Assembly (NCBI GenBank): GCA_028869255.1
Contig: CP110972.1
Location: 3,043,001 to 3,107,000 of the forward strand
Source: Pseudomonas poae
Lineage (GTDB): Bacteria > Pseudomonadota > Gammaproteobacteria > Pseudomonadales > Pseudomonadaceae
Length of the DNA stretch: 64,000 nucleotides
Direction: 5' to 3'
Each line of letters starts with the position of its first letter. The first letter of the stretch is position 1. The position numbers were made by a program, and so were the translations under genes. The notes beneath the pieces are model-generated. The model was not told the DNA's origin, did not search any database, and worked only from the letters and a program-made list of their open reading frames with translations. This document shows positions 1-64,000 of this stretch, one piece after another.

Positions 1-3301
<3,301 letters not shown>

Positions 3302-3305
<4 letters not shown>

Positions 3306-6300
3306 AGGACGATCTCCATTCGTTCAGTCATTGCGGCGTAGCCAGCCAGGGTCGGCTGTTCGAATAACGCACGCACATCGGCTTCCATGCCTTCCTGGCG
3401 CAAGCGCCCGATCAAGCTCACGGCGAGCAGCGAGTGCCCGCCCAGTTCAAAGAAATTGTCCTGGCGCCCTACCCGCTCCACATTGAGCAATTCGCCCCAG
3501 AGCCGGGCCAGCAGGGTTTCGGTCTCACCTTGCGGCGCCTCGTACTCACGCACCACCAGCGCGTCCAGGCCAGGCGCCGGCAGGGCCTTGCGGTCGAGCT
3601 TGCCGTTGGGGCTCAGGGGCAACGCCTCCAGGTGCACGAAAATCGCCGGCACCATGAACTCCGGCAGGGACTGCAACAGGTGGCTGCGCAGGTGTTCGAT
3701 AGCCGTCTGCACACCGGTGTAGTAGGCCACCAGCCGGTCTTCGCGGGCCACCACAGCGGCTTCGCCGATGTGCAGATGCTCCAGCAGCCGCGCCTGGATT
3801 TCCCCCAATTCGATACGCAAACCACGGATCTTCACCTGGTCATCGTTGCGCCCCAGGTATTCGAGATTGCCGTCGGGCAGGTAGCGGCCGACGTCGCCCG
3901 TGCGGTACATGCGCCCGCCGGTGAACGGGTCCTTGAGGAAACGTTCGGCGGTCAGTTCCGGGCGGTTCAGGTAACCCCGCGCCACCTGCACACCACCGAT
4001 AAACAACTCGCCGACCACGCCCAGCGGCACCGGTTGCAACTGCGCGTCCAGCACGTACATACGGGTATTGGCGATGGGTTTGCCGATCGGCGTGTTGTCC
4101 GGCACCTCAGGCCGTGCGCAGTTCCAGGCGGTCACGTCCACCGCCGCCTCGGTCGGGCCATACAGGTTGTACAGGCCGATGTCCGGCAATTGCTGCTTGA
4201 AGCGCCGCACCAGGCTGCCCGGCAGCGCTTCGCCGCTGCACATCACGCGCAGCAGCCCGGCGGCCTGGCTGACATCACCGTGGGCCAGGAACACATCAAG
4301 CATCGACGGCACAAAGTGCAGCGTGGTGATCCGTTGCGCCTGGATCACTTCACACAGGTAGGCCGGGTCCTTGTGCCCGTCCGGGCGCGCCATCACCAGG
4401 CGCGCACCGGTGAACAACGGCCAGAAGAACTCCCACACCGACACGTCAAAGCTGAACGGGGTTTTCTGCAACACCGCGTCATCGGCCTTGAGCCCGTAGG
4501 CGTCCTGCATCCACAACAGCCGGTTGACCACCCCGGCGTGTTCGTTGATCACCCCCTTGGGCTGGCCGGTGGAGCCGGAGGTGTAGATCACATAAGCCGG
4601 ATGCTGAGCAGTGAGGCCCGGGACCCGAGGGTTGGTTGCGCTCTGGTGCTGCCAGGTGCACTGGTCGAGGTCGACCACCGGCACCTCGCCCAACCTCTCA
4701 AGGGTTGCGCCTTGGGCCAGCACCACCACCGGTGCGCTGTCTTGCAGCATGTAGGTGATGCGGTCCTGCGGGTAGGCTGGGTCCAGCGGCACATAAGCGC
4801 CACCGGCCTTGAGGATGGCGAACAGGCCGACCACCATCTCCAGGCCACGCTCCAGGCAAATGCCCACCCGCGTCTGCGGCTGCACGCCCACAGTACGCAG
4901 GTGCTGGGCCAGGCGGTTAGCCTGTTCATTGAGCGCCTTGTAGGTCAGGTGCTGGTCACCGGCGATCACCGCCACCGCCTGCGGCGTGCGCTCGACCTGG
5001 GCTTCGAACAAGCCGTGCAGGGTCTGGTCAAGGTTGTAATCCACCGCCGTTGAGTTGAACGCCACCAGCAGTTGTTGCCGCTCGTCATTGCCCAGGATCG
5101 GCAAGCGATTGAGCGCCTGTTGCGGCGCCTGCTCCAGCGCCTCCACCAGACCGACCAGGGCCACCTGCATATAGCCGCACACGCGCTGCGCGTCGATCTG
5201 CGCCAGGGCGGTGACCGTATAACCATCGCCCAGGTCATCCACGTTCAAGGTAAGCGGGTAGTTGGTACGCCCGTCATTGACCAGGGTCTGCATGCCTTCC
5301 CAAGCGTGCTGCGCATCGGCAGAGCGAGTGGCCGCGCCGCGATGGCGATAGTTGAGCATCGAGCTGAACAGCGGCGCCGGGGCGGCCACCCCGCTGCAGC
5401 GCTGGGCCAGGGCCAGGGACGCGTGCTCATGCCCGAGCAAGGCCGTGAGTCGTGCGTGGGTGGACCGCACGGCGGCGCGGGCACCTTGCTCGTCGATGTC
5501 CAGGCGCAGCGGCAAGGTATTGATAAAGACCCCGAGAGCCCGGTCGGCCCCCTCGCCGCCTTGCAGCCGGCCGACCAACACGGTGCCGAACACCACGCTA
5601 TGGCGCCCCGACGTGGCTGCCAGCACCCGGCCCCAGGCCAGATGGAACAGGCTCGCGGTGCTCACCCCCAACAGCCGGGCCTGGGCACGCAGGCGACGGT
5701 TGAGGTCGCTGTCCAGGTGCAGGCAGTGTTCCTCGATAGCGCTGCCGTCGCCGCGCACATCCTGCAAGCCGAAGGGCAAGGTCGGCTCATCGATATCGCC
5801 AAGCATGTCGCGGAAGAACGCTTCGTGTTCCTGCTCGCTCACGCCCAACCGCGCCTGGGCCACGTAGTTACGGTAAGGCATCGGCGCCGCCGCAGGGGCT
5901 GGATGGCCCAGCAGGTAGCCCTGCATTTCACGCAGCACCACATCGAAGGCGGTGTGGTCGAGGGCGATATGGTGATAGAGCAACACCACCACCACGCGCT
6001 GGTTGGCCGGGTCCTGGGCGTACATCAGGCGGATCAGCGGCGCCTGGCTGATATCCAGGCGATAACGCCGCGCATCGAAACGCGCGTGCAGGCCGGCCAG
6101 TACATCGCCTTGCAACTGCAGTTCCTGCACGCTCAACGCCGCCTTGCGCCACACCACTTGCACAGGTTGCGCGAGCCCTTCCCACACCACCCCGGTGCGC
6201 AGGATATCGTGGCGATCGATCACCTGTTGCAGCGCGCAGGCGAAGGCTTGCAGGCGTTCGAGGCTGTCGAACGCCAGGTGCGATTGCAGCAGGTAGGGGT

Positions 6301-9300
6301 CGCCCTGCTCGGCGGTGATGTAGTGGTAGAGAATGCCTTCCTGCAACGGCGCCAGCGGGTAGATATCCTGCACATTGGCGGCGCCGCCGGGAACGCGGCT
6401 GACGATCTGGTCGAGGGTAGATTGGTCGAGATCGACCAGGGGCAACAGGTCCGGCGTGATGCGTACGCAATCCGCCGCAATCCGGTTTTGCGGCACGCGC
6501 ACTTCGCGGCCACTGCCCACGGCAGCGGCCAGGGCGGCCAACGTCGGCTGGCTGAACAACACCCGCACATCGGCGCTGAGGCCGACCTGGCGCATGCGCT
6601 CGATCAGGCTGACCGCCAGCAGCGAATGCCCACCCAGTTCAAAGAAGTGGTCATGGCGCCCCACCTGCTCAACCTGCAACACCTGGGCCCAGATTTGCGC
6701 CAGGCGGGTTTCGACTGCGCCCTGGGGCGCCTCATAGGCACGACTCAGCACCGCGGTCTGATCGGGTTGCGGCAACGCCTTGCGGTCCAGCTTGCCGTTG
6801 GCGGTCAGCGGTAATGCATCGAGCCTGACGTAGGCCACCGGCACCAGCGCGTCGGGGAGCTGCGTTTGCAGGCGCGTACGCAGGGTTTCGAGCGCCAGCG
6901 GGTAATGCTCGGTGAACCAGGCCACCAAGCGACCCTCGCGCACCAGCACCACCGCTTCGCCGACACCTTCAAGTGCCGCCAGGCAGCTCTCGATCTCGCC
7001 CAGTTCAACCCGTACACCACGTACTTTGACCTGGTCATCATTACGGCCCAGGTACTCCAGGTTGCCGTCGGGCAGCCAGCGCACCAGGTCGCCGGTGCGG
7101 TACATGCGTCCATTATTGAAAGGGTCTTGCAGGAAACGTTCGGCGCTCAGTTCGGGGCGGTTCAGGTAGCCCCGCGCCACGCCGTTGCCGCCCACGTACA
7201 GCTCACCCGCGACACCCACCGGCACCGGGCGCAACTGCGCATCCAGCACATACACGCGGGTATTGGCGATCGGCCGGCCGATATGCAACGCCTGCCCGGC
7301 GCGCACGCGGCCGGAGGTGGCGACCACCGTGGCCTCGGTAGGCCCGTAGTTGTTGATCACCGCAAAGCGCCGCTCCTGGGTGAACTGGCGCAAGCGGTCG
7401 CCGCCGATCAGCAGGATACGCAAGGTCGCATGGTGCAGGTTTTGGCTGAAGGCGTACTCGGCCACCGGGGTCGGCAGGAAGCTCACATCCAGCGGCTGCG
7501 CCAGCCACCAGGCCAGCAGTTCGTCGATATTTTCATTACCCACGTCGGCAGGCGGCAAGTGCAGGGTGGCGCCCACGCACAACGCCGGCCAGACCTCCCA
7601 GGCCATCGCGTCGAAACCAAAGCCGGCGACGCTGCTGGTGTGGCTGCGGGCATCCAGACCAAAGGCTTCGCAATGCCAGTGCACCAGGTTTTCCACAGTC
7701 CGATGTTCCACCATCACGCCTTTGGGCTGGCCGGTGGAGCCGGAGGTGTAGATCACATACGCCAGGTGCGCCGGGGTCAGGCCGCCCGGTTGCGGATTGC
7801 TCACGGGACAGTGCTGCCAAGCGGTGTCGTGCAGGTCTATCGTGGCGACCGCCCCGAGCAACGCCCGTGTCGCGGCCTCGGCCAACACCGCCACCGGGGC
7901 GCTGTCCTGCAACAGGTAGGCGATGCGCTCGGCGGGGTATGCCGGGTCGATGGGCACGTAACCCGCGCCGGCCTTGAGAATACCCAGCAGCCCCACCAGC
8001 ATCTGTGGGCCACGACGGCAGCACAGCGCGACGCGGTCATCCGGCTGCACGCCGAGTGCCAGCAGATGATGGGCCAACTGGTTGGCGCGCTGATTGAGTT
8101 GCTGATAGGTCAGGCTTGCATCGCCCTGTTGCACGGCGATTGCGTGAGGCTGGCGCTCGGCCTGGATTTCGAAGGCGCCGTGCACGGTCTGCCCGGTGGG
8201 GAAATCTGCGGCAGTGGCGTTGAATTCATGCAGCAGGGTTTGGTACTCCGCCGCTGGCAGAACCGGCAGTTGGTTGAGTGGGCGGCCGGGCGCCTGTTCC
8301 AAGGCTGCCACCAACTGCTCCACGGCATTTTGCATATAGCCACACAGCCGTTCGGCGCCAATCTGCGGCAGCGCCAGCACGCTCAGGGCAAAACCTGCAC
8401 CCAGGTCATCGACGCTGAGGGTCAGCGGGTAGTTGCTGCGCTCCTCGCCCCCCAGCAGTTGCACGCCTTCCCAGATGCCATGGCCGTCGCGGGCCATTTC
8501 CGCTGGCGTGCTGTGGCGGTAATTGAGCAACGCGCTGAATAACGGCACGCTGACCGGGACGCCGCTGCAACGTTGCGCCAGGGCCAGTGACGCATGCTCA
8601 TGGCCCAGCAGTGCGCTCAAACGCCCGTGGGTAGCCTTGACCGCTGCGGCGGCGCCAGCGGCCAGTTCCACCCGCAGCGGCAAAGTGTTGATGAACATGC
8701 CCAAGGCGCGGTCCGCACCGTCACCCGCTTGCATACGCCCCATCAACACGGTGCCGAACACTACGTCATCACGCCCCGACACCAGCCCCAGCACCTGCGC
8801 CCAGGCCAAGTGCATCAGGCTCGCCGCACTCACACCCAGCAGCCGCGCCTGCTCACGCACACGCAGCGCCAGCCCCGCCTCCAGCGACCGTTCGGCCTCT
8901 TCGATGTCGCGGCCATCACCCTGCACATCGCGTACGCCAAACGGCAAGGTCGGCTCATCGACATCGGCCAGCATTTCGCGGAAGAACTGCTCGTGCTCCT
9001 CCACACTCACCCCCAGGCGCGCCTGGGCCACGTAATTGCGAAACGGCGCGGGCGCGGGCAAGCCCTGCGCCTGGCCAAACAGAAACGCACGCATCTCCTG
9101 GCCGACCACTTCCATGGCGGTATGGTCCAGCGCCAAGTGGTGGAACAACAGGATCGCCGCAACCCGCTGGTTGGCCGGGTCCTGGGCGTAAACCATGCGC
9201 AGCAGCGGCGCTTGAGTGATGTCCAGGCGGTAATGACGGGCATCGAAACGTGCGTGCAGTTGCTCGATGATGTCGCCGTCGGCCGGGTCCACCGTCATTT

Positions 9301-12300
9301 CCTGCACCGACAGCCGGGCATCACGCCACACCACCTGCACCGGGCTGTCCAGCCCTTCCCAGACCACGCCGGTGCGCAGGATATCGTGCCGCGCCACCAC
9401 CTGTTGCAGCGCGCCCATAAACCCGTGCAAACGCTCCAGGCTGTCAAACGCCATGCGCGATTGCAGCAGGTACGGGTCGCCCTGCTCGGCGCTGATATGG
9501 TGGTAGAGAATGCCTTCCTGCAGGGGCGCCAGCGGGTAGATGTCCTGAATATTCACCGCGCCACCCGGCACGCTGGCGACCACCCGGTCGATGGCGGCCT
9601 GGTCGAGTTGCACCAGGGTCAGCATCGACGGTGTGATCCGCGTGCTGCCCGCAGTAATGCCATTCGCCGGCACCACTACCTCACGCCCGCTGCCCACCGC
9701 CGCCGCCAACGCCGCGAGGCTTGGCTGGCTGAACAGCACGCGCACGTCGGCGCTGAGGCCTACCTGGCGCATGCGTTCGATCAGGCTGACCGCCAACAGC
9801 GAATGCCCGCCCAGCTCAAAGAAATGATCATGACGCCCGACGCGCTCAAGTTTGAGCACGTCCTGCCAGATCTGCGCCAGCAGCTGTTCCACCTCGCCTT
9901 CCGGCGCCTCATAGCCACGGCTGAGCAACGCACTCTGGTCCGGCACCGGCAAGCCCTTGCGGTCGAGCTTGCCGTTGGCGGTCAGCGGCAACAGTTCCAG
10001 CCAGACATAGGCCGACGGCACCATGTAGTCAGGCAAGCGCGCTTGCAGATGGGCGCGCAACGCTTCGATATCCAGCGCGGCCGGGGCGGTGTAGTAAGCC
10101 ACCAGGCGCTTGTCGCCAGGCTCGTCTTCGCGGGCCAGCACCACGGCGTCTTTCACCCCGGGGAACGCGGCCAGGCAGGCTTCGATCTCGCCGGGCTCGA
10201 TGCGAAAACCCCGAATCTTCACTTGCAGGTCATTACGCCCCTGGTACAGCAAGGTACCGTCGGCCTGCCAGCAGGCGAGGTCGCCGCTGCGGTACAGCAG
10301 GCCAGCGCCGAAGGGGTTCGGGATAAATTTTTCGGCGGTCAGTTGCGGCTGGTTCAAATACCCTGTGGCCACGCCCGCGCCACCGATATACAGCTCACCC
10401 ACCACCCCCAACGCCACCGGTTGCCGGCGCGCATCCAGCACGTAAACCTGGGCATTCGCAATCGGCCGGCCAATCGGGATACCACCCTCGCCCACCTCAG
10501 TAATCGCGAACGTGGTGGAGAACGTGGTGGCTTCGGTCGGCCCGTAGCCGTTGAGCAGGTGTTGCGGCTTGCCGTGCTTGAGCACGCGGCCGATCACCAG
10601 TGGGTCGAGCACATCACCGCCGACGATCAGGTAACGCAACTGACGGAACGCCGGCATCAGCGCATCAGCGTACTGGTGGAACAGCCCGGCGGTCATCCAC
10701 AGCACGCTGACGGCCTGCTCCTGCAACAGCACGGCAAAGGCGGCCTGGGAGAGCAATTCCGCCTGCTCGACCACCACCACACAGCCGCCGTTGAGCAACG
10801 GCGCCCAGACCTCGAGGGTGCTGGCGTCGAAGGCCGGGTTGGAGGCGAAGGCCACGCGGTCACGTGTGTTGAAATCGGCATAGCCGTTGTTGATCACCAG
10901 GCGCGAAATGGCACGGTGCGGCACTTGCACGCCTTTGGGCGCCCCGGTGGAACCGGACGTATAGAGGATGTACGCGACGCTTTGCGAAGACACTGCCAGC
11001 TCGGGGTTGAGCGACGACAGCGCCTCAAGATTCAGATCAGCCAGGCTACTCAGCACCCGGCGCGCGCCACTGTCCTGCACGATAAACGCCTGGCGCTCGA
11101 CCGGCGCGTTGACGTCCAGCGGCACATACACTGCCGCGCACTTGAGGATCGCCAGCTGGCAAACCAGCAGGTCCAGGGAACGCGGCAGCGCGATGGCCAC
11201 ACTTTCCCCCGGCTGCACGCCTTGGCCGATCAGGTGATGGGCCAGCCGATTGGCACGGCGGTTGAGGTCGCGGTAGCTCAGGGACAACTGCCCCTGCACC
11301 GCCGCCACCGCTTCGGGATGGGCCAGCACCTGGGCTTCAAACAGTTGCTGCACGCACAGGTGCGCCGGGTAGTCACGGGCGGTCGCGTTGAAACCCTCCA
11401 GCAGTTGCCGGCGTTCGGCGGCGGGCACTATCGACACGGCCATAAGCGGCGTGGTCGGCGCCTGTTGCAACGCGCTCACCACATGGCGTAGCGCGGTCAG
11501 CATGTAGTCGCCCACGCGCTGCACATCCAGGGTGGCCACCCCTTGTACGGTCAGGGAAAAACCTGTGCCGAGGTCATCGACATTGAGCACCAGCGGGTAG
11601 TTGCTGCGCTCTTCGGAGCTGAGGATTTCAATCCCGGACGCACTGAACGGGCTCGCCCCCGGGGCCTCATCGGCGGCGCTGTGACGGTAGTTGAGCAGTG
11701 TACTGAACAACGGCAGCGAACCCGGCACCCCACTGCAACGCTGGGCCAGGGACAACGAGGCGTGTTCATGCCCAAGCAATTGCGCAAGGCGTGCATGGGT
11801 GGCGCGCACCCCGGCCTGCACCCCGACGGCGCCCAGGCTGACCCGCAGCGGCAAGGTATTGATAAACATCCCGAGTGCCCGGTCGGCCCCCTCGCCGCCC
11901 TGCATACGGCCCAAAAGCACCGTACCGAACACCACCTCTTGCTGGCCCGAGACCTGCCCCAGCACCTGTGCCCAGGCCAGGTGCACCAGGCTCGCGCTGC
12001 TGACCCCCAGTTGCCGCGCCTGTTCGCGCAGGCCAAGGCTGAGTGCCGGCTCCAGCGGCAGATGCGCCTCGACAATCCCGCTGCCGTCGCCATTCACGTC
12101 CTGCAAGCCGAAGGCCAGGGTCGGTTCGTCGATATCACCCAGCATTTCGCTGAAAAACGCTTCGTGTTGCGCCTGGCTGACCCCGAGCCGCGCCTGGGCC
12201 ACGTAATTGCGGTACTGCACCGCGTCGGCCAGTTGCGCATGGCTGCCGGACAGGCTGGCGCTCATCTCCTGCACCAGCACGTGCAAGGCGGTGTGGTCCA

Positions 12301-15300
12301 GCAGGATATGGTGCAGCAGCAGGATGCCGACGTAGCGCCCCTCCTCCTGGGCATAGCCAAAATGCATCAGCGAGGCCCGCGTCAGGTCCAGGCGGAAGTG
12401 GCGCGGGTCAAAACGTTGTTGCAGCTGCGCCAGGGCATCCGCGCCCTGGGTGTCGACCCGCTCCACCGCCAGCGGCGCCTGGCGCCACACCACTTGCACC
12501 GGCTCGTTGAGGCCCTCCCAGAGGATCGCGGTGCGCAGGATGTCATTGCGTTCGATCACGTGCTGCAACGCCTGGATAAAGGCGTCCACCGCCGTCTGGT
12601 CGTTGAAGCTGAACTGCACCTGCAATACGTAGGGATCACCCTCCGTGGTTGCCAGGTGGTGGTACAGAATGCCCGCCTGCAGCGGCGCAAGGCCGTAGAT
12701 ATCCTGCACATTGCTGATGCCGCCGGGCACGCTGTGGATGATGTGGTCGAGGGCGGCCTGGTCCACTTCCACCAGCGGCACCATGTCCGGAGTGATCTGC
12801 CGGCTGGCCGGGGTGATCAGGTTGACGGGCACCTGCACCTGGTGCTGCCCGCCCACCGCAGCGGCCAGCGCCGCCAACGTCGGCCGGCCGAACAGCACGC
12901 GCACGTCGGCGGCGAGGTCGACCTGGCGCATGCGCTCAATCAGCTTGACCGCCAGCAGGGAATGGCCGCCCAGTTCAAAAAAGTTGTCATCGCGCCCGAC
13001 CTGGTCGAGCTTGAGCAGGTCTTGCCAGATTGCAGCGATGGCCATTTCTACCGCGCCTTGTGGCGCTGCGTAACCTCGACGGGCCAGGGCCTCGGCATCG
13101 GGCGCGGGCAAGGCCTTGTGGTCGAGCTTGCCGTTGGGCGTCAGCGGGAAGGCATCCAGGCGCACAAAGGCACTCGGCACCATGTGTTCGGCCAGGCTCA
13201 GCAGCAGGTGGTCGCGCAGGCCGGCGACAGGGAGTTCGCCCTCGGCAATCACGTAGGCCACCAGGCGCTTGTCCCCCGGTTCGTCTTCTCGGGCGATGAC
13301 CACCGCGTCACGCACGCCCTGGGCGGTGGTCAGGTGGGCCTGGATCTCGCCGAGTTCGATGCGAAAGCCACGGATCTTCACCTGGTCATCGTTACGCCCC
13401 AGGTACTCGACGCTGCCGTCGGCCAGCATGCGCCCGAGGTCGCCGGTCTTGTACATCCGCAGGCCGGTGGCCGGGTCGGCCAGGAAGCGTTCGGCGGTCA
13501 GCGCGTCGCGGTTCAGGTAACCTCGCGCCACACCGGCGCCGCCCACGTACAGCTCGCCCACCACGCCAAACGGCAGCGGCTCGCGGCGCTCATCCAGCAC
13601 GTACAGTTGCAAGTCGGGAATGCGCACGCCAATCGGGCTGGCACCCACCCGCTGCGCATCCGCCGCGTGCAACGCGTAATACGTCACGTGCACGGTGGTT
13701 TCGGTGATGCCGTACATGTTCACCAGTTGCGTGTCGGCGTTGATCGCGCGGGCGTACCAGGGTTTGAGCATGCCTGGCTCCAGCGCTTCACCGCCGAAAA
13801 TCACCTGGCGCAAGGAGTGCGCCCGAGGGTTCTGGCCTTGGGCGGCGATCAATTGGCGAAAGGCGCTGGGCGTCTGGTTGAGGATGCTCACGCCGGCGTC
13901 GCAGAGCAGCGTGTAGCACGCATCCGGCGAACGACTGACCAGTTGCGGCACGATCAGCAACTGGCCGCCATGCATCAGCGCGCCCCAGATTTCCCACACC
14001 GAAAAGTCAAAGGCAAAGGAATGGAACAGGGCCCACACATCGCGGCTGCTGAAGCCGAACCAGTGTCGGGTGGCGCTGAACAGACGTGCCACCTGACGGT
14101 GTTCGATCATCACGCCCTTGGGCTGGCCGGTGGAGCCGGAGGTGTAAATCACGTAGGCCAGGCTCGACGGGCTGACCGCCACCCGCGGGTTGACGATGGA
14201 CTCACCGCGCAGGCCATTCAAATCGATCTGCGCCAGGCCGCCCACCAGGTGGCGGGTGTCGGCCTGCACCAGTACCGCCAGCGGGTCGCTGTCGGCCAGG
14301 GTGTAGGCGATGCGTTCCAACGGATAAGCCGGGTCGATCGGCACATAACCCGCGCCCGCCTTGAGGATACCCAGCAGGCCAATGATCATCTCCGGGCCAC
14401 GCTGCACGCAGATCGCCACGCGATCATCCGGGCGTACACCCTGGGCCAGCAGGCGGTGGGCGACCTGGTTGGCGCGTTCGTTGAGCTGACGGTAGGTGAG
14501 GCGCTGGTTGTCGAAACGCAACGCGATGGCGTCGGGCTGGGCGGCGGCGTGGGCTTCGACTTGCTGGTGGATCAGCGCGTCGTCGGCGTAGGTCTGCGGG
14601 GTGTGGTTGAGGCTGTGCAGCAGGGTGTGGCGCTCGGTGTCGGGCAGGATGTTCAGGCCGCTCAGCGGCATCTCCGGTCGTTGCTCAAGGGCCTCGGCCA
14701 GGCTGCCCAGGGCCGTGTGCAGGTAGCCCGCCACACGCTGCGCGCCGATGGACGCGTCGACCATCACGGTCAGCGCGAAGTCTTCGCCCAGGTCGTCCAC
14801 ATTCACCGTCAGCGGGTAGTTGGTACGCTCCTCGGCGCCCAATACCTGAATGCCCTCGGCCACTTCAATCACTTCGGCCATATCGCCGGCAGCGCTGTGC
14901 CGGTAGTTGAGCATGGCGCTGAACAACGGCGTCGGCGCGGCCACGCCACTGCAACGCTGGGCCAGCGCCAGGGACGCATGCTCATGATTGAGCAAGGTGG
15001 TGAGGCGCTCATGGGTGGCCTTGACCCCGGCGCGCACGCCCTGCCCGCCCACATCCACTCGCAGCGGCAAGGTATTGATGAACATGCCCAAGGCCCGCTC
15101 ACCGCCCTCACCCGCGCCCATGCGCCCGAGCATCACCGTGCCGAACACCACCGCCTCGCGACCGGACACCACCCCCAACACCCGGGCCAACGCCAGGTGC
15201 AGCATGCTCGCCACGCTCACCCCCAACGGCCGCGCCAGGCTGCGCAGGCGCAGGCTCAGAGCGTTGTCGACGGCGATACGCGCCTCGTCGATCCCTTGGC

Positions 15301-16213
15301 CATCGCCCTGCACATCCTGCAAGCCGAACGGCAAGGTTGGCGCATCGATATCGGCCAGCATCTCGCGGAAAAATTCTTCGTGTTCCTGCTCGCTGACGCC
15401 GTGGCGCACCTGGGCGATATAACCGCGAAACGGCACCGGCTCAGCGGCCTGGGCCTGCTGACCGGCCAGGTACAGCTGGATTTCATGGCGCACCACATCG
15501 AGGGCGGTGTGGTCGAGGATGGTGTGATGGAACAGCAGCATGGCCACCACACGCCCGTTGGCCGGGTCATCGGCAAACACCAGGCGCAGCAGCGGCGCCT
15601 GGGCCAGGTCCATGCGGTAGGTACGTGCGTCAAAGGTGTTCAACAAGCGCTCGAGGACGTTACCACCGCTCACATGCGCCTCGTCACAGGCCAGGCTCGC
15701 CTTGCGCCACACCACTTGCAGCGGCTCGTCGAGACGTTCCCAGGCCATGGACGTACGCAGGATGTCGTGGCGGTCGATCACCCACTGCAGCGCCTCGGCA
15801 AAGGTTTGCAAACGCGCCCGGCTGTCGAATACAAACTGCGCATGCAACACGTAGGGGTCGCCTTGCTGGGCCGACAGATGGTGGTACAGCATGCCTTCCT
15901 GCAGCGGCGCCAGCGGGTAGATGTCCTGCACATTGGCCGCCCCACCGGGGATGGCGGCGACGATGCGGTCGATGGCGGCCTGATCGAGGCTGACCAGGGG
16001 CAGCATGGCTGGCGTGATGCGGTAGGCCGGGCTCAGCCAGTCACCGCCATGCTCGGCTACCCACTCGAGCAAGCGGGGTTTGTGGGCGATCAGTTGATCC
16101 CACACTGCGTCATCCAGCGCTTCGTCGTCGCCCAGGATGATCAGGTCGCCTTCCTCCAGTTGCAGACGGATCGCGTGGGTGGAAATCGCTGCCAATAATT
16201 CGCTGAACTGCAT
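3302..16213 (-). CDS. viscB: Viscosin-type lipopeptide synthetase ViscB/MassB, four modules (Thr-Val-Leu-Ser)
   Basis: Four-module non-ribosomal peptide synthetase of about 4,300 residues: a TubC-like docking domain (~1-55), then four condensation-adenylation-carrier modules with no separate epimerase and no thioesterase. Carrier GGHSLL motifs fall near residues 1081, 2136, 3194 and 4257. Pocket residues read D-F-W-N-I-G-M-V-H (Thr), D-A-L-W-I-G-G-T-F (Val-like), D-A-W-F-L-G-N-V-V (Leu) and D-V-W-H-M-S-L-V-D (Ser). Thr-Val-Leu-Ser equals residues 3-6 of viscosin and massetolide. Condensation domains 1-3 carry HHLSAQQGD, HHLATTEGD and HHISAEQGD (dual epimerisation/condensation type); the fourth has HYITAEQGD. 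I chose ATG 16213 because it is preceded by GGCAGG and opens directly into the docking domain; an in-frame GTG lies 24 bp upstream. The first domain expects an acyl-dipeptide from a viscA-type enzyme that is not in this window. Peptide identity is inferred from the codes. Confidence 0.9.
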
Positions 16214-16430
16214 GGGGTAACCTGCCTGATAAGTCACGGTGGAGAAGAAAGTCCGTTTTCAGCTGCCGTCTGGATCGCTGTTGTTTCGCCCTGGGTGGAA
16301 TTGCGGGCGCAGCCGGGGGGCTGGAGGGCTTCCGGCAGGGTTGGGAAATTAAGGGATTTGGGGGGTGGGGGGTGACATGGGAAGCGGGGACAAGGGTTGG
16401 TTGGGTTGGGGTGGCGTGGCTTGGCGTGTA
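16214..16430. other. Upstream region of viscB, no gene seen
   Basis: About 217 bp before viscB. It contains runs of C and G on the viscB coding strand and the GGCAGG ribosome site just before the ATG. I find no convincing sigma-70 hexamers, PvdS box or LuxR-type dyad by eye, so regulation of viscB cannot be read from here. Confidence 0.4.
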
Positions 16431-17165
16431 TATCCGTTTTTTAGGTGATGGCTGAAATGGGTTCCGCCCTTACGGCGGGTCACTTTGGAAAAGCCCCAAA
16501 GTAACCAAAGGGCTCTTGCCCCACCACTCGGCACCTCGCCTCCGGCTCGGTGTGCCCGCACGCAGACTTGAATCCGTGGGCCGCCAGCGTGGTTAATGGG
16601 GCGCCTAGATCAAGATCAAGATCAAAAGCAGAGCACGGCGGCCTGGTAGCCGACCTGAGTGGTGTGGATCAAGAGCGGGCTTGCAGTGGATTGGCTTTTC
16701 TGTGGGAGCTGGCTTGCCTGCGATGCAGACACCTCGGTACATCAGGCAAATCCAGTTGATGCTTTCGCAGGCAAGCCAGCTCCCACATTTGACCGAGGTC
16801 GGCTGTCAGGCCGCCGTGCTTTGCTTTGTTTTTGATCTGGCCCTTACATCCTTACCGCTGACGAAGTCAGCGATCTTTTGATCTAGGGCTTTTGATCGTG
16901 ATCTGAGACGCCCCGTCAATCACGATGGCCGAACGCAGGCTTGAATCCGTGGGCAACCCGGCAGGACGCCGGGTTAGCCGCGCTGGGCCATGGATGGCCC
17001 ATCGCGGCGGCCCACGGATTCAAGCCGGAGTGAGGGCACACCGAGCCTAGGCGAGGTGCAGAGTGATGGGGCGAGGACCTTTTGCTTACTTTTGGGTCCT
17101 TCCAAAAGTGAGTCGCTGTAAGAGCGAAACCATAAGCGGCCATTACCGCAGCAACGGATATGCCC
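16431..17165. repeat. Composite non-coding element with ~150-bp imperfect terminal inverted repeats
   Basis: The left arm (about 16431-16586) and the right arm (about 17004-17165) are imperfect inverted copies. Both contain ATATCCGTT, a TTACxGCG-type motif, TCACTTT(T)GGAA, a CACCTCGCC...GCTCGGTGTGCCC segment and TTGAATCCGTGGGCCGCC. Between them lie a triple GATCAA repeat near 16610, a REPIN (16701-16787), and a second TTGAATCCGTGGGC copy at about 16937 that pairs with the right arm to make a hairpin. Short open frames here follow the repeat structure and have no ribosome sites; I regard them as non-coding. It resembles dispersed intergenic repeats of Pseudomonas genomes and contains no transposase, so it would be non-autonomous if mobile. 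Exact ends are uncertain. Confidence 0.6.
16701..16787. repeat. REPIN (paired inverted REP sequences)
   Basis: TGTGGGAGCTGGCTTGCCTG at 16701-16720 is matched by its inverted copy CAGGCAAGCCAGCTCCCACA at 16768-16787, separated by a short loop region. This is the classic P. fluorescens REP family arrangement. No REP-associated transposase gene is nearby. Confidence 0.85.
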
Positions 17166-17167
17166 CC

Positions 17168-18796
17168 CTACACCCGCTTAACCTTCAAATGCCGCGCATA
17201 CCAAGGCCGCTTCGGCACCCGCCTAAACAACCCCTGCAATACCTCATCATCCTCAGCCGCAAACGTAATCCGCAACGCCAGCTTCATGGTCTCCGGGTCC
17301 ATCTCCATCGACTTCCCCATCTGCAACCCCGGCGTGGTACTGCACCCATGCGTGTCCGGCCCCAGCCACGGATCCCCCACTTCAACCCAACGCCCCGGCG
17401 CAAACCACGCCACGCCGTTAACCTCAAGCCGGCTCACCTCACCCGGATTAAACCGCTCATGCGCCCGAAACCAATCCTCAATACGGTCATCAATCCAACC
17501 ATGAAAATGCCAAAACACCGGATTCACATGCGATGAAAACGGATCCCCCAGAAAGTCGTTCTCCGCCGCATACCACCGCGGCGCAAAGTCCGAAGGATCC
17601 CGCGCAAAAGGCACAGGCGCCCCGTTGGACGGGTCCCGAGGCACCGAAGCCCAACGCATATGCAGCCAGTCATGCAAACCCAGCTCCATCTCCGATCCCA
17701 ATTGCCCCAACGTCAATTTAGCCAGGTAACGCGGATCGCGGTACTGAGACTCCCACACCTGAAAGTTGCTGTGATAAGTCTCCGCAGCCTTGATATCACT
17801 GACCCACTGCGTGTACTCGCTGTCCTCAGGTGCCGACCAAGTGGGCGGCAGTGCAAAACCATCGTGATTGTCGAAATAACGCAGAAAACCCAGGCGATCA
17901 CGCTCAAGCGCCGGTTGTGGCTCGGGAAATTGCGGCCACGACGGCAAATCCTGCATCGAGCGCGCCGCACCGAGCATATGCCGGTGCATAAAGAAGAAAT
18001 CGACACCCGACCCATTGCGATCCTTGAGTTTGCCGCGAGCATCCCGCTCTTTGCCTCGCGGGCCGGGCTGCCAGCCGATGCCGCGCAAGGCGTCGCGCTT
18101 GTCTTCGGAGAGTTTGTGCCACTGGTCACGGGTGGCATGCCACAGCTGATGAAACAGACGGTGCTCGGGGGCGATCAGCCAGGCCAGCAGGGTCGGGTTG
18201 AGGCCAATACGCTGACGAGCCTCGGGAAACCAGTGTTTATGGGCGATAAAACGGTTGTCACGCTCGGTCAGTGCCAACGGCCGATCCAGATCGAGGATCT
18301 GCCCGCTGAGGGTACTGCTGCCGGCGTTGGCAAAGTCGGCCCAGACTTCGTCGAGGGTCATCTTGAATTCGTAAGCCGGTATGCCGTTGGCGGAGTCGCG
18401 GTCGATCAGACGCCAGTACAGCAAGGCGCCCTCGCCCGTCAGCACATCACCGAGCACGCGGTAGCGCGGCTCACCCTCGGCACGCAGGTTGGCGGCAGTG
18501 TCGAGGTAGCCGCGCAGGCCACGGCCACGCGGGGCGATATCCAGCAGCAGCTCCAGGCCCTGCAGCGGCAGGCCCTTGAGGCCGGCGTCGCGGCCTTCCA
18601 GGCGCAGGTTCCAGACCCCGCGCAAGGTGTTCGCCAGTTGCTGGCCGGCGGTGTCGGCCAGGTCCACCGTGGCCTCGCCCGGGGTGATGGGGAATTCTTC
18701 TTCGCGCGTCAACTCGCGATGGGCATAAAAGGCCGCCGGCACGGCGGCACCGGTAAGCGCCAGGCCAGCGATGAACCCACGTCGAGAGATGGTCAT
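17168..18796 (-). CDS. pvdP: PvdP, periplasmic tyrosinase of pyoverdine chromophore maturation
   Basis: 542 residues. PvdP is a copper tyrosinase-like oxidase that acts in the periplasm on ferribactin to help form the fluorescent dihydroxyquinoline chromophore. The N-terminus SRRGFIAG followed by a hydrophobic stretch is a twin-arginine export signal. Copper-site histidines are visible in the HRLFHQLWH and FMHRHM segments and in the CuB-like segment NPVFWHFHGWIDD, which parallels the tyrosinase NPVFWLHH pattern. The ATG at 18796 follows TCCTAAGG. A PvdS-type promoter lies just upstream on the same strand, in a region shared with divergent pvdM. The gene ends close to the repeat element that separates it from viscB. 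Length and signal match the family. Confidence 0.93.
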   Translation of the reverse strand: MTISRRGFIAGLALTGAAVPAAFYAHRELTREEEFPITPGEATVDLADTAGQQLANTLRGVWNLRLEGRDAGLKGLPLQGLELLLDIAPRGRGLRGYLDTAANLRAEGEPRYRVLGDVLTGEGALLYWRLIDRDSANGIPAYEFKMTLDEVWADFANAGSSTLSGQILDLDRPLALTERDNRFIAHKHWFPEARQRIGLNPTLLAWLIAPEHRLFHQLWHATRDQWHKLSEDKRDALRGIGWQPGPRGKERDARGKLKDRNGSGVDFFFMHRHMLGAARSMQDLPSWPQFPEPQPALERDRLGFLRYFDNHDGFALPPTWSAPEDSEYTQWVSDIKAAETYHSNFQVWESQYRDPRYLAKLTLGQLGSEMELGLHDWLHMRWASVPRDPSNGAPVPFARDPSDFAPRWYAAENDFLGDPFSSHVNPVFWHFHGWIDDRIEDWFRAHERFNPGEVSRLEVNGVAWFAPGRWVEVGDPWLGPDTHGCSTTPGLQMGKSMEMDPETMKLALRITFAAEDDEVLQGLFRRVPKRPWYARHLKVKRV

Positions 18797-18831
18797 TTTC
18801 TACCTTAGGAAACGGCTTTATCAGAGCTAGA

Positions 18832-18855
18832 ACGTTTGCAGGCCGGGGAAATTTA
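18832..18855 (-). promoter_or_regulatory. PvdS-dependent promoter (iron-starvation box) for pvdP
   Basis: On the minus strand TAAAT (18855-18851) is followed by exactly 16 bases and CGT (18834-18832), the consensus of the pyoverdine sigma factor PvdS. It lies 35-60 bp upstream of the pvdP ATG. Confidence 0.85.
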
Positions 18856-18889
18856 CCGCGCCGCCCGTGCGGCCTAAATTTCCCCGGCC
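18841..18889. repeat. Perfect 15-bp inverted repeat linking two divergent PvdS promoters
   Basis: GGCCGGGGAAATTTA (18841-18855) and its exact inverse complement (18875-18889) flank a 19-bp GC-rich centre. The -35 elements of both divergent promoters and the first ten bases of both spacers are therefore identical. Confidence 0.8.
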
Positions 18890-18898
18890 ATCACTCGT
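18875..18898 (+). promoter_or_regulatory. PvdS-dependent promoter for pvdMNO
   Basis: CTAAAT with TAAAT at 18875-18879, then 16 bases, then CGT at 18896-18898. This is an exact iron-starvation box about 35 bp before the pvdM start. Under iron limitation PvdS would drive pvdM-pvdN-pvdO from here. Confidence 0.88.
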
Positions 18899-18932
18899 TC
18901 CTCCCTGATAGCGAAGGCCTCAACTGACTGAG

Positions 18933-20288
18933 ATGGCAATGACAAAACCACGTTCGAAAAAGGCGCTGTATATCGGCCTGCCGCTGGCACTGGCCATCGG
19001 CGCCGGAGCCGGCTTCCTGGTCTGGGATCACTGGTTCAAGGGCAATGCCGGCTACCCGCTGGAGGTGATCAAACAAGCCAATGAAATGCAGGACCGCCTG
19101 CTGTCGTTCGACAGCCATATCACCGTGCCAGTGGATTTCGGCACGGCCGGCAACGAGGCGGACAAGGACGGCGAAGGCCAGTTCGACCTGGTCAAGGCCA
19201 ATCGCGGGCGCCTGTCCGGAGCGGCCTTGACGATTTTTGGCTGGCCGGAGATCTGGAATGGCCCCAACGCGCCGCACAAGCCCACCGAGGGTTTTGTCGA
19301 AGCGGCACGCCATGAGCAGGAAGTGCGCTACAAAATCATCAGCGCCATGGTGCGCGACTACCCCAACCAGGTCGCCATCGCCTACACCCCGGATGACTTC
19401 CGGCGCCTGCATGGCGAGGGCAAATTCGCGATCTTTATCAGCATGCTCAACGCCTACCCGCTGGGCAACGACCTGAATCAGCTGGACCTGTGGGCGGCAC
19501 GCGGCATGCGCATGTTCGGCTTCAGTTATGTGGGCAATAACGCCTGGTCCGACTCGTCGCGCCCGCTGCCGTTTTTCAATGACTCGGTGGATGCGCTCGA
19601 CGGCCTGTCGGACATCGGCAAGCAGGCAGTGCACCGCCTCAATGACCTGGGGGTGATCATCGACGTGTCGCAGATGTCGACCAAGGCCCTGGAGCAAGTG
19701 GCGCAGTTGAGCCGCACGCCGATGGTGGCGTCGCACTCGGCGCCGCGTGCGGCGGTGGATATCCCACGCAACCTCAGCGACAAGGAACTGCAACTGATCA
19801 AGAACAGCGGCGGCGTGGTGCAGATCGTGGGCTTCTCCGCCTACCTGCGCCCGCTGAGCCAGCCGACCCAGGACAAGCTCAACCGCCTGCGCGCACGCTT
19901 CGACCTGCCGCCGCTGCCCAACCTGGCCATGGCCTTGATGCCGGGCGACGCGATCATTGCCGCATGGCCCGAGCACAAGTTCGGCGAGTACGCCAGCGCG
20001 CTGTACGCCATCCTCGATGAAGAACCCAAGGCGACGCTCAAGGACCTGGGCGACGCGATTGACTACACCGTACGCAAGATCGGCATTGACCACGTCGGCC
20101 TGTCGTCGGACTTCAACGATGGCGGCGGCATCCAGGGTTGGAACAACGTGGGCGAGATTCGCAACGTGACCGCCGAGCTGATCCAGCGCGGTTATTCCGA
20201 GGCGGATATCGCCAAGCTGTGGGGAGGCAACTTCCTGCGGGTGTGGGACCAAGTACAAAAAGCCGCCAAACCCTTGGCCAACCGCTAA
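18933..20288 (+). CDS. pvdM: PvdM, periplasmic dipeptidase-like pyoverdine maturation protein
   Basis: 451 residues of the renal (membrane) dipeptidase fold. In fluorescent pseudomonads PvdM is needed for periplasmic oxidation of ferribactin together with PvdP. An N-terminal hydrophobic segment (about residues 10-28) after a basic stretch fits an export signal or membrane anchor. The family's first metal motif DxHxD appears here as DSHITV, so the second Asp is Thr. VASHSAPR and HVGLSSDFND correspond to later conserved segments. This supports a non-peptidase role, but that is inference. An in-frame ATG six bases downstream (18939) is an equally possible start. It is first in pvdMNO, 18 bp before pvdN, under the PvdS box at 18875. 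Confidence 0.92.
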   Translation: MAMTKPRSKKALYIGLPLALAIGAGAGFLVWDHWFKGNAGYPLEVIKQANEMQDRLLSFDSHITVPVDFGTAGNEADKDGEGQFDLVKANRGRLSGAALTIFGWPEIWNGPNAPHKPTEGFVEAARHEQEVRYKIISAMVRDYPNQVAIAYTPDDFRRLHGEGKFAIFISMLNAYPLGNDLNQLDLWAARGMRMFGFSYVGNNAWSDSSRPLPFFNDSVDALDGLSDIGKQAVHRLNDLGVIIDVSQMSTKALEQVAQLSRTPMVASHSAPRAAVDIPRNLSDKELQLIKNSGGVVQIVGFSAYLRPLSQPTQDKLNRLRARFDLPPLPNLAMALMPGDAIIAAWPEHKFGEYASALYAILDEEPKATLKDLGDAIDYTVRKIGIDHVGLSSDFNDGGGIQGWNNVGEIRNVTAELIQRGYSEADIAKLWGGNFLRVWDQVQKAAKPLANR

Positions 20289-20306
20289 TCACCTAGAAGC
20301 AAGTCC

Positions 20307-21578
20307 ATGACCGACCGCCGTACGTTTCTCAAACAGGCCGGTGTGTTCGCCGCCAGCCTGCCGTTGGGCGCCGCCCTGCTCCCTCAGGCAATGGCCGCCA
20401 ACACACCGGATGACCCATGGACGGGGCTCAAGCAACTGTTTAACCAGGACCCGAACTACCTGCACTTTTCCAACTTTCTGGTGGCCTCACACCCAAAACC
20501 GGTACGCGAGGCGATTGAGCGTTACCGCGCCCAGATTGACCGTAATCCGGGGCTGGCCATGGACTGGGACCTGCAGGAACCCTGGAAACGTGAAGCCCAG
20601 GTGCGCGAATGGGCCGGCCGCTATCTGAAGGCCACGCCTGCGCAGATCGCCCTCACCGGCAGCACCTCCGAAGGGCTGGCGATGATCTACGGCGGGATCA
20701 AGGTGAGGCCCGACCAGGAAATCCTTACCACTGTTCATGAACACTACGCGACCGAGTTCAGCCTGGATTTCAGGGTGCGCAAGGAACAGACCCAGGTCCG
20801 CAAAATACGCCTGTTCGAGAACGCCAACCGGGTTTCCACGGATGAAGTGCTGGGCAATATCCAGCGCGCCATCCGCCCGAATACCCGCGTGCTGGGCATG
20901 ACGTGGGTGCAGTCCGGCAGCGGCGTCAAGTTGCCGATCGGCGAGATCGGCACACTGGTGCAGGAACACAATCGCAACCGCGATGACCAGGACCGGATCC
21001 TCTACATCGTCGACGGCGTGCACGGTTTTGGCGTGGAGAACCTCGACTTCCCGGACATGCACTGCGACTTTTTTATCGCCGGCACCCACAAGTGGATGTT
21101 CGGCCCACGCGGCACCGGGCTGGTGTGCGCCCGCGACCCGCAAAACAAATACGTGACACCGATGGTGCCGACCTTCTCCGAAGACCAGAATTTCGCCACC
21201 AGCATGACGCCAGGCGGCTACCACGCCTTCGAGCATCGCTGGGCGGTGGACGAGGCGTTCAAGCTGCACCTGCAATTGGGCAAGGCGCAGGTGCAGGCGC
21301 GTATCCATGCGCTCAATACCGAGCTGAAAGACCAACTGCTGGCCCACCCGCAGATCGAACTGGTGACCCCGCGCAACCCAGAGCTGTCGGCCGGTTTCAC
21401 CTTCTTCCGGGTCAAGGGCCAGGAGAGCGACGCAGTGGCGGCCTACATGATGAAAAACCGCGTGGTGATCGATGCCGTGGACCGCGATGTCGGCCCGGTA
21501 ATCCGCACCGCCCCCGGCCTGCTCAATTCCTCCGATGAGATCCGGCGTTTCATGACCCTGCTCAGCCAGCGGCTGTGA
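20307..21578 (+). CDS. pvdN: PvdN, periplasmic PLP-dependent enzyme of pyoverdine side-chain modification
   Basis: 423 residues, aminotransferase class V fold. PvdN modifies the glutamate side chain of the maturing siderophore (to succinamide) in the periplasm. The N-terminus DRRTFLKQAG followed by a hydrophobic stretch and PQAMAA is a twin-arginine signal, unusual for a PLP enzyme but typical of PvdN. The PLP-binding lysine is in AGTHKWMFGPRG, at about residue 262; upstream, YIVDGVHGFG supplies the aspartate that pairs with the cofactor ring. It is the second gene of pvdMNO. The ATG follows the pvdM stop by 18 bp, with AGAAGC upstream as a modest ribosome site. Length matches the family. Confidence 0.93.
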   Translation: MTDRRTFLKQAGVFAASLPLGAALLPQAMAANTPDDPWTGLKQLFNQDPNYLHFSNFLVASHPKPVREAIERYRAQIDRNPGLAMDWDLQEPWKREAQVREWAGRYLKATPAQIALTGSTSEGLAMIYGGIKVRPDQEILTTVHEHYATEFSLDFRVRKEQTQVRKIRLFENANRVSTDEVLGNIQRAIRPNTRVLGMTWVQSGSGVKLPIGEIGTLVQEHNRNRDDQDRILYIVDGVHGFGVENLDFPDMHCDFFIAGTHKWMFGPRGTGLVCARDPQNKYVTPMVPTFSEDQNFATSMTPGGYHAFEHRWAVDEAFKLHLQLGKAQVQARIHALNTELKDQLLAHPQIELVTPRNPELSAGFTFFRVKGQESDAVAAYMMKNRVVIDAVDRDVGPVIRTAPGLLNSSDEIRRFMTLLSQRL

Positions 21579-21613
21579 CGCCCTCCCTTTTTCCCTTTGA
21601 ACGAGATGCCCAC

Positions 21614-22486
21614 ATGAATCCATCCCGACTCAAGCCCCTGACCGCCCTGGCGCTGACCGCCCTGTGCGCGGCGCTGCTGCCCAACCTGACCCAGGCCGCC
21701 ACGCCGCAACCCGGCAAAGTGTTCAAGGACTGCAAGGACTGCCCGGAAATGGTGGTGCTGCCCGCCGGCACCTTCACCATGGGTACGCCCGAGGATGAAG
21801 TCGGCCGCGAGCCGGATGAAGGCCCGATGCATGACGTGACCTTCGCCAAGCCCTTCGCCATGAGCCGCTTTCACATCACCGCCGGGGAATGGGACAGCTA
21901 TATCCGCCAGACCGGGGTGAAGATCGCCGACGGCGACACCCGCCCCGGCCGCGAATGCATCGCCAGCAAACCGCGCTACCCGCAGGGCCCACGCCAGCCG
22001 GCAGTGTGCATGGACATGGACGACATCAAGCAGTACGTGGCGTGGCTGTCGAAGAAAACCGGCCAGCAGTACCACATGGTCAGCGAAGCGCAACGCGAAT
22101 ATGCCGCACGCGCCGGCACCAGCGGGCCCTTCCCCTTCCCGTTCGATGCAGGCAAGGGCTACAGCATCGCCGAGCACGCCAACACCTATGGCCCGGCCGA
22201 CGGCTACAGCTATTCCTCGCCGGTGGGCAGCTACCCACCGAACGCCTTTGGCATGTACGACATGCACGGCAATGTCTACGAGCGAGTTGCCGACTGCGAA
22301 CACGCCAACTACATCGGCGCCCCGACCGACGGCAGCGCGTGGATGGAGCCGAACTGCGAGGGCTACCAGATTCGCGGCAATGACTGGGGTGAGGCGCCGG
22401 TGTTTTCACGCTCGGGCAACCGCAACAACATCTACCCGCAGACACGCGGGGACTGGATCGGCTTTCGGGTAGTGCGCGACCTCTAA
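21614..22486 (+). CDS. pvdO: PvdO, periplasmic FGE-sulfatase-fold enzyme completing pyoverdine chromophore oxidation
   Basis: 290 residues. It belongs to the formylglycine-generating-enzyme-like (FGE-sulfatase) family; PvdO is required for the last oxidation from dihydropyoverdine to pyoverdine. A Sec signal is seen at the start (LTALCAALLPNLTQA, then AT). Family hallmarks include VVLPAGTFTMG near the mature N-terminus, NAFGMYDMHGNVYERVADC in the centre, and RGDWIGFRVVRDL at the C-terminus. I placed the start at ATG 21614, after GAACGAGA, because an in-frame GTG at 21575 would put 13 odd residues before the signal peptide and overlap pvdN. It is the last gene of pvdMNO and is followed by a REPIN before convergent pvdF. 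Confidence 0.92.
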   Translation: MNPSRLKPLTALALTALCAALLPNLTQAATPQPGKVFKDCKDCPEMVVLPAGTFTMGTPEDEVGREPDEGPMHDVTFAKPFAMSRFHITAGEWDSYIRQTGVKIADGDTRPGRECIASKPRYPQGPRQPAVCMDMDDIKQYVAWLSKKTGQQYHMVSEAQREYAARAGTSGPFPFPFDAGKGYSIAEHANTYGPADGYSYSSPVGSYPPNAFGMYDMHGNVYERVADCEHANYIGAPTDGSAWMEPNCEGYQIRGNDWGEAPVFSRSGNRNNIYPQTRGDWIGFRVVRDL

Positions 22487-22502
22487 GCTGCAGGAAATTC
22501 AA

Positions 22503-22591
22503 TGTGGGAGCGGGCTTGCTCGCGAAAGCGGAGTGTCAGATACACATTCAGTGACTGACACTGCGCTTTCGCGAGCAAGCCCGCTCCCACA
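22503..22591. repeat. REPIN between convergent pvdO and pvdF
   Basis: TGTGGGAGCGGGCTTGCTCG with continuing match (left arm 22503-22530) pairs with its inverted copy at 22564-22591. The inner AGTGTCA/TGACACT also pairs, so the whole stretch can fold as one long hairpin. It sits tail-to-tail between pvdO and pvdF and could act as a shared terminator. Confidence 0.85.
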
Positions 22592-22609
22592 TTTTGAAGC
22601 GTGCCCGTT

Positions 22610-23440
22610 TTAGACGCCCTGCTTGGCCAACAACTCCAACCCTTCATGCAACGCCGGGAACAGGCTGTTATTGAAGTTGTTCCAGCGCAGTTCGAGGATG
22701 GTGTCGTCCGGCGAAATCTCGGTTTTCAGCACGTCATGGAACACTTCGCCGGAGTCGATGCCGTTATCCACGTAGTGGAAGGAGGCCCCGGTCAGGTACA
22801 GCGGTTCCGACGGCTGGGTGGCCTTGGTGGCCCAGTCCACCACGGTTTGCCCACGTGCGCCGTACAGCGCATTCCAGGTGGCGTAGGCCCCACGGCGCTC
22901 GTAAGGCGATTCGATACGGGTAATGCCTGGGTGAATATTCATGATACGGCGGGCAAACGGTGCGCCCGGGCGTACCAGCTCATCGAGGATCACCAGCAAG
23001 CCATCCAGCACCACGATATCGGCCTTCAATTCCACCAGCGTGTCATGCAGGCGGCGCTCGAAATCCTGTTTGCCGGCGATGTGCTCAGCACTGCCGCGTG
23101 GCAGGCGACGGTAGGTGGACGGCACGCTCAGCAGCAAATCGTTGACCAGATGGCCCTGCACCCGCAGGTCGGCCGGGTACAGCCACTGGCGGCCCGGCTG
23201 GTAGGCAAAGCCATAGTCGCTGACCAGTTGCTGGTCCCGTGGGTTCTGTTCGTCGTCGTCATACACCACGCCCACCAGGTTGTACGCCTGGCCCAACGGC
23301 GTGTCGTTGAGCGAGCCCACCAGAAACTCCAGCACCGATTTCATGTAGCGCTCGTGGTCCTTGTAGGCCACCGGCTGCCCGGCCTTGTCGGCGGCGGCAT
23401 TTCTCAGGGACCACACATACACCAGATTCTTCTTCGTCAT
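22610..23440 (-). CDS. pvdF: PvdF, N5-hydroxyornithine transformylase
   Basis: 276 residues, cytoplasmic. PvdF transfers a formyl group from N10-formyl-tetrahydrofolate to N5-hydroxyornithine, giving the fOHOrn iron ligand loaded by the synthetases. The formyltransferase catalytic Asn and His are in MNIHPGITRIE, and the Asp is in the later FHYVDNGIDSGEV segment. I chose ATG 23440 (MTKKNLVYVW) rather than an in-frame upstream start because the length then matches the family (~275) and it leaves the promoter clear. A consensus PvdS box lies 62-85 bp upstream on the same strand. The gene is divergent from pvdE and convergent with pvdO. Confidence 0.93.
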   Translation of the reverse strand: MTKKNLVYVWSLRNAAADKAGQPVAYKDHERYMKSVLEFLVGSLNDTPLGQAYNLVGVVYDDDEQNPRDQQLVSDYGFAYQPGRQWLYPADLRVQGHLVNDLLLSVPSTYRRLPRGSAEHIAGKQDFERRLHDTLVELKADIVVLDGLLVILDELVRPGAPFARRIMNIHPGITRIESPYERRGAYATWNALYGARGQTVVDWATKATQPSEPLYLTGASFHYVDNGIDSGEVFHDVLKTEISPDDTILELRWNNFNNSLFPALHEGLELLAKQGV

Positions 23441-23501
23441 TGTTTCGCTCTCGCTGGACAGATCAGGCACGCGCCAATACGCGTGCGCCTACCCAACAAG
23501 A

Positions 23502-23525
23502 ACGAACCAGGCGCCGCGCAATTTA
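23502..23525 (-). promoter_or_regulatory. PvdS-dependent promoter for pvdF
   Basis: Minus strand: TAAAT (23525-23521), 16 bases, CGT (23504-23502). This exactly matches the iron-starvation box and points toward pvdF. Confidence 0.85.
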
Positions 23526-23556
23526 TCCGCCATCGGCACCGTCGGGCACGCCGAGC

Positions 23557-23580
23557 TAAATAGTCGCGCCAATGCTTCGT
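23557..23580 (+). promoter_or_regulatory. PvdS-dependent promoter for pvdE
   Basis: CTAAAT with TAAAT at 23557-23561, 16 bases, CGT at 23578-23580. It lies about 60 bp before the pvdE ATG and argues against any pvdE start upstream of about 23590. Confidence 0.87.
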
Positions 23581-23640
23581 TTGTCATGGGTAAGGGTCTG
23601 TGTGCCCAGCCCCCTCTTTTTCACTTTCCGGGAAGTATTT

Positions 23641-25293
23641 ATGACCGACCCCAAGCGCGGCGCCTTCAACGGTTTGCTCGCATTGCTCAGGCCCTTTCGC
23701 ACCATCGTGACGGTCTCCGTGGCCCTGGGCATGGCCGGTGGCCTGGCCATCACCTTGTTGCTGGCGACCATCAATAACGCCCTGCATTCACCCCAAGGCA
23801 TGACCCAGGGCGTGATCCTGACCTTTGCCGCCCTGTGTGTACTGGCGCTGGTCAGTTCGATCATTTCCGATATCGGCACCAACTACGTGGGCCAACGGAT
23901 CATCGCCGCCCTGCGCAAGGACCTGGGCGAAAAGGTGCTGTCGGCGCCAATCGGGCAGATCGAGCGGTATCGCTCCCATCGGCTGATCCCGGTGCTGACC
24001 CACGATGTCGACACGATCAGCGATTTCTCCTTCGCGTTCACCCCATTGGCCATTGCGGCCACGGTCACCCTCGGCTGCCTGGGCTACCTGGCCTATCTGT
24101 CGGTGCCGATGTTCCTGATGATGGTGGTCGCCATCGTGATCGGCAGTGCGGTGCAATTTATCGCTGGCGGCAAGGGCATCCAGGGTTTTGACCTGGCGCG
24201 CAGCCATGAAGACGAGCTGCAGCGTTACTACAACGCCATCGCTTCGGGTGCCAAGGAACTGCGCATGCACCGGCCACGCCGCTTTCGCATGAACACCCAC
24301 CGCATCCAGGAAACCGCCGATCGCATCAGCGATATCCAGGTGCGCTCGGTGAATATCTACATCCTGGCCAAGACCTTCGGCTCGATGCTGTTCTTCGTGG
24401 TGATCGGCCTGGCCCTGGCGATGCAAGCCTACAACCCGAACCCGGACCCTACCGTGATCACCGGTTTCGTGCTGGTGCTGCTGTACATGAAAGGCCCGCT
24501 GGAACACCTGCTGGGGTACCTGCCGGTGGTGGGCAAGGCGAAAATTGCGTTTGGCCGCATCAGCGAGTTGTCGGAGCGTTTCTCTTCGCCCGAACCGCAC
24601 CTGCTGATGGACGACAGCGAAGCCCCGCAACCGCTGGTCAACAGCCTGCAACTGCGCGACGTGAGCTACAGCCCGCCGGCGGTGGAAGGCAGCGAGCCGT
24701 TCCACCTGGGGCCGATCAACCTGAACATCGCCCAGGGCGACATCGTGTTTATCGTCGGCGAAAACGGCAGCGGCAAGACCACCCTGATCAAGCTGTTGCT
24801 GGGGCTGTACCCGCCGCAATCCGGCGAGATCCTGCTCAACGGCAAACCGGTGACCGACCCCGAGCGCGACGACTACCGCCAGCTGTTTACTACGGTCTTC
24901 GCCGACTACTACCTGTTCGACGACCTGGTGCAGGGCAGCGCCGCGCAGTCACTGGACAGCGCCACCAAATACCTGGAGCGCCTGGAGATTGCCCACAAGG
25001 TCAGCGTCAAGGACGGCGTGTTCAGCACCACCGACCTGTCCACCGGCCAACGCAAGCGCCTGGCACTGGTCAACGCCTGGCTGGAAGAACGCCCGGTGCT
25101 GGTGTTCGACGAATGGGCCGCCGACCAGGACCCGGCCTTCCGTCGCATCTTCTACACCGAGCTGCTGCCGGACCTCAAACGCCTAGGCAAAACCATCATC
25201 GTGATCAGCCACGACGACCGTTATTTCGATATCGCCGACCAACTGGTACGCCTGCGCGCCGGCCAGGTGGTGCACGAAATGGAGCCTGCGTGA
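23641..25293 (+). CDS. pvdE: PvdE, ABC exporter of ferribactin to the periplasm
   Basis: 550 residues; fused membrane and ATPase half-transporter of the cyclic-peptide exporter (SyrD/PvdE) family. It moves the acylated pyoverdine precursor across the inner membrane. About 320 N-terminal residues hold six hydrophobic segments (for example the stretch around VALGMAGGLAITLLLATI). The ATPase half has Walker A GENGSGKT (about residues 373-380), signature STGQRKRLAL (~465) and Walker B VLVFDEWAADQDP (~487). ATG 23641 follows GGGAAG with good spacing; an earlier in-frame codon at 23572 would lie inside the PvdS promoter. fpvA follows after about 108 bp with its own control region. Confidence 0.93.
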   Translation: MTDPKRGAFNGLLALLRPFRTIVTVSVALGMAGGLAITLLLATINNALHSPQGMTQGVILTFAALCVLALVSSIISDIGTNYVGQRIIAALRKDLGEKVLSAPIGQIERYRSHRLIPVLTHDVDTISDFSFAFTPLAIAATVTLGCLGYLAYLSVPMFLMMVVAIVIGSAVQFIAGGKGIQGFDLARSHEDELQRYYNAIASGAKELRMHRPRRFRMNTHRIQETADRISDIQVRSVNIYILAKTFGSMLFFVVIGLALAMQAYNPNPDPTVITGFVLVLLYMKGPLEHLLGYLPVVGKAKIAFGRISELSERFSSPEPHLLMDDSEAPQPLVNSLQLRDVSYSPPAVEGSEPFHLGPINLNIAQGDIVFIVGENGSGKTTLIKLLLGLYPPQSGEILLNGKPVTDPERDDYRQLFTTVFADYYLFDDLVQGSAAQSLDSATKYLERLEIAHKVSVKDGVFSTTDLSTGQRKRLALVNAWLEERPVLVFDEWAADQDPAFRRIFYTELLPDLKRLGKTIIVISHDDRYFDIADQLVRLRAGQVVHEMEPA

Positions 25294-25335
25294 ATTTTCT
25301 TTTCCGGTTTTTCCAAGTAGGAACGTCTCACTAGT

Positions 25336-25354
25336 GGTAATGAGAACCAGCCTC
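25336..25354 (+). promoter_or_regulatory. Candidate Fur box upstream of fpvA
   Basis: GGTAATGAGAACCAGCCTC matches 13 of 19 positions of the Fur consensus GATAATGATAATCATTATC by direct comparison, about 48-66 bp before the fpvA start. Iron repression of a ferri-siderophore receptor is expected. No PvdS box is visible here; a promoter for the receptor-linked sigma factor FpvI is likely but I cannot define it. Confidence 0.4.
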
Positions 25355-25401
25355 AATAAAATTTATATTTGCCCACTTAAAACATAGAAGAGAAAACATC
25401 C

Positions 25402-27844
25402 ATGCCAGCACGACTCGGTCTCAGCCCACTGAGCAAAGCGCTCTCCATGCGTCGGGCCCTGAACATCAACCTCTTGCCGAGCGCGTTCGCCCTGGCGGTA
25501 TCGCTGCCGGTCGCCGGCTATGTACAGGCACAAGAGATCGAGTTGGACATTCCCGCGCAGCCGCTGGGGAGCGCGCTGCAGGAATTCGGTCGTCAGGCCA
25601 ACATGCAGGTGCTGTACAGCCCGAGCGACGTGCAAGGCAAAACCAGCAGCGCGGTCAAAGGCAAGCTGGAACCGCAGCAGGCGATCACCACCCTGCTGGG
25701 TGGCACCTCGACCGTGCACAGCCTCAACGGCAACTCGCTGACCGTCACCGCCGCCGGTGCCTCCGCCGGGCTGGAACTGAGCCCGACCCAAGTGACCGGC
25801 AACGTGCTGGGCAACATCACCGAGGGCTCCGGCTCCTACACCCCGGGGACGATTGCCACGGCCACCCGCCTGACCCTGACACCACGGCAGACCCCGCAGT
25901 CGATCACGGTGATCACCCGTCAGCACATCGAGGATTTCGGCCTCAATAACGTCGATGACGTGATGCGCCACACCCCGGGCATCACCGTGTCGGCCTATGA
26001 CACCGACCGTACCAACTACTATTCCCGTGGTTTCTCGGTCAACAGCTTCCAGTACGACGGTATTCCGTCGACGGTGCGCAATGTCGGTTATTCGGCGGGC
26101 AACACCCTCAGCGACATGGCGATCTACGACCGCGTCGAAGTGCTCAAGGGCGCCACCGGCCTGCTCAACGGTGCCGGTTCCCTGGGCGCGACCATCAACC
26201 TGATCCGCAAGAAGCCTACCTCTGAGTTCAAGGGACATGTGCAGCTGGGCGCCGGCTCGTGGGACAACTATCGCAGCGAAGTGGATGTGAGCGGCCCCCT
26301 GACCGACAGCGGCAACGTGCGGGGCCGTGCGGTAGCGGCGTACTCAGGACAAGAACTCGTTCATGGACCACTACTCGCGCAAGACCGAAACCTACTACGG
26401 CATCACCGAATTCGACCTGTCGCCCGACACCATGCTGACCGTCGGTTTCGACTACCAGGACAACATTCCACAGGGCTCGAGCTGGTCCGGCTCGTTCCCG
26501 CTGGTCAACTCCAACGGCAGCATCAACAAGATGCCGCGCTCGTATAACAACGGCACCACCTGGAGCTCCTGGGAGCAAAACACCCGCACCGCCTTCGCCA
26601 TGCTCGAACATGACCTGGGTGATGGCTGGGTGACCAAGTTCCAGCTCGACCACAAGATCAACAGCTACCACGCCGACCTCGGCTCGATCCAGTTCGTAGA
26701 GCCGCAGGCCGATGGCACGGCGGTGATCAACGGGCAGAAATACACCGGCGATACCAAAAGCACCTCCGCCGACCTCTACGCCACCGGACCTTTCAGCCTG
26801 TTCGGGCGTGAGCATGAGCTGGTCGTGGGTGGCTCCATCGGTACATCGCAATGGAAAGGCAAGGGTTACTGGTCCCCGACCTGGCCACAGGGCAACACCG
26901 TCGACTTCTACAACTGGAACGGCAAGATCGACCGGCCTATCTATGGCCCTGCACAGCAGCACACCGACGACACCATCCGCCAGACCGGCAGCTACGTGAC
27001 CGCGCGATTCAACGTGATGGATGACCTGAACGTGATCCTCGGTGGGCGCGTCGCCAACTACCACGTCACGGGCTTGAACCCGTCCTATAAGGAAACCGGG
27101 CGGTTCGTGCCGTATGCCGGCGTGATCTACGACCTGAACGACAATTTCTCGGTGTACACCAGCTATACCGATATCTTCCAGCCGCAGGAGAGCACCTATA
27201 AGGACCGCAACCAGACGCTGCTGGAACCGGATGAAGGGCAAAACTACGAGCTGGGCCTTAAAGGTGAGTTCCTCGACGGCCGCTTGAACACCAGCCTTGC
27301 CTACTTCGAGGTTCACGAGACCAACCGCGCCATCTCCGACGATGCCTACAACAACCAGACTCCGGCCCCGTCGAACTACGCGTTCAAGGGCTCCAAGGCC
27401 GTCACCAAAGGCTACGAAGCGGAGATTTCCGGTGAGCTGGCTGAAGGCTGGCAGGTACAGGGTGGTTACACCCACAAGATCGTGCGCGACGAAGACGGCA
27501 AAAAAATCTCCACCTTCGAGCCTGAGCACCAGGTCAACCTGAACACCACCTACAAGCTCAAGGGCGACCTGGACAAGCTCACCGTCGGCGGCGGCCTGCG
27601 CTGGCAGAGCAAGGGCTGGTATGAAATCTACAACTCGCCTCTGGATCGGAACCAGGACATCACCCAGGACGCCTACTGGCTGGTTGACCTGATGACCCGC
27701 TACCAGATCACCAAGAGCCTGTCGGCGACCGTAAACCTCAACAACATCTTCGACAAGTCCTACTACACCAACGTCGGTTTCTATAACTCGGCCGCCTACG
27801 GTGAGCCACGCAACGTGATGTTCAGCACCCGCTGGGACTTCTGA
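25402..27844 (+). pseudogene. fpvA: FpvA, TonB-dependent ferripyoverdine receptor (one-base frameshift as sequenced)
   Basis: Outer-membrane receptor for ferri-pyoverdine, about 813 residues if the frame is restored. Order: signal peptide ending near YVQAQ, an N-terminal signalling domain (ELDIPAQPLGSALQEFGRQA) that contacts the FpvR anti-sigma factor, a plug domain (TPRQTPQSITVITRQ; then YDRVEVLKGATGLLNG), and a beta-barrel ending in TRWDF with the usual C-terminal Phe. An extra T at about 26344 breaks the frame after AVAAY; without it the next residues are QDKNSFMDHY and the protein runs on to the stop at 27844. The downstream part has no start of its own. Both halves are otherwise well conserved, so a recent mutation or base-call error is likely. 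A strong terminator follows. It is transcribed away from the synthetase genes and in line with pvdE. Confidence 0.9.
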
Positions 27845-27882
27845 TGTGATGCCTTGATCGCCCCTCGCGGCGATCAACCGAG

Positions 27883-27918
27883 AGCCCGATGAAAGCCCTG
27901 CTTTCATCGGGCTTTTTT
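27883..27918 (+). terminator. Rho-independent terminator of fpvA
   Basis: A 14-bp perfect stem AGCCCGATGAAAGC / GCTTTCATCGGGCT with loop CCT, followed by a run of T. It starts about 40 bp after the fpvA stop. Confidence 0.93.
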
Positions 27919-27950
27919 GTGCCCTGCCCTACTACCGTCTAAAGCAGGCG

Positions 27951-27979
27951 AAAAAAACCCGGATCGCTGATCCGGGTTT
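27951..27979 (-). terminator. Rho-independent terminator of the pvdI-pvdD operon
   Basis: On the minus strand, AAACCCGGATC, a 3-base loop, GATCCGGGTTT and a T run (forward-strand A run at 27951-27957). It follows the pvdD stop and closes the minus-strand operon facing fpvA. Confidence 0.88.
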
Positions 27980-27996
27980 GTTGTTCAAGCTAAGCG

Positions 27997-30900
27997 TTAC
28001 TCCAGGGCGGCCACCAAACTGCTGATGAATTCGGCGCTGTCGATGATCCCGTCATGATCGGTCTCGATCATCACCGAACGCTCAATGCGCCCCTGGCCGA
28101 TGGTGCTCGCCATGTGCTGCTCGATCAGGTCCTTGCAGCGCCCGGCTCGGCTCAGGGAAGCCCACCAGCAACTGAGGGGAGCCTTGATCGGCTTGAAGTC
28201 AGCGGCGACCAGGCGTTCACTCAAGGCGCGGTCAACGTCCCAGGAGATCTGCGCTTCATTGCCGCGCAGCAGCTCTTCCTTGATACCGGTAAACGCTTCA
28301 CCCAGGGTCTGCTCGGCCCAGGCCACAAACGCCTGCCATTGCCCCGCTTCATCCTCGGCCTGCCGCTGGCAATGGTGCCAGGCGTGCTGAATCTGCTCGG
28401 CAAACGCGGGGAACATCACCCCCAGCAAGGCTGCACGGCGCTCATTGGCCGAGACCTCACGGGCGTCCTCCACCACCACCGCTTCCCAGTAAGGCGTGAG
28501 CCACTGCGGCGGCGCAGCATCGATCCAACCGACAAACTCGACCTCACGACCCGCCTGTTCCAGTGCATACGCCACCTCCATCGCCAGGTTACCGCCCAGC
28601 GACCAGCCGGCCAGGCGGTAGGCGCCCTGGGGTTGGGCCGTGAGCAGTTGCGCGGTGTAATCCTCGACCATCGCCTGCCACTCGGGCACCACCGCGCCCT
28701 CTTCGGCCAAGGCACGGCAGATCACCCCGAACACCGGGCGTTGCTCCCTGAGTGCCAGGGCGATGGCGGTGTAACAATGCACCGAGCCAAAGCTTGGGTG
28801 GAACATGAACAACGGCGTGCCTTCGGTCTGGCTGTTGAGCTTGACGATCAACGAACTGCGGGCTTCACCCTGCAAGCAGTTGACCTGCCCGCGTACCGTC
28901 GGGTTAAGCATCAGTTGGCTCACGGACAAACCGACGCCGCTGACCTTGCGGATGCGCTCCTTGAGCATCAACACCAGCAGCGAATGGCCACCCAACTCGA
29001 AGAAATTGTCGTTCAGCCCCACACGCTCAACCCCCAGCACCTCACTCCAGATCGCCGCCACTTGCTGCTCGATCTCGCTGCGCGGCGCCTGGTAAGCCTC
29101 CGTGCCCTGGGCCTGCGGCTTGGGCAGTGCCTTGCGATCCAGCTTGCCATTAGGGCTCAAGGGCATCTGCGCCAGCGCTACCCATTGGGCGGGCACCATG
29201 TAATCGGGCAACTGCGCGGCCAGGTGTGCGCTGAGCAGGGCTTTCCACTCCTGCGGCTGTTCGTGCAGCACCAGGTAACCCACCAGGTGCGTGCCGTCTA
29301 CTGCCAGCACTGCGGCTTCACGCACGCTGGCATGCTCCAGCAGGCGCGCCTCGATTTCACCCAACTCAATGCGCAGCCCACGCAGCTTGACCTGATGGTC
29401 GATACGCCCGGCATACTCGATCACGCCGTCGTCGCGATAACGCGCCAGGTCGCCGGTACGGTACAGGCGTGCGCCACTGCCGAAGGGGTCGGTCACAAAG
29501 CGTTCGGCCGTCAGCGCCGGGCGACGGTGATAACCCCGCGCCAGGCCAACGCCCCCCAGATACAGCTCGCCCAACACGCCCACCGGCGCAGGCTCCAGGT
29601 TGCCGTCCAGCACGTAGCAACCCAGGTTGGCGATGGGCCGACCAATCGGCACGGCGTCCGCACCTTCATCGACACAGGTCCAGTGGGTCACGTCGATGGC
29701 AGCCTCGGTCGGTCCATACAGGTTGTACAACCCGGCATGGGGCAGTTTGGCGAACACCTGCTGCTGGGCATCCACGGGCAGTGCTTCACCGCTGCACACA
29801 ATGCGTTGCAGGCTCTGGCAGGACGCGACCGCCGAATCCTGCAGGAAGGCTTGCAGCATGGACGGTACAAAGTGCAGCGTGGTGACCTGCTCGGTATTGA
29901 TCAGGCTCACCAGCCTGGCCGGGTCGCGATGATCCCCCGGTGCTGCCACTACCAGGCGTGCACCGGTCATCAGCGGCCAGAAAAACTCCCACACCGACAC
30001 ATCGAAGCTGAACGGCGTCTTCTGCAACACCGTGTCGTCGCCCCCCAGGCCATAAGCCTGTTGCATCCAGCACAGCCGGTTGGTCAGGGCCGAGTGACGG
30101 TTGCCGGCGCCCTTGGGCTGGCCGGTTGAACCCGAGGTGTAGATCACATACGCGAGGTTTTCGCCGTCTACGGTGACCTGCGGGTTGTGTTCGCCCCAAG
30201 CCTGCAGCCAGGCATCGCCCGGCTCCAGCACCAGGTGTTGCACGCCCGCCGGGATCGGCAATTGCTCGAGCAAATGCGCCTGGGTCAGCAACAGCGTCAC
30301 GCCACTGTCTTGCAGCATGTACGCCAGGCGGTCACGCGGGTATTCAGGGTCCAGCGGCACATAAGCGCCCCCGGCCTTGAGGACCGCCAGCAGCCCGACC
30401 ACCATCTCGATGGACCGCTCTACCGCCAGCCCCACCAGTACGTCCGGGCCGACACCGGCCGCGATCAAACGATGGGCCAGGCGATTTGCCCGACCGTTCA
30501 ACTCGGCGTAGCTCAGACGCTGCCCGCCGAATGCCAGGGCCGGTGCATGCGGCGTGCGCAGTACTTGCGCCTCGATCAGTTGCTGCACAGCGCTGTGCAG
30601 CGGGTAGGTCTCGGCCGTAGCGTTCCAGGTGCGCAACACCTGTTGGCGCTCGGCCTGCGCGAGCGACGGTAGCTCGGCCAGGCGCCGCGAGCCGTCATCC
30701 GCCAGTGCTTGCAGCAACTGCTGGAAGTGCTCGGCCAGGCGCTGGATATGCGCCGCGCTGAAACGCTGGCGGTCGTAATTGAATTCCAGGCCCAGGGTTT
30801 CACCGATCGCCAGCAACACCGTCAGCGGGTAGTGCGTCTGCTCCAGGCTGTGCACGGCACCAAAACGCAATCCCGACGGCGCGCTCTGCTCCAGCGCCTC

Positions 30901-33900
30901 GGAGACCGGGTAGTTTTCGAACACCAGGATACTGTCGAACAGCGCCTCGCCGCCCAAACCGGCCCAGCGCTGGATCTCGAACAGCGGCGTATGTTCCTGC
31001 TCACGCAGGCGCACGTTTTGCGCCTGGACTTGCTGCAGCCACTGGCTGACCGACAGCTGCGCATCGGGTGTAGCTACCACCGGCAAGGTGTTGATGAACA
31101 GGCCCACCTGTTGCTCGATTCCTTTAAGCTCGGTCGGGCGACCGGCCACTGTCGCGCCGAACGCCACGGTGTCCTGGCCGGTGTGATGCTGCAACAGCAA
31201 CAGCCAGGCGCCTTGCACCACGGTATTGAGGGTCACTTTGTTGCGTTGGGCAAAGGTCTTGAGGCGTTCGGTCTGGGCGGTCTCCAGGCTCAGACGGTAT
31301 TCGCCGTTTACCGCAAGGGCCGCGCCCTCCTCGACCTGCACGTCACGCGCCAGGCGGGTGGGCTCTTGCAGGTTCAGCAGTTGCGCTTTCCAGAAGGCTT
31401 CGCTGACCGACTTGTCCTGCGCCTGCAACCAGGCGATGTAGTCGCGATAACGCCCAATCGGCGCCCGCAACGGCTCACCCGCGTAGTGTTGCAACACCTC
31501 GCCGAACAGCTGCGAACCACTCCAGCCGTCCATCAGGATGTGATGATTGGTGTAGATCAAGTGGTAAGCGTCGGCGCCCGTGCGTACCACCGACAGGCTC
31601 AACAGCGGCGCCTGTTCCAGCACAAAACCCTGGCCTCGGGCCGACTCGGCCAAGCGCTCAAGCGCCGCGGAACAATCGGCACGCCCTTGCCAGTCAAGCT
31701 CGGCGAACGGCATGCGCACCTGCTTGTAGACCACCTGCAGCGGCTGCTCAAGCTCGGCCTGCCAGAGGAAACCACTGCGCAGAATTTCGTGGCTGTCCAC
31801 GGCCGCCTGCCAGGCTTGGCCAAAGCGCGGCACATCCAAGCCTTGCACGTCGATGCGCATCTGGTTGATGTAGTCTCCGGAGCCTTCCCCGTACAGCGAC
31901 TGAAACAACATGCCTTGCTGCATGGGCGACAGCGGGTACAGGTCTTCGACGTCGGACACCGCCAGCGGCAACGCATCCAGTTGGGCCTGGGTCAGGCGCG
32001 CCAGCGGGAAGTCCGAGGGCGTCACACCCTGGTTGGACGAGATACAGCAGTGCTCGATCAACGCCTTGAGCTCTGCGGCATACTCGTCCGCCAGGCGCTG
32101 CACGGTTGCTTCATCGAACATCTGCCGGCTGAAACTCCAGTTCAACTTCAGTTCGCCGCCGTATACCTGACCATTGATTTCCAGCCAATTGCCCAGCGGG
32201 GCTTCAAGGCTTTGTTCGTCACCGCTGGCGTCGCCGGAGGGTGCGAACAGACCTTCTTGCTCTCCACCGTCGAAACTGCCGTCGAACTGCCCCAGGTAGT
32301 TGAACGTAATACGCGGGCGCGGCAATTCGCCCAACACACGCTGCGCTTCGGGCGTGCCCAGGTAGCGCAACGCACCGAAGCCCAGGCCCTTGTCCGGCAC
32401 TGCGCGCAGTTGCTCCTTGATCTGCTTGAGGGAGCCGGCCAGGGAGTCGGTAGGCACCAGGTTCAATGGATACAGACTGGTGAACCAACCGACGGTGCGG
32501 GTCAGGTCGATCTCGTCAAACAGGTCCTCACGGCCATGGCCTTCCAGCCGGATCAACATCGACTGCTCACCGGTCCAGCGCACAATCACGCGCGCCAGGG
32601 CGGTCAGCAGCAGGTCGTTGATCTGGGTGCGGTAGGCGCTCGGTGCCTCCTGCAGCAAACGGCGGGTGAAGGCCTGATCCAGGTGGGTGCTCACGCTCAA
32701 CGCATGGCGGTTGCTCAAGCTGGCCTGTGGGTCGGCCCCGGGCAAGCCGACCGGACTGGCCTGCAATTGCGCCTGCCACCAGGCCAATTCCTGGGCCAGC
32801 GCAGGGCTGGCCGCGTAGGCTTGCAGGCGTTCGGCCCAGGCCCGGGTCGAGCTGGTCTTGGCCGGCAATACCACTGCTGCACCCTGTTCGATCTGGCGAT
32901 AAGCGGTTTGCAGGTCTTCCAGCAGAATACGCCAGGACACCCCGTCCACCACCAAGTGATGGATCACCAGCAACAGGCGCTGCGACCCATCGGCCATGCC
33001 CACCAGCACCGCCCGCATCAGCGGGCCTTCACTCAGGTCGAGGCTGCGCTGGGCTTCCTCGCCCAGGGCCTCAAGCTCCTCGACCGTGTTCAGGGTGGAC
33101 TGCCACAACACCTGCTCCGCCTGGTGCTGCTGCGGCCCACGATAGGCCGCGCTCCAGCCGGCTGCCGCCTGAGTGAACGTGGTGCGCAGGGCGTCGTGAT
33201 GCACGATCAGCGCCTGCAGCGCCGCCATCAGCACCGGGGCCTGCAACGGCTGGTGCGGTTGCAGCACCACGGACTGGTTCCAGTGATGACGCTCGGGAAT
33301 GGTATCGGCGAAAAAGCTCTGTTGAATCGGCAGCAACAGCAGCTCGCCGGTCAACGGTGACTGATCCAGCACCACCGCGCCTGCGCCTTCCTGCGCCACC
33401 GCCGCCAGGCTCTGCACGGTTTGGTGCTGGAACAGGTCCTTGGGGGTGAACCGCACCCCGGCCTGGCGTGCGCGGCTGACCACCTGGATCGAAATGATCG
33501 AGTCGCCGCCCAGTTCGAAGAAGTTGTCGTGCAGGCCGACTTTTGGCAGGCGCAGTACATCCGACCAGATGGCCGCAATCTTCTGCTCCAGCTCGCTTTG
33601 CGGTGCCACGTACACCTGCTGCATCTGGCTCACGTCCGGGCGCGGCAGGCCCTTGCGGTCGAGCTTGCCGTTGGGCGTCAGCGGCATGCGTTCCAGGAAC
33701 ATCAGGTGAGTGGGCACCATGTAGTCCGGCAGGCGGGTTTTCAGGGCACGGCGCAGGGCTTCACGGCAGCTCGACTGGGCCACCGCGTCGTCCATCAGCA
33801 GCGGGTCCAGCGGCACTATATACGCCACCAGTTGCTTACCGCTCGGGCCTTCCTGGGCCACCACCACGGTTTCGCCGACGCTGTCCTGCTCGCGCAGACG

Positions 33901-36900
33901 TGCTTCGATCTCGCCCAGCTCGATACGGAAACCACGGATTTTCACCTGATGGTCGACACGCCCCAGGTAATCCACCACGCCATCCGGGCGGCCACGGGTC
34001 AGGTCGCCGCTGCGATACACGCGGCTGCCGGGTTTGCCGAACGGGTCCGGCACGAAACGTTCGGCGGTAAGTGCCGGACGCTCCAGATACCCCCGGGCCA
34101 CGCCCTCGCCGCCCAGGTACAGCTCACCGGCCACGCCGATCGGTTGCAGGTTGAGTTGCGAGTCCAGCACATAGCCGCTGCGGTTGCCGAGCAGCGTGCC
34201 AATCGGCGCGTAGACAGCCCCACATGGGTCGCCCTTGCGCGCCTTCCACAGCAGTGGCGTGACCACGGTTTCGGTCGGGCCGTAGCCGTTGAACAGGTAG
34301 GTCGGCTTGAGTGCACGCCACGCCAGGTCGTAACTCGCTTGAGCCACCGCATCGCCGCCGAAGCAGTACACGCGCACTTTTGGCGGGTTACCGTCGCGCT
34401 CGGCATGCTCGGCCAACTGCTGCAAATAAACCGGCGGGAACACGGCCATGGTCACGTTATGGCGGTGCATTTGCTGGTAGGTGTAGTCCGGCAGCCACAG
34501 GCTGTCATCGCGGATCAGCACACTGGCGCCATTGATCAGCGGGTGCATCCAGCCTTCGTGGGAGCCGTCGAAGGCGAACGACATAAAGTGCAATTCGCAA
34601 TCGGCCGGGCCGGTTTCATAGCGCTCACCGGTGGCGATAATGTGCGCCACCAACGGCCCATGCGACACCGCCACGCCCTTGGGCATGCCGGTGGAACCGG
34701 AGGTGTAGATCACGTAGGCAAGGTTGTCGCCGTCGAGTTTCACCGGGGGTGCGGTGTCGCTGAAATCGGCCCAGGTTTGCCGTTGGTCGATGGCAAGCAC
34801 GTCCAGCCCGTCCGGAATCGGCAGGCGCTGTTGTACGGCCGAATGGGTCAGCAGCAGTTGCGCACGGCTGTCCTGCATCATATACAGCAGGCGATCACGC
34901 GGGTATTCGATGTCCAGCGGCACATACACGCCACCGGCTTTCATCACCGCGAGGAACGCCACCATGATTTCGGCGCTGCGCGGCATGGCGATGGCCACCC
35001 GCACTTCCGGGCCGACGCCACGGGCGATCAGGGCGCGGGCCAGGCGGTTGGCCTCACGGTCCAGCTCGCCGTAGCTCAGGGTTTGCGCGTCGAATTTCAC
35101 CGCGACCGCGTGCGGAGTTTCACTGGCACGGTCGGCCACCAACTCGTGCACCAGGCGCTCGGCCGGGAAGCCGGCGCCGGTTTGGTCCCATAGCTCGAGA
35201 ATCTGTTGCTGCTCGGCAGCGTCCAGCAGGCTCAACTGGCTAAGGCTTTGCCGTGGGTTGGTCACCATCGCTTGCAACAGGTTCTGCCAGTGGCCGGCCA
35301 TGCGTTGCACGGTACTCGCCTCGAACAGGTCCTGGGCATACCCCAACGTGGCCCAGATCCCCTCAACCGATTCCTGGATATCCAGGTCCAGGTCGAAATG
35401 CGCAGTCTTGCTCTCCCACTCCAGCCCTTCTACCCGCAGCATGGGCAGTTGGTGCTGGACCTGGGCCTGGCCGACGTCGGTCTGGTGGTTGAACATCACC
35501 TGGAACAACGGGTTGTGGCTCAGGCTGCGCTCGGGCTGCAAAGCCTCCACCAGTTGCTCGAACGGCAGGTCCTGGTGGGCCTGGGCTTCCAGCGCCCGTT
35601 GCCGGGTCTGCTGCAACAATTGCTCGACGCTCATCTGGCCGTGGATATCGGCTTTGAGCACCTGGGTGTTGACGAAAAAGCCGATAAGACGCTCGGTTTC
35701 GCTGCGATTGCGGTTGGCGATCGGCACCCCGACGCGTATTTCTTCCTGGCCGCTGTAGCGGTGCAGCAAGGTCTGGAACGACGCCAGCAGCAGCATGAAC
35801 AGGGTCACGCCTTGCTGCTGGGCCAGGGCCTTGAGGTCGTGGGTCAAGCCAGGCGCCAACTCAATCGCCAGGCGTGCGCCACGGTGGCTCTGCACCGCTG
35901 GGCGCGGGTGGTCGAACGGCAATTCCAGCACGCTCTGCTCGCCGCCGAGCATCTCGCGCCAGTAGGCCAGTTGGCGCGCCTTCTCACCGGCCTCCATCCA
36001 ATTGCGCTGCCACACGGCGTAGTCGGCGTATTGGATCGCCAGCGCCGGCAATTGCAGGGCCTGGCCCTGGCTGTAGGCGGCGTAGAGCTGCACCAGCTCC
36101 TCGACCATCAGTTGCATCGACCAGCCATCGGAAACGATGTGGTGCTGCACCAGTACCAGCACATGCTCGTCAGCAGCCAGACGCAGCAGCGACACGCGCA
36201 GCAACGGCCCTTGTTGCAGGTCGAAGGGTTGGGCAATCTCGGCCTCCACCCGCGCCTTCAATGCGCTTTCTTCGACCTCGGCACACGCGATGTGCAACGA
36301 CACCTGCGGCTCGATCACTTGAACCGTGCGCTCGCGCTCCTCGCGCAGGCAGGTGCGCAGGCTTTCATGACGGGCCAGCAAGCTGTCGAAACTGCGTTGC
36401 AACGCCGCCTGGTCAAGCTGGCCTTTCAGGCGCAGCGCGCTGGGAATGTGATAGGCCGCGCTGTGCGGCTCCAGTTGCCAGAGAAACCACTGGCGCTCCT
36501 GGGCGTACGACAGCGGCAGAGGCTGATCCCGTTTGGCCGGCAACAGCGGCGGCGCCTTCGGCGCTGCGGGGTCCTGGGTGGTCAGTGCGGCCACAAACCC
36601 CTCCAGGCGCGGCTGCTCGAACAGGGTCTTGAGCGGCACTTCCAGGCTCAGGGCCTGGCGGATGCGCGAGACCACTTGCATGGCCAGCAAAGAATGCCCG
36701 CCCAGTTCAAAGAAGTGATGCGCCAGGCCCACGCGCTCAACACCGAGGATATCGGCCCAGATCGCCGCGATCTGTTGTTGCAGCGCCGTGACCGGCTCCA
36801 GCCAGGCCTGCTGGCCCGACGTGGCATCGGGCTTGGGCAGGGCCTGGCGGTCGAGCTTGCCATTGGGGTTCAGGGGCATGCGGTCGAGGAAGATCAGATG

Positions 36901-39852
36901 CGCGGGCACCATGTAATCGGGCAATTGCTCGCGCAAGCTGGCCTTGAGCAGTTCGCCGGCGGCCAGGTGCTCGTGCTCGGATAACGCCTGCGTCGGCACC
37001 AGATAGGCCAGCAATTGATTGTCGGCCGCGAGCAGGAACGCCTCGCGAACCCCTTCCTGGGCCAGCAACAACGCCTCGATCTCACCCAACTCGATACGAA
37101 AACCACGGATTTTCACTTGATGGTCGACCCGGCCGACGTACTCGATCACCCCGTCTGCGCGATAACGCGCCAGGTCGCCGGTGCGGTACAGACGCTCGCC
37201 CAAGCGGCTGAACGGGTCAGCCACAAATCGCTCGGCGGTCAGGCTCGGGCGTTGCAGGTAAGCCCGCGCCAGGCCGCTGGCGCTGGCAATGTACAGCTCG
37301 CCCACGGCGCCGACCGGCAACAGGTTGAGGTCGCGGTCCAGCACATACAGGGCGCGCCCCGGCAAGGCACGGCCGATGGGGCTGGCGCTGTCGCCGACCA
37401 CCACGTTGTCAGCGCTGCAATCGAGCGTACTGGAGACCACGGTGGCCTCGGTAGGCCCGTAGGTGTTAAGCAGTCGCACATGGCCCAAGCCCGCACGACG
37501 CCACATCGCCGGACCGTCCAGGGGCATGGCTTCGCCGCCGATATGCACCTGGCGCAGCGCGCCGTACGAGCGTGGGCCCGCCGCCAGGCAATCCTGCAGG
37601 AACAGTTTCCAGTAGGCGGTGGGCAAGTCGGCCAGGCTGATGTTCTGGTCGATAATCTGCCGGTACAGATCGGCCCCGTCCCACAGTTGCGGGCCGCGCA
37701 GCACTACGGTGGCCCCCAGGGTCAGGGCCGGGTACAACTGCTCGACAAAACCGTCGAAGTTCAGGGTTGCGAACTGCAGCACCCGGTCCTCAGGCGCCAG
37801 GCGTGAATAGTCGGCAGCGATGCCCGCGAACTCGCTGAGCGCGGCGTGGCTGATGGCAACGCCCTTGGGCTTGCCGGTGGAACCCGAGGTGTAGATGACA
37901 TAGGCCAGGCTGCGGGGCTCGAACTCGACAGCCGGGGTGTCATCGGCACACAGCGCCAATTGCGCCTCGGCAAGGTCGATATCCAGGCACGCCACTTGCT
38001 CCGGCAACGGCAGGCGCTCGCGCAGGTGAGACTGGGTCAACACCAGTTGCACGCGACTGTCTTCGAGCATATGCACCAGGCGTTCGCGGGGATACTCGGG
38101 GTCCAGCGGCACGTACGCCCCGCCCGCCTTGAGCACCGCCAACAGGCTGACCACCATCGCAAACGAACGCTCAACCGCGATGCCGACCAGCACCTCCGGG
38201 CCGATGCCCTGGGCGATCAAGTAATGCGCCAGGCGGTTGGCCTGGCGGTTCAGCGCGTCATAGCTGAGCGTCTGGTCACCCAGGGCCAGCGCCTGGCGTG
38301 CAGGGTGTTGCCGGGCCTGGGCGTCGAACAATTGATGCACGCCTTGCAGCGCGCCCGCCGTGGCCGGGGCATTCCAGTCCTCAAGCATCACCTGCTGTTG
38401 CGGTGTGCTGAGCATCGCCAGCTCGCACAGACGGCTGCGCGGCGCACTCACCACGGCCTGCAGCAGGTTTTGCCAGTGCTGCGCAAAACGCTCGATGGTC
38501 GCCGCGTCGAACAGGTCGGTGGCGTAGGTCAGCGCCGCCCAGATGCCTTCGGCGGATTCATGGGTGTCCAGGCTCAGGTCAAAATGCGTGGTGTGGCTGT
38601 CCCAGTCCAGCTCTGCCACCCGCAGGCCGGGCAACTGCTGGCCGTCGCGGCCGCCCTGGGCGTCGGTCTGGTGATTGAACATCACTTGGAACAACGGGTT
38701 GTGGCTCAGGCTGCGCTCGGGCTGCAGCGCCACCACCAGCTGTTCGAACGGCAGGTCCTGGTGCGCCTGGGCTTCCAGGGCACGCCGCTTGGCCTGGTGC
38801 AGCAACTCGGCAAAGGTCATCTGCCCATCGAGGTCGGCCTTGAGCACTTGGGTGTTGACGAAAAAACCTATAAGGCGCTCGGTTTCAACGCGGTTGCGGT
38901 TGGCATTCGGCACGCCGATACGAATATCCGACTGGCCACTGTAGCGAAACAACAGGGTCTGGAACGAGGCCAGCAGCAGCATGAACGGCGTCACGCCCTC
39001 TTGCTGCGCCAGGCGCTTGAGGCCGGCCACCCGCTCGGGCGCCAAGTGCACCTGCAAGCTTGCGCCGCGATGGCTTTGCTGCGCCGGGCGCGGATGGTCG
39101 AGGGGCAACTCGAGCACCGGTTGCTCACCGCCCAGCAGGTCTTGCCAATACGCCAGCTGGCGGGCCCGCTCGCCCGCCTCCATCCAGCTGCGCTGCCACA
39201 GCGCGTAGTCGGCGTACTGGATCGGCAGGCCCGGCAGCTCAACGGCCTGGCTCTGGCTGTAAGCGGCGTACAGCCGCACCAGTTCCTCGACCATCACTTG
39301 CATCGACCAGCCATCGGAGATGATGTGGTGCTGCACCATCACCAGTACGTGTTCATCCTCCGCCAGCTGCAGCAGGGTCACGCGCAACAGCGGCCCTTGC
39401 TGCAAATCGAAAGGCCGGGCGACCTCGGCTTCGACCCGCGCCATCAGCTGGGGCTCGTCGACCTGGGCCTGGTGTATCTCGACCCTGGCCTCGGGCTCCA
39501 CGGCTTGCAACAAGCGCTCGCCGTCCTGGACCAGCCGGGTGCGCAGGCTTTCATGCCGGGCCAACAGGCTGTCGAAACTGCGTTGCAGTGCGCCCAGGTC
39601 CAGGCGCCCCTGCAAGCGCAATGCGCCGGGGATATGGTAGGTGGCGCTGTCCGGGTCCAGTTGCCAGAGGAACCACTGGCGCTCCTGGGCGTAGGACAGC
39701 GGCAAGGGCTGGTCGCCCTCGCGAATCGTCGCGATAGGCAATTGGGCAAAGCTCATGCCGCGACTTTGCAGACGCTGGTAAAACTGCTGGCGCTGTTCCA
39801 GAGGCAGGCGAAGAAAGCGCGAAACCAGATCGATGTTAGGGTTGGAAAGCAT
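27997..39852 (-). CDS. pvdD: PvdD-type pyoverdine synthetase, three modules (Lys, fOHOrn, Ser) with thioesterase
   Basis: 3,951 residues. Module 1: condensation, adenylation (TSGSTG near nt 37880) and carrier (near nt 36690); pocket D-G-E-D-H-G-T-V-V, a Lys code. Module 2: condensation, adenylation (near nt 34690) and carrier GGDSI (near nt 33505), then an epimerase (about nt 33350-32000); pocket D-G-E-V-C-G-G-V-T, which I assign to formyl-hydroxyornithine by context. Module 3: condensation of the type that follows an epimerase (YPLSPMQQGMLF), adenylation (near nt 30120; D-V-W-H-V-S-L-I-D, Ser), carrier (near nt 28990) and a thioesterase with GWSLGG. It completes and releases the peptide, probably cyclising Lys onto the terminal Ser. 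ATG 39852 lies 3 bp after the upstream synthetase stop, with AGAGG before it, so the two genes are one operon. Named pvdD because it carries the release domain. Confidence 0.9.
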   Translation of the reverse strand: MLSNPNIDLVSRFLRLPLEQRQQFYQRLQSRGMSFAQLPIATIREGDQPLPLSYAQERQWFLWQLDPDSATYHIPGALRLQGRLDLGALQRSFDSLLARHESLRTRLVQDGERLLQAVEPEARVEIHQAQVDEPQLMARVEAEVARPFDLQQGPLLRVTLLQLAEDEHVLVMVQHHIISDGWSMQVMVEELVRLYAAYSQSQAVELPGLPIQYADYALWQRSWMEAGERARQLAYWQDLLGGEQPVLELPLDHPRPAQQSHRGASLQVHLAPERVAGLKRLAQQEGVTPFMLLLASFQTLLFRYSGQSDIRIGVPNANRNRVETERLIGFFVNTQVLKADLDGQMTFAELLHQAKRRALEAQAHQDLPFEQLVVALQPERSLSHNPLFQVMFNHQTDAQGGRDGQQLPGLRVAELDWDSHTTHFDLSLDTHESAEGIWAALTYATDLFDAATIERFAQHWQNLLQAVVSAPRSRLCELAMLSTPQQQVMLEDWNAPATAGALQGVHQLFDAQARQHPARQALALGDQTLSYDALNRQANRLAHYLIAQGIGPEVLVGIAVERSFAMVVSLLAVLKAGGAYVPLDPEYPRERLVHMLEDSRVQLVLTQSHLRERLPLPEQVACLDIDLAEAQLALCADDTPAVEFEPRSLAYVIYTSGSTGKPKGVAISHAALSEFAGIAADYSRLAPEDRVLQFATLNFDGFVEQLYPALTLGATVVLRGPQLWDGADLYRQIIDQNISLADLPTAYWKLFLQDCLAAGPRSYGALRQVHIGGEAMPLDGPAMWRRAGLGHVRLLNTYGPTEATVVSSTLDCSADNVVVGDSASPIGRALPGRALYVLDRDLNLLPVGAVGELYIASASGLARAYLQRPSLTAERFVADPFSRLGERLYRTGDLARYRADGVIEYVGRVDHQVKIRGFRIELGEIEALLLAQEGVREAFLLAADNQLLAYLVPTQALSEHEHLAAGELLKASLREQLPDYMVPAHLIFLDRMPLNPNGKLDRQALPKPDATSGQQAWLEPVTALQQQIAAIWADILGVERVGLAHHFFELGGHSLLAMQVVSRIRQALSLEVPLKTLFEQPRLEGFVAALTTQDPAAPKAPPLLPAKRDQPLPLSYAQERQWFLWQLEPHSAAYHIPSALRLKGQLDQAALQRSFDSLLARHESLRTCLREERERTVQVIEPQVSLHIACAEVEESALKARVEAEIAQPFDLQQGPLLRVSLLRLAADEHVLVLVQHHIVSDGWSMQLMVEELVQLYAAYSQGQALQLPALAIQYADYAVWQRNWMEAGEKARQLAYWREMLGGEQSVLELPFDHPRPAVQSHRGARLAIELAPGLTHDLKALAQQQGVTLFMLLLASFQTLLHRYSGQEEIRVGVPIANRNRSETERLIGFFVNTQVLKADIHGQMSVEQLLQQTRQRALEAQAHQDLPFEQLVEALQPERSLSHNPLFQVMFNHQTDVGQAQVQHQLPMLRVEGLEWESKTAHFDLDLDIQESVEGIWATLGYAQDLFEASTVQRMAGHWQNLLQAMVTNPRQSLSQLSLLDAAEQQQILELWDQTGAGFPAERLVHELVADRASETPHAVAVKFDAQTLSYGELDREANRLARALIARGVGPEVRVAIAMPRSAEIMVAFLAVMKAGGVYVPLDIEYPRDRLLYMMQDSRAQLLLTHSAVQQRLPIPDGLDVLAIDQRQTWADFSDTAPPVKLDGDNLAYVIYTSGSTGMPKGVAVSHGPLVAHIIATGERYETGPADCELHFMSFAFDGSHEGWMHPLINGASVLIRDDSLWLPDYTYQQMHRHNVTMAVFPPVYLQQLAEHAERDGNPPKVRVYCFGGDAVAQASYDLAWRALKPTYLFNGYGPTETVVTPLLWKARKGDPCGAVYAPIGTLLGNRSGYVLDSQLNLQPIGVAGELYLGGEGVARGYLERPALTAERFVPDPFGKPGSRVYRSGDLTRGRPDGVVDYLGRVDHQVKIRGFRIELGEIEARLREQDSVGETVVVAQEGPSGKQLVAYIVPLDPLLMDDAVAQSSCREALRRALKTRLPDYMVPTHLMFLERMPLTPNGKLDRKGLPRPDVSQMQQVYVAPQSELEQKIAAIWSDVLRLPKVGLHDNFFELGGDSIISIQVVSRARQAGVRFTPKDLFQHQTVQSLAAVAQEGAGAVVLDQSPLTGELLLLPIQQSFFADTIPERHHWNQSVVLQPHQPLQAPVLMAALQALIVHHDALRTTFTQAAAGWSAAYRGPQQHQAEQVLWQSTLNTVEELEALGEEAQRSLDLSEGPLMRAVLVGMADGSQRLLLVIHHLVVDGVSWRILLEDLQTAYRQIEQGAAVVLPAKTSSTRAWAERLQAYAASPALAQELAWWQAQLQASPVGLPGADPQASLSNRHALSVSTHLDQAFTRRLLQEAPSAYRTQINDLLLTALARVIVRWTGEQSMLIRLEGHGREDLFDEIDLTRTVGWFTSLYPLNLVPTDSLAGSLKQIKEQLRAVPDKGLGFGALRYLGTPEAQRVLGELPRPRITFNYLGQFDGSFDGGEQEGLFAPSGDASGDEQSLEAPLGNWLEINGQVYGGELKLNWSFSRQMFDEATVQRLADEYAAELKALIEHCCISSNQGVTPSDFPLARLTQAQLDALPLAVSDVEDLYPLSPMQQGMLFQSLYGEGSGDYINQMRIDVQGLDVPRFGQAWQAAVDSHEILRSGFLWQAELEQPLQVVYKQVRMPFAELDWQGRADCSAALERLAESARGQGFVLEQAPLLSLSVVRTGADAYHLIYTNHHILMDGWSGSQLFGEVLQHYAGEPLRAPIGRYRDYIAWLQAQDKSVSEAFWKAQLLNLQEPTRLARDVQVEEGAALAVNGEYRLSLETAQTERLKTFAQRNKVTLNTVVQGAWLLLLQHHTGQDTVAFGATVAGRPTELKGIEQQVGLFINTLPVVATPDAQLSVSQWLQQVQAQNVRLREQEHTPLFEIQRWAGLGGEALFDSILVFENYPVSEALEQSAPSGLRFGAVHSLEQTHYPLTVLLAIGETLGLEFNYDRQRFSAAHIQRLAEHFQQLLQALADDGSRRLAELPSLAQAERQQVLRTWNATAETYPLHSAVQQLIEAQVLRTPHAPALAFGGQRLSYAELNGRANRLAHRLIAAGVGPDVLVGLAVERSIEMVVGLLAVLKAGGAYVPLDPEYPRDRLAYMLQDSGVTLLLTQAHLLEQLPIPAGVQHLVLEPGDAWLQAWGEHNPQVTVDGENLAYVIYTSGSTGQPKGAGNRHSALTNRLCWMQQAYGLGGDDTVLQKTPFSFDVSVWEFFWPLMTGARLVVAAPGDHRDPARLVSLINTEQVTTLHFVPSMLQAFLQDSAVASCQSLQRIVCSGEALPVDAQQQVFAKLPHAGLYNLYGPTEAAIDVTHWTCVDEGADAVPIGRPIANLGCYVLDGNLEPAPVGVLGELYLGGVGLARGYHRRPALTAERFVTDPFGSGARLYRTGDLARYRDDGVIEYAGRIDHQVKLRGLRIELGEIEARLLEHASVREAAVLAVDGTHLVGYLVLHEQPQEWKALLSAHLAAQLPDYMVPAQWVALAQMPLSPNGKLDRKALPKPQAQGTEAYQAPRSEIEQQVAAIWSEVLGVERVGLNDNFFELGGHSLLVLMLKERIRKVSGVGLSVSQLMLNPTVRGQVNCLQGEARSSLIVKLNSQTEGTPLFMFHPSFGSVHCYTAIALALREQRPVFGVICRALAEEGAVVPEWQAMVEDYTAQLLTAQPQGAYRLAGWSLGGNLAMEVAYALEQAGREVEFVGWIDAAPPQWLTPYWEAVVVEDAREVSANERRAALLGVMFPAFAEQIQHAWHHCQRQAEDEAGQWQAFVAWAEQTLGEAFTGIKEELLRGNEAQISWDVDRALSERLVAADFKPIKAPLSCWWASLSRAGRCKDLIEQHMASTIGQGRIERSVMIETDHDGIIDSAEFISSLVAALE
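33913..35181 (-). repeat. Near-identical adenylation-domain block, copy in pvdD
   Basis: 1,269 bp that align without gaps to 40441-41709; I count about nine mismatches by eye, several clustered. It spans nearly the whole module 2 adenylation domain. Flanking sequence diverges sharply at both ends. Confidence 0.85.
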
Positions 39853-39855
39853 GGG

Positions 39856-53893
<14,038 letters not shown>

Positions 53894-53948
53894 TTCTTGG
53901 AGTCCGGAGCAATAGGCAGGAAGCACAAAGGCACGTCGTCCCTATAAA

Positions 53949-53971
53949 ACGAACCGGACGGGGAAAAATTA
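53949..53971 (-). promoter_or_regulatory. Variant PvdS box for the pvdI-pvdD operon
   Basis: Minus strand: CTAAT (TAAT at 53971-53968), 16 bases, CGT (53951-53949). The core has TAAT in place of TAAAT, but the 16-base spacing is kept. It lies 56-78 bp before the chosen ATG. Confidence 0.6.
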
Positions 53972-54051
53972 GCGACGGGATGCAGGCGTGGAGCGGCGTG
54001 TCATCAAGGGTTACATCAATCTCGGCAAGACCAACGGAACACGAGCTAGCA

Positions 54052-54081
54052 TTGACGAACACCACTTTTTGCAACTACATT
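54052..54081 (+). promoter_or_regulatory. Candidate sigma-70 promoter of hicAB
   Basis: TTGACG (54052-54057) and TACATT (54076-54081) with an 18-bp spacer, about 22 bp before the hicA start. AGGGAA just upstream of the GTG serves as ribosome site. Confidence 0.4.
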
Positions 54082-54102
54082 TAGTCGCACGCAGGGAACG
54101 CC

Positions 54103-54354
54103 GTGTCCAAAAATGAAAAGCTGCTCGCCAAATTGCTCAACGAACACATGGCATTTACCTGGCCTGAACTTGTAACGCTGCTGCATCGGCTGGGCTACAC
54201 ACAGATTGAGGGGGCAGGAAGCCGCGTCAAATTCGACAGCGGTGATCCCAGTGCAATGATTACGCTGCACAAGCCCCACCCTGGCAACGCACTGAAACAC
54301 TACATTCGGCGCCAGATCATCGAACAATTGAAGTCAGGAGCACTGATTCAGTGA
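54103..54354 (+). CDS. hicA: HicA-family mRNA interferase toxin
   Basis: 83 residues; small basic toxin of a type II toxin-antitoxin pair, expected to cleave mRNA during translation. The double-stranded-RNA-binding-like fold is suggested by LLHRLGYTQIEGAGSRVKF and the LHKPHPGNALKHY segment, which are hallmarks of one HicA branch. The common GSH motif with its catalytic His appears here as GSR; this variant also exists in other HicA proteins, so activity cannot be excluded. The GTG start follows AGGGAACGCC. The stop overlaps the hicB start by 4 bp (ATGA), typical of coupled toxin-antitoxin genes. It lies between the pyoverdine operon promoter and the terpenoid locus. Confidence 0.85.
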   Translation: MSKNEKLLAKLLNEHMAFTWPELVTLLHRLGYTQIEGAGSRVKFDSGDPSAMITLHKPHPGNALKHYIRRQIIEQLKSGALIQ

Positions 54355-54716
54355 ACAACCAACTGAAACACAAAGGCTACATCGGCTCTATCGAAGCCAG
54401 CCTCGAAGACAACTGCCTGTTCGGCAAGATTTTGTTCATCAAGGCGCTGGTGAGCTACGAAGGCAAAACCGTCGCCGATCTGGACGCGGCATTTCGTGAG
54501 GCGGTGGACGACTATCTCGCCACCTGCGAGACGCTGGGGCAAACAGCGGAAAAACCGTGCAAAGGCTCGTTCAATGTCCGCGTCGGGCATGACCTGCATT
54601 TGGCTGCGGCCTTGGCTGCCACCCGTAAAAAAGTCACGCTCAACGACCTGACGCGCCAGGCGCTGAATGAGTTTCTGCAACATCACAGCGCAAATGTTTG
54701 CCCGGCGGCCGGCTGA
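54351..54716 (+). CDS. hicB: HicB-family antitoxin
   Basis: 121 residues. The N-terminal half (GYIGSIEASLEDNCLFGKI ... YEGKTVADLDAAFREAVDDY) is the RNase-H-like HicB fold that blocks the toxin. The C-terminal half (NVRVGHDLHLAAALAATRKK then VTLNDLTRQALNEFL) is a ribbon-helix-helix DNA-binding segment, so it probably represses its own promoter. Its ATG overlaps the hicA stop. It ends 8 bp before the tail of the convergent dxr gene, with no room for a separate terminator. Confidence 0.88.
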   Translation: MNNQLKHKGYIGSIEASLEDNCLFGKILFIKALVSYEGKTVADLDAAFREAVDDYLATCETLGQTAEKPCKGSFNVRVGHDLHLAAALAATRKKVTLNDLTRQALNEFLQHHSANVCPAAG

Positions 54717-54724
54717 CGGCGAAC

Positions 54725-55906
54725 CTAGACGCTCGACACACACAGGCGCACATGCTCTCGCGCCAGTCGCCGCGCCTGGTGGTCCAGGCCGAGAATCGCT
54801 TCAAGGTCGACTTCGTTGGGCAGGTCGATATGTTGCAACGTCTGTTCGACCACCTCGCAAATCTGGGTAAATCGAATACGCCGGCCCAGGAACGCCTCGA
54901 CCGCCACCTCGTTGGCCGCATTCATGGCTGCACTGGCCTGGGCACCGTCAGCCAATACCTGTAATGCCAGGCCAAGGCACGGAAAACGCTCCACGTCAGG
55001 GTGTTCAAAGGTCAGCCCGGCATAGCGGGTCAGGTCCAGCGGGGCCACGCCCGACTCAATGCGTTGCGGATATGCCAGGGCATGGGCCACTGGCATGCGC
55101 ATGTCGGGGTTGCCCAGTTGCGCCATCACCGATTGATCACGAAACACCACCATGGAATGCACCACGCTTTGCGGATGAATCAGCGCCTCGATGCGCTCGG
55201 CTGGCAGGTTGAACAACCAATGGGCCTCGATGATCTCCAGGCCCTTGTTCATCATGGTCGCGCAGTCCACAGAGATCTTGCGGCCCATGGACCAGTTGGG
55301 GTGGGCGCAGGCTTGTTCGGGCGTGGCCTCGCCCAGGCAGTCCAATGGCCAGTCCCTGAAAGGCCCGCCGGAAGCCGTCAGCACCAGGCGCTCAACGCCG
55401 TCAAACGTGCCATGGCATCCTTGCAGGCACTGGAAGATCGCGTTGTGCTCACTGTCCAGCGGAATAACGATGGCGCCTGCCCTGGCAGCGGTTTCAATGA
55501 ACAACGCCCCCGAGACGACCAACGCTTCCTTGTTGGCCAGCAGGATTTTCTTGCCGGCCTGTGCGGCGCTCAAGGTCGGCAACAACCCCGCCGCACCGAC
55601 AATCGCCGCCACTACGGTGTCGACCTGCGACTCCCGCGCTGCGGCGCACAACGCATCGGTGCCACATAGCACCTCCGTGGGCACGCCGGCCGCCAACAGA
55701 TGCGCCTGTAATTCGATGGCGTGTTGCGGCTCACTGACCACCGCTATCGCGGGCCGAAATCGCAGGCATTGCTGGTACAGCTTGTCCATACGCCGATGAG
55801 CGGTAAGGCCGTGGACCATAAATGCCTCGGGGTGACGCGCGACTACATCTAAAACACTGTCGCCGACCGACCCGGTTGAACCGAGAACGAGCAGGCGTTG
55901 CATCAT
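54725..55906 (-). CDS. dxr: 1-deoxy-D-xylulose 5-phosphate reductoisomerase, locus-specific copy
   Basis: 393 residues. Second step of the MEP isoprenoid pathway: NADPH-dependent rearrangement of DXP to MEP in the cytoplasm. NADPH-binding GSTGSVG near the N-terminus, LANKEAL, the metal-binding DSEHNAIFQ, TASGGPF, HPNWSMGRKISVD and IHPQSVVHSM are all present. One odd residue: the conserved SVDSATMMNKG reads SVDCATMMNKG (Cys at about residue 215), replacing a phosphate-contacting Ser (Ser222 in E. coli). In Pseudomonas the housekeeping dxr lies in the uppS-cdsA-dxr region, so this is very probably a second copy. It faces the terpene synthase gene across 282 bp. A choice of two adjacent ATG codons changes only one residue. 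Confidence 0.93.
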   Translation of the reverse strand: MMQRLLVLGSTGSVGDSVLDVVARHPEAFMVHGLTAHRRMDKLYQQCLRFRPAIAVVSEPQHAIELQAHLLAAGVPTEVLCGTDALCAAARESQVDTVVAAIVGAAGLLPTLSAAQAGKKILLANKEALVVSGALFIETAARAGAIVIPLDSEHNAIFQCLQGCHGTFDGVERLVLTASGGPFRDWPLDCLGEATPEQACAHPNWSMGRKISVDCATMMNKGLEIIEAHWLFNLPAERIEALIHPQSVVHSMVVFRDQSVMAQLGNPDMRMPVAHALAYPQRIESGVAPLDLTRYAGLTFEHPDVERFPCLGLALQVLADGAQASAAMNAANEVAVEAFLGRRIRFTQICEVVEQTLQHIDLPNEVDLEAILGLDHQARRLAREHVRLCVSSV

Positions 55907-56084
55907 GGTCTTGCCATCCGTAACTGATAACTGACAGAGACAAGCCTAGGCGCCTTGACCCGTATTACAACGGCAACCACTATAATAATTAGCGATAGAG
56001 CTTCTACTTATCCATCCCAATCACTGCGTATATCAAAACACAATAACAGCAATTGCAAACCAGACTAACAAAACTGAAGTCCGC

Positions 56085-56115
56085 TTGAATTATTAAGGTA
56101 CTCTCTCACTATAAT
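56085..56115 (+). promoter_or_regulatory. Possible sigma-70 promoter of the terpene synthase gene
   Basis: TTGAAT (56085-56090), a 19-bp spacer and a perfect TATAAT (56110-56115), about 75 bp before the gene. The spacer is longer than ideal. A second TATAAT at 55981 lies 20 bp after a TTGACC. The whole 55907-56188 intergenic region is visibly AT-rich. Confidence 0.35.
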
Positions 56116-56188
56116 TCTTCATCACCTGCCAACTCGCCCCAAGGTCCGCAGTATCGTCCTAGGCTACAGATACTGTGGAGCTGTTCAA

Positions 56189-57145
56189 ATGAATGTAACC
56201 GACATTCCATTTCGCCCTGCGTGTGCACATGCGCAAAACGAGCCTCCGCCGCACGCTCAAGCTGTTGAGCAGCATGTACTTGAATGGACAGAAGCCCAAC
56301 AACTGGCCACTGACCCTGACTTTCACAGCGAATTGATCAGCTCCAGGTTCGGGTGGCTCGCTGCACGCTGTTATCCCAATGCTTCTATGAGTTTACTGAA
56401 CACCATCGCCGACTTTCTTACTTGGCTGTATCTCGTTGACGATCGGCTATTTGACCGAGCCCAGCGTATACCACGCGCAATCATTGCGGATGTCAGCGCC
56501 CTCTGGAACGTCCAGGGGCAGCAGGATAAGACTTCGCCAGCCGCCCCCTTGCAAAACGCGTGGCGAGACATTTGCACGCGCCTTCTGAAACAAATGGGCA
56601 GCGTCTGGCTACACCACTTCATCACTAACGTACGCATGATGTACGGTGCCAATACCCTACAAATCATTGGGCAGCTACATAAAATAAGCATCGACAAACA
56701 CGCTTATGAAATACTTCGCTACCATAATAGCGGCTTAGTCCCCTGTTTTGATTTTTACGGTACCAGCGTAGGTTATCAACTACGCGACGAAGATCGCTAC
56801 TGCCTTAACCTTCAAACATTGTCACAGCAGGCCAATATCATTATCGCCTTGTGCAATGATATTCACAGTTATGCACACGAGACCAGGCAGCGGGGACACT
56901 ATGAAAACCTGGTTTGTCTGCACGTTTTTGAAGGCCACACGTTAAAAGAGGCACTTAGCCTGGTATCGGACACTGTCCAGCACCCATTAAACAACTTCGA
57001 CGCGTTGTCCGAGCATCTATTTCATACCTCTACTCCCGCCGTCCGACGCTATATCAATGAACTGCAACATTGGATCATCGGTTATCAATACTGGGCATTT
57101 AACGATACTTGTCGCTATGTCTGCGTCTCGACGAATGATTCATGA
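56189..57145 (+). CDS. Class I terpene synthase (terpene cyclase), product unknown
   Basis: 318 residues. The enzyme should ionise a prenyl diphosphate (GPP, FPP or GGPP) and cyclise it. All hallmarks of bacterial class I cyclases are present: the aspartate-rich motif DDRLFD (84-89), the pyrophosphate-sensor Arg177 in ILRYHNSG, the NSE triad NDIHSYAHE (223-231, exactly 46 residues after Arg177), and the RY pair (309-310) near the C-terminus. Length fits family members such as pentalenene and geosmin-domain cyclases. The closest product class cannot be assigned from sequence alone. Codon use and base composition are clearly more AT-rich than in neighbouring genes, a sign of horizontal acquisition. 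GTGGAG about 8 bp before the ATG is the ribosome site. dxs follows after about 53 bp in the same direction. Confidence 0.9.
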   Translation: MNVTDIPFRPACAHAQNEPPPHAQAVEQHVLEWTEAQQLATDPDFHSELISSRFGWLAARCYPNASMSLLNTIADFLTWLYLVDDRLFDRAQRIPRAIIADVSALWNVQGQQDKTSPAAPLQNAWRDICTRLLKQMGSVWLHHFITNVRMMYGANTLQIIGQLHKISIDKHAYEILRYHNSGLVPCFDFYGTSVGYQLRDEDRYCLNLQTLSQQANIIIALCNDIHSYAHETRQRGHYENLVCLHVFEGHTLKEALSLVSDTVQHPLNNFDALSEHLFHTSTPAVRRYINELQHWIIGYQYWAFNDTCRYVCVSTNDS

Positions 57146-57198
57146 CGTGTTGATTGGGTGGGCTGACCGCCAGGACGAGCACGGTGGAGATGCGGACT

Positions 57199-59028
57199 AT
57201 GTATGAACTACTAGAGTCAGTGAACAACCCTGCGTGCCTGCGCAGTTTGCACCCTGCAGCCTTGGGGCCTTTGGCACATGAACTGCGGGCATTTATCCTG
57301 CAGAGCGTCAGCGCCACAGGCGGCCATCTGTCGGCCAACCTGGGCACCGTCGAGCTGACCATCGCCCTGCATTACGTGTTCGACACCCCGGATGACCGGA
57401 TTGTCTGGGACGTAGGGCACCAGGCGTATGCCCACAAGATCCTCACCGGGCGCCGCAACGACATGCCTGGCCTTCGTCAGCTTGGCGGGATTTCGGGGTT
57501 TCCGCGCCGGTGCGAGTCAGGCTACGACTGTTTCGGTACCGCCCATTCCAGCACCTCGATTTCGGCCGCCCTGGGCATGGCCCTGGCTGCTCGTAACCTG
57601 GGGCACCCGCGCCATTGCATCGCCGTAATCGGTGACGGTGCCCTGAGCGGCGGCATGGCCTTCGAGGCACTCAATAATGCGGGGCTGTTCCGTGACCTGC
57701 CGTTTCTGGTGATCCTCAATGACAACGACATGTCGATCTCGCCGTCGGTGGGCATGCTGCGCGAACACCTGGGCGCGTTGACCGCCGACCGTCATGGCAG
57801 CCACGACCCCAGTGTGTTCAAGGCACTGGGCCTGGGCTACCACGGCCCTATCGACGGGCATGACCTGAGCGAACTGGTGGACACGTTGCGTCGCCTGAAA
57901 AACCAGCGGGGCCCACAGCTGCTGCACATCATCACCGAAAAAGGCCACGGCTACTCGCCCGCTGCCGCCGACCCGGTGCTGTATCACGGGCCGGGCAAGT
58001 TTGACCCGATCCAAGGGATTCGCCCGGCGGCTCCCGGCGCGCTCACCTACACCCAGGTGTTCGGCCAGTGGCTGGCGGATGAAGCCGCGCGCGACCCACG
58101 GCTGGTGGTGATCACCCCAGCCATGCGCGAAGGCTCCGGGCTGGTGGCGTTCGAGCGACAGTTTGCCGAGCGTTACTTTGATGTAGGGATCGCCGAGCAG
58201 CACGCGCTGACCTTCGCCGCCGGCCTCGCCGCCGATGGCATGAAGCCGGTGGTGGCCATCTACTCGACGTTCCTGCAACGCGGTTATGACCAACTGATCC
58301 ACGACATAGCCCTGCAGCAACTGCCGGTGGTGTTTGCCATCGACCGCGCCGGCATCGTGGGGGCAGACGGTGCCACCCATATGGGTGCCTTCGATATCGC
58401 TTACTTGCGCTGCGTCCCCCATCTCACCGTGATGGCGCCCGCCGACGAGCAGGAGTGTCGGCAGATGCTGCACACCGCTCTGCAGCAATCGGGGCCTTGC
58501 GCCGTGCGCTACCCTCGGGGTTCGGGCAGCGGTATCGCGCCTTCACCCGAGCTGACCGAGCTGGCGGTGGGCAAGGGCGAAATCCGCCGCGTCTGCACCC
58601 AGCCCCACGGCAAACGTATCGCCATCCTGGCCTTTGGTTCAATGACGCTAAGGGCGGTGGCAGCGGCAGAATTGCTCGACGCCACCCTGGCCAACATGCG
58701 CTTTATCAAACCGCTGGACCACACCCTGCTCCAGACGCTGGCACGCGAGCATGATTGGCTGGTGACGGTTGAAGAAGGCTGCGTGATGGGCGGCGCCGGC
58801 TCGGCCTGCCTGGAATACCTGGCCAGCCAGAACCTGCGGCCTCCCCTGCTGCTGCTGGGCCTGCCCGACCACTTTATCGAACACGGTACACCTGAGCAGC
58901 TCCTGAGCCAGTGCGGCCTGGACGCCGAGGGCATCACGCAGGCGATACAGCGCTTCGCCGATGAGCACCAGCTGGGTTACCCATTGCCCAGCACCGCACC
59001 GGCCTACCACGCGAGGGCCTGCACATGA
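57199..59028 (+). CDS. dxs: 1-deoxy-D-xylulose-5-phosphate synthase, locus-specific copy
   Basis: 609 residues. Thiamine-diphosphate enzyme that condenses pyruvate and glyceraldehyde 3-phosphate to DXP, the flux-controlling entry of the MEP pathway. Visible motifs are [20 protein letters not shown], the TPP/metal motif [32 protein letters not shown] with the catalytic Glu, and [16 protein letters not shown] chose ATG 57199, which has GGAG nine bases upstream; an ATG at 57190 and a GTG at 57154 are in frame but less well placed. The N-terminus is slightly shorter than in housekeeping Dxs proteins (~620-635). Its stop overlaps the ispH start (ATGA). Its base composition is GC-rich, unlike the preceding terpene synthase gene. 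Pseudomonas normally keeps dxs beside ispA and xseB, so this is an extra copy. Confidence 0.94.
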
Positions 59029-59954
59029 ACATTATCCTGGCTCAGCCCCGGGGCTTCTGTGCGGGCGTGGTACGCGCCATCGACACGGTTGAACAGGCCC
59101 TGGAACGCTTCGGCGCCCCCGTCTACGTGCGCCATGAAATCGTGCATAACCGCCATGTAGTGAAGTCACTGCGCGACCGGGGCGCCGTATTTGTCGAGGA
59201 CCTGGAACAGGTGCCGGTAGGTGCGGTGACTATTTTCAGCGCACATGGGGTGGCGCAAGCGGTGGAACATCAGGCTTCGCAGCGTGAACTCCACGTGCTC
59301 GATGCCACCTGCCCGCTGGTGACCAAAGTGCACCTGCATGGGCGCCAATACGCTGCAAAGGGATACCAGTTGGTCCTGATCGGCGAGCATGGCCACCCGG
59401 AAGTCATCGGCATCCAGGGTCAGGTCGACGCGCCGATCACCTTGATCCAGACCGTCGAACAGGTGCAGGCCCTGATGTTTCCTGCCAACACGCCGTTGGC
59501 CTACCTCACCCAGACCACCTTGAGTGTCGATGCCACACGTAACGTGATCGATGCCTTGAAGCAACGCTATCCGCAGCTTGTCGGGCCGGCCAGCCGCGAC
59601 ATCTGCTATGCGGTACAGAACCGTCAGCAGGCCGTGCGTGAGCTGTGCACCCAGGCGGATGTGTTGCTCGTGGTCGGCAGCCCCAACAGCGCCAACGCCG
59701 TGACCTTGTGCGCACTGGCCAACGAGAGCGGCACGCCCAGCTACCTGGTGGCCGACGGCAACGAGGTAGATGCGAACTGGTTTACCCCGCAGATGAGCGT
59801 GGGAATCAGCGCCGGTGCGTCAACCCCGGAGGCTTCGGTGCAAGACGTCATCGCGGCCCTGGCGCGCATTGCACCGCTGCACATCCAGACCTTGCCAGGT
59901 CGCGAGGAACACGTGCAGTTTCGCCCGCCAGCCGGCCTGATTGCGCGGCAATAG
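59025..59954 (+). CDS. ispH: 4-hydroxy-3-methylbut-2-enyl diphosphate reductase, locus-specific copy
   Basis: 309 residues. Iron-sulfur enzyme making IPP and DMAPP in the last MEP step. The three cluster cysteines are at 12 ([11 protein letters not shown]), 96 ([11 protein letters not shown]) and 194 ([10 protein letters not shown]). Substrate-binding histidines are in [20 protein letters not shown] and IGEHGHPEV (with the catalytic Glu), and the serine/asparagine set is in GSPNSANA and [10 protein letters not shown]. The start overlaps the dxs stop by 4 bp, showing translational coupling. The housekeeping Pseudomonas ispH lies with lspA and fkpB, so this is a second copy. ispG follows after 18 bp with GAGGAG as ribosome site. 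Confidence 0.95.
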
Positions 59955-59972
59955 GCCCGAGGAGTTACCACC

Positions 59973-61250
59973 ATGAACATCCCGATTGCGCGTCGCCTCA
60001 CGCGTCAAGTACAGATCGGCAACGTGTGCCTGGGCAGCGACGCACCGATTGTGGTCCAGGCCATGACCAATACCGACACCGCCGATGCCCACGCCACCGC
60101 CGCGCAGGTCGAAAGCCTGGCCCGTGCCGGTGCGGAGCTGGTGCGCATCACCGTTAACGGCCACGAGGCGGCCGCCCAGGTGGCGACCATCCGCGAACTG
60201 CTGGATCGGCGCAATCTCGATGTACCGTTGGTGGGCGACTTTCACTTCAACGGCCATCGCCTGCTGGCCACGTACCCGGAATGTGCCCAGGCCCTGGCCA
60301 AGTACCGGATCAACCCCGGCAATGTCGGCAAGGGCGCACGGCGCGATGAACAGTTCTGCCAGATGATCGAAGTGGCCTGTCGGTATGACAAACCGGTGCG
60401 CATAGGCGTCAACTGGGGCAGCCTCGACCCGGACCTGTTGGCGCGCATGATGGATGCCAACGCCGCCCTCCCCGCACCGCTGGCGGCCGACGCAGTGATG
60501 CGAGAGGCACTGGTGGTGTCGGCGCTGGACAATGCCCACCGGGCAATCGAGGTGGGGTTGCCGGCCGATCATATTGTGTTGTCGGCCAAGGTCAGCCATG
60601 TGCAGGACCTGATCGCGGTGTATCGCAACCTGGCGGCGCGCTGCGATTTCCCGCTGCACCTTGGGTTGACCGAGGCCGGCTTGGGCTCCAAAGGGATCGT
60701 CGCCTCAACGGCGGCCCTGGCCGTGCTGCTGCAGGAAGGTATCGGCGACACCCTGCGCATTTCCCTCACCCCTGACCCCGGGGGTGAACGGTCCAAGGAG
60801 GTGCAGGTCGCCCAACAGATTCTGCAAACCATGGGTTTGCGTGCCTTTACGCCGCAAGTGGTGGCGTGCCCGGGGTGCGGGCGAACCACCAGCGTGTTTT
60901 TCCAGGAACTGGCGCAGCGTATCGAAAGCTACCTGCGCGAGCAGACGCCGCTGTGGCGTAGCCGTTATCCCGGCGTCGAGCGCATGCAGGTCGCGGTCAT
61001 GGGCTGTGTGGTCAATGGCCCCGGAGAAAGCCGTTTGGCCGATATCGGCATTTCTTTGCCCGGTGCCGGGGAACATCCCAGCGCACCGGTCTATATAGAT
61101 GGCGAACGGGTGATGACGCTGAAGGGGCCGACCATCGCCGAGGATTTCATCTGCCTGTTGGAGGCTTATGTGGCCGCGCGCTATGGCCTTCAGCATCAGG
61201 CTTTGCAGGCACTGCTCTCAGCCCAGTCGCCGATAGCCCAACAGCGCTGA
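59973..61250 (+). CDS. ispG: 4-hydroxy-3-methylbut-2-en-1-yl diphosphate synthase, long-type copy
   Basis: 425 residues. Iron-sulfur enzyme converting MEcPP to HMBPP. Motifs include [19 protein letters not shown] at the N-terminus, [23 protein letters not shown], the cluster cysteines in [10 protein letters not shown] and [11 protein letters not shown]. The usual Pseudomonas IspG is about 370 residues, with ACPSCSRQ and no [13 protein letters not shown] segment. This protein has that extra block and GCGRTTS, resembling the longer IspG of beta- and alphaproteobacteria (from memory of those families). It is therefore probably foreign. It is the last gene of the TPS-dxs-ispH-ispG run, and its 3' end overlaps the convergent MFS gene by about 33 bp. 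Confidence 0.94.
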
Positions 61251-62390
61251 GCCCAGCACCACCGCCCCCGCCGCCAACGCGACCCAGAACCCGCTGGTAG
61301 CGCCAAAGTGGTCGATCATCCAGCCGGAGCTGGCGGCGCCGATGGCCACGCCGATGCTGAGGCCGGTGATCAGCCAAGTCATGCCTTCGGTCAGGCGGCT
61401 CGGCGGCACGATGCGCTCTACCAGCGCCATGGACACGATCAGCGTGGGCGCGAAGAACAGGCCGGAAATGAAGATCGCGACCGCCAGGCCGGGAATATTG
61501 TTCACCAGCAGCAACGGCAAGGTGGTCAGTGCCGTGGCCACACCACAGAACAGAAATTGCCGGGGCAGCGGCGCCTCGAGTTTGAGTGTGCCGAACGCCA
61601 ACCCTGCCAGGCATGAGCCGATGGCGTACACCGACAGCACGATACTCGCCGCCGCCGGCTGGCCCTGATGCTGGGCGAAGGCCACGCTGACCACATCCAC
61701 CACACCGACAATCACGCCCATGGCCAGCAGCAGGATCATCAGGATCAACACCGAGGGCGAGGCGATCAGCCAGCCACCGTGATGCTCATGGTGTTCGTGC
61801 ACCGCAGGTTCGGTGTCGCGTTGCAGCACAAACGTGGTGACGCCCACCGCCAACAGCAATGCCGCGACCAAAGGCCCGGCTTCGGGAAACAGCACGACGC
61901 TGAGCCCTACCGAGATCGGTGGGCCGATGATAAAACACACCTCGTCCAGTACCGACTCCAGGGCAAACGCGGTTTGCAGTTTGGGCTGGCCGCGGTACAA
62001 CTCGGTCCAGCGTGCGCGCACCATGGCCGACATGTTGGGCATGCAACCGGCCAGGGCGGCGAACAGGAACAGCGTCCAGCTCGGTGCCTGCAAACGGGTG
62101 CACAGCAACAGCATCAGCAACGCGCCACCGCCGATCAGCGCGGCGACCGGCAGCACCCTGCCCTGGCTGTAGCGGTCGACCAGACGTGAAACCTGCGGCG
62201 CGCAAAACGCCGTGGCCAAGGCAAACACCGCCGCTACCGAACCGGCCAGGCCATAACCGCCGTGCACTTGCGACAGCATGGTGATCAAGCCGATACCGGT
62301 CATCGACACCGGCATGCGCGCCAGCATGCCCGCCAGTACAAAAGCCCGGGCGCCGGGAACCTGGAACAACTCGGCGTAGGGGTTTGCCAT
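61218..62390 (-). CDS. MFS transporter
   Basis: About 390 residues, inner membrane, with roughly twelve hydrophobic segments (for example [73 protein letters not shown]). Between the two halves is a short polar, histidine-rich loop (HEHHEHHGG). [14 protein letters not shown] resembles the cytoplasmic loop-2 motif of the superfamily. The substrate cannot be predicted. I chose ATG 62390; a GTG three bases upstream is also in frame. It lies 40 bp after the MATE gene in the same direction, so they may be co-transcribed. Convergent and slightly overlapping with ispG; no direct evidence ties it to terpene export. Confidence 0.85.
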
Positions 62391-62430
62391 CACTTAAAAG
62401 CCTTCTGTCCTGAAGTTGCGCATCCTTTTA

Positions 62431-63785
62431 TCACACCAGGCGCTTGATCTGTTTATGCCGCCACACCAACCGGTAGTACGCGGTCTGCAACCCCAGCATC
62501 GCCAGGTAGGTCACCGGAAACGCCATCCACACCCCTTCCAGGCCAAAGTGCGCGTTGAGCAGGTACGCCATCGGCAACTCCACGCACAGCACGCAGAAGA
62601 TCGAGATCGCCACCGGCATCAGCACCACCCCGCTGGCGCGCATGATTCCGCCGATCACGGCCTGGAACCCGAACACCAGGATGCTCCACAACATGATGTG
62701 CAGCAGGTGTTCGGCATTCACCCGCGCAGCGTCATCGGTGATAAACAAACCGAGCAACCAGTGGGACAGCGCGTAGCCCAGCACGATCAAGCCACCGGTC
62801 AGGCAGGTGTTGATCAACAACCCGGTGCGCAGGATCGGCCCGATCCGTTCAAGCCGTCCGGCGCCAATCGCCTGGGCCCCCAGGATCGAAGCGGTGATGG
62901 CAATCGACAGCGCAGGGAACTGCACGTAGTTAACGATCTGCGTCACCGCGCCATAGGCCGCCGTGGCCTGTGAACCGTGGCTGTTGACCAGGGCCAGAAT
63001 CACCAGTTCCGACAGCGACAGCACCACCATCTGCAAACCGGTAGGCAAGCCGATGCGTAGGACTTTGCCCAAAATTACGCGGTCCAGGCGCAAGGCCGCG
63101 AGCAGTTCACGGTCCGGCGCCATCACGTGGTTTTTGTGGCGCAGGCGCAGGATCAGAAACAGCATCGCCGCCGCGTTACCCACCAGGCCCGCGTACACCG
63201 CGCTCTGAATACCCATCGGCGGCAGGCCGATCCAGCCGCGGATCAACGCCGGGGTCAGCAACAGCCCCACCAGGGTCGAGACCATCAACGCCAGCAATGG
63301 CGAAAGGGTGTCACTGACCCCGCGCAGTAACTGGGTGTAGAGGATAAACACCAGCAGCAACGGCATGATCAGCATCATCATCTGGGCATAGCCCACCGCA
63401 TCGTCGAGCACATCCAGCGGTGTGCCCAGTGCCTGCAGCGCCGGGCGCGCAAACAGGCTGCCGAGCACCGCCGCGGTCAGGCCCACCAATGCGCCCAGGG
63501 TCAGGGTCGCGCCGGTGATCGCCTTGACCATGCCGGTTTCCTGCGCCCCCAGGCCTGGCCGATCAACACCGAAGCGCCCGCCCCCAGGCCGATCACCAGG
63601 GCAATAAAGAAGAACACGATGGGGAACATCCCCGACACCGCCGCCAGTGCCTGGGTGCCGAGCATTTGCCCGACATAAATGCCATTGAGCGTGCCGGAAA
63701 AACTCTGCAGGAAATTGGACAGCACCATCGGCGCCAGAAAGATCAGGTAGACCTGCCACAGCGGGCGTTGCAAAGAGCTTTGCAT
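62431..63785 (-). pseudogene. MATE-family efflux transporter (NorM-like), one-base frameshift as sequenced
   Basis: About 451 residues when corrected. Multidrug and toxin extrusion proteins use Na+ or H+ gradients to expel cationic compounds. The N-terminal part (LWQVYLIFLAPMVLSNFLQSF ... NGIYVGQMLGTQALAAVSGMFP ... GLGAGASVLIGQAWG) has the family start. The rest (AQETGMVKAITGATLTLGALVG onward, with LRIGLPTGLQMVVLSLSELVIL later) continues in another frame. The break is at the G-run TGGGGGCG (forward C-run 63546-63550): one more base would give WGAQETG. A missing base in a homopolymer is a typical sequencing artefact. ATG 63785 opens the gene. Confidence 0.85.
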
Positions 63786-63858
63786 GAAAAACGTGGCCTC
63801 GGATAACTAAAGCGTCCGAGGGTTATACCGTAATTGGATCCGATCTTCCTGTGCTTTA

Positions 63859-64000
63859 TCAGGGCATCGGCTCGACCACCAGGCTGGCATTGCGCACCGT
63901 CGCGTTCAGGCGTTGGGCATGCCCTTGCAACACACATTCGGCAATCGCCGGCTCCAGTTCCACCCGCAAACGCCGGCCCAACGCCCGCGCACCAAATCGA
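63859..64000 (-). CDS. C-terminal end of a Clp/Hsp100-like AAA+ ATPase (cut by window edge)
   Basis: Only 46 residues before the stop are visible. FGARALGRRLRVELEPAIAE followed by CVLQG aligns with the ClpB-type C-terminus [20 protein letters not shown] followed by QILSG, with matching GAR, Arg, Glu and Gly positions. The tail ASLVVEPMP fits the usual final strand. It could be a ClpB or ClpV paralogue; the ATPase motifs lie outside the window. It is separated from the MATE gene by 73 bp, and both are on the minus strand. Confidence 0.55.
   Translation of the reverse strand, partial: RFGARALGRRLRVELEPAIAECVLQGHAQRLNATVRNASLVVEPMP

Follow-up and report, generated by a model that had tools for sequence, protein, structure and literature searches.

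Precursor genes in described terpene clusters and at this locus

In the excerpted text of PMC13022886, the noncanonical terpene clusters of Pseudomonas (chlororaphen and the grimophan cluster pgr) have precursor genes packed together with the cyclase, and the legend of Figure 2 in that paper names IDI, DXR, DXS, IspH and IspG beside Pseudomonas terpene synthases. In this form, the presence of MEP genes within terpene clusters of Pseudomonas has been published, there alongside methyltransferases, with at least two methyltransferases in 12 of the 12 clusters of that figure. The same excerpts report that removal of pgrAB (IDI and DXS) gave a similar product titre in E. coli, which is a warning against presuming that such genes boost the precursor supply. 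In the sodorifen cluster of Serratia plymuthica, as excerpted from PMC10881772, the cyclase also lies in a small operon-like cluster, where an FPP methyltransferase/cyclase produces its substrate. A proteobacterial canonical synthase to which the present enzyme can be likened is the germacrene D-4-ol synthase of Collimonas pratensis, which takes FPP, GPP and, weakly, GGPP (PMC4690342, in part).

The locus described here shares with these systems the small operon-like cluster and the packing of precursor genes with a cyclase, but no methyltransferase was found in it, nor were IDI, IspA or Rieske genes. When one relative of each was used as a tblastn query (that from L060 for the FPP methyltransferase), IDI-IspA, FPP methyltransferase and Rieske protein gave no match in the window, by which we mean the whole 64-kb stretch of DNA analysed. 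The preliminary description knew of no described product for this arrangement; the occurrence of all four MEP genes (dxr, dxs, ispH and ispG) in terpene clusters of Pseudomonas had been published (PMC13022886, in part), and the arrangement is not without precedent. The features of the locus are as follows.

54351..54716, + strand: HicB-family gene (PF05534, E 3.6e-17); left flank, also present at the empty site of G004
54725-55906, - strand: extra dxr, DXP reductoisomerase (TIGR00243, 499 bits); divergent
55907..57235, no strand: stretch that has been replaced in comparison with L054, comprising the divergent promoter region, leader, synthase and first ~40 bp of dxs
56143..56159, + strand: conserved leader element GGTCCGCAGTATCGTCC, ~30 bp upstream of the synthase start
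56189-57145, + strand: class I terpene synthase, 318 aa (PF19086, E 4.5e-25)
57199..59028, + strand: extra dxs (TIGR00204, 753.5 bits); ATG at 57199 the likely start
59025-59954, + strand: extra ispH (PF02401, E 2.4e-91)
59973-61250, + strand: extra ispG, long betaproteobacterial type (PF04551, E 4.5e-114)
61218-62393, - strand: MFS transporter (PF07690); right flank
62431..63759, - strand: MATE transporter (PF01554); right flank

Profiles, motifs and coordinates agree with the earlier placement of an intact class I terpene synthase between a divergent dxr and dxs-ispH-ispG, and all five island genes are full-length. The start of ispH overlaps the end of dxs by 4 bp, the HicB gene directly adjoins dxr, and the MFS gene is convergent with ispG, with a 33 bp overlap. 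The listed dxs reading frame (57154-59028) begins at a TTG at 57154, upstream of the likely ATG start. The gene order is repeated in related genomes, and therefore the arrangement is beyond chance. As the preliminary description had it, ispD, ispE, ispF and a prenyltransferase are absent, none being found among the ORFs examined at the locus.

The source genome (one contig, 6.80 Mb) was searched for second copies of the four MEP genes, and all four were found elsewhere, 41-63% identical to the island genes and free of internal stops: dxs at C1:6554152-6555987 (54-63%), dxr at C1:4411266-4412423 (59%), ispH at C1:4933278-4934207 (52%) and ispG at C1:156278-157327 (41%). Therefore, the island genes are extra copies and not the housekeeping set, which would have refuted the preliminary description. 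Their four enzymes would raise the supply of IPP/DMAPP, and the route to FPP would be completed by the host IspD, IspE and IspF together with an IspA-like prenyltransferase. The suggestion that the host supplies the missing steps fits the genome, in which there are two polyprenyl synthases, one of them adjoining the housekeeping dxs; FPP must be host-derived.

The terpene synthase and its likely product

The synthase scored 89 bits against PF19086, above the curated cut-off of 23.7; its best score against the NCBIfam equivalogs, 94 of 450 bits, fell far short of the cut-off. It contains D84-D85-x3-D89, N223-D224-x2-S227-x3-E231 and R309-Y310, which we take to be the Asp-rich, NSE and C-terminal RY motifs, and D84, D85 and R309 were invariant across 26 synthases. 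An AlphaFold2 model gave an alpha-helical class I fold with a pLDDT of 85.5 and a pTM of 0.88; an earlier model built from 4 sequences (pLDDT 61.8) was too poor for use. The enzyme therefore has the metal-binding motifs together with a confidently predicted class I structure.

The closest folds were those of 1-epi-cubenol, T-muurolol and selinadiene synthases, which are FPP sesquiterpene enzymes (TM 0.87 to 9hqb), with C10 and C20 synthases ranking closely behind. The solved 1-epi-cubenol (9hqb), T-muurolol (9hr0), selinadiene (4okm) and 10-epi-cubebol (7zrn) synthases are, by their entry titles, actinobacterial, chloroflexal or myxobacterial, unlike the window enzyme. In the synthase tree, the window enzyme forms a clade (support 100/100) with those of L054 and L056 and one Collimonas synthase; that of a Collimonas fungivorans MAG (L068), which belongs to this clade, is 31% identical and lies beside MEP genes.

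A canonical, that is non-methylated, product is likely because no close relative of the methyltransferases of the published clusters was found; one generic match in the genome (28%, E 1.5e-4) was the only return for the FPP methyltransferase. The synthase would thus cyclise FPP and not a methylated substrate, and a cadinane- or germacrane-type sesquiterpene would be the most likely product.

Origin of the island and the variable synthase slot

The ~6.5-kb block is a clean insertion between the HicB and MFS genes. At the empty site L174, HicB lies beside the MFS gene with no gene between them, and the MATE gene is present as well; therefore, the two transporters were not brought by the cassette. 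In the IspG tree, a clade with an SH-aLRT of 100 unites the island protein with those of Collimonas, Glaciimonas and Variovorax; it is nested in betaproteobacterial sequences and lies far from the housekeeping IspG of the source genome. A comparison of the synthase with plasmids (31 records) gave a best identity below 26% among the 20 listed and no similar locus among the matches, and a single-protein scan of genome contigs gave 14 pattern matches and 0 relatives.

The comparison of the block across Pseudomonas genomes, which had been proposed earlier, found the locus in six: the window and L054, L055, L056, L057 and L061. The four MEP genes are open in all six (pairwise dN/dS 0.07-0.16), and the slot is variable. 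The synthase is intact in the window and in L054, damaged in L056 (a 49-residue deletion and a changed NSE motif), in pieces after two deletions in L055, which retains the window type and its promoter, reduced to stumps in L061, and wholly deleted in L057. Genomes L055, L057 and L061 each hold a synthase elsewhere, and these are 71-90% identical to one another. That the MEP genes are nearly constant while the synthase is swapped, broken or lost in sister genomes is new; in literature that covered subscription journals thinly, we found no published description of cyclase replacement in an MEP frame or of the leader element.

The synthase and its promoter segment have been replaced relative to the sister genome L054. 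Between the two, identity falls sharply from 98% (55.8-55.9 kb) to 43-70% (55.9-57.3 kb) and returns to 94% (57.3-57.4 kb), and the BLASTN alignment breaks at 55907 and 57236. The dS values are 0.24 for dxr, 0.26 for dxs, 0.23 for ispH, 0.17 for ispG and 0.15 for the MFS gene, and the synonymous sites of the synthase are saturated (pS 0.80). Among 398 genomes of the genus, 12 carry the cassette IspG and 52 carry a PF19086 synthase; such a synthase is present in 11 of the 12 cassette genomes vs 41 of the 386 others. Frame genes have decayed in L058, L065 and G186.

We consider it probable, taking the parts jointly, that the terpene island between the HicB gene and the MFS-MATE pair was horizontally acquired and that in evolution its precursor frame is kept, whereas its cyclase can be exchanged or dispensed with. 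The synthase may have been swapped by recombination and lost in some lineages, after which the frame may serve a synthase encoded elsewhere. A cyclase and a precursor frame, usually thought to travel together, come apart here. In the five other genomes, the slot holds a replaced synthase (L054), pieces (L055, L061), a damaged gene (L056) or none (L057) next to MEP genes that are all open. This weakens the earlier reading, in which the precursor boost is dedicated to a single terpene, and that reading is probably too narrow.

Its nearest alternative, an ordinary self-contained cluster in which the MEP genes feed this synthase only and the loci lacking it are dying clusters caught early, seems to us rather unlikely. 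It would suit the tight coupling of dxs-ispH-ispG, the synthase in 11 of the 12 cassette genomes and the frame-gene decay noted above, but the synthase is absent, fragmented or damaged at four of the six loci with the MEP genes open at all of them, and at L057 the leader lies directly before dxs in a functional-looking operon that has no synthase. A role outside terpene synthesis, such as tolerance of DXR/DXS inhibitors (e.g., fosmidomycin) or a reserve for the iron-sulphur steps, would explain why the frame is kept without a usable slot synthase in L055, L057 and L061 beside drug-exporter-like MFS and MATE genes. It is improbable, as the cassette tracks the synthase across genomes, the transporters already stood at the empty site, and all four genes were retained rather than dxr alone.

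We regard as very improbable that the window and L054 synthases are one gene that diverged fast by positive selection, with no replacement of alleles. The two share a clade with the L056 and Collimonas enzymes, and the slot genes are therefore homologous, but the saturated synthase stands against a dS of 0.24-0.26 in the adjoining dxr and dxs, the divergent promoter was replaced as well, and L055 is still of the window type, promoter included. An equally poor prospect is a sodorifen- or chlororaphen-type cluster yielding a methylated C16 or C17 terpene: methyltransferase clusters at L058, L060, L062, L065, L068 and L157 share the MEP genes and a related IspG, but the window synthase falls in a separate clade, and this candidate was disfavoured for want of a methyltransferase at the locus or a close relative in the genome.

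In the preferred reading of a kept frame with an exchangeable cyclase, the six loci form a natural series at one position (two intact types, A and B, then damaged, fragmented and deleted forms), which allows one to ask whether extra MEP genes raise terpene output and act on synthases elsewhere.

The leader element

The leader element is also found upstream of other Pseudomonas terpene operons, in the form GGTCNGCAGTANCGTCC and some 30 bp ahead of the first start codon, and in L057 it is this shared element that precedes dxs. We tentatively offer a wider and less probable reading, in which the MEP genes would be a general C5-supply frame for any resident cyclase, the slot and its promoter would be a recombination target exchanging alleles of one divergent synthase clade between species, the frame would outlast loss of the slot by feeding a synthase in trans, and GGTCNGCAGTANCGTCC, shared with other terpene operons, would mark an unrecognised terpene regulon of Pseudomonas. 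Should the leader be real, it gives a means of locating silent Pseudomonas terpene operons and of activating them.

RNA structure predicted at the leader had z scores of -4.3 in the window and -3.2 in L057 (strong), -2.6 in L054 and -1.9 in L065 (moderate), and -0.5 in L061 and +0.5 in L066 (absent). Because the structure is uneven across loci, we claim no conserved hairpin, and this candidate was dropped. A gapless leader matrix, which misses L054 and L056 with their longer spacer, gave no match above the null maximum at most terpene loci scanned. The pattern was not over-represented genome-wide, with 10 exact matches in 398 genomes vs ~32 for the reversed control, and as a sequence pattern it appears telling in its placement only, not in its frequency. 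Five of the 10 exact matches lie before terpene operons, and the other five lie within one conserved coding gene.

Second copies of the MEP genes

The preliminary description took dxr, dxs, ispH and ispG at the terpene locus to be extra copies, and a tblastn-type search of the whole genome (6.80 Mb, one contig) bore this out: one further copy of each was found elsewhere, at 54–63% in two pieces for dxs, 59% for dxr, 52% for ispH and 41% for ispG. In the window, which spans C1:3043001–3107000, the locus is laid out as follows:

54725–55906, minus strand: dxr, divergent from the terpene synthase (TS) gene
56189–57145, plus strand: class I TS, directly 5′ of dxs
57199–59028 (likely), plus strand: dxs, with a start chosen by us; the mechanical ORF opens at a TTG 45 bases upstream
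59025–59954, plus strand: ispH, after dxs
59973–61250, plus strand: ispG, after ispH

The genome encodes two polyprenyl synthases, one less than 300 bases from the housekeeping dxs, and so FPP can be supplied by the host. In the neighboring region (39856–53926, minus strand), a 4162-aa and a 544-aa NRPS frame overlap and seem to be a single gene broken near 52.3 kb; the matching stretch is a single open frame in L054, L055, L056 and L061.

MEP genes within Pseudomonas terpene clusters are reported in PMC13022886, and therefore the arrangement is of a known kind; the paper also reports that removal of IDI and DXS from an E. coli construct left the titre similar. As far as the literature searched can tell, the new part is the minimal version, which lacks a methyltransferase and has an exchangeable synthase slot between dxr and dxs.

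The synthase slot at six homologous loci

Comparison of the block across Pseudomonas genomes, as had been proposed, identified six homologous loci with the same order (dxr divergent from dxs-ispH-ispG) but with the slot in different states.

State of the slot (record names as deposited)
Window: TS intact
L054, P. viridiflava p4.G3: TS intact, 40% identical to that of the window
L055, P. syringae PA-4-7F: three stretches of a window-type TS remain, with DNA identities of 92%, 80% and 85%; one of them has a gap of a single base
L056, P. aylmerensis: TS 73% identical to that of L054, with 49 residues missing before the Asp-rich motif and an altered NSE motif
L061, Pseudomonas sp. MYb60: 86-residue frame, TS-like at its start and end
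L057, P. kairouanensis: TS gone; dxr-dxs gap of 262 bases, leader element immediately 5′ of dxs

Because the TS is intact only in the window and L054, the slot looks usable in two of the six loci. The four MEP genes are open in all six, with pairwise dN/dS values of 0.07–0.16. The right-hand neighbors are the same, except that L061 has no MFS gene and that in L056 a further synthase gene and one for a polyprenyl synthetase are inserted between ispG and MFS (L056:11320–13293); HicB was found in four of the six.

The remaining Pseudomonas loci are bigger, and several contain IDI, IspA or Rieske genes. Relatives of the L060 methyltransferase were found at six tested loci (L058, L060, L062, L065, L157 and the Collimonas fungivorans locus L068), whereas methyltransferase, IDI, IspA and Rieske queries had no match at any of the six homologous loci. 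The MEP frame does not survive in every case: among the larger loci, L058 and L065 have a truncated dxr, and the ispH of L065 is fragmented. In P. spelaei, L060:1421–2863 (plus strand) encodes NUDIX and polyprenyl synthetase domains in a single IDI-IspA-like fusion frame; alignments spanning most of this frame were also obtained in L058 and L062.

The synthases of the window and L054 might differ by replacement or by fast divergence. Between these loci, dS was 0.24 for dxr, 0.26 for dxs, 0.23 for ispH, 0.17 for ispG and 0.15 for MFS, whereas it was saturated for the TS, and DNA identity went from 98% (55.8–55.9 kb) to 43–70% (55.9–57.3 kb) and back to 94% (57.3–57.4 kb). As read from these alignments, the difference is a swap and not accelerated change. 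The window and L055 have the promoter and TS type in common, and their dS values for dxr (0.24) and dxs (0.32) are below those for ispH (0.53), ispG (0.53) and MFS (0.38), as expected if the dxr-to-dxs stretch was exchanged between lineages. In a synthase tree, the slot synthases and one Collimonas synthase formed one clade (100/100) with long branches.

The genomes of L055, L057 and L061 had two, one and one matches, respectively, to the TS profile PF19086, all outside the cassette, and one remote TS per genome is mutually related (L053 versus the other two, 71–72%; L160 versus L153, 90%). The genomes of the window and L054 have the slot TS only, and that of L056 has two further synthases, neither close to the remote type; its synthase at C25 is a TS-P450 fusion. 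Because this comparison of three genomes with three gives p = 0.10, supply of the remote synthase in trans by the MEP frame is a lead and not a result. In P. kairouanensis, a squalene-hopene cyclase-like protein (L053:7055–8584, minus strand) adjoins the remote TS. Single-frame fusions included an N-terminal NUDIX (IDI-like) domain with a PF19086 TS (L039:1477–2997, minus strand; L037:907–2448, plus strand) and a 762-aa TS with a cytochrome P450 domain (L162:8592–10877, minus strand).

Insertion site, distribution and origin

Locus L174 of genome G004 is contiguous across the block, with window 53222–54692 corresponding to 4172–2702 and 61222–63871 to 2672–21, which places the insert limits at about 54.7–61.2 kb. 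In this 4.2-kb locus dxr, TS, dxs, ispH and ispG are all absent, and HicB adjoins MFS. The same MFS gene (77–80% identical) is near MEP cassettes in L058, L065, L157, L158 and L159 as well, which suggests that MEP cassettes prefer this insertion site.

Window-type IspG (E ≤ 1e-100) was found in 12 of 398 same-genus genomes, including its own, and PF19086 synthases in 52. Such a synthase was present in 11 of the 12 genomes versus 41 of the 386 others (Fisher p = 7.6e-10, with genomes treated as unrelated). In the exception, G186, ispG is incomplete and no further gene of the cassette occurs in 19 kb.

In a contig scan with the window IspG, Pseudomonas accounted for 13 of the best 80 of 339 loci. 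In an 86-row IspG tree (short search, SH-aLRT only), 18 Pseudomonas cassette proteins grouped together (98) and joined Collimonas, Glaciimonas and Variovorax (100) among mostly betaproteobacterial rows, with the genome's own housekeeping IspG a very distant outgroup. This supports acquisition from Betaproteobacteria, for IspG alone, and falls short of proof because the rows were chosen by similarity to the query.

The leader element

The sequence GGTCCGCAGTATCGTCC lies at window positions 56143–56159, and it recurs about 28–33 bases upstream of the first start codon. The pattern GGTCCGNAGTANCGTCC had 10 exact matches in 398 genomes: five precede terpene operons (G000, G067, G131, G171 and G234), and five are inside one conserved coding gene (L163, L164, L166, L168 and L171), where the 17-mer is a chance of codons. 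A reversed control pattern had about 32 matches in the same 398 genomes, and so frequency by itself is uninformative.

A matrix built from nine sites was scanned over 60 loci, several of them overlapping. Held-out hits scoring 19.0–34.2 were obtained upstream of IDI, dxs or TS starts in eight genomes (G044, G402, G403, G083, G352, G208, G040 and G165), some of which are close to training genomes, compared to a null maximum of 15.6; many of the terpene loci scanned had no match. RNA hairpin prediction at the leader was not consistent across loci. Pairing between the flanks is frequent (TTGG/CCAA or CTGG/CCAG), consistent with a DNA dyad.
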